A DNA stretch of 64,000 bases, taken from the NCBI GenBank assembly GCA_021234155.1, contig JAJEKV010000095.1, positions 124,001 to 188,000 of the forward strand. Reading direction: 5' to 3'. This DNA comes from Isoetes taiwanensis (Eukaryota; Streptophyta; Lycopodiopsida; Isoetales; Isoetaceae). Below are positions 1-64,000 of the stretch, piece after piece (the first letter of the stretch is position 1; every line of letters starts with the position of its first letter). Made by a program: the position numbers and the translations under genes. The notes under the pieces were generated by a model. It saw only the letters and a program-made list of their open reading frames with translations, had not been told where the DNA came from and made no database searches.

Positions 1-247
1 GGCAAGTTCAAGAATGAATAGCCAATGGAACTAAAAGAAGCAAAGTGATGCTAAATTTTGAGATATCATGACCAGGGATCTTCTGAACTTCAATATGTAG
101 CATAATAACAGGGGGTTTTCTTTGTGTTTTTGTACGCTTTTCACTAAGGTTTTCCTATGATTTCGTGATGTATTCAAATGGATGTACTAATGCGTACATC
201 TAGAGTGCACCATTTCTGAGCCATTGATTTTAGCCCTTTTTTTTTCC

Positions 248-417
248 AATGGTCAACAACCAATGGCTCACAACAAAAGCCCTTTTTTTTGCGTGTGGTG
301 CATAATGGTCAACAACCAATGGCTCACAACAAAAGCTCTTTTTTTGTGTGTGTGGTGCATAATGGTCAACAACCAATGGCTCACAACAAAAGTCCTCTTT
401 TTGTGTGTGTGGTGCAT
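248..417. repeat. Tandem repeat, three 56-57 bp units
   Basis: Three head-to-tail units begin at 248, 304 and 361. Each starts aatggtcaacaaccaatggc, passes through a T-rich stretch of variable length and ends gtgtggtgcat. The small open frames crossing it are repeat translations, not genes. A fourth unit starts at 418 and loses the pattern within ten bases. Confidence 0.9.
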
Positions 418-498
418 AATGGGCACATGAAGGGCGCATGTAGTGCAGTTTCCCCGCCGGCAACACATTTCTTATCATAACTTTTGATCCAGAGCTCT

Positions 499-820
499 GG
501 GTAAAAGCATGTTAGGGTGTACCACTTTTGGAACCTGCAAAAGTACATACACTAGGTACTTCTGAACTGGGTACTTTCTCATTTTTCTTTTCATTAAAAC
601 TAATACAAAAATCCAAAATAAAAGTCAAGGACATGGTAATATTCAAAGTTAAGATAAAGATAATGCTATCGGAGATCAATATATATATAAAAAGTTCTAA
701 AACATACCTTATATTGAGATATTATACAGGTACCCAGTACCCAGTCCTGGCTACCTTTTTAGGTACCTTTTTAGTCACTAAATAATACTTTTTAAGGGAC
801 ACCCTAACATGCTTTTACCC
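499..820. mobile_element. MITE-like element with perfect 22-bp terminal inverted repeats
   Basis: Bases 499-520 begin gggtaaaagcatg and are the exact reverse complement of 799-820. The sequence CTCT lies directly outside both ends (495-498 and 821-824) and may be a 4-bp target duplication. The 322-bp interior is AT-rich and has no coding capacity; GGTAC motifs recur near both arms. Size and structure fit a non-autonomous DNA transposon. The superfamily is not assigned, because the terminus lacks the usual hAT, CACTA or Harbinger signature. Confidence 0.75.
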
Positions 821-1078
821 CTCTGTTTGAGATGATTTTTATTGCGTTGGAAAGCTCTCTCCGAGATCTTTTTGATAGTGTATGATATGGATATGTTTGG
901 TTAAGTTATCTATGCTAAAAGCGACAATTTTTCCTAGGGGTTTGGTAGGCTTTTACATCCTACCGGTGATTAATCTGAGGATTGTGCTATTGGATATTGT
1001 TTTATGGCTCATTCCGAATGAAGCCTGCAAAAAATTACCATGCATTTTTAGATTTTGAGGCTTCTAGATCCTTGTGCT

Positions 1079-1774
1079 CAGGGATAGGTTCAATACTGTA
1101 TACGTTTTATACGCAATACGTATTTTTCGTTTGATACGGCACAAATTTGACGTTTAATACGTCAAAAATACGGCTAAAAAAATTTCCGGCGCCGAAAACT
1201 TTAAAGAAAGTTTAAACAACTGCTTTAAACGCGAAGTCTTGTTCGCGTAGTTTAAACAAGATTTTGCTTACGCCAACCGTAAATAGTTTCGCTGAAGTTT
1301 AAATGAACGCTTTCGCCACGCCAAAACATCTTCGCTGGGTAGTTTAAACAAATAACTTCGTAGTTTAACGCCAAATATATAAATATATATAGAAAACCGC
1401 CGCAGTTTAAAACTGCTTTCGGGCATTGAACCGCCCTCAAGCGTAGTTTTAAACGTTAAAGAATGCTTACGAACAAAAAAAAAGTTTCCAGAAGTTTAAC
1501 CTTTTATACTACACGCCGAAAAGAGTTTCGGAATAACATTAAGGTTTTCGGGCTACGCCGAAGCCGGGCGAGGGGATTCACGTAGTTTTAAAATTTAAAC
1601 TTCGCTTACGCTAAAGAAAGTTCGCGTAGTTTTAAAGCGAAGGTTTAAACTACGCGAAACTTTTTTCCCACGGGCGATATTAAATACAAAAATACGTATT
1701 TTTCAAAAAATGCGTATTTTTGCACTTTTATACCGTCTGAAAAATAGTTTCATACGTCTGGAACCTATCCACAG
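1079..1774. mobile_element. Non-autonomous hAT-like transposon, CpG-rich with TTTAAA motifs
   Basis: The octamer CTTGTGCT occurs at 1071-1078 and again at 1775-1782. The enclosed 696 bp begin CAGGGATAGGTTC and end GAACCTATCCACAG, so the ends are short imperfect inverted repeats with an exact 8-bp target duplication. An 8-bp duplication and a CAGGG-type terminus are hallmarks of hAT transposons. Subterminal zones share ATACGTATTTTT in opposite orientation. The interior has no transposase. It is filled with TTTAAAC/GTTTAAA motifs, the palindrome GTTTAAAC four times exactly, plus CGCGTAG/CTACGCG. Its CpG content contrasts sharply with the AT-rich flanks. Confidence 0.85.
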
Positions 1775-1782
1775 CTTGTGCT

Positions 1783-2769
1783 AACAAGCGGAAAGTTTCC
1801 CACTTTGGTTTCTCACCACAAGAATCCATGGAGGCCAAAGGTTCTTTGTTAACTTCCGGTTGCAAAATGTTTGTGTATGGGTGTTGCAAACTTTATGACT
1901 TTCAGAATAATGGGATCAATCTGCTCTATCTTTATGGTAACTTTTACTTATGTTCTATTTGTTTTATTGTGATGAAATTCAAAAGCTACAGGTGATGAAA
2001 GCCTCAAATGAATTCTAGTTTTTTTTCGGTTTGAATTCTAAAATTTTTTTGTCTCGGGGGGGGGTTGTGGCGCGTCCTTAAGGCCCGAAGGCCAAAAATT
2101 TTTTGCAACACAAACCATTAACATCCAACATATAAAAATTAAACCCCCCAACACATAACAACCAACACATAACAACCATTGACATTAACAACCAACACAT
2201 AACTACCATTGACATTAATTAACACAACCATTGGGTCCAACACATTTAAATTAAAATCCCCCTTAAACCCCCTTTGGTTTGGGTGCATATTCACACGGGG
2301 GGTGACTCCGGGCAACGAGAGCTGTTGGATAGGCATATTCACCCCTTATTCCTTAATCTACACCGTACGTAAAGTTCCTCGTTTGTGGGGTATGCAAGTA
2401 CAAAATTTGCTATACTGTTACATAGTGACTTCCAAACAATGCTTAAGGAAAGGAAGGTTTAGCATGAGTGGTTAACTCTTTCTGTTGATTCAAAGTTTAC
2501 CATCATAATTATTATCTTTTAATCCATATAGTGTTTATAATACCAAAAGATTAATTACTAGGTAAGTAATCCCCAGAGGTTTTCAAATGGAGGTTACACT
2601 GAATAAACCATAACTAAAGCCAGCCAAAAGGTTAAGCTTTTCAACCAGATAATTTAACCAAACTTTATTCAATTATATACCATGCAGAGATCTACAAGAG
2701 AGCTTTCCAATGCAACAAATTTCACTCAAAACAGGCTTTTGGATGAATTGTTATGATTTAAAAAAAAAA
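1783..2769. other. Non-coding stretch between two transposons
   Basis: AT-rich DNA with no coding-like frame. It holds a G-run near 2055, the two-unit repeat at 2157-2216, and the phrase gcatattcac twice (about 2285 and 2332). Confidence 0.5.
2157..2216. repeat. Tandem duplication of a 30-bp unit
   Basis: Units 2157-2186 and 2187-2216 differ at one base. Partial, shuffled versions of the same words (aacacataac, aaccattgac) extend from 2110 to 2235. Confidence 0.85.
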
Positions 2770-3059
2770 GCGACGCGTTTTTTGACGTTTTCCCGACGTT
2801 TTTCGGGACGCGGGCTCGACGTTTTTCCGCGAAAATCTTGGACGTTACATCCGGACGCAAAAAATCTGACGGATTTTCTGACGATTTTTCTGATGCTACA
2901 TGTGACGTTTAATTTCTGACGATTTTACTGACGTTTTCGTCTGACGATATATCGTCAGGAATTTAATCGTCAGGATAATCGTCAGGATATTCGTCAGGAC
3001 ATAATCATTCAATTTGTCTGACGATTTTTCTGACGCCAAACCCTCATCCTCTTGTAGTG
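2770..3059 (-). mobile_element. CACTA (En/Spm-like) terminal fragment with subterminal repeats
   Basis: Read on the minus strand, the segment starts at 3059 with CACTACAAGAGGATGAGG, the canonical CACTA terminus. It is followed by a dense array of CGTCAG/CTGACG motifs in both orientations, including the perfect palindrome CTGACGATATATCGTCAG at 2940-2957. CACTA elements carry such subterminal arrays as transposase-binding sites. No matching opposite terminus is visible; the array fades into an A-run near 2761. I read it as one end of a truncated element. Confidence 0.7.
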
Positions 3060-4857
3060 GTAATGGAAAAAAAAAATTTGCAAATATGGCGGCTCTGTAT
3101 TGAGAGGCCGCGTTGAAGACGACCAAGAACCCTAACTATTAGGGCTACGTTATTTAGACATGTGATATAATCACCTGTGATCAACCATGAAGATAAAATA
3201 AAGCAAAACAATTAAGAAACATTTTCCATCCTTGGCCAAAAATAGTAGACAATTTACGAGAAGCATAGAGGTAGTAAAACATTTTCCATACCTTCTCAAA
3301 GGAATGGTAGACGTGTAATTGTTCTTCCATATTTGGAATGCTTGGAAGCAACCTCCGTTGGTGCAGTTCCCCACAAACATAGAAATGCATGCAAATGATA
3401 TGGTCAATGCGCAATAAGTGGCAAAATGCATGTAGCATCTTTTATGTTATAGATACATAGAACGTTAGTTATACAAAAAGTGCCCTTAAGATGACAAATC
3501 CATAATAAATATGGACCATGTATATTTTAAGTCACTTGAATTCTTACAAGCAACAATCAACACGTGTAGCAATCTGTTGTGTAGTGGAGCATATGCATGC
3601 GAGATAAACTTAAGATAAACTTGAGTTTACCTAATATATAGCATCAGTATATTCGAAAATAAAAAAAATCCTTCCTCCAACCGTAATATGGGGCTGACCA
3701 TTTAGAATTAGAAGCTGTAAGCTAAGGGAGGGCAGACCCCTACCATTACAGCAGAGGTCAGACCCTACCCTATTTTTACAGGCCCAACTTGAAGATAAAG
3801 ACGCATATGTATGCACGTACCTTTTAGTTGTAACTGTTGATCTGTTGTTTGAGGACTTGCTCCTCGAAACCCATTGCTTTAAGTGTACTGAATACCTTTC
3901 TTCAATAAAAATGCTCCAAGTGTAATGTATAAACCATCAAAGCTAATGCAATGATTGGCTCTGGTCTAAAAGCCTATGGCATTTTTGTTTGTAAGCCAAA
4001 TGGCATATATGGTTTAAAGCCGAGTGGCAGATATGTTTGTGAATCATCAATGTCACTAAATTTTTCAACAATAGAATACTCACCAAGCTATGAGCACCCC
4101 TTTCATGTATATCTTCATGTACATCAAGATTTTTGATGCAGCTCAATATGGTTTCTACCCCAATATGCTTTTTAACGATTCCATGTCGGATGGATGGCCT
4201 CACAATTCGTCTCTTCTATACATGTGTGCTCATCCTGGAATACAACAAACAGTAGTGAGCAACCTACATTCATATGTTATGACTTATATTGAACAGGAAG
4301 AGACTAAAGGACACAAGCAACCCTGGTTATACCAAGGAATTGAAGTGTCTAAAAAAAACCCAGCCTGAACTAGCATTCGCTAGACCAGACATCTGCCTCG
4401 GTCAATCCCTCGGCAGTATTATCAATCCAAACTACAACCCAAGTTATAGTCTGGTACTCGTGATCCTTTAGTCTCAAACCCCAGTTTTTTCATGGTCAAT
4501 TGCAAACACCGACATCCTCAGACCTTATTTATCTTTGTACAAGTTTTACATAAAAGAAACAATAGTCACAATAGTCTTAAAGCCTATTTTATTTAGAACA
4601 ATTGCAAACCTATGCCAACTTGTACGACCTTTTCACAACCGAAACATGTCTTACCAGCTCTATGGCCTAGATCTTTAGAGTCAAGTATGTTTTGTGATCC
4701 TTACTTTCTTTCAATGATTCCATTCAAAATTGTAAAGCCATAAATGTGGTCCTTCAAAATGCCTATCACATTTTTCTTAAAAAAGGCATATACACCTATC
4801 AGACTAGGCAAGGAAAAAACGACTGTCAAATCCTGCCTTAGTTGAAAGACCAGCCGT
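3060..4857. other. Non-coding stretch, no recognisable gene
   Basis: AT-rich sequence with only short accidental frames on both strands. I see no domain, transposon terminus or RNA signature. Confidence 0.5.
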
Positions 4858-6075
4858 TTAGGCAGATCCTATCATAAGCATACAAAATATTGTAATCATG
4901 CTGTGAATATGTTTAACATCCAGAAATCATGCTGAATTTTATAGCATTTGCTCCATATGCCTATTACTACATCTAATTAACCAGGAAGCTTAGATCCATA
5001 GCTTTATGGTAAGCCTACATGCATAGGCAAGCCATTAAACTTGCCACTGTTTTGCTTTATCATTTGGAACAGAAAATATTCCTACCTTCCTGTAATTACA
5101 AGGTCAGTATATTCCAAATAGTTTAGCCATAGATTTTAAGAAGCAAATCCTATCATAAGCATAAACAATATTATAATCCATTCATCCTTATGGACAGATC
5201 TATTAAATTCCTGTCAAACCTTAGTGGTGCGCTCCCTGATCTCTTATTTATCCTTGATGGCTCCAGCATGGCTAGAATCTTGCATTTGCTGATGACTCCC
5301 AGAAGCTCCATATTTATTACTTGTGCAGCAATCCACTATAGTATCCTTAAAATCCGAAATCTTCTCAGCTTGCTCAGGATCTCTACTTAAACTTGCAATG
5401 TTGGGACCATCTTCTGCATTATTTCGGCATTGCATGCCTTGACCCCCTTGTTAATCACAGAGGTACGAAACTGAAAAATCTTCTTTACATTCCCTCCATC
5501 CTTGCTCTTTTCTTCTGCTAATCTCTTGCGTGTGGCAAGGTTAATATCCCCCTTCTTCCTTCCCATTTTCGGAGCAGGGTTTCAGTCCCTGCCCGGAGAA
5601 ATTTACAACATCTAATGCATCCAACATAAACATTTCTTGTTATATAAGACATCCAGCCTAAGACATGTCCTTAACAGCGAGTGTTCTTCCTAACTGCACA
5701 TACCTTTTCCTTTCTCATGGGATCATCGTAAGCCAATGCCGGATTTCGTCATTTCTAGTTGTCTCACGATGCCATGCTGTATTTCCTTGCTGTTTTTTGC
5801 CCTAAAAAAACCTTAGTCATTTAGTCAATAATAGATAATTTCAATTTAGATGTTACATAGGACATTATTCCATTTCTTTGTGTAGAGTTGCTCATATTGC
5901 CATAGATACATCCATTGCATTTACTGCCCAAGGTATCCCTATGGCAGGAGATATTCTTGTGTCAAAATGATCCATATAGTATATCATATCATATTATTCC
6001 TGTTATTGTTTCTACCTTCTATACTCTTCATAGCTTCTTATATAATGGTGCTCCTTTTATGCTCCACAATCTGTA
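4858..6075 (-). repeat. Downstream terminal direct repeat (pseudo-LTR-like), uninterrupted
   Basis: This 1.2-kb block matches 10952-11268 joined to 13430-14341 almost base for base. Its left limit is at aggcagatcctatc (4858-4871) and its right limit at gctccttttatgctcca (6075). Here the two halves are contiguous through acaatattataatcc near 5167-5181. In the upstream copy they are separated by 2.16 kb. Confidence 0.88.
5244..5566 (-). pseudogene. Frameshifted copy of the small ORF in the terminal repeat
   Basis: It starts MGRKKGDINLAT at 5566 and parallels the intact 121-codon frame at 13474-13839. It shifts frame near 5415-5425, where bases present in the other copy are missing, and stops early at the 3' end. 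The product is lysine-rich and of unknown function. The damage shows that the downstream terminal copy cannot encode the complete small protein. Confidence 0.6.
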
Positions 6076-6303
6076 TAATAAAAAACCCTGCCTCCTACCG
6101 TAGGTCAGGGGGGCCGCTTATTCTTTATTTCTCTCATTTTGAGAGCATTCATGGTGACAACAAGGAGAGTAGAGCCTTGTTCCCACCAAGGCCCTACCCT
6201 ACCTATATTTTATTAGTCATTTACTCCATAATACTTTTTAGTATCCCAATCATATCTGTTACTGAGTAGAGAATGCCAAGGAACTCTTCTTTTTCTAGAA
6301 TAT

Positions 6304-8033
6304 TCAGAACCATTTCTGATATTTTGCTTTATGAAAGCCGTTTTTGTTGAAAGCCTCAATGAGCACATATATATCTTTGGCAGCATCCCATGCTTCAGAG
6401 TGGGCATAAACATACGGTATAATTTGGGATATAATAACCCTGGATGCCTGCCCAAATGGCCTGCAGCTATCAGCCCTGATAAACCTGTTAACTTCAAAGG
6501 GTAGCTTGGTTCTTTTGTCATATCTTGTGACTTTAAAAGTCCCTTTGTTGCAATCCTTGACCTGTATAGTAATATTTAGGAAGTTGCACTTCATGCCTAT
6601 TGCATCTTCACTATTAATTCTATAAGAATATTCAGTTTCATCTTTTATTCCTAGATACTTCATATTGTAGATTGTATGCTCAGCATCTTCAGTTACAAAT
6701 TCCATAATTCTTCCACCATTAATGATGTTTAGGTCGTCAATATACCTTGCAGCATGCTGGAATCTGTACACATCAGACATTCTCCCATAATAGGCTAATT
6801 TTAAAATAAATCTAAGTTTGAACCATGCAAGATATAAGTTGCACCAGGCTGGGCTGCAAGCAAAACCCATGGGAATCCCTTTAACCTGTTTCCAAATGTC
6901 ATTTCATGTTTGCAGATAACAGTTGTACAGTAACCAAGTATTCATAACCTTGAATTTTTCTTTGGTAATCAATCTCCAGCTAACATACTCTTTACTTTTC
7001 TAAGACTTGGCCCACTTGACCACTATATTATCATTTTTGCATTTAATTAACATATCAAAGTATGTTTTTTCTTCTCTCATATACTGCCAGATCATGTCAT
7101 AAATATCATTGCATATCTCATTGATTCCCTCATCTCCAAATAAGGGGATGTTCTCATAACATTTCATTATGTCTGCTGAAAAGACATTATGCACTTTATT
7201 TGGGAGGTTCAGTATCAAATCATAAGATGAGTTGACCATCCAACATGCATTAATTCTTTTGGTACTCCATATTCTGTATTTTGTTGTCATCTTAAAGCAG
7301 ATGTTAGGCCATATTTCAATACAATTGTTCAGAATGCTAGTAACAATGGCTGCAACAATGTATCATGTGCATTAGTTAGCCATCTGTATTCCCCTTTATG
7401 TGCTTTGAACGTTGCCATAAGATATGGTAACTTCCTATTCTGGAAGCATAAGTTTACCACTAGCATTAGCATTATCTTATCTTATTCTTGATAGCCTTTT
7501 AATATTTGGTTATTGTGTTTGGTGATGGGGCCTAGTCCCCAGGTTTTAGATGGGCTATTGCCCTTGCATGTGTCGTCCCATAACCCGTTGGGTTCCCGTG
7601 GACGTTAAAATTTCTTATCTTATCTTATCTTATTCTGGCCCTGTAAATCATCAATAAACTTCCTAATATCTTCCCTGCATTTGTCTTTTATATTCTCAGG
7701 CTTTAGTAGACATTTTTCAAAATCATCACTTTGGAGTCTGCTTTCAGCCATTTCAGCAATGTGTTTTGGGCATATAAATATTGCATTATTTGCTGCTTTG
7801 TCAAGTCCTGCAACATACAAATTTCTATTCAGCCAAATTATATTTTTCTTGACTTCTTGGTCTAACCACAGAAATCTCTTGGTCTGCACTGAATTTTTTA
7901 ATTCCACTATCTCAGAATGAGCCATTTGTTGGAGCATTATGCTAATATTCTGAATATCATCAAAAGTAAGGTCCAGAAGTTTGAACTTGTGCACATTAAA
8001 GAACTGCTGACATAATGTACCAAATTCTTCCAT
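6304..8033 (-). pseudogene. Reverse transcriptase of the retroelement, broken
   Basis: Coding signal runs 8033 to 6304 on the minus strand in at least three pieces. The first (8033-7620) has AGLDKAANNAIFICPKH, comparable to the DKG region N-terminal to Penelope-like RTs. After the 7489-7621 insert comes LPYLMATFKAHKGEYRW, an RT finger motif. The piece 7290-7000 has VFSADIMKCYENIP, the domain A aspartate. The last piece (6870-6304) has GFACSPAWCNLYLAW (block B/4) and RYIDDLNII (catalytic YxDD). It continues with a thumb-like region including YDKRTKLPF and ISQIIPYVYAHS and ends at KAKYQKWF. No GIY-YIG or other endonuclease follows. Catalytic residues persist, but frame breaks at about 7000 and 7290 plus the insert make it non-functional. 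Confidence 0.75.
7489..7621 (+). mobile_element. SINE-like insert with TTATC tail and 15-bp target duplication
   Basis: The 15-mer atcttatcttattct occurs at 7474-7488 and again at 7622-7636. Removing the 133 bp between them plus one copy reconnects the two halves of the reverse transcriptase. The insert ends in TTATC units rather than poly(A). It has a GC-richer core, including ggggcctagtcccc and the words taacccgttggg, typical of short non-LTR elements. No clear pol III A or B box was identified, so its origin could be the 3' end of a larger LINE. Confidence 0.7.
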
Positions 8034-8039
8034 AAATGC

Positions 8040-8969
8040 TTGTATGCTAAGGCTATAATCAGGGATATGATTTAGTCCATAAGAAAATGCCCTTCTCAGT
8101 TTAAAATTATGAATAATCTCCAGGTTGGTAGTTCTAATGTGCCTTATAGATTTGTCAATGAAAGGTTTGTATACTACATCTCTGATTTGATTGATGTATT
8201 TTCATGCAAAAATCGTTATATCAACTAATTCTGTACCCCTTTCCTGCAACACCTCATAAAGGATTGTATGAAACATTCTTTTAATGCTTAGTGCAACTCA
8301 TAAAGGATTGTATGAAACATCCTTTTAATGCTTATATCCGTTGACATCTTTAACTATCATTCTGAGCTTCAAGTTTTCAGCCTACAAAAACACTTTAAAT
8401 CAGGATTCATGGTATAGCACATAAACAGCACAATTATAAAAAGTAAATTGTTTGATTGAGGGCCAAATGGTATCAGACAAAATGTAAATCAGTTTTTTAA
8501 GTAGCTTCCATAGCTCATAGGGTAAACTGATAAAACATCCCTTGGCTGGGTATAGCAGAAAATCAAAAAACTTCTCTACTGAGAATCTGGAACACAATCC
8601 AGTTTTGAGAGAGTGTCATCTTCTAGTGAAATGATTTCATTTCCTCTTTTAGTGATTGAATATTCTTCACTGTCCTTTGCATTGTTATCTCTTGTAGCTC
8701 CCGGCCCTTTCATTTTTGGGTCTTGGTAATCCTGGGCGGCATCCTAGGGGTTATCATTTTTCTTTGTTCATTTGAGTTGGGATTTCTAGAGTACTTTTTG
8801 TCCCAAAACTCAGTTCGATTTGCAGAAATTTTTGCCTTTTAGAAAGCTGACTGGTCTGATCATCTTTTCAGCTATGTCTGCCATCTTGTTGTTACCAAAG
8901 AGAACTTTCAGATTCTTTTCTGGATAATTGGCAAAAGATATAGTCATGGTGATCAAATTCTTCCTGACT
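8040..8969 (-). pseudogene. Degenerate middle part of the retroelement ORF
   Basis: Minus-strand frames 9007-8810 (MGDAVLAYISYLEVRKN...) and 8597-8400 continue the 391-codon frame after a shift near 9000. Stops and shifts separate them from the reverse transcriptase. A short direct duplication containing cataaaggattgtatgaaac occurs twice at about 8253-8335. No domain is recognised in the predicted peptide. Confidence 0.45.
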
Positions 8970-10145
8970 TCAAGGTACGATATGTATGCTAAAACAGCAT
9001 CTCCCATGGATTTCTTTGTTCAGCAGTTTAGAGATAACCATTTTTGACATGGGGGAGGACCCGGGATAGAGTATTTCCATGTGATTGATCAGAAACCATA
9101 TGCCCTGATCGAACCATATAATCCCACATTTGCATTCTTCATGCTTATTCTTCTTGTATGAGAACTTAGTCTTCTCACATAAACATTTAAAGTAAGGACA
9201 ATGTGTTCTCCACATTCTTTTAAGGAAAAAGTCATCCCTGGTAATATTTGGGAAGGCCATATGGCCTTTCTGACTGATTTCTATTGGAGCATCCACTATG
9301 CATTTTTGCTCAAAGAAATCCATTTTAAATCGCAGATTTACCTCAAGAGTCTCGAAAGTTTTTTCCAATTTTAATGCAGCATACTTGGTAGTCTTTATCT
9401 CATCTTGTGATATTCCTGCAAGAGCAATCCACGTGTCAACATCTATGGGTGCTAAGGCGCCAAAATTTTGGCTCTTCCATATGGCGTGGTCATATAGGAC
9501 AGCATAGCATTCCACTGTTTGTTCAATTATTACTGGAAAGCATGTGGAATTAGAAAGAGTCAGCTCTGGTACTTTATTCTCCTTCTTATAATTTTCAGAT
9601 GAATCCTTTTGAGAGATCAGATCCTTGTTACTATACCCAATACTCAGCATGTCTTCATCAGTAAGATCCATGTCGAAAACTAAACAATCAGTCATGTCTT
9701 TTTTCACTTTGCTAGGTTTCTGTTTGCTGGAAGTATCTTCTTTACCAAATGTAAGAGGCATGATGTTATTAGCTTTCTCCAATGCCATGATGCCAATCAT
9801 AAATTTGTTTGCTGCTTCATCCTCAAAACATGTCCTCTGATACAAAATACTGCTCATATTGCTATAGGTATCAGTCAAAATATCCTTACATTTTGAGAAT
9901 TCGAAGTTCACCTTCTTCATCAACTGGAATTTTGCAAACCATCCGCTGAATCCCAAGTATGATACTGGTGACAAACTTTTGTCAAGAAGGTTGAAAGTAA
10001 TATAAGAATGCACATCCTCGTTCCTGATACGTCCTATAATGGTTTGTACCGCCATATTTGGACTGTTGATGTTGCATTTGTCATACTCGAGCATAACAAG
10101 CTCCTTAATCCAGTGATTGTAAACATCTTGATCTTCTGATTGCAT
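8970..10145 (-). CDS. N-terminal ORF of the retroelement, unknown domain with Cys/His cluster
   Basis: A 391-codon open frame starts MQSEDQDVYNHW at 10145. It is the longest coding stretch of the element and lies upstream of, and in the same direction as, the reverse transcriptase. I recognise no family. About residues 325-350 show CPYFKCLCEKTKF followed by HEECKCG, a possible zinc-binding cluster; C-x-C clusters are known in some Penelope-like proteins. The mid-section is acidic and lysine-rich. The frame ends by a shift near 9000, so the original protein was longer. A splice-acceptor-like tttag lies just upstream of the ATG, so an earlier exon in the terminal repeat (13839-13474) could have been joined to it; this is inference. 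Confidence 0.6.
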   Translation of the reverse strand: MQSEDQDVYNHWIKELVMLEYDKCNINSPNMAVQTIIGRIRNEDVHSYITFNLLDKSLSPVSYLGFSGWFAKFQLMKKVNFEFSKCKDILTDTYSNMSSILYQRTCFEDEAANKFMIGIMALEKANNIMPLTFGKEDTSSKQKPSKVKKDMTDCLVFDMDLTDEDMLSIGYSNKDLISQKDSSENYKKENKVPELTLSNSTCFPVIIEQTVECYAVLYDHAIWKSQNFGALAPIDVDTWIALAGISQDEIKTTKYAALKLEKTFETLEVNLRFKMDFFEQKCIVDAPIEISQKGHMAFPNITRDDFFLKRMWRTHCPYFKCLCEKTKFSYKKNKHEECKCGIIWFDQGIWFLINHMEILYPGSSPMSKMVISKLLNKEIHGRCCFSIHIVP

Positions 10146-10719
10146 ATTGTCCTAAATCAACACAAAATAAATTCTTAGTATATAACTTAATGAAATCAAA
10201 TCTGCAGTACCTGAGAAATCTGCCTATCCTGATCATGGTTGTTAGTATAACTAACAAACTGGAATATGATAAAAAAACCTTAAATCCGCATCAGCAGACT
10301 TTTGTCCAGTAAAGACCTTTGAAAGGTAAGAACTAGGACCATTTAGCAGCCCTGATCATAATCAGGTACTGTTATAACCAGGCCATGATCAGATAGGTAA
10401 AACAATTACTTGACATAACTTTATGCCATAAATTTACTGCCCAAAACTTATGCCATTATTTAAGAATAGGACATACAATGATAGTTCTAAACATATTTAG
10501 GCAATGCACAACCATTTGCCCACTGTATTAAGAAAGCCTATTACCTGCACCCACAATTAGAATGGTTGAACAAGAATGGGATAGCAGGCGTCATAGGTTT
10601 TCTTAAGGTATCCCCTCTCACTTTGCTAGCATTCAATTGAAAACAGAAAGCAAAGTAACTTAAAGATCCCTAGATTTAGTAGCCTACATAATCTATAACT
10701 ATTCTTAGGCTACATCATC
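10146..10719 (-). other. Untranslated or intron-like part of the retroelement
   Basis: AT-rich leader between the terminal repeat block and the 391-codon ORF, without coding signal. On the minus strand it ends in a plausible 3' splice site directly before the ATG at 10145. Confidence 0.4.
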
Positions 10720-10951
10720 CAATGATTATCCAGGAATCATGCTGATCTTTATAATATTTGCTGCAGTGCCACATGCCTATTATTCTATCAAATAAAGCTA
10801 GAAGCCCAGATCCATAACATTATGATAAGCCTACATGCATAGGCAGGTCATAAGACTTGCCACTGTTTTGTTTTGTCATTTGGAATAGAAAATATCCTTA
10901 CCATCTGCAATTACAAGATTAGTATACTCCATATGGTTTGGCCTTAGATTT
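10720..10951. repeat. Diverged tandem copy of part of the terminal repeat
   Basis: This block parallels 10984-11240 and 4890-5140. All share phrases such as aagcctacatgcataggcag/a, cttgccactg.tttg and the attttaaga.gca boundary. It diverges by many substitutions, so it is an older duplication within the upstream terminal region. Confidence 0.7.
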
Positions 10952-11268
10952 TAAGAGGCAGATCCTATCATAAGCATACAAAATATTGTAATCATGCTGT
11001 GAATATGTTTAACATCCAGAAATCATGCTGAATTTTATAACATTTGCTCCATATGCCTATTACTACATCTAATTAAGCAGGAAGCTTAGATCCATAGTTT
11101 ATGGTAAGCCTACATGCATAGGCAAGCCATTAAACTTGCCACTGCTTTGCTTTATCATTTGGAACAGAAAATATTCCTACCTTCCTGTAATTACAAGGTC
11201 AGTATATTCCAAATAGTTTAGCCATAGATTTTAAGAAGCAAAACTTATCATAAGCATAAACAATATCA
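10952..11268 (-). repeat. Upstream terminal repeat, distal half
   Basis: Nearly identical to 4858-5173 in the downstream copy. It stops at acaatat (11262-11268), where the 2.16-kb interruption starts. Confidence 0.85.
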
Positions 11269-13429
11269 CTACTTATGTAATCGAGTTTGCAATTTTTCAT
11301 TTTTGTTTTTGTTCCACTCGAATTTTTCTGCGCCGCAATCTATATCTGTATTTTGTTGCCACGTTTTTCTTCAGGACCTCGGATGCTGTAACCTGTCGCG
11401 ACATGCTATTTTTCCTATGTCGGTGAAGCCGTCCACCGCTACATCGCCAATTGGATCATTTCACTACCTTGCCAGAGGCTTTCTTTGCTTCAATCGCCTG
11501 CCTGCCTCAGCTACAGTCTAATTCCAACGCCAAATTCTTCAGCTCATCTTTTACTCCATCCAATCCGGCCTATTCTCTTGCAGATTGGCAGCCTTTTCTC
11601 TTGCGAATCGGCGGTAGATTAGCTCTGTCCGCCATAGCCAAATCTAGCCATAGTGGTGCATCGATTCATTTGCTTCTTCCTCTGCATTCTCGCAGCATAT
11701 TGCTCTGCATTCTCTGCGGCAAAGCTGTTGTTCCTTCTTTCAGCGATAAATCGAGGTGAGCCCATTTATCCTAAGCTTTCATCTTGACAAAGGAAAACAG
11801 CCTTCATTGAGCCAAAACCCACCATGAAGACTACGCCATTCCTCAAAGCTTGATCTTTATTTACCTTTTCGGTTGTAGCGATTCGATTTGAGCGGGTTTG
11901 CTTAAAAATGCGGCTACACATGTCTAGTTCAAAGATCTCACGGCATTCTGAGATTCAAGCAAATTTGCTCAAATTTCTGCCCTAAATGCACATCGGGACA
12001 AAAGTGTGGAAGCGAACAGCAACTGTTGGTTTGTTCGAAGGGGTGGATGCAATAAACTAAATCTTGGCCTCTGCCAAGCTCCTCGTTTTTCTTTCACGTG
12101 TTAGAAGGTCGGAGGCTAACTACAACCCATAATATGCAATGCATTTGAGCCAAGTTGAAGAAGCTAAGACATTAAAGTATTCACACATGTGTGAACAATT
12201 TTCACTTCATAAATTACGAAGATTTACGGGAGTTATGTAACAATTTTGTGCAACTCGACGGCCATGTGTGACTGGTTTGCTTGCTTATAATTACGCATTT
12301 TACGGTATGCCTAGCATGCATACCGGTATGAAAAGTGTTAGCCGCAAGAATCAAATCGTTATTCGGGACTTTGGGCGATGTATCCAAGGAGCTTAACCAA
12401 TGCATTCTCAATCAAAGGGAAGGGAACCCATCTTTTGCGAGTTCCATTTTGCGGGGTAAAATCTTTGGAAAAACATAAAATGGGAAATAAAGAGGATGAT
12501 TGAGTAATCAAGGGCTCTTGAGGTTAATGCATAAGGCATTGCAAAACACGATAGAACCCCAAGGTAGGGGCAATGACAATGACGATCCAAAACGATAAGC
12601 TAAAAATAAGGATTAAAAAATAAATTGACAAAAATAGCAGCCCGATGGCTTTGGGATGTCTAGTTTGATTGAAAATATTCAGCGAGATCAAAATGAAGAA
12701 GAGTTGTTTCAGAGAGGAGCACTAGGTTGAAGTGAGAAGCTTAAGTTATTTGGACACTTTTGACACTACAAGAGTTGCGGGTTTTCAAAAGAATCGGGGG
12801 CTTCGAGGCGAAGTGATTCAAGAAATTGGCCGATGGGTTGGTTTCATTTCGAAATAGTAGAATCGACTTCGCAATTTGAAAATAGAGATGCACTAGTTGG
12901 AAGTAAGAGCCTTGGTATTCATGTAATAAGTAATGATCCAACTTCCAATAGAAAGCCATGGGGTAAGGAGATATAAAAAATCAAAACATAGATATAAAAT
13001 GGGAAAAAAAAGTAGAATATGCTGCTTTTCTGGATAGGTGATAAAGCTTCGGTGATTACGCACAATAATAAAACGTAAAAATAAAGTATTAAAAATGACA
13101 TAACAAATTCTATTATGCTTGCATGGTCAAATTTGCTAAATTGTCTTTAAGATAAAATTTCTGAACATCATCAAAACGCTCTTATAAATGGGAGGAGGCC
13201 ATATATCGAGCAAACCCATGATCTTATTCAAGAATTGGTTTTTCAATTCTACACATGGAACATCCAGGAACTACTGCACTTCTGATTCATCTTCAAGAAT
13301 ACACTCATGACTTTTGCTGTAGGGTTGGATTATCTACTCAACTATGATTTTGTTGAAAAAAAAGAGAAATGTTCGCAGCAGCCAACTATGATCTTGTTGG
13401 AAAAAAAGCCGCCGCGATAAATTTCTTGT
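11269..13429. mobile_element. 2.16-kb insertion splitting the upstream terminal repeat
   Basis: The downstream copy reads acaatattataatcc continuously. The upstream copy has acaatat, then 2.16 kb, then tattataatcc, so TAT flanks both sides as a possible 3-bp duplication. The insert begins CACTACTTATG but its other end (aaatttcttg) is not an inverted match, so a CACTA assignment is not supported. The 11303-11759 part is GC-richer and codes openly on the plus strand (11451-11759, ending SFSDKSR before GTGAGC, a donor-like site). It may be a captured first exon of an unrecognised gene. The remaining 1.6 kb shows no feature. Confidence 0.5.
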
Positions 13430-14341
13430 ATTATAATCCATTCATCCTTATGGACAGATCTATTAAATTTCTGTCAAACCTTAGTGGTGCGCTCTCTGAT
13501 CTCTTGTTTATCCTTGATGGCTCCAGCATGGCTAGAATCTTGCATTTGCTGATGACTCCCAGAAGCTCCATGTTTATTACTTGTGGAGCAATCCACTATA
13601 GTATCCTTAAAATCCGAAATCTTCTCAGCTTGCTCAGGATCTCTACTCAAACTTGCAATCCCCATTTTATTGTTGGGACCATCTTCTGCATTAATTTCGG
13701 CATTGCATGCCTTGACCCCCTTGTTAATCACAGAGGTATGAAACTGAAAAATCTTCTTTACATTCCCTCCATCCTTGCTCTTTTCTTCTGCTAATCTCTT
13801 GTGTGTGGCAAGGTTAATATCCCCCTTCTTCCTTCCCATTTTCGGAGCAGGGTTTCAGTCCCTGCCCGAAGAAATTTACAACATCTAATGCATCCAACAT
13901 AAACATTTCCTGTTATATAAGACATCCAGCCTAAGACATGTCCTTAACACCGAGTGTTCTTCCTAACTGTCACATACCTTTTCCTTTCTCATGGGATCGT
14001 CGTAAGCCAATGCCGGATTTCGTCATTTACAGTTGTCTCATGATGCCATGCTGTATTTCCTTGTTGTTTCTTGCCCTAAAAAAACCTTAGTCATTTAGTC
14101 AATAATTGATAATTTCAATTTAGATGTTACATAGGACATTATTCCATTTCTTTGTGTAGATTTGCTCATATTGCCATAGATGCATCCATTGCATTTACTT
14201 CCCAAGGTATCCCTATGGCAGGAGATATTCTTGTGTCAAAATGATCCATACAGTATATCATATCATATTATTCCTGTTATTGTTTCTACCTTCTATACTC
14301 TTCATAGATTCTTATATAATGGTGCTCCTTTTATGCTCCAA
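13430..14341 (-). repeat. Upstream terminal repeat, proximal half
   Basis: Nearly identical to 5174-6075. It ends at gctcca, immediately followed by a 12-base A-run on the plus strand. The downstream copy instead continues into the 3' flank of the reverse transcriptase, so the upstream copy is truncated here. Confidence 0.85.
13474..13839 (-). CDS. Small lysine-rich ORF inside the upstream terminal repeat
   Basis: A 121-codon frame begins MGRKKGDINLATHKRLAEE and ends in RERTTKV. It is hydrophilic, with basic start, acidic middle and Ser/His/Gln-rich end, and matches no family I know. It sits in the terminal direct repeat in the same orientation as the 391-codon ORF and the reverse transcriptase. 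It could therefore be the first exon or a leader ORF of the element, as in Penelope-like elements whose pseudo-LTR contains the beginning of the ORF. The copy at 5566-5244 is frameshifted. Confidence 0.5.
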   Translation of the reverse strand: MGRKKGDINLATHKRLAEEKSKDGGNVKKIFQFHTSVINKGVKACNAEINAEDGPNNKMGIASLSRDPEQAEKISDFKDTIVDCSTSNKHGASGSHQQMQDSSHAGAIKDKQEIRERTTKV

Positions 14342-14559
14342 AAAAAAAAAAGGAGTTGTTTCCAAGTGTTGTTTTTGTAAGAAAATTAAAATAAAACATC
14401 CGTGGACTTTTTTTAAGTTTACAAAAACAACATGTTTGGTTCCACGTGGACATCTTTTTAAGCAATCAAATTTTTTTTTTTTTTGAAGAACTGTGTCAGC
14501 AATATATTAAAAGAATGGTAATGTTACAAAGCAAGTGAGGAGGAAGGAGAACGCCCCAA

Positions 14560-17500
14560 AGAGGCAGTGATACCTCGACACTCCACAACAAGCTGCAACT
14601 CTCTTCTTTGTACAACCTGGCCATCACCATCTACCACACCCAAGAAGTCCCGCCAAATGGAAAACTTCCGCTCTACTAATCCGGGGAACACCAAAAGCTT
14701 TGAAATAGTTTGTACCTCGAAGTCGAGGAATCGAGAGAAATTTGCCAGGTTGCTTGAATCCCTGAAAGATCCCAACCGCCGCCGCTTCCAAATCAACCAC
14801 ACCAACCAAGCCCGCTTACGGATGCAAGGCTTGCTGCCGTCTGGCGGCCAAAGCACGAGGATATACATGAAGCGGCAATTGTTGGCTATTCAATCTCACA
14901 CGAAAGCGAGCCACGACCCAATCCCGGGCAACACCGCAAGTGAGGGCATAAAACCGGACAATGCTCCGCAGTCTCACGATGAAGGCCACAACAAGGGCAA
15001 AGAGGGCTCACACCGCCTAAAGCCCGACTCACAAGGACATTCACCACGTCATACGGTGCACCACCTGCCGAAGCACGAACCTTTGGTGGGGAAGTGAGCT
15101 CCATGTCCACGTCCAAACCCGGCGCCATCGAGAACCCGGGAAGCTGCGAGACCACTTGCACGAAGGGGGCGAGTGTCATGAATAGCCAACACCGGTAACA
15201 AGACCGCACAAAACAAGAAGATACAACATCACGGATGAACCTTCCAAACACCGCACCACCACATCACCCACGAGGGACTATAGGTATGTGTAGCGGAATA
15301 CTCCCAGCCACTTGTTCCCGGATAGCCCGGTCCTTCATCCTTCGGTAGCGAGCTCGAAAAGAACTCCCTGAAGCTGGTGACCATCCCAATACCAATCCTC
15401 CAAGGTGAGCCGCCCATTTCGCCTCCAAGCGAACTTCGCGTCCAGAGCATGCGATGGCGACCCAAGGGGCAAATGCGCAGGGGGTAGAGGAACCCACAAG
15501 AAAGGAGAAGAGTGGTGATAAAAGCGAGGCATAATCGGATTTTGGGCGAGCTGCGCCGCGTGATCCCAAGCCCATAACACCCCGTGAGAAAAGGGGATGC
15601 ATGTGGGAAAGGTAGGAGACCATACAGCGATGCCGGGGCAACTCTACATGCACATACGACTTTCCAAATGCCACACAATGGCGAAGAGATTGCCACAATA
15701 GTGCCGCACCAGAGAAGATGCTCCATCTCACGAATGCTCCAAATAAACTTAGAGACCAACACCTTACTATGCGATTGCCAAATCCGGAATGGCCAAGCCC
15801 CCATCCTCCGGCCGGAACACTTCCACCAAGCCACTTTAACAACAACCCCTTCATCATCCCGCCCCCACACAAAATTTGAACAATCTTATCCAAAGCACGT
15901 ATCTTACCCTCGGGAGCTAACATCGCAGAATCTTTGTATACACATGAGTGCTACAAAGTCTTGACTTGGCAATAGTGATCCTACACCGCCATGGACAACT
16001 TGCTACCCTTCCACCAATTGAGGTGTTTTACGCAAGCCCCTGCAAAATCTCATCCCACACCCTCCCCATGGAAACATCCCTCCAAGGGAATACCCAACGA
16101 CTTTAGTACACACATTACACGGAAGCACCTTCCAAGGGAATGGGGGGAGTCAAGCTGGGCCCATAATGCGGAGCATTTGCCCCAATTCAGAAGAATGCGA
16201 GGCCAAGGAGAAAGTATCCAGCAAAACCACACATTCCCCAAATTCCTCTCTTACGCCACCAAGAAGAGAAAAGTGTCATCGGCCGGCCCGGTTAATGTCT
16301 GGTGACTACCATCCGCATCCAAGCCCATCCACCACCCCCTCCTCCCGCTGCGAGCCAAAAACAAGCGAGGCGGTGCCTCGCCACAATCGTAAACAAAAAT
16401 GGTGCCAAAGGGCACCCCGACGCTTACCCCTCGCCTAAGGAGAGAAAAGGCGGGAGGGTTCACCCCTCGCACACCCATGTAGCGTCGTGCTTGACCTATG
16501 CGGCTTCATGGATGTCTACGTAAAGCGTGGACCCGACCAAAAACGCTAACATCATGGCGGAACAAGAACTCCCTAACGGACACTATCATAAGCTTTGGCA
16601 AAGTCAAGCTTAAGATAGGCAATGCCTTGACCTGTTCTCCTGGCCCAATAAAGGCCCTCATAGGCTGCTGGCAACATTAGTCAAAATGTTCCTCCCGAGG
16701 GAACAAACCCATCGCGCACCTTACTAATGGAAGAAGTCAACACGGCTTCAACTTCGGCCGGCGGGCTTTCGCCAATAATCTTGTACCAATGAGGACAACA
16801 AGGATATAGGCCTCCAATCATTAATAGTAGAAGGTGCTTAACCTTAGGAATCAAAGGAAATGCATGCGGTATTCAAGATCCTATCCATGTGAGAAGATCG
16901 CAAAGCAACTCAAGATACACACGGTACCGCGGGACTCACCAACCCACTCCCAATAAGTGCAGAAAGAACTCCACGGGGATGCCATCCAGCCCAGGACATT
17001 TATCCTTGGCCATGCACATACATGCCTCGCTAAATCCTCTGGAGAGCTCCTCGCTCCAAGCTCTCGCGTTGGTGAGGCAAAATAGATGGCTTAACAGCAA
17101 AAAAACAAGCTCTGCATCTCCGCTCATAGGGAAGAGCATTTGCATAAAAAACCACGAGAAATGAGCATGCACATACCTCTGCAACTTCGGCGGGATCCTC
17201 CAAAGTCCGGCCATCGGGCAAAGCAAGGGGCGCCATAGATCTTTGATATCGCCACGCTTAGCTGCTCCCGAAGAACACCCGAACTTGTATCCCCTCCTTC
17301 AACCCAGGTGGGGCTGCCTTCACCGCAGCCTCATGCACTTTAACTTTTGCTCCAAAGCAACAATACTGTTGCAACACTTGCATTCTCCCTAATGCCATTA
17401 GAAGGCTGCACCCCGAATCTTCTCCAACTCGATAAAGACTATGCAACTCTCCCGCCCGCTCTGGCGCTGCAGCGCCTACCAAAGACCTTAGCAAAGCGCT

Positions 17501-18363
17501 TCACCCCGCCAACGGTCACCATACCAGACATACCCTTCAGAGATGAAAAGGTATCAAGCCACAACTCCTGGCGGGCGAAATCCGCATCGGCGAGGCCGGT
17601 GTTCAAACGAACACCGGTCCGAGAAGGCCGAGAGGCAACCTCTCACCTGACCGGACAAAACACGAGGGTAATGATCAGAAATGGAGGTAGGTGAGAATGT
17701 TACTCCGGCGCAAAGAGGGCACACCATCCAATGCGCATGGGGAAGCATAGCAACCGGTCATGCCTAGCATACGCCCCGCCCGCACTAATCGCCTATTACA
17801 ATAGGTGAAAGACAAGTTTGGGGACCTCAACCAAGGCCAAATCCTGCAACAAAGCGGACCCTTCGGTCCCTCTCAAATCCACGCACACAAGCTGGGTGCG
17901 TAAACGAGGCGATCTTCTACTCGCTCTACCATATTGAAATCCCTAACAACAACCAAGCAACACAGAACCCACCAAGGGCTCGCCAACTTATTCGGTTGTG
18001 GCCCACAAAGCACCGGTGAGAAGGCTGATTAGGGGCATAAACATTAACAATCCCCACTCTTGCCCTCCAACCACTTAATTATTGCCCACCGACCAAACAC
18101 ATGCTCGCTGCAGAGTATGTGACTGCACATCCATCTTCCAAGCAATAAGAGTACCCCACTAGTCCGCCCGAGGAAGAAGAAGCAATAAAGCCAAACGCCT
18201 ACCAACCATATTCATGAGCACGGACATATCACCCCTGGCGGACACTTATGCTCCCGAATGCAAATAATATCGGGGCCTTAGCGCGGTGCAAAGAAATACG
18301 GGCCCCTCTTACTACTAGAGGACCGCCCCCGCACATTCCAGCTGAGGATCGACCTATTCATCC
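14560..18363 (-). pseudogene. LINE ORF2: endonuclease, reverse transcriptase, zinc-knuckle C terminus, frameshifted
   Basis: Minus-strand translation starts MNRSILSWNVRGRSSS at about 18363, the beginning of a LINE apurinic-type endonuclease. The RT start motif MAKDKCPGLDGIPVEFF lies near 17010-16950 (consensus KAPGPDG..xEF). An ADDTFLF active-site motif lies near 16260-16285 in another frame. Downstream, about 15790-15700, comes the plant L1 phrase SKFIWSIREMEHLLW. No frame exceeds about 220 codons, so the polymerase is dead. It would have made the cDNA for target-primed reverse transcription. Confidence 0.8.
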
Positions 18364-18369
18364 CGGAGG

Positions 18370-20175
18370 AGAAGTGTCCAGCCCCACATGCCTACCCACG
18401 GGCCATCGGCCCACTCCACCAGAGTCGGCATCTAGAGGCAGGAGGATTAATCACGGCAATGTGACCCACAGCCGCTCTCGTGATATTCCACTTCCAACAC
18501 GTGTTGGAAGTCCCCGAACACCTCCACGAGTCATGGGCCACAACTTCGTGATATTCCACTTCCAACACGCGTGTTGGAAGTCCCCGTGCACCTCCATAGA
18601 GTCATGGGCCACACTAGTCTCTACCTCCAACCGGGTTGCTCCAGCCACCTCATGCTTTCGGCACATACCACTCTTGGGACATCCCAGCCGGGATCACCAG
18701 CCCCACCACAACCACGCCCTCGGATCTAGCCACAACCAAATCATCTCGAGCCCTCCCCCGAGCCACCCGTCCCCTAGCCCCGCCATCAAAAGGCGGCCCG
18801 GCCAGCTTTGCCGCCCGGCCTCGCCCCCACACCACCTCTCCCAACCACACCACCTCGTCCAACGCCACTCTTGCACCCACGGAGTCCTGCACTGTGACCT
18901 CGGGAACCGAGGAATCCGGGCCCCCCGCATCCACACCGCACCCCTACCACATCACAAGCACCAGCAGGACTAGCGGGATCATCAAGCGGTCAAATGGTAG
19001 CACAATAGATGGAAACATCCGCCGGATCTGAGCCATTCAAAGCTTCAATCGGAAAAGAAAATGCGGGGACCACTCGCCTTTGGAAGAGAAGTAGGCCGCG
19101 AGCAGCAAAGTGGCGAGCAACACGTATCTTGGGGACCGCACAATAGAATGAGCCAAATATACACCCGGGCCATTGGCCATAGAAACCAAGAAATCAAGCA
19201 CCATCAGGTCGGGAGGAAGATCCCGACTGGAACCAACACGGGATTTTAACATTTGTCAAAGAACGGTGGACATTCTTTGGAGTATAATGCGATACAACAC
19301 ATATGAATCACCCAACGTATCCACCCCCGACTAACCAATTGCCGCCACGAAGACTCGACCTCAAACATGATTAGGAAGAAATTATTTGGTAAGAATTTGA
19401 GATCGATACAGGCAAACCAATCCGCCCCGGATGTCCAAACAAGCCCAAGAGCTAAACCTCCTCGTGTCCAATATGTAACCCGTGAAATAGCCCAACACCG
19501 CAAATGAAACTAGATTCTCAATGGTTTGAACATGCACGGTATGATCAATATCTATCCATGGAGTCTCGAAGAGCTGCACTGCCAAGTCAGAGTGATGATC
19601 CTCCACAAACTTGAGCTTCTTGAACACAGGCGGTTCTACATCAGGAGCCTTTGGGCTTAATCAATCACGAAAACCCGTACCGAAAGGATCAAAGCAACTT
19701 GATGTCATTGCTCGCCGAGGCCATACCGAGGATTTGGGGCTGCCGCCTGCTGGCACCACGAGAGGTATCCAGAGGCACCCGGGAGACACATCAGACTACA
19801 TGCACCCTAGAAGAGGGCATCACCGACAAGTGATCCCTTCCCAAGCAGGCGGAGAGGGCATCACGAGATCCGTTTCCAAAGGGGGATGCTTGATGGAATC
19901 AAGGCAGGAGTCTCCAAAACACAATCTACTTGGGTCTCAGAATTATATTGAGAGGAAGAGCAATCCACATACCTCTCAACCGAAGGGGATTCCAAGAGCT
20001 CCCTCATCTCTGCCACCAATTGCATGCCACTTCCTACAGCCCGCGCCTCTTCATGCATGCTGAGACCCGCGCCCTTCCCCTTTACTGGAGGATTCTTTCT
20101 CCTCGCCATCTCCCTTGGCTTCAGCCCCAAGCCATGAGGCTCAATCGAGCCCCCATCAGCCTGTCTGGCAGGAGC
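18370..20175 (-). pseudogene. LINE ORF1 (nucleic-acid-binding protein), frameshifted
   Basis: The minus-strand frame opens at 20175 with MAPARQADGGSIEPHG, only a few bases from the 5' target duplication, so there is little 5' UTR or the 5' end is slightly truncated. The piece 19627-19382 (GYILDTRRFSSWACLDI) resembles the DUF4283 region of plant L1 ORF1, where a fold of about 150 residues precedes a zinc knuckle. The stretch 18934-18650 is Gly/Ala/Arg-rich on this strand. Several shifts separate the pieces. Confidence 0.6.
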
Positions 20176-20653
20176 CATGTCCTTAAGCAATCAAATTTTG
20201 ACACGTGGCACTCATGCTTTATACATGGATATCTTTTTAACTAATCAAACCTTGACACATGGCATCAATTCTTTAAAATAAAAAGCACAACTTCTACTTT
20301 TTTCTTTATGCCTAGTGATAATTTCAATCTGCAAAATATAGAGCACCGCAACATTTGAATACAAACACAAACAAAATGAATACAGCCTTTTAAGAAAGGC
20401 TTTAAGAATCAAACCCAAAAATGAAGACAAATATTATTAGATTGCAATCTAAATTTTAACATTACATTGAAACATTCAATGGGTAATAAGAGGACACAAG
20501 CCAACTATCACAAGTTTCTCCATTAATTGGTAAATCAATAAAACTCATAATTGATTAATGGTTAAAGGTTCAGAATAATTAAATTAACGGTGAAGGATCA
20601 AACCAGGAGATTAATATAATTTGAAAACATTGTTACTCATACAAGAATTTGTC

Positions 20654-20673
20654 GCGGCGGCCTTCGCCGCCGC
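20654..20673. other. Perfect GC hairpin, 8-bp stem and 4-base loop
   Basis: GCGGCGGC, loop CTTC, GCCGCCGC, followed at once by TAG. It is isolated in AT-rich DNA. It resembles a Helitron or terminator-type hairpin, but no typical CTRR end sits at the usual spacing. Confidence 0.5.
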
Positions 20674-20996
20674 TAGATGGTTACAAAAAAATGGTGCTAT
20701 TGAGTGAAAACAGTGCATAAAATTGTCATTTATATTCTATGCTATTGATTATTTATTTATTGCCTATGGCCAATGTGCAAAATGTGGTGTTTACATTTTG
20801 GTTTCCTTTTCAACATGGTTCTTGGTTGCTATCTGCTTCTTTGCTCCATGTTTGTTCAATCGATGTGGATTGAGGGGCAAAAGATTGTGGATGATTGGAA
20901 TAAATGGATTAATTAAGGCATAGAAATCGTAGCATCAAAAAGTTGAAAATCTTGGTGGAAAGGAGTATATGAATCATGCTAGCCTTAAGGGCAGGA

Positions 20997-21042
20997 CTCC
21001 TCCATTTGCACGCTGCAAACTCCTCCATTTGCACGCTGCAAA
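20997..21042. repeat. Tandem duplication of 23 bp
   Basis: The unit beginning ctcctccatttgcacgctgc is repeated exactly, head to tail. Confidence 0.9.
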
Positions 21043-21146
21043 CCACTGGAAGCATGGAATCTGTTTGATATTGCCATGGAATTTTATCATTATCCTATGC
21101 AAAAAGAAACGTTTGCAAACTAATGTCTTTCCAACTTAGAAAGCAT

Positions 21147-21297
21147 TATATATATTTTCTGCACCTGCAACCCCCAATAGCACCACTAGAGGGTTTATTT
21201 TTCATAACGACTTTTACTTGCTTTATATACATTTTTTGCAACTGCAACCCCTAGTAGCGCCACTAGAGGATTTATTTTTCGTAACGACTTTTGCTTA
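21147..21297. repeat. Tandem duplication of about 75 bp
   Basis: Both units run from an AT-rich start through ctgcaacccc, gccactagagg and gtttatttttc to taacgactttt, with roughly ten differences. Confidence 0.85.
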
Positions 21298-21908
21298 TTG
21301 GTGAATAAAGGTTTGAGAAAACTGCTTGTGCATATCTTTGTGGTCTTTAATGCCTTGTATGTCTATCTGATAAGGATAATGGGAATACATAACTAAATTG
21401 ATGAATGGTCAAATGTTAGGTGCTTTTAAAACCTTAGCTAATTCTTTAACATAAACGCACTTTTTTCGTGACATAGTAGACCACGTACTCTTTTAGTGAC
21501 ATAGTACACCTGCAGAATAAGACTGTATAGGATTACCTTTGAGGGTTCGTTTGCCTCAGGCCCTAGACTGCGGCCAAGCACAGAGATGCAAGGCCACATT
21601 CCTATTTCTGCAGGCCAAATCCTGGATACATGCATCTGTCATTTCTCTGTGAATGCACATAAATCCTTCAGTTTTCTTAAAATTTCCCTCCAACAAAAGG
21701 GAATCTTTTAGAAATAGAAAAGAAGTCGTCATTTTCAAAGGATATCTCTCTAAACCTAATTAAAAAGGAACATCTTGTTGAAGAATTGAAGCCCATTTAG
21801 CGGATCAAACGTACTCTTCACTTAATGTTGCATGAACATGCATACAAATGGAGTGGCAGCAACACGGGTAATCTGAACATGGATAAGCCTCAAAGAAATC
21901 TTCTCCAA

Positions 21909-21936
21909 CTAGAAATGGAGCCCAGCGTTGCTGGGC
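21909..21936 (-). mobile_element. Helitron 3' terminus (minus strand)
   Basis: On the minus strand the hairpin GCCCAGC-AAC-GCTGGGC (21936-21920) is followed after seven bases by CTAG at 21912-21909 and then T. A short hairpin, a short spacer, CTRR and insertion before T is the Helitron 3' end. Nearly the same hairpin occurs at 40354-40370. The element would extend toward higher coordinates; its 5' TC end was not located. Confidence 0.65.
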
Positions 21937-22027
21937 ATAGCTAGGAACAATAAATGATACATTGGAGCGATTGTTAAATGAACTCACATTTTTAAGATTG
22001 CACAATTAAGAGCATTCAACGCATTTC

Positions 22028-23590
22028 CCAATTCCCCCAAGGTTCCCCAAATTTTTTCCCTTTCCCCTTTGCCTTTTTCTACTTTCCATTTCCCCCCTCT
22101 TTCCTTCCTTTCTTTTCTATTTTCTCATTTACCTTTTTCCACTATCCCATTTCTTAGTTTGCCCTTTTTCACGTTTTTGCCCCTTTCATGTTTTCCCTTT
22201 CCTTTTCTCCCATTTCATTTTGCCCTTTACTTTTTCTTTTTTCCCTTTTCCCTTTTCTTTTTTTTGTTATTACATTCGTTGTGTTTTCTTTTTCCCTTTC
22301 TCTCTCCCTCCCCTCTTTTTTTCTGTTTTCCCTTTTCTCGTTTGCCAATTCTCCTTTTCTTTTTCCCTTCTCAATTTTTTCATTTTCTCGCTCTCCATTT
22401 TTCCCGTTTTTCTTTTTTTATTTCCCCTCCTTCTTTTCACCTTCCCTTTTTCCTTTTCCTCCTTCCCTTTCCCTTCCCTTTGCTTCCCTTTTCCTTTCTC
22501 AATGGCCCTTTTCCTCCTCTCCCAATCCTTTCTCTCTTCCCTTTTTTCCCTTCCATTTCCCCCTCCCTTGGCCCTTTCTTTTTCTCTTTCCCTTTCTCTT
22601 TTCCTAAGCCCTTTTTCCCAACCCCTTTCTCCACTTTTTTTTTTCCCTTCTCTTTTTCTCCTTCCCTTTTCCCCTTCCCTTTTCCTTCGGCCCTTTTGTC
22701 TTCCTTTTTCCTTTGGCCCTTTTGTCTTCCCTTTTCCTTCGGCTATTTTGCCTTCCCTTTTCTCCACTTTTTCTCATTTCTCCTTTTTTCCTTCCCTTTT
22801 CCTTCGGCCCTTTTGTCTTCCCTTTATCATTTTCTCCTCCCCTTTCCCTTTCTACTCTATTTTTTTTTTTCTCATTTTTCCTTTTCGTCTTTCTCCTTTT
22901 CTTTTTCCCTTCTCAATTTTTCATTTTCTCCCTCCCCATTTTTCCCGTTCTTCTTTTTTTATTTTCCCCCCTTTTTTTCACCTTCCTTTTTCCTTTTCCT
23001 TCTTCCCTTTCCCTTCCTTTGCTTCCCTTTTCCTTTTTCCTTTTCCCAATGGCCCTTTCATCCTCTCCCAATCTTTTCTCTCTTCCCTTTTTTTCCTTCC
23101 ATTTCCCCTCCTTGCCCTTTCCTTTTCTCTTTCCCTTTCTCTTTTCCTAATCCCTTTTTCCCAACCCCTTTCTCCATTTTTCTTTTCTCTTCTCTTTTTT
23201 TTCTTCCCTTTTCCTTCGGCCCTTTTGTCTTCCCTTTTCCTTCGGCTATTTTGCCTTCACTTTTTTCTTCCCTTTTCTCACTTTTTTTCTCATTTCTCTT
23301 TTTCCTTCCCTTTTCCTTCGACCCTTTTGTCTTCCCTTTTCCTTGACCCTTTTGCCTTCCCTTTATAATTTTCTCCTCCCCTTTCCCTTTCTACTCTATT
23401 TTTTTGTTCTTTTCTCCTTTTCCCCTTTCCTTTTTCTATTCTCGTCTTTTTCCTTTTTTTATTTTTATTTTCCTATTTCCCCTTTTTTCTTTCTCCCTTT
23501 CCTTTTGTCCTTTTCCCCTCCCTTTTCCTTTTTTCTCCATTTTCCCTTTCTTTTCACTTTTCCCTTTCCCATTTCACCCCTTGACTGTCG
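22028..23590 (+). repeat. 1.5-kb polypyrimidine tract with internal duplication
   Basis: More than nine bases in ten are C or T on the plus strand. The long Phe/Pro/Ser/Leu frames are translations of this tract and are not proteins. Two large halves repeat with a spacing of about 545 bp. For example, ttctcctcccctttccctttctac is found near 22828 and 23369, and the ccttcggcccttttg words recur in both. Such tracts can form triplex DNA. Confidence 0.9.
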
Positions 23591-24017
23591 GATTGAGTTA
23601 ATCTTATTTGAAGTCGCGCACATGTCATCTTCACCGTTGGTCGATCAAATCCTCAACCGTTCGATTTAGGTCTCCATGGAAGACACACGCTATATTTTTA
23701 TTATATAAGATAAAGCCCAAAATCAAGCCGTGGATCCTCGAGTGGGAACAAAACTTTGTTGAATCAGATGCATTTGACACGAGCAAAAATCTGCAGATGC
23801 AACTTATCCTCCAAAAGGCTGATATCTGCTGGAAACAACATTTGCGGTTGTGCTCCATGTAAACGAGAGGCAATGACATTGAGCTTCACAATAGGTCTGC
23901 CTTCATAACAATATGTTGAGCAAATGCAGCCGATTTGCCTCAGTCTTTTAGTTGGGCTTCAAGGTCTGCCATTGTGCTAAACTGCAGCTCATCTCTGTAA
24001 TCCAGATGCCGGAATGA
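23591..24017. other. Non-coding stretch
   Basis: Short unrelated frames on both strands; no domain or repeat recognised. Confidence 0.45.
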
Positions 24018-24285
24018 TCGCCCACCGTCCCCTGCTTGGGAGACTTCTAGTTTCGCCCTCCCCGTCGGTGAACACGACACTGCGGCCGGTGAATAATGAC
24101 GTAAAGCGACCAAAGAAGAAAAAAAAAAACTGTTCTTGATTCACCAACAAAGCAATCAACCCAAATCAACGTCCACTGCAAAGGTGCGAATGATTCATGT
24201 CGTGACAAAGAAGACCTGCTGCAGGCCGTCGTGTTCACCGGGAAAGGGGGGGAAGCGCAAACTAGAAACTAGCCCCCTGCTTTGT
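24018..24285. repeat. Imperfect inverted repeat, arms about 65 bp
   Basis: The left arm (about 24018-24082) contains ctagtttcgccctc and gtgaacacgac. The right arm (about 24225-24285) contains their complements gtcgtgttcacc and gaagcgcaaactag. The loop is about 140 bp. A transcript could fold into a long hairpin. It may be a MITE remnant or a small-RNA-producing inverted repeat. Confidence 0.65.
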
Positions 24286-24722
24286 TCAAAAATCACTGCT
24301 CTTAGTCCAAGAACTACTATTCCCCATGTCGCCCCATCTCTTATTCGTGGATCGCCTCCTGTATTTCTGTGCTTGGTAAACAGCGTATAAATCAAATGAA
24401 AGAACTTTGACAATACAGGCTGCAGAAAGAAAAAGGAGCCAGATGAAAATTTCGCCACAGCTAAAACATGCGAAGCTGAAGAATGTTAAGATGAGGAAGA
24501 GATTAAAAGAATAGAAAAGAATGAAATGGGCGACCAGAATTGAAGATGTAAGAAAAAATGAAGAAGAAGGGGCCGTTATGAAGCTGCAGATGGTTTTCTG
24601 TGCAGATCAAGGAGGGGAAACACAACGATGATTAGAATCAGCTTCAGTCTTTGATTCTCAAGCGATCTTAGAGGAGGCGACTATTGCACCTTAAGCCCAG
24701 GGGTTTTTTGGTTTGCACCACT
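24286..24722. other. Non-coding, purine-rich stretch
   Basis: Rich in gaaga/aagaag words; no gene recognised. Confidence 0.4.
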
Positions 24723-24890
24723 CCTACGGGAATCTCCAGTGGCATAGCGCCATAGCACCATAGAGGGGAAGCAATGGCGGAATAGATGCGCCATAGCTGG
24801 AGAGATGCGCCATAGCTGGAGAGAGAAAGATGGTGCCATAGCTAGAGAGGGAATGTGCCATAGCTGGAGAGTGGAGAGGGAAAGCATGGC
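24723..24890. repeat. Minisatellite of ccatagctggagag units
   Basis: About six irregular units of 18-33 bp, most containing g.gccatagctggagag. The small minus-strand frame over it reflects the repeat. Confidence 0.8.
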
Positions 24891-27279
24891 GGGATCGTAA
24901 CCTCTCTGGTCAATCTGAGCCCTTAATTTTAGGCCAATAAGAACAGAGGACGAAGATCAAGATCTTCACCGCTCATCTCTGCTGCAGTCAATCTGAAGCA
25001 TTAAAAAACAAAACCAATAAAATCGCAGGATGGAGATCAACATCATGGCCGTTCATCTAGGCCCGACTTTATCACACACGCATAAAACCTAATGTGTAGA
25101 TAACATTACATAGAATTTTAGCCAAACACATGCAAACTAGTTTTTTTGGTCGAATTTTTAGCCAGACACATATGCAAAGTAGTTTTTGGTCTTTCAATAT
25201 AGTGTGCTAATTTCGTTTTGGGTTTGGGGAGCGTATTCTGGCAATGGTGGGGACTATGATTTCGGTATCGTATTGTATAAAAAATGGTATAATTTGCCAT
25301 GTGAGAGGAGCTTGAGTGTTTCATGCTATTTTGGGTGGTTTGGAACTGCCTTTTTGCATGGATCGTTTGTGCAAAGGCTGAATTCCAGAAAGCCGAATTT
25401 GGAAGGCACGAGCCATTTGCTTTCCTGCCCTGTGGTGTGTGCACAGACGGCGGCGGCTGGGAGAGGCAGGCCAACGCATCGGTATGTTGGAGACGAACCA
25501 GTCTGATTTCTCCCGAGCGCTGTCGGTTTTGGAGTCGCGATGCCGGTTTTGGGGTCATACACTGCATAGGTTTATCGAACCTTCATTTTCTTATGCCTGC
25601 CGCTGATTATGATCCCAGAAGAGGGTGTGTGCCAGATTTATGCCGGATAAGATGATTCTGGAACCATCCAGAACTGGTGGTTAGTGCTACATGCGAATTT
25701 GCTTACAGATGGTGGCCGGATTTGTGCCCATCGTACCCTTATGAAGCCTGGTTTGTGTTTAGCAGAGATTTAGGAAAGGCAATCGGGTAGCATCTGCATA
25801 CTTTGCTAGCATATCTGCAATCGTCTTTCTTACAGGAGAGGCATACTTTAGTATCTTCAAACCGTGCCTGGGCATGATTCGCGGGCCTTGAGATATTGGA
25901 GGAACTAGCATTTCGTGGATAAGCTCGTTCTTCCATATATGAAGAAATTTTTATTGGTTGTTTTTTAACTTGGAGAACACAGAAAGGAAGATTTCCGGTT
26001 TTGGCGCTCTATCTCCAGGATTGCGCCAAATCTCCAGGCAAAATGGGAGCAGCCACAGGCCTTATTATCCTTGTGGCATTGTTAGATGTTTGTGAATAGA
26101 CCTGTGTGTCTCAGTTGCTATGCATGTTGTTTTGGCTACCAAGGTTTATGTAATTTCTTTCATTTAATGATATTGCGGTTTTGGACCATTGAGGTCAAGG
26201 TGCACCATTGGAAAAGTTTGTCTCGGTTTAGTTGTAAATGATGTGGGCCATCGATCTGGTACAATGCCAGGAATATTCCTCACATCGGTGGCTTGCAATA
26301 GAAGATGAACCAAACGCTATAATACATGGAAAAAACGATATAATGTTATAGTGTGCTAATTTCGTTTAATGTTTGCTTTAAGGATTTCATTGTGTTTAAA
26401 AATACCAAGTTTTCTATTTATTCTCTTCCTTTCTTCCACACTCTTGGATGTATGAACCCCGTGACAGTTGCCATCATCGGCTTCGTGGGTTTCTTTAAGA
26501 ACAGAGCCTACAATCATCCTGCAGGCTAGTCATAACAGGCACAAAGTATTGAGTTGCTTGAAGGTATATATAATCCCATTCCAACTATAATTTTGGAATC
26601 ATGCTCCGTTTACTAATTCCTATAAATAAAAAGAGAACAACTATGCCAACATCTTAGCCACCTCGATTGCTTATTGTCGTTTGGGCAATCTCACACTACC
26701 ACTATTCACAAGCAATTTCAACCATTTTGAACACTCCAAGATGGATGAGACCTGCGTGATTTAAATTAACATACAACTATTTATGTCTGCCAACGTCAGG
26801 CACCCGTTTATTTATTCTTTAGTATAATGTTCATTGATTTAGGCACTTTTAATCTATTCCTCAAGTTCCATCATCACGTTTTGCATCCTTTTGGCTATGC
26901 TCGGTTAAATGATCTCATTTTCGATGTTACGGGTTGGTCCTTTTGCCACAAGTGGCCAGAATTTGGCATGACATGTCGTTACCCTTCTGGCACCAACAAA
27001 TAGCATGGGAAAGATGATGTGGCCCTGGAATGATGTGGCCAATAGGACGAGAATACAAGGATTGCAATCTCAGCTGTCTATCTTGGCCAAAATCTATGCC
27101 ATCCATCCCATTACCTCAACCAGTAGGATTATGCTGCGGTGATCGCAATCTCGACCGAGATCTAGGCCATCCATCTCGGCACTACATATATTAATCTTTA
27201 GCTTTATTTTTCCACATATGATAACATGTTCCATTATTTTTTGCGGGCGTATCGTTCCCTATGGCTCCTGCTACATTCT
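24891..27279. other. Long non-coding stretch with a weak plus-strand coding candidate
   Basis: A 110-codon frame at 25323-25655 begins MLFWVVWNCLFAWIVCAKA, which could be read as a signal peptide followed by a Cys-containing segment. I recognise no family and cannot exclude chance. A 37-bp duplication lies at 25114-25190. The phrase agtgtgctaatttcgttt occurs at about 25201 and 26351, suggesting an old dispersed repeat. Nothing else seen. Confidence 0.35.
25114..25190. repeat. Imperfect tandem duplication of about 38 bp
   Basis: Two units share aatttt(t)agcca.acacat and agttttt(tt)ggt. Confidence 0.85.
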
Positions 27280-27357
27280 GGCCATATGGCCATGGCCAAA
27301 ATGGCTTGGAAGCACTATACGCACACCCCTTGCCATTTTGGCCATGGCCATATGGCC
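27280..27357. repeat. Perfect 26-bp inverted repeat with 26-base loop
   Basis: Bases 27280-27305 (ggccatatggccatggcc, then aaaatggc) are the exact reverse complement of 27332-27357. The arms contain the nested palindromes CATATG and CCATGG. The structure could extrude as a cruciform or fold in RNA. The surrounding 26900-27850 repeats words such as atgatgtggc and ggccat. Confidence 0.9.
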
Positions 27358-28239
27358 CTCACATTTTCCATATTAAACTAAAGCACTAGGATTGCAAACT
27401 AAGCAAGTAGCCCAGCATTTTTGCTCTTTCTTGTTACACGGACGATTATGCAAAATCTAAAAGAGGCCATCTAGAAATTAGTCGTAACTTGATCATGTTG
27501 GCATGTCCCGAAACTATTGGATCTTGGGTAATATCGACATGTTTTCCTTCTAGCTGCCACATTGGCATTTATAGCGTTTTCAACTTTTCCAAGGCAAAAA
27601 TGGAACCAATGTGATAAATAATTATGGGTAACAATAAGAGTTGTACCAATGGGATGGAAAAATATGGGGAATGACGTGGCAAAAGTGGCATGATGATGTG
27701 GCAGGGTATTTTTTGCAATCTCCATGGAATGAGTGGGGAAATTTGAAATTGTAGAAGTTGACATGCACATGATGATGTGGCACACAATGGTGACATGTCA
27801 TGCCAAGTAGGCAAGACCAAATCTTGACCAGGCCAAAATAAACAAGGTGCTACGCACGGAGGGTTGCCCTCCATGGCCGGAGGGTGAAGGGGCTTAATTC
27901 ATTGTTCAAAGTCATGTTTTGACAATCAATTCAAAGCCATAACCTAAACATTTGGAACTAAATCTATTTATATTTGCTTAATATTCGATCACACAAAAAC
28001 CTCGTGTATTTTTTTTGGTTCCTACATGGCCATGGTTGTTAAATAAGACGCTCGTGAAGGGAGAGGAAGATTGTGTAGGTGATAAGAAAAAAATGGGGCA
28101 TTAAAGACAACAAAATATATGCAAGTGTCAACCAGATGCATTGTTCCATATAACTAGGATGAAATTTTTGCATGATATTGACCCCAATATAGCAAAGGTC
28201 ATGCTAGTTGTATCACTCTTCCATTGTTAAATTTTATTT
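27358..28239. other. Non-coding stretch upstream of the kinase fragment
   Basis: Contains repeated gatgatgtggca words (about 27692 and 27770) and the dispersed repeat at 27838-27900. No coding signal up to the kinase exon. Confidence 0.45.
27838..27900 (+). repeat. Dispersed repeat with GGAGGGTTGCCCTCC palindrome, copy 1
   Basis: About 60 bp match the minus strand of 48482-48530. Both carry acaaggtgct.cgcacgg, the palindrome GGAGGGTTGCCCTCC, atg.ccgga and gtgaag.ggctta. The two copies are inverted relative to each other and probably mark ends of the same transposon family. Confidence 0.75.
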
Positions 28240-29001
28240 TCTGTACATGGGACTAAAGATGGCCACATGAGAATGCTTGTTTACGATTTTATGCCTAATG
28301 GAAGTCTTGAAGATCATCTCCATGGACCTACTAAGTCTTTACTAAAGTGGTCAGAGCGCAGGAAGATAGCATTAGGCATGGCAATGGGAATAGATTGTTT
28401 TCATACTGAGATTCAGCCTGCCATAATCCACAGGGACATTAAACCTAGCAACATACTTTTGGATAGTGAGTTCAATGCACGAGTAGCAGATTTTGGTTTG
28501 GCAAAGGTGACTCCAGAAGGAATGACTCATATGACAACAAGAGTAGCAGGCACCCTTGTGTACATAGCTGTTGAATATGCTTTGTATGGCCAGCTGACTG
28601 AAAAGATAGATGTTTACAGCTTTGGCATAGTTTTATTGGAACTTATGAGCAGAAGAAAAGCTTTTGATCTATCATCTGAAAACTCTAGGCATTTTCATAT
28701 TGTAGACTGGGCTTGGAACCTAGCTAAGGAGGGAAATGTCAAAGAAATTGTTGATGAGTCTATTCGAGAAAGTGGTCCTCGCAGTGTCATGGAAAGGTTT
28801 GTATTGGTTGGTATTTTATGTGCTCATGTGGTTGTTGGGTACATACCAAGCATGGGCCAGGTTCTTAGGACGTTAGAAGGTGATGATGAAATCCCGAGAT
28901 TTCATCGGTCCACTTCATATATCTGTGATGGAAGCTTTGAAGGGGAGAATTACAACCAATCTGTCATTCCATTGCAGTCACGTTATTCTGTAAAACTGTA
29001 A
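28240..29001 (+). pseudogene. Receptor-like Ser/Thr kinase, C-terminal half only
   Basis: A 244-codon frame from 28267 covers the kinase C-lobe. In order it shows RMLVYDFMPNGSLEDHL (hinge and helix D), HRDIKPSNILLD (catalytic loop with the Asp), DFGLAK (metal-binding DFG), then TRVAGTLVYIAVEYA (normally GTxGYxAPEYA), DVYSFGIVLLELM and FVLVGILCAHV, and a Ser-rich tail. It closely resembles plant receptor-like kinases of the At1g11050 type. The N-lobe with the P-loop and Lys, the extracellular domain and the transmembrane segment are absent upstream. The conserved APE motif is changed to AVE and the preceding Gly-Tyr to Val-Tyr. In-frame sequence reads upstream as GTKDGHMRM, so the exon begins slightly before the first Met. 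With no stops in 244 codons it is recent, but almost certainly a truncated, inactive copy. Confidence 0.75.
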
Positions 29002-29424
29002 AACTGGCAACTTCTCAAGTGAATGCATTTGGAGATGCTAACAATGAAAGTTAAGGCTTTTGCCAAGGAGTTAAGTACTCATTCTTTACATTGAATTGAC
29101 ACATTCCATAACATGTTCTATTATTCATAATATTCCTTAAGCTGATCTATGCAAGAGAATATTTTCTATCAATTTGCAGTAGAAATTCTTTGAACTAGTG
29201 GAAAGGCTGCTTGAAATCTTGAAATATCATAGTGCATGCCTATAATAAGATCCAATCAATGCCCTAATACTCTGCGTTTCTGGTCTTCAAGCAGCTCTTC
29301 AAAGTTCAAACTTGCGTTAAACATAAAAGCTTTATAGAAGGAAATTAGGTCGGAAATTAGTCTTGACAGCAAGGGAAAAAAAGGCAAGGTCAGATTATCC
29401 AATCAATCATTTATGCCCAATAAC
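29002..29424. other. 3' flank of the kinase fragment
   Basis: AT-rich, no coding signal or repeat seen. Confidence 0.4.
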
Positions 29425-30049
29425 CTTTGATATGTTGAAGCGTGAAGCTCTTGCATCCTCTGGCAAAAAATGGTTGCCCTTTCTGACTCCCAATTGAAGG
29501 TAGGCTCGTAAGCATGTAAAGGAGAAGGACCCAAATGCTGGAAAAAAAGTTCATCCACATGTAACTTATAATGCATCATAAAGCACAGATATAACAATGT
29601 AACAATTTATCATAATGAAGCCCAGCTATAATACATGCTTTAGGAAGCCACCTGCAATGTGAACCTGCAAAGTCTTTCTTATTTGATTGTCTTCCAGATG
29701 TTCTGGGTTCTTCATCATCCGGACAATCGTCATTTCTAGCTGATGCAAATTAGTTAGATGTATTTCTGATAGTGTCCAAAAATAATATGTGTAAGAAGAG
29801 CCAAGCACTTAGTGAGAAGAAAGAGAAAGATGCCCCAAGGCATCAGACAAAAATTATTTCTGATTGAAGTACACTTCCATGCTAGAGCAACTTGCATAAC
29901 CACTCAGAACAGGAAGCATGTTCAGCTCGATAAACTTACATTTTTCATTACTTTCTGTAGCATTGCCAATGCATCCTTTCCGTAGAGATGAAATATGGTT
30001 GAACAGCCACTGCAGATTAGATCCAGCAAACAGACATGAGCTATTTCGG
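29425..30049 (-). pseudogene. Three exon-like pieces of an unrecognised minus-strand gene
   Basis: Three segments show coding sequence next to plausible splice sites. Exon-like piece 1, about 30049-29937, encodes GSNLQWLFNHISSLRKG and ends before GTAAGT. Piece 2, about 29742-29672, has LEMTIVRMMKNPEHLEDNQI, an AG acceptor and a GT donor. Piece 3, about 29540-29406, follows a pyrimidine-rich tract ending ccag and encodes EPTFNWESERATIFCQRMQ up to a stop. I do not recognise the family. The pieces share strand and order, consistent with an old multi-exon gene or a captured part. Frames between the pieces are not proven. Confidence 0.4.
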
Positions 30050-30282
30050 AAAAATAGAACCTCAAATCTCATAAATAATTACCTGAATGACGTCTTGTGA
30101 AATGTTATTTGGCATTTAGTACTGCCTCTGCAATAATTTGCCCCAACATCTGATCTTGATGCAGACTTCAGATGTGTTTAGTAGTCAGAAATTAGGACGG
30201 CAACAGGGTGTTGGGACTCTTTCCCATATGCAACCTGGAGGCCGCTTTGCTAATCCCATTCATTTAGTTCGTAACACATGAA

Positions 30283-32600
30283 TTATCTCCATTGCTGGTG
30301 TCTAAATGTCAGTAATTCATCATATATGTCATTTTTTTTCTGGTCATTTCCATTCCTTGGGATAATCTCAGGAAAGTTATCAACATCTACATCAATGTCT
30401 TTCCAGTCCCTCATCTTTCATTAGCTGCATCCCCCCACAAGCCAGATGCAGCATATGTGTTTGATAGGAGTACATATCCTACAGTGTTCTCTTTTTTTTT
30501 TTTGAAGAACTGTGTCATCAATATATTAAAAGAATGGTAATGTTACAAAGCAAGTGAGGAGGAAGGAGAACTGCCCTAAAGAGACAGCGATACCTCGATC
30601 GACACTCCACAACAAACTCACAAACAAACTGCAACTCTACTGCTATACAAACCGACCATCACCATCTACAACACCCAAGAAGTCCCGCCAAATGGCAAAC
30701 TTCCGCTCTACTAATCCCAGGAACACCAGAAAGCTTTGAAATAGCTTGTACCTAAGTCGAGGAATCAGAGAGGTACGCAAAATGAATCCCCTAAAAAGAT
30801 CCACAACCGCCCGCCTAAATCAACCACACCAACCAAGCCACGACGGATGCAAGGTTTGCTGCCGCAAGAGCGGCCAAGCACCAGGATACACGGAAGCAAA
30901 GAAGCTGGCGGCTAGTCAATCTCACGAAATAGAGCCCCGACCCAATCGGGCGGCCTACAAGTGAGGGCATAAAACCAGACAATGCTCTACAGTCTCACGA
31001 TGAAGGCCACAACAAGGGCAAAGAGGGCTCACACCCAGCCTAAACTGACTCACAAGGACATTCACCCTGATACAAATGGATTGCACCACCACGCCACGAA
31101 GCACCCTAACAGCCGATTGGGGAAGTGAGCTCCATGTCCGCCATCGAGAATCCGGAAGCTGCGAGAGACCACTTGCACGAAGGGGCGAGTGTCATGAATA
31201 GCCAACACCCAGAACAAGACCGCACAAAACAAGAAGACACAACATCCGGATGAACCTTCCAAACACGCACCACCACATCATCCCGAGGGACTATAGGTAT
31301 GTGTAGCGGAATACTTCGCCACTTGTTCCCGTGATAGCGGTTCTTGCCCGCCTCTTCAGGAAAGCGAGCTCGAAAAGAACTCCCAACGAAGCTAGCTGAC
31401 CACCCCAATACCAATCCTCCAAAGGTGCACCAGTTGCTTCGCCTCCCAGCGGCGTCCGAAAGCATGCAAGTGGCGACCAAGGGCAAGCGCTTGGGGGGTA
31501 GAGGAACCCACAAGAAAGGAGAAGAGTGGTGATAAACCGAGGCATAATCTAGCCGGAAGAGCACACGCACATGATCCCAAGCCCACAACACCCCGTGAGA
31601 AAGGGGATGCATGTGGGAAAGGCCGGAGACCATACAAAGTGCCCAGGGCAACTCCACATGCACAGACGGCTTCCCAAACGCCACACAATGGCGAAGAGAC
31701 TGCAACAACAGTGCCGCACTAGGAGAAGATGCTCCATCCTGCAGAATGCTCCAAACAAACTTGTTTGTTTAACTGCAAAACATGTTCTGCGGCTCTTTTT
31801 CCCACATCTACATTTTGGTGTATTCTGCAGCAAAAGAGGAAAATAGACCAAGATGCAGCTGTTGGATCCATCACCATGTTGTGAATCAAGTCATCAGCCT
31901 CTTCCAAATGACCTGCCCAGGTGAGAAGGTTAATAACACAGTTGTAGTGCTCAACTATGCCGCACCCCTCAGCAATCCAACAAACATAGCAACACATAGA
32001 CAAAATGCTAACATGTGTAATTTTCTCCGGCAAAATATTGGCAAGCTGCATCTTCTGATAGAGCCAAATGGCCTTGTTTGGATGGCCATTTTGAGCATAG
32101 GCTGCAACAATGGCATTCCACAAAACTATATCTGTGTTACATGCTTTCTCAAATGTTTTCTTTGCATCCTCCATGCTTCCACACTTTCCATACATATTAA
32201 CGAGGGCAATTGCAACTCTAACATCTGTTTCTAATCCAGAATTCATGATGAAGGCATGCATCTGTTTGCCCTCAAACAAGTCACCCTTACTAGTATATGC
32301 CCCAAGGATACATATAAAAGTAGCTTCATTTGCATACTCAGAAAACATTGCATTGCATTCCTCTTGTAACCAAGTTCAGCATATCCTAAAATCATGGCAT
32401 TCCAAGACAACACATTCCTTTCAGACATGTTTGTGAACACAAATTCTGCCTCCTTAATATGTCCACATTTTGCATACATGTTCTCTATAGCAGTTGCTAG
32501 TATGATATCTGGCAAAAACTTACCTCTTAGGATGCAGGCATGTAACAACTTCCGTTCACCTAAAGCTTTAACTCCTCGGCAAAGAAGAATGGCAACAAAG
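30283..32600 (-). pseudogene. PLS-class pentatricopeptide repeat gene split by a LINE
   Basis: Minus-strand coding runs from about 32600 to 31765. It shows GKFLPDIILATAIENMYAKC, then the L/S-type phrases SERNVLSWNAMILGYAELG and LVNMYGKCGSMEDAKKTF, then HLEEADDLIHNM. The E-motif start GKRAAEHVLQLNKQ is cut at 31763. Beyond the LINE the E motif resumes at 30490 as ENTVGYVLLSNTYAASGLWG and continues to about 30283 with DQKKNDIYDELLTF. Such proteins bind organellar RNA one base per repeat, usually for editing. A frameshift near 32345, another near 30410, shortened internal repeats and the 1.27-kb insertion make it a pseudogene. No organelle-targeting N terminus is visible. Confidence 0.85.
30491..31763 (-). 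mobile_element. 5'-truncated LINE, same family as 14475-20182
   Basis: It aligns to 14485-15755 in the same orientation, starting from the poly(A) (T-run at 30491-30503) and the gaagaactgtgtca.caatatattaaaag 3' end. It stops abruptly inside the ORF2 C-terminal region at about 31763. The insertion interrupts a PPR exon between LQLNKQ and ENTVGY. Identity with the first copy is lower than between young insertions, with many small gaps. The target duplication is hard to define because the target itself is A-rich. Confidence 0.88.
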
Positions 32601-33109
32601 AAATACAGTACTTTTGATGTCCACTACAGACCAACTGAGAAAATGCATCTGATAACTTTCTTGCCTGTTTCTACATCTGTGTCAGGCCCTTCAAATATTT
32701 GGCTCTGGAAAGATGAGCGTTGAATACTTCCATAACTTCCGTATTTGCCTTCGTCCTTTAGCCAATCTGTCTTGTAACATTGTACCAATATCCTCAGGTG
32801 AGGCCACTGGTCCAGGTTGCCATTCAACTGTAACATACATTTATTCAAGTGCATTATGAAATTACGTCAGACATAATATAACAAAACTATCTTATACGGT
32901 TAGTTAATTCCTGTTTTGCATTCTAAGACTTGAAGTACCGCTGTCTAAAGCATCAAAGGAACCTTACGCTTGAAGGCTTGGCCATCACGGCCAGACTATT
33001 TGCTTGGAAGTATGCAACACATAACATTACAAATTCTGAACACGAACCTGTGTGACAAACCGAAAGTCTGCTATGGTTCATCGAATCGATTCATCAGAGT
33101 GCTATACTT
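32601..33109. other. Upstream flank of the PPR remnant
   Basis: Short frames only. The minus-strand frame 32854-32624 does not look like PPR sequence. Confidence 0.4.
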
Positions 33110-33300
33110 ATTTAGGATTTTCCGGTTAGACGGTTTTAGAGCGGCTGCCCAGCAACAGGGGCAACCGAGAGTTTACGGGCTACTGGAAGTTTGGAGCAGT
33201 TTTCGGGATGTTCTTGGCATATGCTGGCATATACCAGGAATATGCCGGAAACCCATATAAACAAGGGATTGCCCCCCTAGGGGCAACCCAAAAATGTGCA
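33110..33300 (-). repeat. Dispersed repeat copy 1 (GGTTGCCCC family)
   Basis: The minus strand here matches 45285-45465 for about 180 bp. Both begin tttttgggttgcccc around a palindromic gcccc..aggggggcaa, pass through catatgccaagaa and ctgctccaaactt, and end near ctaaccgga. This is an unclassified short transposon or SINE-like family. Confidence 0.75.
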
Positions 33301-33423
33301 ACTTTGGTTTTCCATGGGGCGATGTGACAAATTTTTGGTGATATGGCAAGATATGGGTGATGTGGACATCATGATGACTAGGTATTTTTGCAACAAATGG
33401 ACAAAATGGATTCCTATTTTCTG

Positions 33424-34140
33424 TCAGTTCCTATTGCTTCATGTCTTCAACTGCAACTTCTCGACCATGTCCCAAGTGCAAACGACCAAAACTCGACCTC
33501 CATAACGTGAACCCTACAATAACCTAGAAACACACAGAGTTTACATTTTGGAGGTCGAAACGTGGTCGTTGGATAACTAGGTGCACCATTTCTAAACATG
33601 CATGGGAAGCCATGGCAACTGAAATAACAGAGTTTGGATCTTCGGTCATTCCGAATGATCCCAATCAATCTTGCTACTATAAAAGCACTCTTGACTTCCA
33701 ATTGCCACAGTGGGAGGAGGATAGATCCAAACCCTATTCCATCAGTTTCTATTGCTTCATGTGTTCAACTACTGCTTCTGAACCATGTCTCAAGTGCAAC
33801 CGACCAAAACTCGACCTCCATAACGTAAACCCTTCAATAACCTAGCAACACACAGTGTATGTTTTAGAGGCCAAAACGTGGTCATTTTCTTGGATAACTA
33901 GGTGCACTATTTCTAAATATGCATGGGAAGCCATGGCAACTGAAATAACTTAGATCTATTGGCCATCCCGAATGATCCCAAACAATCTTGCTACTGCAAA
34001 AGGCACTCTTGACTTCTACTTACCATAGTGGGAGGAGGATAGATCAAAAGCCTTGTCTGTCAGTTTCTATTGCTTCGCATCTTCAAATAATTTCTCGACC
34101 ATGTCCCAAGTGCAAATGACAAAAACTCGGCCTCCATAGT
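33424..34140. repeat. 318-bp tandem repeat, 2.25 copies
   Basis: Units start at 33424, 33742 and 34060 with tcagtt.ctattgcttc. They carry the shared phrases gaccaaaactcgacctcc, ggataactaggtgca and atgcatgggaagccatggca. The last unit breaks off after about 80 bp. The small plus-strand frames are repeat translations. Confidence 0.92.
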
Positions 34141-34239
34141 GTTCAAAAATTTATTTGTTCCCCTTAAAACATCCATAGGATTCATCCAGTTACCAATATT
34201 ATATCCTTATTTTGAAGGCAATTATCTAGCCATCTCCAG

Positions 34240-34792
34240 AAATCCCTAATTTTAGGACAAAATAAAAATAAAAATGTGCAAGACTATTTCAGCATCATGA
34301 CCACAGAATTTACATCGAGTGGATGTATCATCAATGTGACTTTTTACACGCTTATTATGCATAACCTTATTGGTTGGAACAACTTGATGAAGGCATCTCC
34401 AAATAAAGGCTTGAACTTTGGTTGAGAATAAACTTTGCATACAGTTGCAATGATATTGGCAAAGTACTGTTGAGAGGTTTGCCACTTACGAGCATGAATA
34501 CTAGATTCGTCTGGGGCAATCATTTTATATTCCATATCCATCAGAGATTTTGTTATGCCAGTTTGGGCTTCTCGACACATCACATTCATCTTGAGTTTTA
34601 ACTACATTCGTGATGGTTTTTCTCTCCAATCCTTCCATCTAGTATCATTACAAAGATGTTGAAGCTGGGTGATGCCTGCTTCTTTCCCTCTCTTCCAAAT
34701 TAAGGGGTGTCTTATAGTACAATAGACATCATTAGCTTTGGTAAAAATTGGGACAAAAAAAAAAAGAGAACGAGGCATTATCATAGCTAATC
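34240..34792 (-). pseudogene. LINE relic: C-terminal zf-RVT region
   Basis: Frames 34784-34602, 34589-34344 and 34485-34252 together look like the end of a plant LINE ORF2. They show RHPLIWKRGKEAGITQLQHL and DTRWKDWRE, then KVQAFIWRCLHQVVPTNKVM and RCKFCGHDAEIVLHIF, which is the zinc-binding zf-RVT module (C-x2-C...H). Two frame changes are needed. The RT core lies outside the preserved part. The relic stops where the Helitron-like AT-rich start begins (34793), so it may have been cut by that insertion. Confidence 0.7.
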
Positions 34793-35860
34793 CTATATTT
34801 TTATATTATATTATCTACTTACTTAAATTGTGTTGGGGGGGGTGTGTCCTCCTTTTTCCGGCCGCCGGTGGACATCGAAATCCGGCCAAAAAGCGAAATT
34901 TTGTGATCAGAAATTTGAAATCCGGCGAAAAAAATTGGGGCAAATTTTCTTTTCCTCTGCTACTCATTTGGTCTTTGTGGTAGCCGTTATAATCCGTGCT
35001 CCAAACTCTTCAAATCCATTTCAATGTCCAAAGACCCAGCCTAAATATTGGGGTTCAAAATATGATGTGAGGGAGTGAGGCGATGCGGTGATCTTCTTAA
35101 ATCGTTTTGGAGCACGATTATCTGGCCGGTGATGGCAAAGGCGTTTGAAGGTCCTTGCTAGAAATACCAGCTGGGAGCCGTTGCTTCATTCTCTGCAGAG
35201 TTGGGGAACCATTTGATTTATAGACAAAGCAGAGCGGGCAAGCAAGAGCGAATTTTCTTCTTAGAACTTGGAATTTTGAAGTCGATTCCGAAGCGGGTTT
35301 GAAACTTATCGAGGAGGAGTTTACGCTTCTATTTGTGCCTGTTTTTCCCCTTTTCCCCTTTTTTCTTTCAATCGTTCACTAATCTCTCAAAGCGCCATTA
35401 GCTTGGCGATGATCGAAACGATCGAATCGGATTCTACATCTTGCGATTTTAGCGGGTTTTGCGGGGCAAACGACGATCTGGCGGTATGAAACATAACGGG
35501 AGTTTGTGCTTCTATTACGATTTTCTTTGGTATATTTTCTACAAGTTTGTGCTTCTATTTCCGGTCGTTGAAGCGAGGGATCTACGAAACAAAGCGGTTT
35601 TTGCGCAAAGAAGCTTAAGGTGCGTTCGGCGGCTTGATTTTGGAAAAATCCAGCTTTATATCTTAGTATTCTTGCTTTTTATTTGCGGTTCTTGAAGCTT
35701 AGTCGTTGAAGCTTAGGAGCAAAGGAATGAGGTACAATCGATTAATCTGTGTGCTTTCTAGACACAAATCTGAGAAGATAAATTTGAAATAAAGAGGGGG
35801 TTTATAAGCGAGCACCAAGCAAAATCTCTAAAGCTAATCCATCGGTCGAGGAAAAGATAA

Positions 35861-36097
35861 TTCGAGAAGCCGCCTATTCGAGCAGCTAGAAAAGAGCTCG
35901 AGAACAAAATCTTTGCTGGGTTCAGATTTCATCCAACCGATGAAGAACTGGTAGTGCATTTTACTAATTTTGGGGCAAATGTGATAGCCCAAATAGATGC
36001 GTACAAGCACGATGGATCTTCCGCGCCGACCTATTTAGGAGAAAAGGAATGGAAATATCCTAATGGAGCTCGCTTCAACAGATCTGGCTTGCTTTAA
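35861..36097 (+). pseudogene. NAC-domain transcription factor fragment
   Basis: An open frame without Met encodes NAC subdomain A ([17 protein letters not shown]). Then come traces of subdomain B ([11 protein letters not shown], normally I.EVDLYK..PW) and C ([16 protein letters not shown], normally EWYFF...KYPNGSRPNR). A stop follows at 36095, before GYWKATG. Subdomains are shortened by internal deletions, and DNA-binding subdomains D-E are missing. It lies inside a candidate Helitron, so transduplication is likely. NAC identity is clear; function is not expected. Confidence 0.85.
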
Positions 36098-37762
36098 AAC
36101 TCTTGGAAAGCCCGAACATATAGACTGCAAAATTAGCAAGCTTCAGGTGTGGGTCTTAACTAAAGTTAAATCTCGATTTACAATCTTTCCAACGCTAAAT
36201 CTTCACTTCGTCTTTGGCAGTTGTTGAAGCATAGGAGTCGGTAGAAGAATAGGAATCGATGAAGCGGAGGATTAAGGTATAATCTTTTGTTTCTTTACGG
36301 GGGTTAACCTCTTTGTGGCCCTTATTTTAACAAGCGACCCGTAAACATTGTATAAACACGGGCGTGCTTTTTGCGTAGAAAGGGGCGATTTCGGTTCGGG
36401 ATTCTTGAGCATTGTTACCTTGCGGCAAAAGTGTGGATTTGACTTGAAGTCAACCATATATGCCTTTCTCTGTGAAGAACCAAAATCCAAATCTCGACGG
36501 TTTTGTAGTGATGCACATCGTCTAAATTAAGGAAGTTCCATTTGAACATCGCTTCCAAATCTTAAAGTATGAGCTGCAAGACATTATCTTTCAACTAGCT
36601 ATCTGTTTGGTTTTATACGAAAAATCGCATTTCGTTTCTTTTACACTTCAAATCTTTTGGAGTTTGCTACAGTTTGGCTTATTTTCTCTTTATGAATTAT
36701 GCGTGTAAATGTCATTGCTTGATCATAAAATTGAATATGAAATTGTGAAGAATAGAAAACAAATGCAGATTGTACAACAAAGTGGAATGAGCATAAACAG
36801 ACATATAAGCATTATCATAAAGCATTGAATTTACGCTAATTTTTTTGGCAACAACAGAGGTTTTTGTATACCACATCATCATCATCCCGCAAAGAGCAAA
36901 ACAAATAATTATGTAGACATGATAACAAATAATTATGTAGACGTAGTTTAAAATGTATGACTTACGTTAAAATAGATTTGTTTCAAATAAAAGACAATTT
37001 ATCAAATGCCTTAGTCTCTCAAGCAAAACATTGGACTTCATTAGTCAAAATAATGGAGTCAAAATAATGGAATTGCTTAATATTCGCATTTGGCCATCAT
37101 TTGGTGGTATATTTGAAAAGAAGTGGAATGTTTGGATCGGTGGCCTTTTTGAAGCTGGAAACAGTTTTCGTATTAGGCCTAACAACTTTTGCCTTAGAAT
37201 GATTTGTGCTCCATCTTTGTTTTATGTTCTAGATTGTTGGAAATAATTTGTTATACTAAACTTTTTGCCCCACAGAATAGTTTGTGCACTAACATCACTT
37301 CTATTCTAGCAACTACATTTGTAGCGCCAAATTCGAGGGAATGTGGAATGCTATATCACGCAAAGGATAAGATTGAACTTTGCATGGAAAAGAAAAACAT
37401 TGAATGTAATAAATAGCTGAAACTCGACATATGTGGTGAGCAATTTACAAAAACGTTTAATCCCATCGGATGCAACTCAACATCTGTTGATTAAACCTCA
37501 ACTAAATGTTGATTAACATAAACTCAATTAAAGGTTAACATAAACTCAATTAAAGGTTGATTAACATAAACTCAATTAAAGGTTAACATAAACTCAATTA
37601 AAGGTTGATCAACATAAACTTTATAGACATGTGATTTGGATTGCATCATTGATGGTTTCTATATTTATTGAAGGCCCATATAAAGATTGTTGTAATGTGG
37701 GTTCTTAAAGTTTGATCAAGGAAAAGGTTAGATGCCAAGGAAAAATACAAGTCAGGACATTA
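36098..37762. other. Non-coding interior of the candidate Helitron
   Basis: AT-rich. The only structure is the short tandem array at 37496-37620. No gene recognised. Confidence 0.4.
37496..37620. repeat. Short tandem array of aacataaactcaattaaaggtt
   Basis: About five imperfect units of 23-28 bp, alternating ggttaacataaactc and ggttgattaacataaactc. Confidence 0.85.
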
Positions 37763-37792
37763 GCCCGGCAACGCCGGGCACACGTTTACTAG

Positions 37793-40353
37793 TAAAGTTT
37801 TAGTGTATGTCGTGAATAAAACCCTAAAACTTTCGACGGCCCAGATTCCACTTAAAATTTTGGACGAAGGAAAAAGATCCGGACCAAGGAAAAAAAGCCA
37901 TGGACGGTCCTTGATTTTGTTAGGGTTGCTCATTTAGGGTTTATGCCTTTTTCCTCCTTGCAGACCATCGAACCCTAGCGAATCCGGCACATGATCTAGG
38001 AGAAATCAACCACCGTTGCCACGTGAGTATGGTTTCCTTTGCCTAACCTTCTTATTTCAGTTTCTTATTTCAGTATGGTCAAATCGGTAGGGTTATGGCC
38101 GATTCCATCCTTCCTCATCTCTGTTTTATCTTTTGCAGGTTAAGCTTCAAGGGAATCGGATTTCCTACAGCCGATTCTTGGCTCCAGGGCAAACATAACA
38201 GATCTGGCTTAGGGTAATGGCGGGGATTTTTTGCCTTCTATCTTGCTTTTAACTTATTTGCTCTGAATCTTTCTCAGACAGGTTTCAACAAAGAACAGAT
38301 GATCTACATTGCATTCACAAGAGATTTCGGAGGATGCAAAATGGCTCAGAAAAGCATTGGGTTGCACTTCTGCGGATTTCTTCTTTGTTTTAAAATTTTA
38401 TACAGAGCCTTAGATCGGATTTGGAGCAATGCTATCTTTTCTTTTGTTTCTCTTTTTCTGTTTGCGTTTGTGTTTCTAGCACAACAATAGAAGCTGGGAA
38501 TTTTAGTGCCAAAATTGAGGGACATCTCCAATATCTCTTTATAGATTGGCATCAAAGTCTAAGTTTTTGCTGGGTTGTGATCACCTTTTGGCCACCATGC
38601 TCTGTTGAAAGTATGTAGGTTTACAGTGTGTATTGAGATTTACAGTATGGAGGGGGTATCTTATAATATTAATACATCATATCGTGCCCTCCATCAAAGC
38701 AGGTGCAGTTACATTGTTAGCAATTGTACCTCCAGTTAGCCGGCCTCCATCTTTAACATGATCATATTGAAAAGTAAGCAAAAGGAACTAAGAATGAACT
38801 GAGAAAAAAATGGTAATGAGATCATGGTGTGAGAGCGGATTTTGGAGCAGAGGCAGAAGCTGCTACATCTGGCCTGAGAAGCTCATAATCAAGTTCGTTG
38901 ACAAATTTTAGTGGTAAGCATAGAGGATCTGTTTGCACAAGAAGGTTTAGATTCTAACATGGAATATACAGTTATGATTTGTCCAAGCCTTCTTAAGGAT
39001 AGATGAACATGTTGGAGGGCAGTAACAGCTATTTCATGATTAAGTTTTATTGTTTTGTTCTGATGTAGGTCTTTCAAGTGATACCACAACTGGGAGCATC
39101 GGTGCAGGAGACGCTTTTCCAATGACTGTGAAGTGTTGATAACTCTGATTATCTGAAGCAGGTCGTTTCGATTCTATAGTGTGCAGAAGGTTTGTTTCAT
39201 GGTTTTGAAGTGGTGCTATGAGAACATACAGAGGGTAATAAAATTCAAGGTAGCTTTCAAAGTAGCAAATAGTCTCTTATGTTGACACAGGAACGGAGTT
39301 GCTGAATGAGAAAGAGCAACAAAGGCCTCTAATCAAGTTCCAACTTCTGTTTTGTTATCTCAACATTGGCTTTATAGTATTTGCCCATGTTGGTTCCTTC
39401 AAAGCTTATCACAGTTTGAAACCATCTGCATATAAAGACCTAGAGCATTTTGCATGGAGTGAGGAATCAACGACATTGGCATGATATTTATTTCTCTCCA
39501 CAATTTACAACATATAAGGATGTTGTACTGAATGTCTTATTCCAGTTGTTGAAAAAACAGAGTGCAAAACCACTCAACAAGGCACTTGATAAAATTCCTT
39601 TTGCCACTATTGTCCTTTTGCAAGATATCGAATAAGTGCAAATTGTAAATCTTTCACTTTAATTGAAATAAAACTTCTTTTTAACTATGTTTTCTCTGTG
39701 TCTACACATCAATCAAGCGATCTATATTGTTGGTACATGTTAAAAAGTGTCCTTTCTCCCATCTTAAAACCAAATTTAATTAGAGCTAGAGTTTGTGTAA
39801 TAGCCACCAAATAAGTCCAATGGATCTAAGAAAATCTATAAAATTACACTTATACAAACCACCATTAACAAATAAGTCCAACATATGTAAGAATGTAATC
39901 CATTAAACTATTATTAAGATGAATTGAATTGTATAAAACAACTATCCAGTCCACCAATGACCTTGATAGACACATAGTCCACCAATGACCTTGATAGACA
40001 CATGTTTGATCGTCTAGGCACATATTACTCACGATTAGGATTGTTTTGACTTTGACATGTTACAGGGTCTTAACTTATGCCTAAAAATGAAAAGTCCCAC
40101 TGGTTGTGGATAATAATAAACATTAATGAACATATAACATGTGTTTCAATCCCATTGGATGCGGACAAAAAAATTAATGAACATAGAAAATGACATAGAA
40201 AATTGGTTATAGATCACATATTGACAGGTTCGTCTTAGCCCAGTAATGCTTCGGCTCCGAATTTAATAATATATTTCCACATCAAGTTATCTCAAGATTG
40301 CAAAGTTAGTATAAATCTAGCTTTTCTCCTCTCCTCCTTCCTTCTCAACTTAT
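37793..40353. other. Stretch between two Helitron 3' ends, no clear gene
   Basis: At 37960-38220 there is a gene-5'-like layout: a leader, a donor at cac|gtgagt (about 38022) and an acceptor at tttgcag|gtt (about 38140). No protein domain follows. A 28-bp duplication with gtccaccaatgaccttgata lies at about 39949-40003. The 3' end at 40381 implies that at least part of this stretch is another Helitron; no 5' end was located. Confidence 0.4.
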
Positions 40354-40381
40354 GCCCAGCAACGCTGGGCACCATTACTAG
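40354..40381 (+). mobile_element. Helitron 3' terminus (plus strand) followed by ACTAGT iterations
   Basis: Hairpin GCCCAGC-AAC-GCTGGGC (40354-40370), spacer accatta, CTAG at 40378-40381, then T. The preceding ctcaacttat is shared with the minus-strand end at 53060, so both belong to one family. Immediately downstream the terminal ACTAGT is iterated to about 40400 and grades into agtaat repeats. Confidence 0.7.
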
Positions 40382-41004
40382 TACTAGTACTAGTACTAGT
40401 AATAGTAATAAGATTATTGTGTATGTCTGTCTTCAATCTCGCCCTAGATCGGACGGCTCAGATTTAGGGCTGCAGATCCGACGGTCGTGGCAAAAAAAGG
40501 TCCTGATATGCCGTTATGGTAGTGATGCGGCTCCTCTTGGGCCACCAAGCTTGCTTCAATCACCCTCAATCTTGCAAAATGCTTCCCTCTTTGGTTGTGG
40601 TAAAACTTCACGGAATGATGATTTGCCATTACCAGCTAATATTGTAGTTCCGGATATATTTGTTGCTATACTACCAGATTTGGTGCCGAAATGATGTCTG
40701 CTTGAGATGATTTGAATGCAATGGAGACTCGATGTATAGTATGAGAACTTAGAATTTGATCACAATATTTTCATGGATTCAAGAGATCCCTACGATTTTG
40801 AGCATTTATATATTTGTTTTTGTTTGTTACTACCTTCTGAAGTGCTTGATGCGGCTTTATTCTTTATTCTAAAGGCATTTAACAATCGCGAGGGTCCCTA
40901 GGAATATGACTCTTTGACGCAAATAAAGGTTAGTTTTCTTCACTGCGGATTCTGTTTGTATATTGAGTGCTTGCAGAAGAATTGTTTTGCATGTTGCTAT
41001 GCAG
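40382..41004. other. Non-coding lead-in to the gene-fragment cluster
   Basis: Starts with the ACTAGT iterations. The frame 40419-40694 has no recognisable domain. Ends in the splice acceptor tgctatgcag before the COQ2-type exon. Confidence 0.4.
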
Positions 41005-41140
41005 GTCTATAGCATTGGCTGCACAAAGGGGTAGTTTCCTAGATCTCAAAATGCTCACCCTTTTGGAACTAGGCGGAGTTCTTTTTAAGAGGTGCGGTTG
41101 CACTATAAGCGACTTGCTTGATAGGGACATTGATGGGAAG
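41005..41140 (+). pseudogene. Single exon of a COQ2-type 4-hydroxybenzoate polyprenyltransferase
   Basis: A 136-bp exon is bounded by a good acceptor (tgctatgcag) and a GT donor after GATGGGAAG. It reads SIALAAQRGSFLDLKMLTL, then GCTISDLLDRDIDGK. In the UbiA superfamily this corresponds to the first Asp-rich prenyl-diphosphate-binding motif (GAGCTINDLLDRDID). The normal enzyme attaches the polyprenyl tail in mitochondrial ubiquinone synthesis. No other exon of that gene is seen within 2 kb, so this is a captured or dispersed exon. Changes such as RCGC for RGAGC fit relaxed constraint. Confidence 0.8.
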
Positions 41141-41787
41141 GTTAGCTTATGTCCCCAACTTTGCTCATTTGTTCATCCATGAAATTGTCTCTCAAGTTTA
41201 TGTTTTCCCATATGTTGGGTAGATGTTGGGTAGATTTATGTAATCTCGTGGCCAGTACAAAGGGATTTTAGATCCTTTAGGAACGAGATTACAGGCATAT
41301 TTGTTCTTTCAGTTTTTATAGTAATGGTAGTTTGTCGTGATGAACTTAATTTATCAGTGGAGGGGTAAGCTATAAGGGCTTATACTACAATTTTAACTTG
41401 CCATCTTTTTCGTGATATACAAAATGCACTGTTATCTCATGCTTGATCAACCATAAACCATTATATGGAAAATCATGCCATTTTTCTGATACTTAGTTTC
41501 TAAATAATTACCTTCAGCTTTAACATTTTCTAGGATTTTTCTGTTTAGATTTGTGCAGCCGCATGCTAGGAGCTTCTTCTCTATTGTTAGTTGGAACATA
41601 CCCACTAATGAAGAGATGGACATTTTGGGTAATGCATTCTGTCTCTTTTCCATAAAAGCATTTAGCATGACATTTATATGGTGAATAGATTGTTTATCAT
41701 GGTAGCCTCAGGCATATCTGGGGCTAACATTCAACTGGGAAGCCCTATTGGGCTGGGCTGCAGTAAGAGGAAGCCTGGACCTATTCT

Positions 41788-43179
41788 GATTTTGGTTTGG
41801 CTCGCCAATATGGTAGCCCCCTCAAGACCTACACTAAGACAGTTGTTTGTTACACTTCGGTATAGGTATGAAATTTTTAAGGGAAAATTCTAAAAATGCC
41901 CTTGTATTTCTTTATAATTGTCAAAATGCCCCTATATTTTCTGTATTTCTTAAAATGCCCTTGTATATGCGATCATCCATCGTTGAAGAGCCACTAGAAC
42001 ACCAAAAATGGAGATGAATTGGCCAGAATCTCCTCATGGCTCTGGCAGTTTATAGATCCAAGCCTAAAAATTGATTTTATAGATCCAAGCTGAGGATTCA
42101 TTTCAGCCCACCACAATATGGGGGTAAATCCGATGGACTGTTTCAAGGCATGTGCATTTAGATGCCCAGCCATTGTAGCCGATTCAAAGAACAACCTTCT
42201 GCACTCTTCTCTCTGCAATCACTTCATAGAAACTCCATGCTACAATCTTCTGTTCCAAATTGATCTTCTCCACTAATTTCTCCTTTTGTCTTCGTTGCCC
42301 CAAAATCGGTTGTGTCCAATTGGCAAGGTATGCACTGCCAGAACTGGTATTTTCTTCAAAAATCGTCTGCTGTTTACCTCAAGTTTTGCTGAATCACCTT
42401 CAAAACTGCCGGATTAGCTTCAGGTCCACTTCTACTATGGCAAATTAGCTTCTACTCTAATTAGCCAAATTAGTCGAATCCACTTCTACTCTGTCGGATC
42501 AACTTCAGGTCCGTTTCTACTATGATGAATTAGCTCCAGGTCTTGCAAACACTAGAGTTAGCCTACTCCGCCTGTAAAACTACCACACTGCCTATCCAAT
42601 TTTGCTGGACACAATTACATTGTAGAAAATAGACAAATTTTGTTGGCACAAATGGGCAAATTCGGCATCAAAATCGTTTATGCAAAAATATGCAGTGTAT
42701 TCAAAACAAAAATTCAAACAAGAAGGTCTGGAACAGCAACGAATTCGTGGTCTACCTTCTTGGGCTTCTTGTTAATCACAGTGCTTAAAAATTAGGGGCA
42801 TTTTAACAATTATTGAAAATATAAGGGCATTTTCATAATTATAATAAAATATAAGGGCATTTTTAGAAATTTCCCAATTTTTAATCTTGAACACGGAAAC
42901 TTTTGTTTCTCTTTCAGCTGTTTTTGAATTTATGACCTGCTCAATGACAGGGTGCCTGAGCTGCTCCTTGGATCAAGGAATTATTCTACCACAATCGATA
43001 TGTGGTCGTTAGGCTGTATCATGCCAGAACTTCTAGCGAAAGATCCTCGAAATTTAGAAATAAAACAGATTGACAAGATGAGTCTCAGATCTTCTGGACC
43101 TTGGGAACTCCCAATGAGAAGATATGGTCTGATTATGTTAATCTGCCTGCAATTAAAAATGCAACTTCAAGAACCATTT
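41788..43179 (+). pseudogene. CDK11/CDKG-type kinase, two exons around a Mutator-like element
   Basis: Exon a (41788-41865) encodes DFGLARQYGSPLKTYT, the DFG and activation-segment signature of CDK11/CDKG-type cyclin-dependent kinases. It ends at a GTATG donor with a one-base shift just before it (TLRYR in the corrected frame). Exon b starts after gacag at 42951 and continues the codon: [20 protein letters not shown], then LGCIM and, after another shift near 43090, [16 protein letters not shown]. It ends at a GTAAGA near 43180. The split Arg codon confirms that the exons belong together. N-lobe, catalytic loop and C terminus are missing. Two frameshifts mark it as a pseudogene. Confidence 0.82.
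41881..42875. mobile_element. Mutator-like element (MULE), non-autonomous, 9-bp TSD
   Basis: The nonamer aatttttaa occurs at 41872-41880 and 42876-42884. The 995-bp element begins gggaaaattctaaaaatgcc and ends with the near-complement of it (ggcatttttagaaatttccc). Inverted similarity with repeated aaaatgccc words continues for about 80 bp. Long inverted ends and a 9-bp duplication define MULEs. The interior has no transposase. It includes GC-richer sequence (about 41970-42590) that could be captured host DNA, but no protein is recognised. It sits in the intron between the two CDK exons. Confidence 0.9.
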
Positions 43180-43398
43180 GTAAGAGCTCAGCTTTGTTAT
43201 TTCCTTTTTTTTTTATCAAACTCAAGGACCACACAAGTTGGGTTTTTGGAGTAATAAACTCCTATCTTGGATTATTTATCCACATGGTTTTAGAATGGAG
43301 ACCTTTACTCCAGGAATTAAGCGTGGGTGCAGCGGAAAAGAAGCTCTGCAGCACAATCGGTTCCAAAAGGTGACCTTCCCTCTTTGTAATGACCATGA

Positions 43399-44106
43399 TC
43401 GGTAAGCCATATAGAAATTGCAAAAGTTGATGATCTCAATTTGGAAGATGATTTAGCTGAAGATACCGGCATGCAAAGTTCTCAAAATCCAGACCTATTG
43501 GATAGTGACCTAGGTGAATTTGAGACAACTATTGAGACAACATCAGATGCATTAGCTGACTTTGTTATCACAGATGATGATAACCATGATGAGCAAGAGT
43601 TTGCTGATAGGGCATGTATATCGGGGATGGATGAAGACTTTGACTCTAATGATGGTAATGCATACAGATATGAGATGGATGGTGGTCTTGATTCTAGTGA
43701 TGATGACATGGACGAGGAGAGTGAAGATGGGGATATTGAGCATGCATTGGAAATTGAAATTTCTGTAGATGGAGTAGGCACTATTCATAAACAGATCAAC
43801 TTGGCGAAGGAGCATGAGGTCGAAGTTTCTGTTGAAGTTGCAAAGGCTAGTGGGAATGACCAAAGGAGATATTATGATTTAGATTTAAGAATAAAAAACC
43901 TTGAAGTCCAACTGAGACAGAAACAAGCTCGTAGCCGCAGGTCAGAATTGGATGCGGAAATTTTAAAGCTTAAAGAAGAGAAAATTGGGATTCTAGAAAA
44001 GAGGGTGTTATCAAAAGTCAAAGCTGCTGGTAAAAACAGACGGACAAAGAAGAATGAAATACAGGAATTGGAGACACAGTTAGATAACCCTCCCCTAAGG
44101 AGGTAA
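43399..44106 (+). CDS. Acidic coiled-coil reading frame, probably an exon
   Basis: An open frame runs from after a stop at 43396 through 44106 (about 235 codons). The first part is very acidic (DDDNHDEQEF, DSSDDDMDEESEDGD). The second is a predicted coiled coil with heptad-like leucines (DLDLRIKNLEVQLRQKQAR, then ILKLKEEKIGILEKRVL). It ends in KKNEIQELETQLDN. The terminal AGGAG|GTAAAT can be a stop or a splice donor. A pyrimidine-rich acceptor (tttcctttccag) follows at about 44171-44182. I do not recognise the family. No stops over 700 bases with strong composition bias suggest real coding ancestry. It follows the CDK exons on the same strand. Confidence 0.55.
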   Translation, partial: SVSHIEIAKVDDLNLEDDLAEDTGMQSSQNPDLLDSDLGEFETTIETTSDALADFVITDDDNHDEQEFADRACISGMDEDFDSNDGNAYRYEMDGGLDSSDDDMDEESEDGDIEHALEIEISVDGVGTIHKQINLAKEHEVEVSVEVAKASGNDQRRYYDLDLRIKNLEVQLRQKQARSRRSELDAEILKLKEEKIGILEKRVLSKVKAAGKNRRTKKNEIQELETQLDNPPLRR

Positions 44107-45284
44107 ATGTTTCTCCATTCCTCTATGGACATTTTTATATACGAAACTGTTAAGTGAATAACCATTTCTTTTTCCTTTCCAGCATCGACAACTATTCAGA
44201 AGTAGTAGAGAAATATTTCACCCATTCCTGAACTTCCAAGTACTTCAAGCTTGTACAAAGCTTAGAGTTTTGATCTTGATGGTTACATGCATTTCCATGC
44301 AAGTCCAAACATGTACAGGTAAGGCTCGCTGGTGGTCATTCTATCTTCAAGAATTGTGTTGTTGGCATGGTAGATTCGGGATAGAAAGCATCTAGGACAC
44401 CCATTACTTTCTCACTTGACTATTCTGCAGGTTCACTAAATGGATTTTATATGCTATCCAAAGACAGCAGTTTTGTTGATTGGTGAAGTAACCTGAAGGA
44501 GCAAACATGTTTGAGTTATGCTTTATGGAAGTTGGAGGCTTATTGACTACAACTTTATTGGATTTATGGGTAGTCCCTTATGGTCCTTACATGGTAGATT
44601 GCCATTTCTGTCTTGGATTTTTTGCCCTATAGTTTCACAATGTCCAACTTGATGCCTTCAACTGTCAAGTTCTAATCACGGGTACTAAAGTTTGTGGCAC
44701 AACTGCACTTGTTTGGTTGGATTGGAATGCATATTGCAAGAAAAATTGGCAGAAAGTTGAGGGAGTTCGTGAATGAGTTTTCTCGTTGTCCCTCAGCTAG
44801 ACGTTATAAATTAGCTTTAGGTAAGAACTGTACCTTAAGATCTCAATTTTCTATCATAAGCTTTTGGGCCATGGAACTAGCATAAAATTTCATGGGCTTA
44901 AAAATTACCGTACGTTATTCCCAACTACATTTTTGTTTAAATAAGAATTTGTTGTCAATTACTAGAACTTTGGCCTACTTTCCATATTCGTAAGCAGATT
45001 TGTCAACTTAGTTCTGCCGACCCCAACCCTGACAGGATTTTGCTCCCTTAAACCATTCAAGTTTTAATACATCAAGCAAATACGAGCCAGTTAGCTTTTT
45101 CCGCATGGAGGCCGTAGCCCAAGTTAATAGAGATGATGATGCGGAGTAAGCGGTAGTCAACGAAGTTATTAATGCAAAATAATCCTACCTCATATGCTCA
45201 ATCTAGATTTTCCTTTAATAAGCAAAAATACTACTCTTTATTTATATTTAAGGAAAAAAACACCTCTAATTTGTCGGTTCTATA
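44107..45284. other. Non-coding or 3'-UTR-like stretch
   Basis: Apart from a possible short exon after 44182, no coding signal or repeat is recognised. Confidence 0.4.
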
Positions 45285-45465
45285 TTGTTTTTGGGTTGCC
45301 CCCAGGGGGGCAAGCCCTTGTCCATGTGGGTTTATGGCATATTCCAAATATATGCTAGTATATGCCAAGAATATGCCAATGACTGCTCCAAACTTGCTAT
45401 AGGGTGTAAACTGGCGGGTTCTTAGGCATCCATTTCGAAACCGGCTAACCGGATTCTACCAAAAG
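45285..45465 (+). repeat. Dispersed repeat copy 2 (GGTTGCCCC family)
   Basis: Inverted relative to the copy at 33110-33300, with the same order of landmarks: gggttgcccc palindrome, catatgccaagaatatgcc, ctgctccaaactt, ctaaccgga. Confidence 0.75.
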
Positions 45466-46999
45466 GGACCCTCTGTTTTCTGTTCTTCTGTGCGTGCAAA
45501 GAACCAGACAATTTAGGCTGGAAAAATATGGAGCACCTTGGCTTGCAAAGCTACAGAGTCGGATCTCTTGATACCGTGTATTATATCTCCGACTTTGCCT
45601 CCGAATCCGAATAGAAAATCCTGTTGCAGCAGGAATGTTTTCTTCGATGAAATCTGTTGTTTTGTCTGAGGACTAAAGAGTAATAGATGCTTAGGTTAAT
45701 GGAGCTCGTATGACAAAGTGGAAATGTTTAAAGAACAGGCGACTTCAACATTGGGATATTGCAAATGCTAAGAGCTCCAAATTAGTTTGTACGATCAGAT
45801 GTTTTGTTGGTATTTAAGTATCTAGAACATCTATTACAGTGGACGTGTCAACGATTCATTCACTCCTGAAGGCAAGCCATAATTTACCACAATGTAAGTA
45901 TACACACATCATTCCTATTTCATCAAAAGTTTTGACTAGAAAAAGATATTTTGCTAACTTGTTTGACACCTCAGCATCTCACATGGCCATGTCATCCCCC
46001 ACTTGCCACCTCACCAAAGTTCCTATCCCATTTTGAGCCAAAAAGACAAAGTGTCCATTTTGCAAAAAAGATTCTTCCACATCATAGAGCATCAAAAAAG
46101 AATCTTCGAAAAAGGCCTCATATTGACCTCTATATCTTGGTTCTTGGGAACTGTGCCAGAGCTCTAAAGTGCAAATTTTTTTTTCCTATCCCCCTCCCAA
46201 AAAAAAAAAAAGAAAAAGCCCGGATTCTCTCCCCGTCCAATCTCTCCCCGTCACGTGGTACACCTGGGCATGTGGAGCGGTAACAGACTGAATCCCATGT
46301 GGGTATAGCACGTCAGTTTAATAATCCACCTGGATTAACCCTTATATACCCATGCCTTCCTTTGCATGGAATGTCTGTGGGGTATATGGCCGATTTTCTC
46401 CAAGAACCCTAAAATCCCTGTCATGCCAATATCCGTCTGATTACTTCGAATTAACTGTCAAATCATCGTGAAACACACTCGGATCTACCTAAATCATGTC
46501 AAAAATCACTTAATTAAGCAAAAAGACAAGATTATGGGCCGAAATCATCAAGAATGGGCCGAAACAGAGGAATTTGAGGGGAAATGATCTCAGAAGAACT
46601 TGGAGGGCTTTGGGCAAATAATTCGATCGGGACTTCTCATCTGGAAACCGGATATGAACATTCTTGCTTGAATCTGCCTTCCGAGCATAAGAAATCGATG
46701 GTTTACCTGAGACTACTATCATATTTGCTGATTTGAAGATTGACTTGAATCTGTACCCAAGACAGAGCTTGGGATCTCATTTATTGACTGTGTGACTCTG
46801 TTTTGAATGAAAATCCGACCCTTTGTAATTATATCTGAGTATGGCTTCTCTTTATTTTGTGAAAAAGGTAAAACAATAGGTTTATTGTGCTTGTTAGGAG
46901 GTAAAAGACATAGGCAATAGAACCATTTATACAAGTGCATACAATGAGAAAAGACATAAAAGAGCATTCATCATCCCACCGGTCAATAGAAATCTAGCT
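45466..46999. other. Non-coding stretch, no recognisable gene
   Basis: Only short frames. A poly(A)-like A-run lies at 46199-46211, after tccccctccc, without a recognisable element attached. Confidence 0.4.
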
Positions 47000-47650
47000 A
47001 CTATTGCATTCTTGAGTAAAAAATTGAATAATTGAGTTTGTGATTGTATTCTAGGCCAACTAAGTAGTCATCCCTCGCTTGCACATCATAAGAGGCTTTG
47101 GGACACATTTCAAAGCCAAAAAAGAACTTCTCAAAATCGATTTGCCAAATCCTGCTCACTGTTTTCTGACTGTGACATTCTGTCAAACCAAATCTTGAAA
47201 TTTCATGATAACTTGCATCTAATTCCACAAAAAGTGTGTCTGATCATTGTATGCAGACAAAATAGAAGGAGATTCAGGCATTAAAACACAGAAAGAACTC
47301 ATATCTTTAGACTTGTGAAAGATTACTCTCTGCCAGGGATATTGACCAGATTTTGACCCAGTCAGGGATGTATTTTTGGATGATGTGCTATCCTTTTTGC
47401 ATCTGACTTCTGCCATAGCATCCCTTTGAGTTTTGAGTGATTGTAGCAATTGAAATCATCATCAAATCTCACTTTGCTTGTGAATGGCATCAATCTTGCG
47501 GAGTTGGACGTTTTCTTGATTTGGGAAAGCACTGCTAAACTGTGATTCATGCATTCTTCTTGAGGTTTTTTCATACGGAGTGGTTGCCTTAAGCAACCTA
47601 GAGGTTCTAAACCATAGAGGTTGAAGGTTTTTTCCAGGAATACCTTCAAC
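47000..47650 (-). pseudogene. Frameshifted minus-strand coding remnant, family unknown
   Basis: Three consecutive minus-strand frames tile the segment with overlaps at 47362-47449 and 47219-47228. They are 47649-47362 (FNLYGLEPLGCLRQPLRMK), 47449-47219 (SGQYPWQRVIFHKSKDMSSF) and 47228-47001 (ELDASYHEISRFGL, then IDFEKFFFGFEMCPKAS). Two frameshifts would join them into roughly 215 residues. Composition is protein-like and rich in Cys, Ser and Phe. I cannot assign a family. It is probably an old gene fragment. Confidence 0.45.
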
Positions 47651-48481
47651 AGCTATCTATGCAATTCTTGCTAGGATATTTGGAATGGATATTCCATTCA
47701 CTTGGAATGATGGACATGGATTTTCAAGTGAGTATGTAGGGTAGACCTGTTCTCCGTTTCTGACCTGTGACTGACTCGTCTCCCTTATGTCTACAGGTAG
47801 TTATTGTGACTAGTAATGTCTCGCTCTTAGTTTTTTTAGGCCCTATTGTTTATGCCCGATACAGGGGCCTTGTGGGAACTTAATCCCTTCATTCTTCCAA
47901 TTTCTTTCTAGCATCTCACGTACGGAGAAATTAAATTTGTATATAATTGAAGAGTTTCCCATAAAATGATAATGGATATCACATTAAATTTAAAACAACA
48001 ACAAAACTTTTGATTGTGTGGAAACAAAATAGCATGAAGGGTTATTTCAAATAACATTGTGAATGTGTTGTGACAGCACTAGTATCCATGTTGACATGGA
48101 GTGGGAACCTGGCCCCTCCTATCATCTCGGATGGTAGAGAATGTATGAGCCAGATATAGAGAAGATGCATGAAGGTCCATTGAGAAGCTCTATAAGTATG
48201 AAATATGGAGGTAATGTCAGATAACCTCAGTGAGATTGCAACGACCAAACAAAACCAAAGACCAAAGACCAATACCGAGCACCAAAGACCAATACGTTAC
48301 ACTCAAACCCCAAAATCCATGTGTCCTGCTGGATCCTAGTCCAAGAGGACCTCAACATCCAATGAGGAGTTAGCGATGCAAATGGCTACCATCACCTTCA
48401 CAAAATGTCAATGTTTTAAAATAGCAATTTCGATTCAAGTACTCTATTGTCTACAACTATGACTTAAGCCACTTCACTCTC
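47651..48481. other. Non-coding stretch
   Basis: No domain, repeat or RNA signature recognised. Confidence 0.4.
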
Positions 48482-48530
48482 CGGTCATGGAGGGCAACCC
48501 TCCGTGCGCAGCACCTTGTTTTTTTTGCTT
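48482..48530 (-). repeat. Dispersed repeat with GGAGGGTTGCCCTCC palindrome, copy 2
   Basis: Reverse-complement match to 27838-27900 (see that entry). It lies next to a T-run at 48527-48532. Confidence 0.75.
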
Positions 48531-49540
48531 TTAACGTTTTCTTTCTTTTTTACCAGAGTTAAGGAAACAAGGGTACCTTCTGTAAGTGGATTCAAGTCCA
48601 ATTCTGTCTCAATGTAAGCAGCATAGAGTTCTCGAAACTTGGAGCAAGCAAGAAGTTCAAAACAAGGTAAATTTGGAGCTATATATGGTATTATCCTATT
48701 TTCTGGACTGAGGAGATGGGGCCAGAGGTAATAATATATCATCCTTTTAAACAAATACCCTTAAAGCTACTAGGGAGTTGATGCTTTTAGAAGATGCATA
48801 AGTTGACATTGCAGAATTATGAAGAACTAGCTTTGCTGCCTCTCTTAAATTAATTAGTAGTACTTTGCAGGATTTGTAACAAAAAGAAGAAAGATACAGG
48901 TCAAGAATAAGTTCCAGCTAGAGAAATAAGTTTAGATCTACCATTTAAGTAGATGTGTACATTGAGGACCAATTCTTTCTCAACATAAGTAGCACGTAGT
49001 TTGAGCACATATGAAGAAGTTTAAAAAGAGGTAATTCTGGTTGTTTGGGGCTAAAGAGATGGTAGTCTACTTCATTAATGCAAGTTGCTTTACTATTCGG
49101 GTCATTTGTTTTTTGTTTTCAATGCTTACCTCCCATCCAACATGTTCTTGAAGTGCACAAAGGAATGTAATGTTGGACATGGTCCACGGATTGCAATTCT
49201 ATAGGGAAGGCAAAGAAGAAATTAGAGCTTAAATTATAGAAAGCAAGGAATCATACCTGTAGTACGAAATTGCAATAAGAAGCAAAAGCAAATAGAAAAA
49301 GAGCATCATAGACAACGTGATTGTTCAGAAGCAAAGCAACAAATGGAAAAAAAAACCCTTCATTTATGATGGGCAATTGAATTGGATTGAATGTCAAACT
49401 TGGCTTTCAATCCCATCTCATTCCATCCAATGATTAGGATCTATAGTGTGACATCGCAATAACATGGTGAAAACAAAAAGAGGATCATATGCCACTCAAT
49501 TGTACACAACACGAAGACACATTCACTCGCTTATATATAT
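48531..49540. other. Non-coding stretch upstream of the GTPase locus
   Basis: A minus-strand frame ends at 48485 (ACSKFRELYAAYIETELDL...). It has no recognisable domain and runs into the repeat. Otherwise AT-rich. Confidence 0.4.
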
Positions 49541-49690
49541 TCTATATAGATAGCATCACAACTAAATAAAATTCTAAGACATTCCTATTGAAGACATTCT
49601 ATATAGATAGCATCACAACTAAATAAAATTTTAAGACATTCCTATTAAGACATTCTATATAGATAGCATCACAAATGAATAAATTCTAAC
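49541..49690. repeat. Tandem repeat, three units of 56-57 bp
   Basis: Units start at 49541, 49598 and 49654 with tctatatagatagcatcaca and continue through a(c/a)taaata and ttaagacattcctatt. The third is partial. Confidence 0.9.
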
Positions 49691-49796
49691 TCCCTTTTTG
49701 GGCATTTTGGTAATTTTAGCAAGGTGTAGGGGCCTTCTGGCTTTTCTCCTCCGATCTATTTTCTACTAGAGTACTTTTGATGAACTCGATCTTGCG

Positions 49797-49838
49797 GGAT
49801 CCATGGCGCAATGGTAGCACTTTGCACTCTTTCTGATA
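49797..49838 (+). tRNA. tRNA-Trp-like 5' half (pseudo-tRNA)
   Basis: GGATCCATGGCGCAATGGTA is the acceptor strand and D-arm typical of plant nuclear tRNA-Trp, including an A-box-like TGGCGCAATGG. The anticodon arm is degenerate and the T-arm is absent. It is a tRNA pseudogene or the head of a tRNA-derived SINE, lying just beyond the stop codon of the minus-strand GTPase gene. Confidence 0.45.
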
Positions 49839-49845
49839 AATTTTG

Positions 49846-50912
49846 CTAACCTGTATTTCGCACAAAAGAATGAAGAATATGAGTCAAGAAAGCTTGTTCA
49901 TCTATACCTTTGAGGCTATCATCTCTTTCATTCTTATACCAATTCCTACCGTCCCGGTACATGCGGGAGCATATAATAAAGAGTAACGCTTCAGGTGGAA
50001 CATTCTTCTGGCTGTAAAGGCTCTTCTTCAATTCTGCCTGAAATTCATGAGCTAAGCTCTTCTTCAATTCTGCCTGAAATTCATGAGCTAATTCTGCCAT
50101 TCTTTTACCCTTCCGCTTCATATCATAAGCTTTGTTCTTTAAGCTCTGATCTGCTTTGGTTCGAACCATAGCAAATTCTTTGTTCCAATTTGCGGCTTCT
50201 ACAGCGAGTTGAACATCTACCTCTAAGAATCTATCACTGGTTAAAATGAGAATAAAATCAAAGGCGTAGAGCTTTTTATCCTTAAAATAAGTTGCTGCTG
50301 GATGTTTTAAAGTGCCAGCACCAGGAAGCTCCCAAAAAACAACATTGGGAAATCTAGAATTACTATAACGCTTTACTTCATCAGTGGTTTCAGTAAACCC
50401 GGCCTCAGCAGCACCTAAACAAAATTTACTCCTCAAGGTGAGCAGGTTTGCAAGGAAAAATAATAATTAATCTTAAGGGCAGAAAGAAGCTTACCAGAAC
50501 CCTTGAGTTGGAAGAAGCTGTTGATGAAAGTGGACTTACCAACTCCGGAGGCTCCACAGACGGCAAAGTTGAAGTGGTTGACGTGGTCAATACCAAGGTG
50601 ATTTTTTGCAGTTTTAAGAAGAACATCGCTTGGCTCATCCGAGTCTGGAGGGTGGAGCTGGAGTGGCTTTTTAGGCTGTTTATTGAGCGAATCTAGCACA
50701 GCTTCAACATCTGCAGCTTCAACTCCAACACCTACTCCAACAGCTACTCCAACAGACGCTGTTGCTGCTAATCCAAAAGTCCATCCAAAACATACTCCTC
50801 TTCCAAGACTTCTGACCCAGCCTGGCGCCTTTATACGGAGCACAGAATTCACAAACTCATCCTGGACAACATTCTTTACAGATTCACTTCTCTTCATCAT
50901 CTTAGGATTCAC
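49846..50912 (-). CDS. IRG-type GTPase (interferon-inducible GTPase-like), gene A
   Basis: Two exons are predicted, 50912-50495 and 50414-49846. They are joined at G|gtaagc (donor) and gtttag|gtgctgc (acceptor) over an 80-bp intron and give 328 residues. A hydrophobic Gly/Val/Ala stretch (residues about 42-66) precedes the GTPase core. G1 is GASGVGKST (120-128), a possible switch threonine is in TETTD, G3 is WELPG (167-171) and G4 is RTKAD (224-228). The spacing and the W(E/D)xPG...HPAATYF context resemble immunity-related GTPases, which remodel membranes around intracellular pathogens in animals; a plant role is unknown. G3 has Glu where most GTPases have Asp. A 36-bp duplication repeats LAHEFQAELKKS. 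Gene B lies head-to-head at 51741. The 328-residue product is shorter than typical IRGs (about 400). Confidence 0.8.
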
Positions 50913-51740
50913 AAGCTCATGCTTTCGTCTATAGCTTCACTAATAGGGAGCAATGGTGCGCCTGCCGCAGTGACTCGAAACTTCCTCAACGATGCAAAAC
51001 TTCGCAGAGACCAGCAAAGCTTGGATTCCATAGGAGCAGCAGAAGATAAAAATTTGTCTACAGAATTTGATATAAATAAAGGGAACTGACGGCTGCATAA
51101 TTACTGAAGAGATTTTTTTTTTAAGTTTTCGACATGGAACGTTTTTGGCTCAGCGCTGATCCACCACCACATCGAAGATAATGCCTGTAGATGAACATGG
51201 GTGGTTGGATGAACATGGCACGTTGCTCTGCAAGCTGGTTGGATGAATATGGCACGTTGCTGGCTGGCGACGAGGAACTTGCCGAAGATCATCTTCCCCC
51301 CGAAGACTCGACCTCAAAGACTCAGGTTTTTGACCTGAATCAAAAGTAATCACGAGCATTTCTCAACGCTCAGGTTTTTGACCTGGATCCAGATTCTCAG
51401 GCCGCCAATCTCAGGGGAAAGCACCCTTATTTATTGTCGATATATTGTCTTCATCAAGTACTAGCCACGATGCTGAGTCATTACTTAAGTACCTTATCGG
51501 CAAAATGATTCACTGCTCAATGTAGAAAATAGACGCGCTTGCTATTAGTAAAGCTAAAACTGAAGAAGCATGAGTTTACATCTGCTATGAGTAAAGCTAC
51601 GGGCATGAGCCTGTGCTTGAGGACGTTGTGAATGCTCTGGTTCGTATAAAGTTTCTGGTTGATACATCAGGAATCCCTGGTGTTGGTGTTGCCGTTGTTG
51701 GAGGTGCTGGTGTTGGCGTTGGTGTGAGTTTGCATCTGCC
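50913..51740. promoter_or_regulatory. Shared upstream region of the GTPase pair with two W-box repeats
   Basis: 828 bp separate the two divergent start codons. TTGACC (W-box core, a WRKY site often found in defence genes) occurs at 51330-51335 and 51378-51383. Both sit inside a repeated phrase, ctcaggtttttgacctg. A 34-bp duplication with ggttggatgaa.atggcacg lies at about 51203-51270. An AT-rich TATA-like stretch on the minus strand is at 51068-51077. Directly before gene B, 51640-51735 encodes a Gly/Val-rich peptide like the N-terminal region of gene A, perhaps a duplication remnant. Promoter function is inferred from position. Confidence 0.45.
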
Positions 51741-52858
51741 ATGAGTGAAGCTAGAAAGAATCAGTTTGTAGAAGCTCTGGACCATGGAAATAGAGTCTTG
51801 CTCAAGAATGTTGGAAAAGCAGTTGCTTATGCAACAGGAGGAGCTGCTGGAACCGTTGTTGGAGCGGCTGTCGGAGGGACTCTTGGAATTGCTGGAGTTG
51901 CTGGAGCAGTTGCTGGAGGGATTGTTGAACTAGCAACGGCTCTTGAAATGGTGACTGCTATAGCGCTTACTGGAACTGCTGTTGGAGCTGTTGGAGGTGC
52001 TGTAGGTACTGTAGTTGCTGTTGGAGCTCTGCTTCATTGGCTCAGCAACCAGCGTAAAAAACCACTCGAGGTCCACCCTCCAAATTCTGAGGAGGAGACA
52101 AGTGATGTTCTTCTTGAAAATGCAAGAAAGGAACTTGGTATTGACCACGACAACCACTACAATTTTGCAGTGTGCGGAGCCTCTGGAGTTGGTAAGTCAT
52201 CTTTCATCAACAGCTTCCTCCAACTCAATAAACTCAAGGCTCAAGGTAAGCTTCCTTGTGCCTTTGAGATTAATTATTGCTTTTTCTTGCAAACTTAGCT
52301 CGACCTGTGGGATAAATTTCGTCAGGTGCTGCTGTCGGGGTTACTGAAACCACTAATGAGATAACGAGTTATGCGAATCTTAAATTTCCCAATGTTAAAC
52401 TTTGGGACTTCCCTGGTGGTGGCACTCCAAACCATCCAGCAGCAACTTATTTTAAGGATAAATGTCTTTACGCCTTTGAATGTATTCTCATTTTAACCAG
52501 TGATAGATTGCAGGAAATAGATGTCCAACTGGTTATGGAAGCCACAAAGTGGAAAAAAAACATTTTTATCGTTCGAACCAAAGCAGATCAGAGCTTAAAA
52601 AACATGGTTTATGATATGGATGCGCCAGGAAATAAAATGTCAGAAATAGCTCTTAAATTCCGGGAAAAAGTGAAGATGGACGTTTACAGCCAAAAGAACG
52701 TGCAAGCTGAACTGTTGCCCCTCATTATATGCTCTCGCATGTATGACGATGAAAACAAAAAGAATTGGTACAAGCACGAAGAGGACGATAGCCTGAAAGA
52801 GATGGATGAAAAAATTTTGTTAGATTTAATGCTTAAGTCCTGTGGGGTAGAAAAATAA
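51741..52858 (+). CDS. IRG-type GTPase (interferon-inducible GTPase-like), gene B
   Basis: Exons 51741-52245 and 52326-52858 join at tcaag|gtaagc and cgtcag|gtgctg across an 80-bp intron at the same site as in gene A. They give 345 residues without stops. Residues about 27-100 are almost entirely Gly, Ala, Val, Thr and Leu, with recurrent GxxxG spacing (GGAAGTVVGAAVGGTLG), resembling a glycine zipper able to insert into membranes. The GTPase core has G1 GASGVGKSS (146-154), TETTN (switch I candidate), G3 WDFPG (195-199) and G4 RTKAD (252-256), then a charged helical tail. These match IRG-family motifs. The start is the first Met after in-frame stops. Function is inferred: a membrane-associated GTPase, possibly defence-related given the W-boxes. 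Confidence 0.85.
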
Positions 52859-53059
52859 AGGCTGCAGGCCTTGCATTACCTTTTCTTTTACCTTGCAAAA
52901 TAAATAGAGACCTTGTCAAGACCTTCTCTATATTTCACCTTAGCTCAATAAAATATTATGGGTTGTCCTTTATTGCCCCGAGGTTGTATTTGCATTTCTT
53001 TTTGTTTTGTATTAATGGGGCATGTTGGTTGTCATCCTTAATCATCTTAATAATAGATA

Positions 53060-53090
53060 CTAGTAACGGTGCCCGACGTTGCTTGGAATA
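53060..53090 (-). mobile_element. Helitron 3' terminus (minus strand)
   Basis: On the minus strand ctcaacttattccaagcaac, then gtcgggcaccgtt, lead to CTAG at 53063-53060 and a following T. The last roughly 35 bases match the end at 40381, though the hairpin stem has several mismatches here. The element extends toward higher coordinates; its 5' end was not found. Confidence 0.65.
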
Positions 53091-53613
53091 AGTTGAGAAC
53101 CTATGTGATTGTGAACGGAAAACCTGTTCAGCTCAAACTCTTTATCATAAATCTAATATAATTAGGCAAATCCATAAAGAAGATCATTGCCATAAAGAAG
53201 TTTTATGATTGGTTGTCACGTACTCTAATATCTATTGTTTAAATTTGGACTCCCTGGAACAATGTTTAAATTGAAACGCACTTATTTAAGAAGTGCGTTT
53301 GAAAGATTCCTCTAAAAATTTTGGAAAACTAAAAAATGAGGCAAATTAGGGGGCAATCAAGGTCTCTGGACACAAGTTGTTCAAAATTGTCCTTCAAAAC
53401 AGCTTTTTTTAGAGTGACATAATATAAATAAAAAGACCTCCAAAAGAAATATGCCATTTTGGGGGTCAAACGAGCATTTACGAGAGCTACAAAAATTTTT
53501 ACAATAAAAATAAATGTATGTACAATAGGTTTTCTTGTATATTGTGTATAAAATTCTTTGTGATAGCAGTTGCAAAGGAAGGAAGATATGTTGTTAAGCA
53601 GCAAAAGAAGGAT

Positions 53614-53727
53614 CACATGGATATCATAACATATATAGAGTTCAAATATATGTGTGAAGGAACAACTATACACATGGATATTATAACATACATAGAGTTC
53701 AAATATATGCGCGAAGGAACAATTACA
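53614..53727. repeat. Tandem duplication of 57 bp
   Basis: Units start at 53614 and 53671 with cacatggatat.ataacata and share agagttcaaatatatg.g.g. Confidence 0.88.
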
Positions 53728-53811
53728 CAGACAACATATGCAAGATTTTCATCATATATGTTATGGAGTATGGAAATGCCTAAAAAAGGATGGTTGTACT
53801 TTCATTTGCTT

Positions 53812-53883
53812 GATGCATGCCATTAGTGTAGATATCTCAACTTCTATGATGCATGCCATTAGTGTAGATATCTCAGCTTCTAA
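53812..53883. repeat. Tandem duplication of 36 bp
   Basis: Units at 53812 and 53848, both starting gatgcatgccattagtgtag. Confidence 0.9.
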
Positions 53884-55402
53884 TTCTACATCCTTGGTTT
53901 TATATTTTGCACAAATAAGATTAACTAGGTGAGAAATCTAGACTTATGAGGCCACATCATTTTGTTTATATTTTGCGCACAGGATTCATCTTAGTGAGAA
54001 ATCTAATTTGGACTTGTTTTGAGATCATTGTCCAAGTACAAAAAAATTAGAATGCTTTTGAAAGGAATGATCGTACCATTAGACATGGGTTGGGCATGAG
54101 CTTAAAAAAATTGTTACTATGCAAATGTGTTTAGCTTGACCACCACTACTTAGAGTTTGACCACACCTGCTTATAGTCAGCATGTAAATATGAAAGGGCC
54201 TTTTGAGATATTTACCCGATTTTGAGATAAAGTATAAGCAGTCTTCCCTATGCTATTGATATACGCTAACCAGAACTACTTTAGTATCACGTAGAAGCAG
54301 TACTTGCACTCTAAAGATGATAAATCTTCCATTAAGAACTTGAAAAGACATTGGAACTTACAGCAATCGAAATCCATATTAATTGTGCTCAGATTTTAGT
54401 ATCAGGAGCCCAATTTTCGAGTATAAAGAACTAAGAAAGAGTTATCTCTGTTAAAATGCAACAAATTAATTAGAAAAACTAGACAGATTCTTATATATTC
54501 TCCAGCATAAAGCCAGCTTGTATTCTTCAAGAAAAAACCTTCAAACAACCAAAATGCAAAGAGATTGGAGTTCAGCCATACTCTATCCAGCATCCCATTT
54601 TTAGTAATGTCTGCTGCAGAAAATGTGGTTACATGCAACCCTACGAAATAATTAGCCAGCATTACTGTTAAAATTCGAAATTACACTTAATATACCAACA
54701 AAAGCAGTTAAAAACCTGATTCAGTTGTAACTACTCATCAAATTCTTCGTCTTACTACATTCCTTGCTCCATAATTGCCTTGCTGCTTCCAGCATTTTGA
54801 GAAACATATTTGCCTATACCAGCATCTTTCTTAGCTTGAGGTGGAGTGTTTAACTTGAATTTCTCCACAACCTTTAGCAAAAAACTGCTTTTTGGACTGC
54901 ATATGTGGCTCCCCTTCCTTTTACACATAGTGACGAGATCAAACCAGCTCCTTTTCTTAAATTTGTGAGCTCCTGCCTGGTAAGCTCGGCTTTAGCCAAT
55001 TGAGGCACCAGCACAAGGGCGCTTCCAAGATAATATGTCTGGCACCTTGTTTCCAAGGGGCAACATGTTTTTAGATCAATCCAGTGTAATCTAGAAACGT
55101 CCTTTCTTCAGCTAAAATTAGTCTAACCTATTCTTGGCAGAATGCTCTACACCCAAGAAAACCAAAGCCATCATGAGCCGGAGCCGGAGCTTGGAATTTG
55201 GAAGCAATATCGGAAGAACCTAGCCAGCCCTAAAAAAAACTTCTGGAAGAACCACGGCCATGAAGAACCCTAATTTTTTTTCTTCTTTCTTTGAAGCTTA
55301 GAAGCCTTATGCATCACAAAAAAACTCTATGCATCCCCAAGAAAGTCTGGCATCGTTAGAAATCAAAACCCTAAAATTTTCCTCCCACAGAATTTTCCTA
55401 GC

Positions 55403-55880
55403 CTCGGTATAAATTTATACCGTCAAAAGCATCTGCCATGTTTTAGCCAGACGATTGTCATGTTATATCTGCATCCTGTCACGTTATAACCAACAATAAA
55501 GATCCATCTAATAGAATTTTCTTGTGTTATACTGTATTGGATTTATAACAAAACGTATTTAAAGAGAAATTGTAGTATAAATTTATACCGTGGTTTCTTT
55601 TGTATAACAATTCCGGTATAAATTTATACTGCTCTTGTTTTTTTCATGTGGGATGATGGTATAAATTTATACCGCTTAAGCTCACAGGCGGTATAAATTT
55701 ATACCACTCGAGTTCTTTCCTTGTGTATCGCTTGAACTCACATGGTATAAAATTGTACCGCTTGAGCTCGTGCTGTATAAATTTATACCGCTTGAGCTCA
55801 CGCTGTATAAATTTATACCGCAATGCCACCTAAGCTCCCGTATAAATTTATACCGCAATGCTGTATAAGTTTATACCGCA
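55403..55880. repeat. Array of ten 16-bp palindromes, GGTATAAATTTATACC
   Basis: The self-complementary core GTATAAATTTATAC occurs near 55405, 55576, 55614, 55659, 55690, 55745 (altered), 55770, 55806, 55839 and 55863 (one change). The usual flanks are cgg/ccgc. From 55677 the spacers also carry the palindrome GAGCTC in cttgagctcac. Spacing is irregular (25-55 bp, with one gap of about 170). The conserved palindrome with variable spacers is unlike a slippage-made minisatellite. Confidence 0.9.
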
Positions 55881-57326
55881 ATGCCGCCAATAACGTGGAA
55901 AAAATCAAAGCCTACGAACTAAAGCTAAAAAACATGAAGCCATGTTGTATGGTTACCTGGCCATCATCTGGCAAGTCGGAAACACATTTTAGAGCTCAAA
56001 TGACAACATGTGGATTTGGTGAATCACCCAAAACATTGTTACAGATGACGATGTAGTTTCATTAGTAGACAGTGCTGAGGAACATCCCTTTTGATGGTGG
56101 GGCAGAGCACATGGATAGGTCTGAAGATCATGGTCTGAATGAGTTGGAGGATGAGATGCATCCTAAATTGCTGCAAAATGTAAATTTGTCCAATAAGGCA
56201 TATATATAATTAGGATAAAGCTTCAGGGCTCGGGCAAAGTCAATACGTGTTGCAATTTTGACTGTCTTGTTCATAATTTTGTAAAGAATCCGAACGTTTT
56301 GAATGAGATACCTTTTTGTTGGTCCAGTGCACTTGGTGTTTTCTTCAATGTCTAGTTTTTGGAGTCCTTGAAATTTCTACTAATTTTTTAAAGCAAATTA
56401 GGGTGCTGAAAAGTGGTTGCCAACATTTTTTCATGGTATCTAAGTTCAATCACCTAAAATGTACCTAAAATGTCAAAATTGTCACACTTGTCACGCATAG
56501 ATCGCAAAAATGGACCTTTTTGAGGGAATTTTAGGGAATCTTTTTAAGATTCCTTTTAAAGTGCATTTGGAGCAAATAAGTGCGTTTCATTTTAAACATT
56601 GTTCTGGTTGTTTCAAATGTTAAACTTTGGGACTTCCCTGATGCTGGCACTCCAAACCATCCAGCAGCAACTTATCACAAGGCACCCAAAATTAAAACAC
56701 TATATGGTTTTTCCCATGGTTATGACTAGAAAAGCATTCTAAAAACCAATGTGTGTTTGGGGGTTAATTTCATTAAAAACCATATGTGGCTAAACTAACG
56801 TGTTCTCTTGTAAGGTTTATGAGGCTGGTATTATGGCATGGTAATACGAAATGGTTTCTTTTTAGAGTTTGTGAAAGTGGTAAATTGATGTAGTATATCA
56901 TAGTGTTTTACGGGTATGGTTTTTCTATGTGGTTAAATATAGTGCTTTATTCATGTGCCTGTAACGTGGTTGATCGTTGTGGTAAACTAAGATGGCTAAA
57001 TCTCGTGGTCAATGCACATGGTTCGTATTGTGTTACATGAAAATTACCATTCTTGTTAGTAATTATTTGTTCGAAATATGCATGGTTTTGTTATGCATAA
57101 CTTCATGGTTATCATTTATAAACCAGTAATGATAACTAATAGCGTTTTATTGCTTGAAGCATTTGAAATTTAGTAAACTAAAACCAATAACATTTTGTTG
57201 TTCGAAGCATTTTATATTTAGTCAACTAAAACCATTAAGGACTATGAATGGTTTCTTATATATTGTAGTATTTATTATTACTGCTACATTTTCTTTCATC
57301 AAGCTCCTCACTAACAACAAAAATCA

Positions 57327-57356
57327 GGGAGCAAGGGGATTTGAACCCCGACCATT
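57327..57356 (-). tRNA. tRNA-like 3' half with B-box (pseudo)
   Basis: On the minus strand, GGTCGGGGTTCAAATCCCC, then TTGCTCCC, is a T-arm with GGTTCAAATCC (pol III B-box) and a 3' acceptor strand. No matching 5' half (GGGAGCA) lies within the expected distance. It is a tRNA fragment or SINE remnant inside the CACTA-like element. Confidence 0.45.
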
Positions 57357-58270
57357 GCCAAAACTAGTAAACAATGATAAATGTATTTACAAAACAGGTT
57401 TAGTTCAAATAGAATCCATCTACTATAGAAAAAAAAAGTAAGTACATAAAAATCAAATATGTTAATAACTAACATGCAAGACCTCTAGTTTGGTCCCGTG
57501 ATATAACAAGGCCCTAGAAATTACACCTATGATATTCGACCTGGAGACTCGAAGATTACATCCGAACACTAGCTTCAGCTTTGAAAAACCCTTGATGCAG
57601 GTGGTGTTCGCCATAGCTGGAAGAGTAGAAAACAAGAAAAAGATGGTGTAAAAAAACATGGCAAATGCAATTTCATTTGAAGCATCTGATCTGACGGCAA
57701 GCTACCAAGTATCATCCGTAATTTGACTCCAGATGCCGACCAAAATCTCCTGCATAACAAAACAAAAACAAAAACAAGGGAGTCTGCTTAAAAACCGTAG
57801 CTAAATAAATGGCATAGGAAATAGAGCTTCTACCAATTTATGTGCAAAAGTGACAGAGCAGGAAAGAAAACAGCAGAAACAGAACGTATAAGCTTAAGTA
57901 CAAACAAAAAAACCAGCCGGATAATAGATGCAACAACCAAAGCAAGTAAAGACAGCAAGAAAAAAGAAAACCTTTTTAGTTCACCAGACCTTTGGAGGTC
58001 GATTTAGCAAGAAAAAAATATGTGCAAGAATGTATCAGGTAGCATCAGCGGCAGCGCCCTCGCAAGCGGCAAAAGAAAGAGGAGAGAAAGTAACCCAGAA
58101 GAATAAAAAATTTTATCACAGACTCACAGATCGATCCAGTCTCTTTTGTGCAAACCGCAACAGATTCTGCAAAGAGGAGGATACACAGCTGTTGAAAAAT
58201 CCGACCTGCTAGAAACCCTCTACAATCCGTGCGCTTTCCTCAGCCAATCCGTCCCCGATATGCCTGTGCC

Positions 58271-58310
58271 TCTATGCCTGTGGTAGACCTCTCTATGCCT
58301 GTGGTAGACC
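58271..58310. repeat. Tandem duplication of 21 bp
   Basis: The unit ctatgcctgtggtagacctct is repeated once. Confidence 0.85.
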
Positions 58311-60945
58311 TACCTCTGGCTGCCATAGCCATCGCGTTGGCCGTTGCCCTCTCCACCCCTCTCTATCATGATAGACGTTGCCGCCTAAAAATGGAATCCA
58401 AGGAAACATAAAAGCTTAAATTGTTTTAAGTTTTAAAAGTACTTTTTTCATTGTCTCTCGTCCCTTTTTTTGGCGTAAGGGATTTTTGGCACGACTAAAA
58501 GGTAGGCGACAAGCGTACACTAAGGCATTGAAATGCCTACCTATGGACCTTTTGACAAAATAAGTTATGTACCTTTTTTGTGCTCCCTTCATCATAGAAC
58601 TATGTTAAGGCCAAAAGGTGCGCGTAAGTCACAAGAGGTATAAAATGGCTCATAGCTTTAGCTACCAAACTAAGGCAAGAAAATACATGTAAGCTGAAAG
58701 GTTATAACTACAAGTGGCATATGCAAAGCTTGAGTGCTAAATGGAAAAAGTCCACATGCAACCTATGAAGTTAGAATTAGCTGTGCTCCTTAAATATCAT
58801 ATGCAAGCAATGAAGTTAGTAAGAGTATGAATTTTCCATTGCATCTCCGCCCTTATAACACCCTTGTAACTATAGAGCCTCGGATTAATTTTGCCCCCAT
58901 GAGTACAAAAAAAATAATAATGAGCCAATGAGTTGTGTCACAATCACATGCATCCCATTGTTAGTAAGTGTCAGGATCTAATTCTAAAAATGGGAATCCA
59001 CTACACAACATTGTGTGGGTCTTTAATTACACTAGACCTAGACCGTGACTATGCATATGTATTTCAAATAAAATATGTCCAAAACTTAGCATGTAATGCA
59101 TACGCCCAAATTTTAGTAGATCATGAGCAAAATATGTGTATACAACACCAATATTCTCCAAGCGCCATCTCTCATTTGAGTATGCACCCAAACAAAAGGG
59201 GGAAATTTATACAAAATCCAGATTAGTACCAATTTCTGCACAGTCCAGCCTAGCGCCGATTGAGATTTCTGAAACCGAGTCTAACCTTGATCCATTCATA
59301 CCATTTGAGAAGGCTAATTAACATGTAAGAAGTAACTACCGGAATTGAAAAAGCTAAAAATCAATGGTTTATATCAAGTGGGCGCACACTATGCAAACAA
59401 AAAGAGAATCTGAACTTCTAGAGACCCATGACCATGTTGACACCACGTTATACTTATTGACATTCTCATGCATTGCCCTAGCTACAATGCATACTATCAA
59501 CACCTGAACAGATATATGTGCGTATGTCAATATACATACCAAAAAGTAGCAGTATAGATAGAAGATACAACAAATAGTCACTAACAAAATCATTTCGTTC
59601 GAAAATAATCTATTTGTCTATAGAAGCAAGCATTTTTGAAATATCTGCCAATGACTTGAGGTTGCACTTGATCAAAGTATCCACAAAAAAACATGTCTCT
59701 TCTTTTGTGTTTCCCTCTGGAATATATAGAACATAAGACTTTATGCCCGATATGTATGAATTGAGAACAAATAATTATATTCCATTCTTCCCATAGTTTC
59801 TAAAAACATATAAAGTGCACCATCTTGAAATGGAAGAGAGATGTTCCAAGGTTTATTCAAGCAACACCTTTGGAACTTTTACCACAAATCACTAAACAAA
59901 CATTGTGTCATACACATGTGGCTGAGAAAGAAAAAAATGTCAGATGAAGGAAGAATGCTTCTTGTACGAAGTCAAACATGCACAAGTCTTCTACAAAGAG
60001 CTTGTGCTGTATTTTGCAAATAAAAACTGATAGAAACCACTATTATATGTTGGTTCTCTAAAGATAAAAACAATTTATAGAAGATCAAACAATGAGAAAC
60101 TACAAAATCAAAAGTTTACAAAAACACCATATCTATAGTGGTTTTGATAGTGGTTAACTACACCGACTGTTTTTTGGATGCCTTATGAGCAACGACTATG
60201 GATAGCCACATCTTTTAGGTGATACTTATGAATAATTACCATGACAATTAACTGAGTATGAAACTATGATACAAACTACAACCATTTTATATATACATTG
60301 TGATAGAAAACTAACATAAATAACCACCATAGCATTTAAATTGACACAAAAAACCATGCCATAAACTACTTCAATTTTGTGCTAATAGAAAACCTATATA
60401 GAAAACCATTTCTATATTTAAAGTGGTGTTGAAAAACCATGTCACAAACCACTGTCCATTTAATAACCATACTATGTTAAAATGCCAACATGAATGCCCA
60501 CCATTAATGCAAGAAACAATGTAATAAACTAATATCAGTTATAATAAACCACACTATAACAAAAAATCAACATGAATAACCATGTACTAGATGTGAAAAC
60601 CATTATGGTATATGGTTTTGATTAAGAATGAAATTTTTTGCATAAAAAACCACATTTATAGTGGTTTTTCAATGGTTTATTATAGTGGTTAATTTTTTGG
60701 GTGCCTTGTGTATTTTAAGGAAAATTTCTTTACGCCTTTGAATGTATTCTCATTTTAGCCAGTGATATTGCAGGAAATAGATGTCCAACTGGTTATGGAA
60801 GCCACAAAGTGGAGAAAAGAAACTTTTATCCTTCGAACCAAAGCAGATCAGAGCTTAAAAAACATAGTTTATGATATGGGTGCGTCAGATATTAAAATGT
60901 CAGAAATAGCTCTTAAATTCTAAAAAAGTGAAGATGGACGTTTAC

Positions 60946-62450
60946 ACATGCTGCAACCAAAGAAATGTTTGGTACGTAGTGGATATATATTTACCTGTTG
61001 AACTGTTCCTAAGTACTTGAATGGTTTGTGTCTGGTCCTGTTACCGAAAAAGACTATTTTGGTTTTTGTAAGATTTACTGTCAACCCTGTCTTTTCGCAG
61101 AAGATCTCTAGCAGTTTCAGTAACCTATGCATTCCCTTGTTTTTTGTGGCCATCATGCTCAGGTCATCGGCATATAACATGATGGGTACTTTGGTTTTCC
61201 CTAGTGTGGGAGCGTCCATATCCCCTTGTTGTTCTGCTATGAAGTCTTGTAATGCATCTATGTAGATTCCGAACAGTGTTGGGGATAGCGGGCATCCTTG
61301 CTTGACTCCCGTGTCGCAATCTATTGCTTTTCCCTCTTCTTCCATTTTTGCATATACACTATAGTACAATCTCGCAATTGCCCCTACCATGTCTCTTGGT
61401 GCCTGCATATCTATAAGTCTCTGTATGAGCTTCTCCCTCGGGACTGTGTCAAAAGCTTTCCTGAAGTCCAAAAGCAGCATATGACTTTCTTCCCCTGGTT
61501 TCTATTCTGTTCTATTAATATCCTGAGGGTTATTAAGTGATCAGTGGTTAAGTATTCCGGCCTGAAGCCTGCCTGCCCCTGTGCCCTCAAATCTACTATC
61601 TCTGCCCATTATTTCAATTTATTGTCTAAAACCATTCCAAACCATTTTGCAAAGATGGAGCTCACCATTATTGTTCTGTAATTCCCAGGTTCCTGTCTGC
61701 TCCCTCCTTTGTGTAGGGGTATGACCCTGTTGTACGCCCATCTGTCTGGGAGTCCCATGTGTATTATACCGTTGAATATATATGTTACCTATTTCACTAT
61801 AGCAGTGTCTGCACATTTTAGCAATTCCACAGTTAGTCCATATAGGTCTGGAGCTTTGTTGTTGGCCATGTCCTATTTAGTGCTATCATCACTTCCTGTA
61901 TGCTGAAACATGGTGTATCCATCTCCTGTAGCTCTGGTATTGGTGCGGGGAAGGCCCCGGTCTTGTACAATTTCTCAAGGTATCTCTCCCAGCCGGCTGC
62001 CCCAATGTCTCCTTGTGTGTTCCCGTTTTTCTTATTCCCTTGTCCTTTTCCTTTGAATCCTTTCCAGAAGTTTCGGGGTTGTTTCTTGAGTAGTTTGGCC
62101 AGTCCCCATTGGTGTTGTACCAAGTTTTTGCTTCTCTTTGTCTTCAGCATTCTCAAATATACCCTTTTCTCAGTTTGATATGTTTCCTTTCCTTTCTGCG
62201 CTTTGACCTTTCTTTTTTGTTCCCTGCACTCATCATCGTACCAGACTGAGGCCCTGAAGGCACTATTCCCCCTTTTTCTTCTTCTTTTTCCAAAAACTTC
62301 TGTTGCTACCTTCACTGTTATATCATTAAGCATGTCCCCATTTTCGTCTGCCCTGTGTTCTCCCCAGTTCCATCTTCCCATTTCTTCTTTGATAGACTGC
62401 ACAAATATGTCTGCATGTTTACCCTGGAATTGTATTTTCAACTTTTCCTC
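60946..62450 (-). pseudogene. LINE ORF2 remnant, reverse transcriptase
   Basis: 62441-61833 encodes the linker before the RT (ASVWYDDECREQKRKVKAQK, FSIQEVMIALN). After shifts, 61816-61619 carries the NYR region in another frame. 61480-60946 carries RT blocks with LDFRKAFDTVPRE, QGCPLSPTLFG and the catalytic YADDL, up to KPFKYLG. At least two frameshifts (near 61840 and 61500) and loss of the C terminus make it inactive. Confidence 0.8.
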
Positions 62451-62469
62451 ATCTGTCCATGTTCCCTAT

Positions 62470-63009
62470 TGTCTGTCATTTGTGATCTGCTCGTTTCCTG
62501 TAAGTGTCAGCTGTATGGGGCTATGAACGCTCCGATGTTCTTTGAAGACCATCTCTATTACTTCTGCAGTTACTCGATATGTGTCCTCGTTAGGTTTCTC
62601 TGCTACTCCTATCAGCCTAACATCATGCTTAATCCTACTCTATTCCTCATATTCCATGAGATGCGATTTTATTTTATCAAACGATTCCCATACATCCAAT
62701 TCAACATTTCCTTTTTCTAATTCAACCAACCTCTTCAAGATTTTGGCTTTCTCCTCCTCAATCTCGTCCATTCTGCCTGCATATCCTCGCTCGTCTTCTC
62801 TACTCCTTCTATCCTCACGTCCATGCTGGAGATGGCTATTTTGTTACGGTTGACCGTTTCTGCCAGCGTGTTGAGTGCATCCATACTTGGTATCCTGGAC
62901 TCCAACTGCTTGTCCATCTGCGCTAGAAAATCTTTGAGGCCCTGCTGGTTGCTGGTGCCCTTGCCATATCTGCTCTCTTTTGCTGGCTGAGGCTGGTGTT
63001 TTCCGCCAT
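62470..63009 (-). pseudogene. LINE ORF1 remnant, coiled coil plus RRM-like domain
   Basis: Translation from 63009 starts MAENTSLSQQKRADMA. After a shift near 62930 it continues as a coiled coil (LNTLAETVNRNKIAISSMDV, then KILKRLVELEKGNVELDVW). It ends with DVRLIGVAEKPNEDTY, which resembles the RRM signature of L1 ORF1 proteins (RIIGVPE). A stop lies near 62640. This is the RNA-binding chaperone protein of the element, now broken. Confidence 0.65.
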
Positions 63010-63365
63010 TGCTTGGAAAAATGCAGCGTGCCGCTGTACTCTTCGTCCGGTTATCCGCTACAGACTCTGTGAGAGGAGATTTTTAGATTTTTCCTATCCG
63101 GTCTATATATTGTGTCCCTGAATGGTCTCTTATTTCAAAATGCACCGTTAATCCTAATTTTGAATTCGAATTTCGGAGTAGCCATTCTTTAATTGTTTTG
63201 CCCTCCCCTCCCCGCACTTATTATTTGTTCTGCCATGTGGGTTTCCTCGTATCACATCTTCTTCAATGATGAGTATCACATCTTCCTCGTATATTTCGGT
63301 ACTCCGCGAGGCAGTTGAGGCAGTTGGGGGTATTCTTGGAATATTCTGGTAGCATTTTTTAGTTA

Positions 63366-63790
63366 GTGGTCCGGATACCAGTTGGTGGGTTTAGCCCTCG
63401 CTATCCTGGTGTACGGCGGAGGTTGAACCTCTCGTCAAGTAACTTATTCCGTCAGCTTTATACTCTTTATAATCTCGCAATATGCGTTTTACACAATTTT
63501 TGCGATCTTTCGAGTTTATAGTGGTCCGGGTTTACCAGTTGGTGGGTCTAGCCCTCGCTATCCTGATGTACGGCAGAGGCTGAGCCTCTCTGTCCCGTAT
63601 CTTATTCCGTCCACCTTTTACTCTTATTTAGTCTTGCGACCCTTTGTGGTTTTTGATTTGGGTTTGCAGTAGTACAGTTTACCAGTTGGTGGGTCTGGCC
63701 CTTGCTATCCTGGTGTGCGGAGGAGGCTGGGCCTCTCGGTCCCACAGCTTTTCTGTCCACTTTTACCCTTAATCTTTCCATGTAGCTCCA
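63366..63790. repeat. Three roughly 150-bp monomers in the LINE 5' region
   Basis: Copies start near 63366, 63520 and 63668. Each contains accagttggtgggt.tagccc, ctatcctg.tgt.cgg and a gagg.tg..cctctc palindrome, followed by (t)cttattccgtc..cttt. Landmarks are 157 and 147 bp apart. They lie upstream of ORF1 on the minus strand, in the place of the promoter. Confidence 0.88.
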
Positions 63791-64000
63791 CTGCCCGCTC
63801 CTTTTGTTGTTTTCGTCGCGTGCATACCTTTTTACCTGTTTATCTGTCTACCTTTTGACTTTTCTCTTTCCCATTATCATGGGTTCGTCCCGGGTCCATC
63901 ACGTCCGCCACCTTTTGTACCCGTTGTGTCATAGCTTGTGTCCTTTTGTTACATCCTGTGACAATATCCTATGTTTTCTCATCTGTTTACCAATCTCTTA

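Follow-up and report, generated by a model that had tools for sequence, protein, structure and literature searches.

A head-to-head gene pair with an IRG-type G domain in the quillwort Isoetes taiwanensis and its kinase-fused relatives

Related systems and the layout of the locus

Immunity-related GTPases (IRGs) have been studied almost wholly in animals, where they are GTP-binding proteins that pair by way of their G domains and work on the membranes surrounding pathogens (PMC1297648 in part, otherwise general knowledge). At its time, that 2005 survey found no unambiguous IRG outside the vertebrates (PMC1297648).

The closest plant parallels for the arrangement of the genes described here are the paired NLR genes, which also lie head-to-head as divergent pairs with one faster-changing member. 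The present genes differ in lacking NB-ARC and LRR domains and in being GTPases and not of the AAA+ type. InterPro and similar databases probably list plant IIGP entries, so that no first sighting is claimed, and statements on the literature refer to open-access full text. Within that scope no paper on plant IRGs was found among those listed, nor any on plants under PF05049, in agreement with an earlier note on this DNA, which considered a paired plant locus to be little described. The word 'GTPase' is absent from the main text, as far as it was available to a word search, of both Isoetes genome papers (including PMC8566536).

The window, the whole stretch of 64,000 nucleotides of I. taiwanensis DNA that was analysed, carries two divergent genes, A and B (Table 1). 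Their position and head-to-head orientation are as the earlier note had described, and so are the quoted motifs, GASGVGKS and RTKAD in both proteins with WELPG in A and WDFPG in B. Each gene has a single predicted GT..AG intron of the same length and phase, at the same codon in A and B. Neither gene has a damaged frame, splice site or motif, here or in the copy of the pair at locus L012. Exon 2 shows 59% identity between the two proteins, as does the aligned part of exon 1. Both N-termini are hydrophobic (best 19-residue Kyte-Doolittle mean 1.87 in A and 2.06 in B), the hydrophobic stretch being long and Gly/Ala/Val-rich in B and shorter in A, which is without part of the N-terminal segment found in L012m. 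The matched core of L012m is 12 residues shorter than that of gene A, and the tandem duplication is private to A. Between the two start codons, the ends of the intergenic stretch (50901–51185 and 51531–51740) are similar to the L012 copy. W-box enrichment between the paired genes was considered and rejected: exact copies of TTTTTGACCTG occur at 51327 and 51375, and there is no excess either here (2 versus 0.95 expected) or in the L012 copy (0 versus 0.77 expected).

Table 1. Coordinates of the gene pair, its parts and related features in the window (position 1 is the first nucleotide of the window)
Feature	Position	Strand	Description
Unit copied at L012	49379..52958		pieces 87–97% identical to C1106:268500-276500, 95 kb away
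Gene A	50900-49846	minus	324 aa, two exons joined in frame
Gene A exon 1	50495..50900	minus	N-terminal hydrophobic glycine-rich segment and P-loop
Gene A P-loop GASGVGKS	~50555-50532	minus	within exon 1
Gene A predicted intron	50415..50494	minus	80 bp, phase 1, GTAAGC..TTTAG; from splice-site consensus and frame
Gene A exon 2	49846..50414	minus	G3 WELPG, G4 RTKAD, end of G domain, stop
Gene A tandem duplication	~50019-50090	minus	12 residues in frame, LAHEFQAELKKS twice; in exon 2
Intergenic stretch between A and B start codons	50901..51740		840 bp, possible shared promoter
Gene B	51741-52858	plus	345 aa, two exons joined in frame
Gene B exon 1	51741..52245	plus	~70-residue Gly/Ala/Val-rich hydrophobic segment and P-loop
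Gene B P-loop GASGVGKS	52176-52199	plus	within exon 1
Gene B predicted intron	52246..52325	plus	80 bp, phase 1, GTAAGC..GTCAG; from splice-site consensus and frame
Gene B exon 2	52326..52858	plus	G3 WDFPG, G4 RTKAD, end of G domain, stop
B-like IRG exon-2 relic	56613..60944	plus	third, broken copy, split by ~4.03-kb insertion
Insertion in relic	~56677-60710		inverted ends beginning CACAAGGCACCC; 3-bp target-site duplication

The insertion that splits the B-like relic is presumably CACTA-like. Abutting the end of the relic is a LINE-like reverse-transcriptase fragment (60920–61501, minus strand; RVT_1, 2.8e-27). Elsewhere in the window (6304–10151, minus strand), open frames of 199, 193 and 393 aa include a YIDD-type motif and are reverse-transcriptase-like; the 199-aa and 393-aa frames had no Pfam match at E<=0.001. 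The segment downstream of gene A (49248–49689) is 97–98% identical to sequences beside L012m and L028m, compared with ~90% for the genes, and represents a recent repeat or a gene-conversion tract.

Identity of the G domain

The check that the earlier note had proposed, a Pfam search, returned IIGP (PF05049) as the top match for both proteins, far above chance (7.2e-33 and 114.6 bits for A, 8.8e-30 and 104.5 bits for B, against a curated cut-off of 24), with other small-GTPase models weaker. AIG1 (TOC/GIMAP-type), named in that note as an alternative, gave no Pfam match at E<=0.01 for A or B, and AIG1/TOC GTPases are ruled out on this ground. Among PDB sequences, gene B matched mouse IRGs (Irgb10, 6e-21; Irga6/IIGP1, 6e-20; and others) ahead of any other GTPase. 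With a profile built from 14 family cores, the mouse IRGs reached 133 bits (1.1e-37) and Der, the GTPase ranking next, 48 bits (8.5e-12), among the best 60 of 101 matching PDB sequences. The residue following WxxPG is G in gene B and A in gene A, small and non-Gln in both. The G3 motif of gene A carries E where an IRG-like G3 has D, a substitution that, judged from the motif, may weaken catalysis.

The likeness ends with the G domain. Only positions 33–186 of the 375 in the IIGP profile were matched by A and B, both of which end soon after this domain, and none of the listed IIGP matches in the whole genome extends past profile position 212. The C-terminal helical domain of the p47 IRGs is therefore missing from the genes read, and the label 'IRG-type' given in the earlier note holds for the G domain and fails for a full p47 IRG.

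That A and B belong to a family with an IRG-type G domain is nearly certain. Convergence within the TRAFAC GTPases, by which the plant group would be unrelated to animal IRGs, is unlikely: it would agree with the missing helical domain and the lack of any match beyond the G domain, and the 2005 survey treats G-domain likeness alone as weak evidence (PMC1297648), but the family profile separates IRGs from the next GTPase by more than 80 bits, and not only W-D-x-P-G and RTK-x-D but also the surrounding residues are common to the family and mouse Irga6 over ~165 residues.

Compared with the vertebrate p47 IRGs (Irga6/IIGP1, Irgb10, Irgb6), the quillwort family is alike in its G domain (GxxGxGKS, WDxPG, RTKxD), in its lineage-specific expansion and clustering, and in the MGN start of three members (L015, L023, L029), which we take to be a possible myristoylation site and which is followed by a coiled-coil-like stretch. 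It differs in lacking the C-terminal helical domain, in the glycine-rich, hydrophobic N-terminus of A and B, in fusions to kinases and in the single intron after the P-loop; the intron of fish irgf genes lies elsewhere, at the end of helix 4 (PMC1297648).

Relatives were also sought outside eukaryotes. Two pattern scans of prokaryote genomes, with a reach limited to close relatives, gave 52 and 19 pattern matches, none confirmed; viral contigs gave one, also unconfirmed, and no relatives were found in phage records. Plasmids yielded eight weak records at E<=0.01, the best with 34.5% identity over half of the query (E 1e-10). Among plasmids, the relative closest to the IRG core (L056; Deinococcus sp. 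QL22, NZ_CP097151.1, 8580–12909) belongs to a couple of GTPase genes lying side by side close to a BREX-1 pglZ gene, in a phage-defence neighbourhood.

The family, its pairs and their tempo of change

Whole-genome searches covered one assembly (1,658,258,908 bases, 1110 contigs), in which Pfam IIGP gave 50 exon-level matches and a search with one family protein 86. The window together with 35 loci fetched from the assembly yielded 45 gene models, several of them broken (e.g., L010m, L026m, L036p, L043p2). The P-loop exon was found in 41 models, and in 40 of these it lies in an open frame separate from the rest, the sole exception being L039, where both are in the same frame. The intron split of A and B, as predicted from these frames, is thus a family trait. 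The earlier note had concluded from the shared intron that the pair arose by inverted duplication; an intron common to the family is no evidence of how the pair originated. The family appears, from these models, to have expanded in the quillwort and to be turning over quickly. Two 4-kb stretches, L031 (C1106:1032000-1036000) and L042 (C1106:1055500-1059500), are 96.4% identical, and their IRG models have zero tip length in the tree, owing either to duplication in the very recent past or to a duplicate in the assembly.

Head-to-head pairs occur at seven places in five lineages (the window, L010, L011, L012, L013, L019 and L024). Orientation was counted over 57 loci, made up of the 45 models and 12 further matches of the family-protein genome search, leaving out six weak matches on C1085, C907, C1043, C1041, C1034 and C1053 and counting three weak C919 matches apart. 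Neighbours within 5 kb comprised seven head-to-head, three same-strand and no tail-to-tail cases (7/10, P 0.0035 against one quarter), and those within 10 kb seven, six and none (7/13, P 0.024); adding the C919 matches gave seven, seven and one (7/15, P 0.057). The head-to-head excess is suggestive only, because the cut-offs were set with the data already in view and two of the pairs are copies of two others.

The tree was built from 44 of the 45 models, one 72-residue fragment having been dropped, and includes some long branches, among which the joins are unsure. Gene A (WINm) clusters with L012m and L028m (support 100/99) and gene B (WINp) with L012p1 and L027p (100/100), while L010p clusters with L011m and L010m with L011p. 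By this grouping, the window/L012 and L010/L011 pairs were copied as units. Sisterhood of the two partners was rejected at p<0.05 in three of the five pair lineages (L010/L011, p 0.00015; L024, p 0.023; L019, p 0.040) and not at L013 (p 0.32). For the window pair, the A group and the B group are neighbours in the tree with weak support (85/50), which neither shows nor excludes an old inverted duplication.

The copying is recent (dS 0.06–0.11), and the two genes have diverged unequally since. Among 681 core sites, gene A and its copy show 18 differences, of which 10 are nonsynonymous and 8 synonymous, with a dN/dS of 0.31 (NG86) or 0.49 (YN00); gene B and its copy show 67 in ~700 sites (53 nonsynonymous, 14 synonymous), with a dN/dS of 0.96 (NG86) or 1.11 (YN00). 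Against its two close relatives, B gives values of 0.96–1.14 (NG86), near 1, and against L027 there are 44 nonsynonymous and 10 synonymous differences. In its exons, B differs from its copies at 67/714 and 56/705 sites, and the introns have changed at 4/80 (A) and 3/80 (B) sites since the unit duplication. The divergence of B since then is ~3.6 times that of A, a significant difference in totals (Fisher P 8e-8), whereas neither the N:S contrast of A with B alone (P 0.067) nor the comparison of the B exons with the B intron (P 0.099) is significant. Retention of open frames in the B copies has a neutral probability of 0.07 for 70 random changes, and is only mildly unlikely. The inequality is due to diversifying selection on B, to relaxation of B or to homogenisation of A: a dN/dS near 1 could be relaxed constraint, and gene conversion could make A look slow.

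The kinase scaffold and possible function

At six loci, as read from the open frames, the IRG core is joined in frame to a scaffold consisting of a helical region and a TKL kinase. At L025, L027, L035, L038 and L039 a single open frame holds a Pfam protein kinase together with an IRG P-loop. The arrangement recurs at L040, a copy of L038 that is read only from mid-kinase onward because its scaffold match contains two in-frame stops. In a further locus, L034, the order is reversed, with the kinase after the IRG core. Grouping the six N-terminal kinase fusions as one clade of IRG cores was rejected (p 1.3e-5), and the fusions need at least five changes on the tree, or six with L034. Between L027 and L035, identity of the scaffolds is 90.2% across a 1772-bp stretch made up of the helical region, the kinase and the linker. 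This likeness stops at L035:1705, where the IRG core of L035 starts (its core match begins at 1700); on the other side it stops at L027:2469, which leaves 262 bp to the core match of L027. The cores themselves belong to the two deepest groups, the joining of which was rejected (p 1.8e-71), and hence the IRG cores carried by one scaffold can be of two different kinds.

The scaffold forms a family in its own right: with 86 of 1468 candidates scored, at least 90 matches reach E<=1e-20. Twelve scaffold loci were fetched from the 90 matches. Pfam places a second kinase on the scaffold at L047:122-2872 and L048:695-2461, and a GH18 domain at L049:456-2201, L050:162-2000, L054:362-2500 and L055:1-1815; L052 resembles the GH18-bearing loci by eye. 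At L044 a vestigial B-like N-terminus is left and at L053 there are broken kinase and IRG pieces, and no partner domain was recognised by eye in L045, L046 and L051. In this genome the scaffold forms a modular kinase-fusion family.

In profile searches the scaffold kinase was TKL-like, matching CTR1 (7.7e-41), TAK1 (~3e-38), 6lba (4.5e-37) and 6ka4 (1.5e-34); the last two, among the solved plant kinases matched, are presumably Arabidopsis MLKLs. The top score against the scaffold profile was that of 9p9u, labelled EGFR (1.7e-55), without any stretch passing alone. The match to 6ka4 starts ~40 positions ahead of the kinase, and the N-terminal 198 residues of L027, compared with a view to an MLKL-type HeLo four-helix bundle, matched no solved structure in the PDB at E<=1. 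L027, a kinase-fused relative of B, is without the glycine-rich segment, which is thus not always needed.

The scaffold may be compared with the plant tandem-kinase and kinase-fusion resistance proteins, in which a kinase scaffold likewise carries varied partner domains. The quillwort partners are an IRG core, a second kinase or GH18, and the IRG core sets them apart from tandem-kinase proteins. Plant MLKLs combine a helical N-terminus with a TKL-type kinase (PMC9950082), as the scaffold, with its presumably helical N-terminal part, may also do. They differ in having no IRG core, and the scaffold differs from them in its N-terminal part, which is without a structural match, in scoring higher with CTR1 than with 6lba, and in that most copies carry the DLKP and DFG motifs.

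Anatomy and evolutionary pattern can be read off the sequences, and a functional account built on them would run as follows. A and B would be small GTPases, probably attached to membranes to judge from their composition, transcribed divergently from the stretch between them, with the glycine-rich segment anchoring or inserting the protein into the membrane. On GTP loading, the G domains may pair or oligomerise, by analogy with animal IRGs. The two proteins would be co-expressed and work as a pair, A as the steady partner and B as the fast-changing one exposed to changing targets. That the G domain has repeatedly been joined to the kinase scaffold suggests a common pathway for the two activities, and is as expected if both parts already work together; normally the GTPase would report to, or be read by, scaffold-type kinases. 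The output would be a local defence response, with A/B upstream of or beside the kinases. This partner mechanism is somewhat doubtful as a whole, while the chances for a defence role of A and B are about even. The overall reading, that these are paired membrane GTPases with an IRG-type G domain, from a quick-turnover family linked to defence, is given a probability of roughly 45%.

The proteins could instead be housekeeping membrane GTPases of organelle or vesicle traffic, the expansion being neutral birth and death and the head-to-head order a leftover of local inverted copying. The constraint on A (dN/dS 0.31), the several broken members and the presence of tandem neighbours as well (three within 5 kb, six within 10 kb) would suit such a history, which is nevertheless not very likely, as the repeated kinase fusion on separate branches and the fast change in B together with recent copying better fit a family driven by conflict. 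It is improbable that the pair is decaying, with B, and perhaps A, young pseudogenes of intact appearance. Both genes of the window pair, and L012 as well, have kept their frames, splice sites and motifs, and the B intron has changed less than the B exons, the opposite of selection-free decay although not significantly so; the dN/dS of B near 1 against both close relatives, the third window copy broken by a transposon, and the private duplication and shortened N-terminal segment of A are what decay would lead one to expect.

Returning to the defence-linked reading, its widest form is a lycophyte system of cell-autonomous defence with IRG-type G domains as its interchangeable cores, a distinctly doubtful proposal. 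If true, the cores would be used alone in divergent pairs of steady and fast-changing membrane GTPases, and, plugged into the helical-plus-kinase scaffold, would turn GTP-driven assembly into a kinase signal. Interferon, which induces full-length p47 IRGs, does not exist in plants. Such a system would correspond, in a plant, to the IRG immunity of animals and have an output of its own. A large set of plant proteins that have no helical domain would separate the role of the G domain from that of its animal partner domain, and divergent pairs together with repeated kinase fusions offer a testable link from GTPase defence to kinase-based plant immunity. As lycophyte immunity is thinly studied, the family provides a concrete list of candidates for testing.
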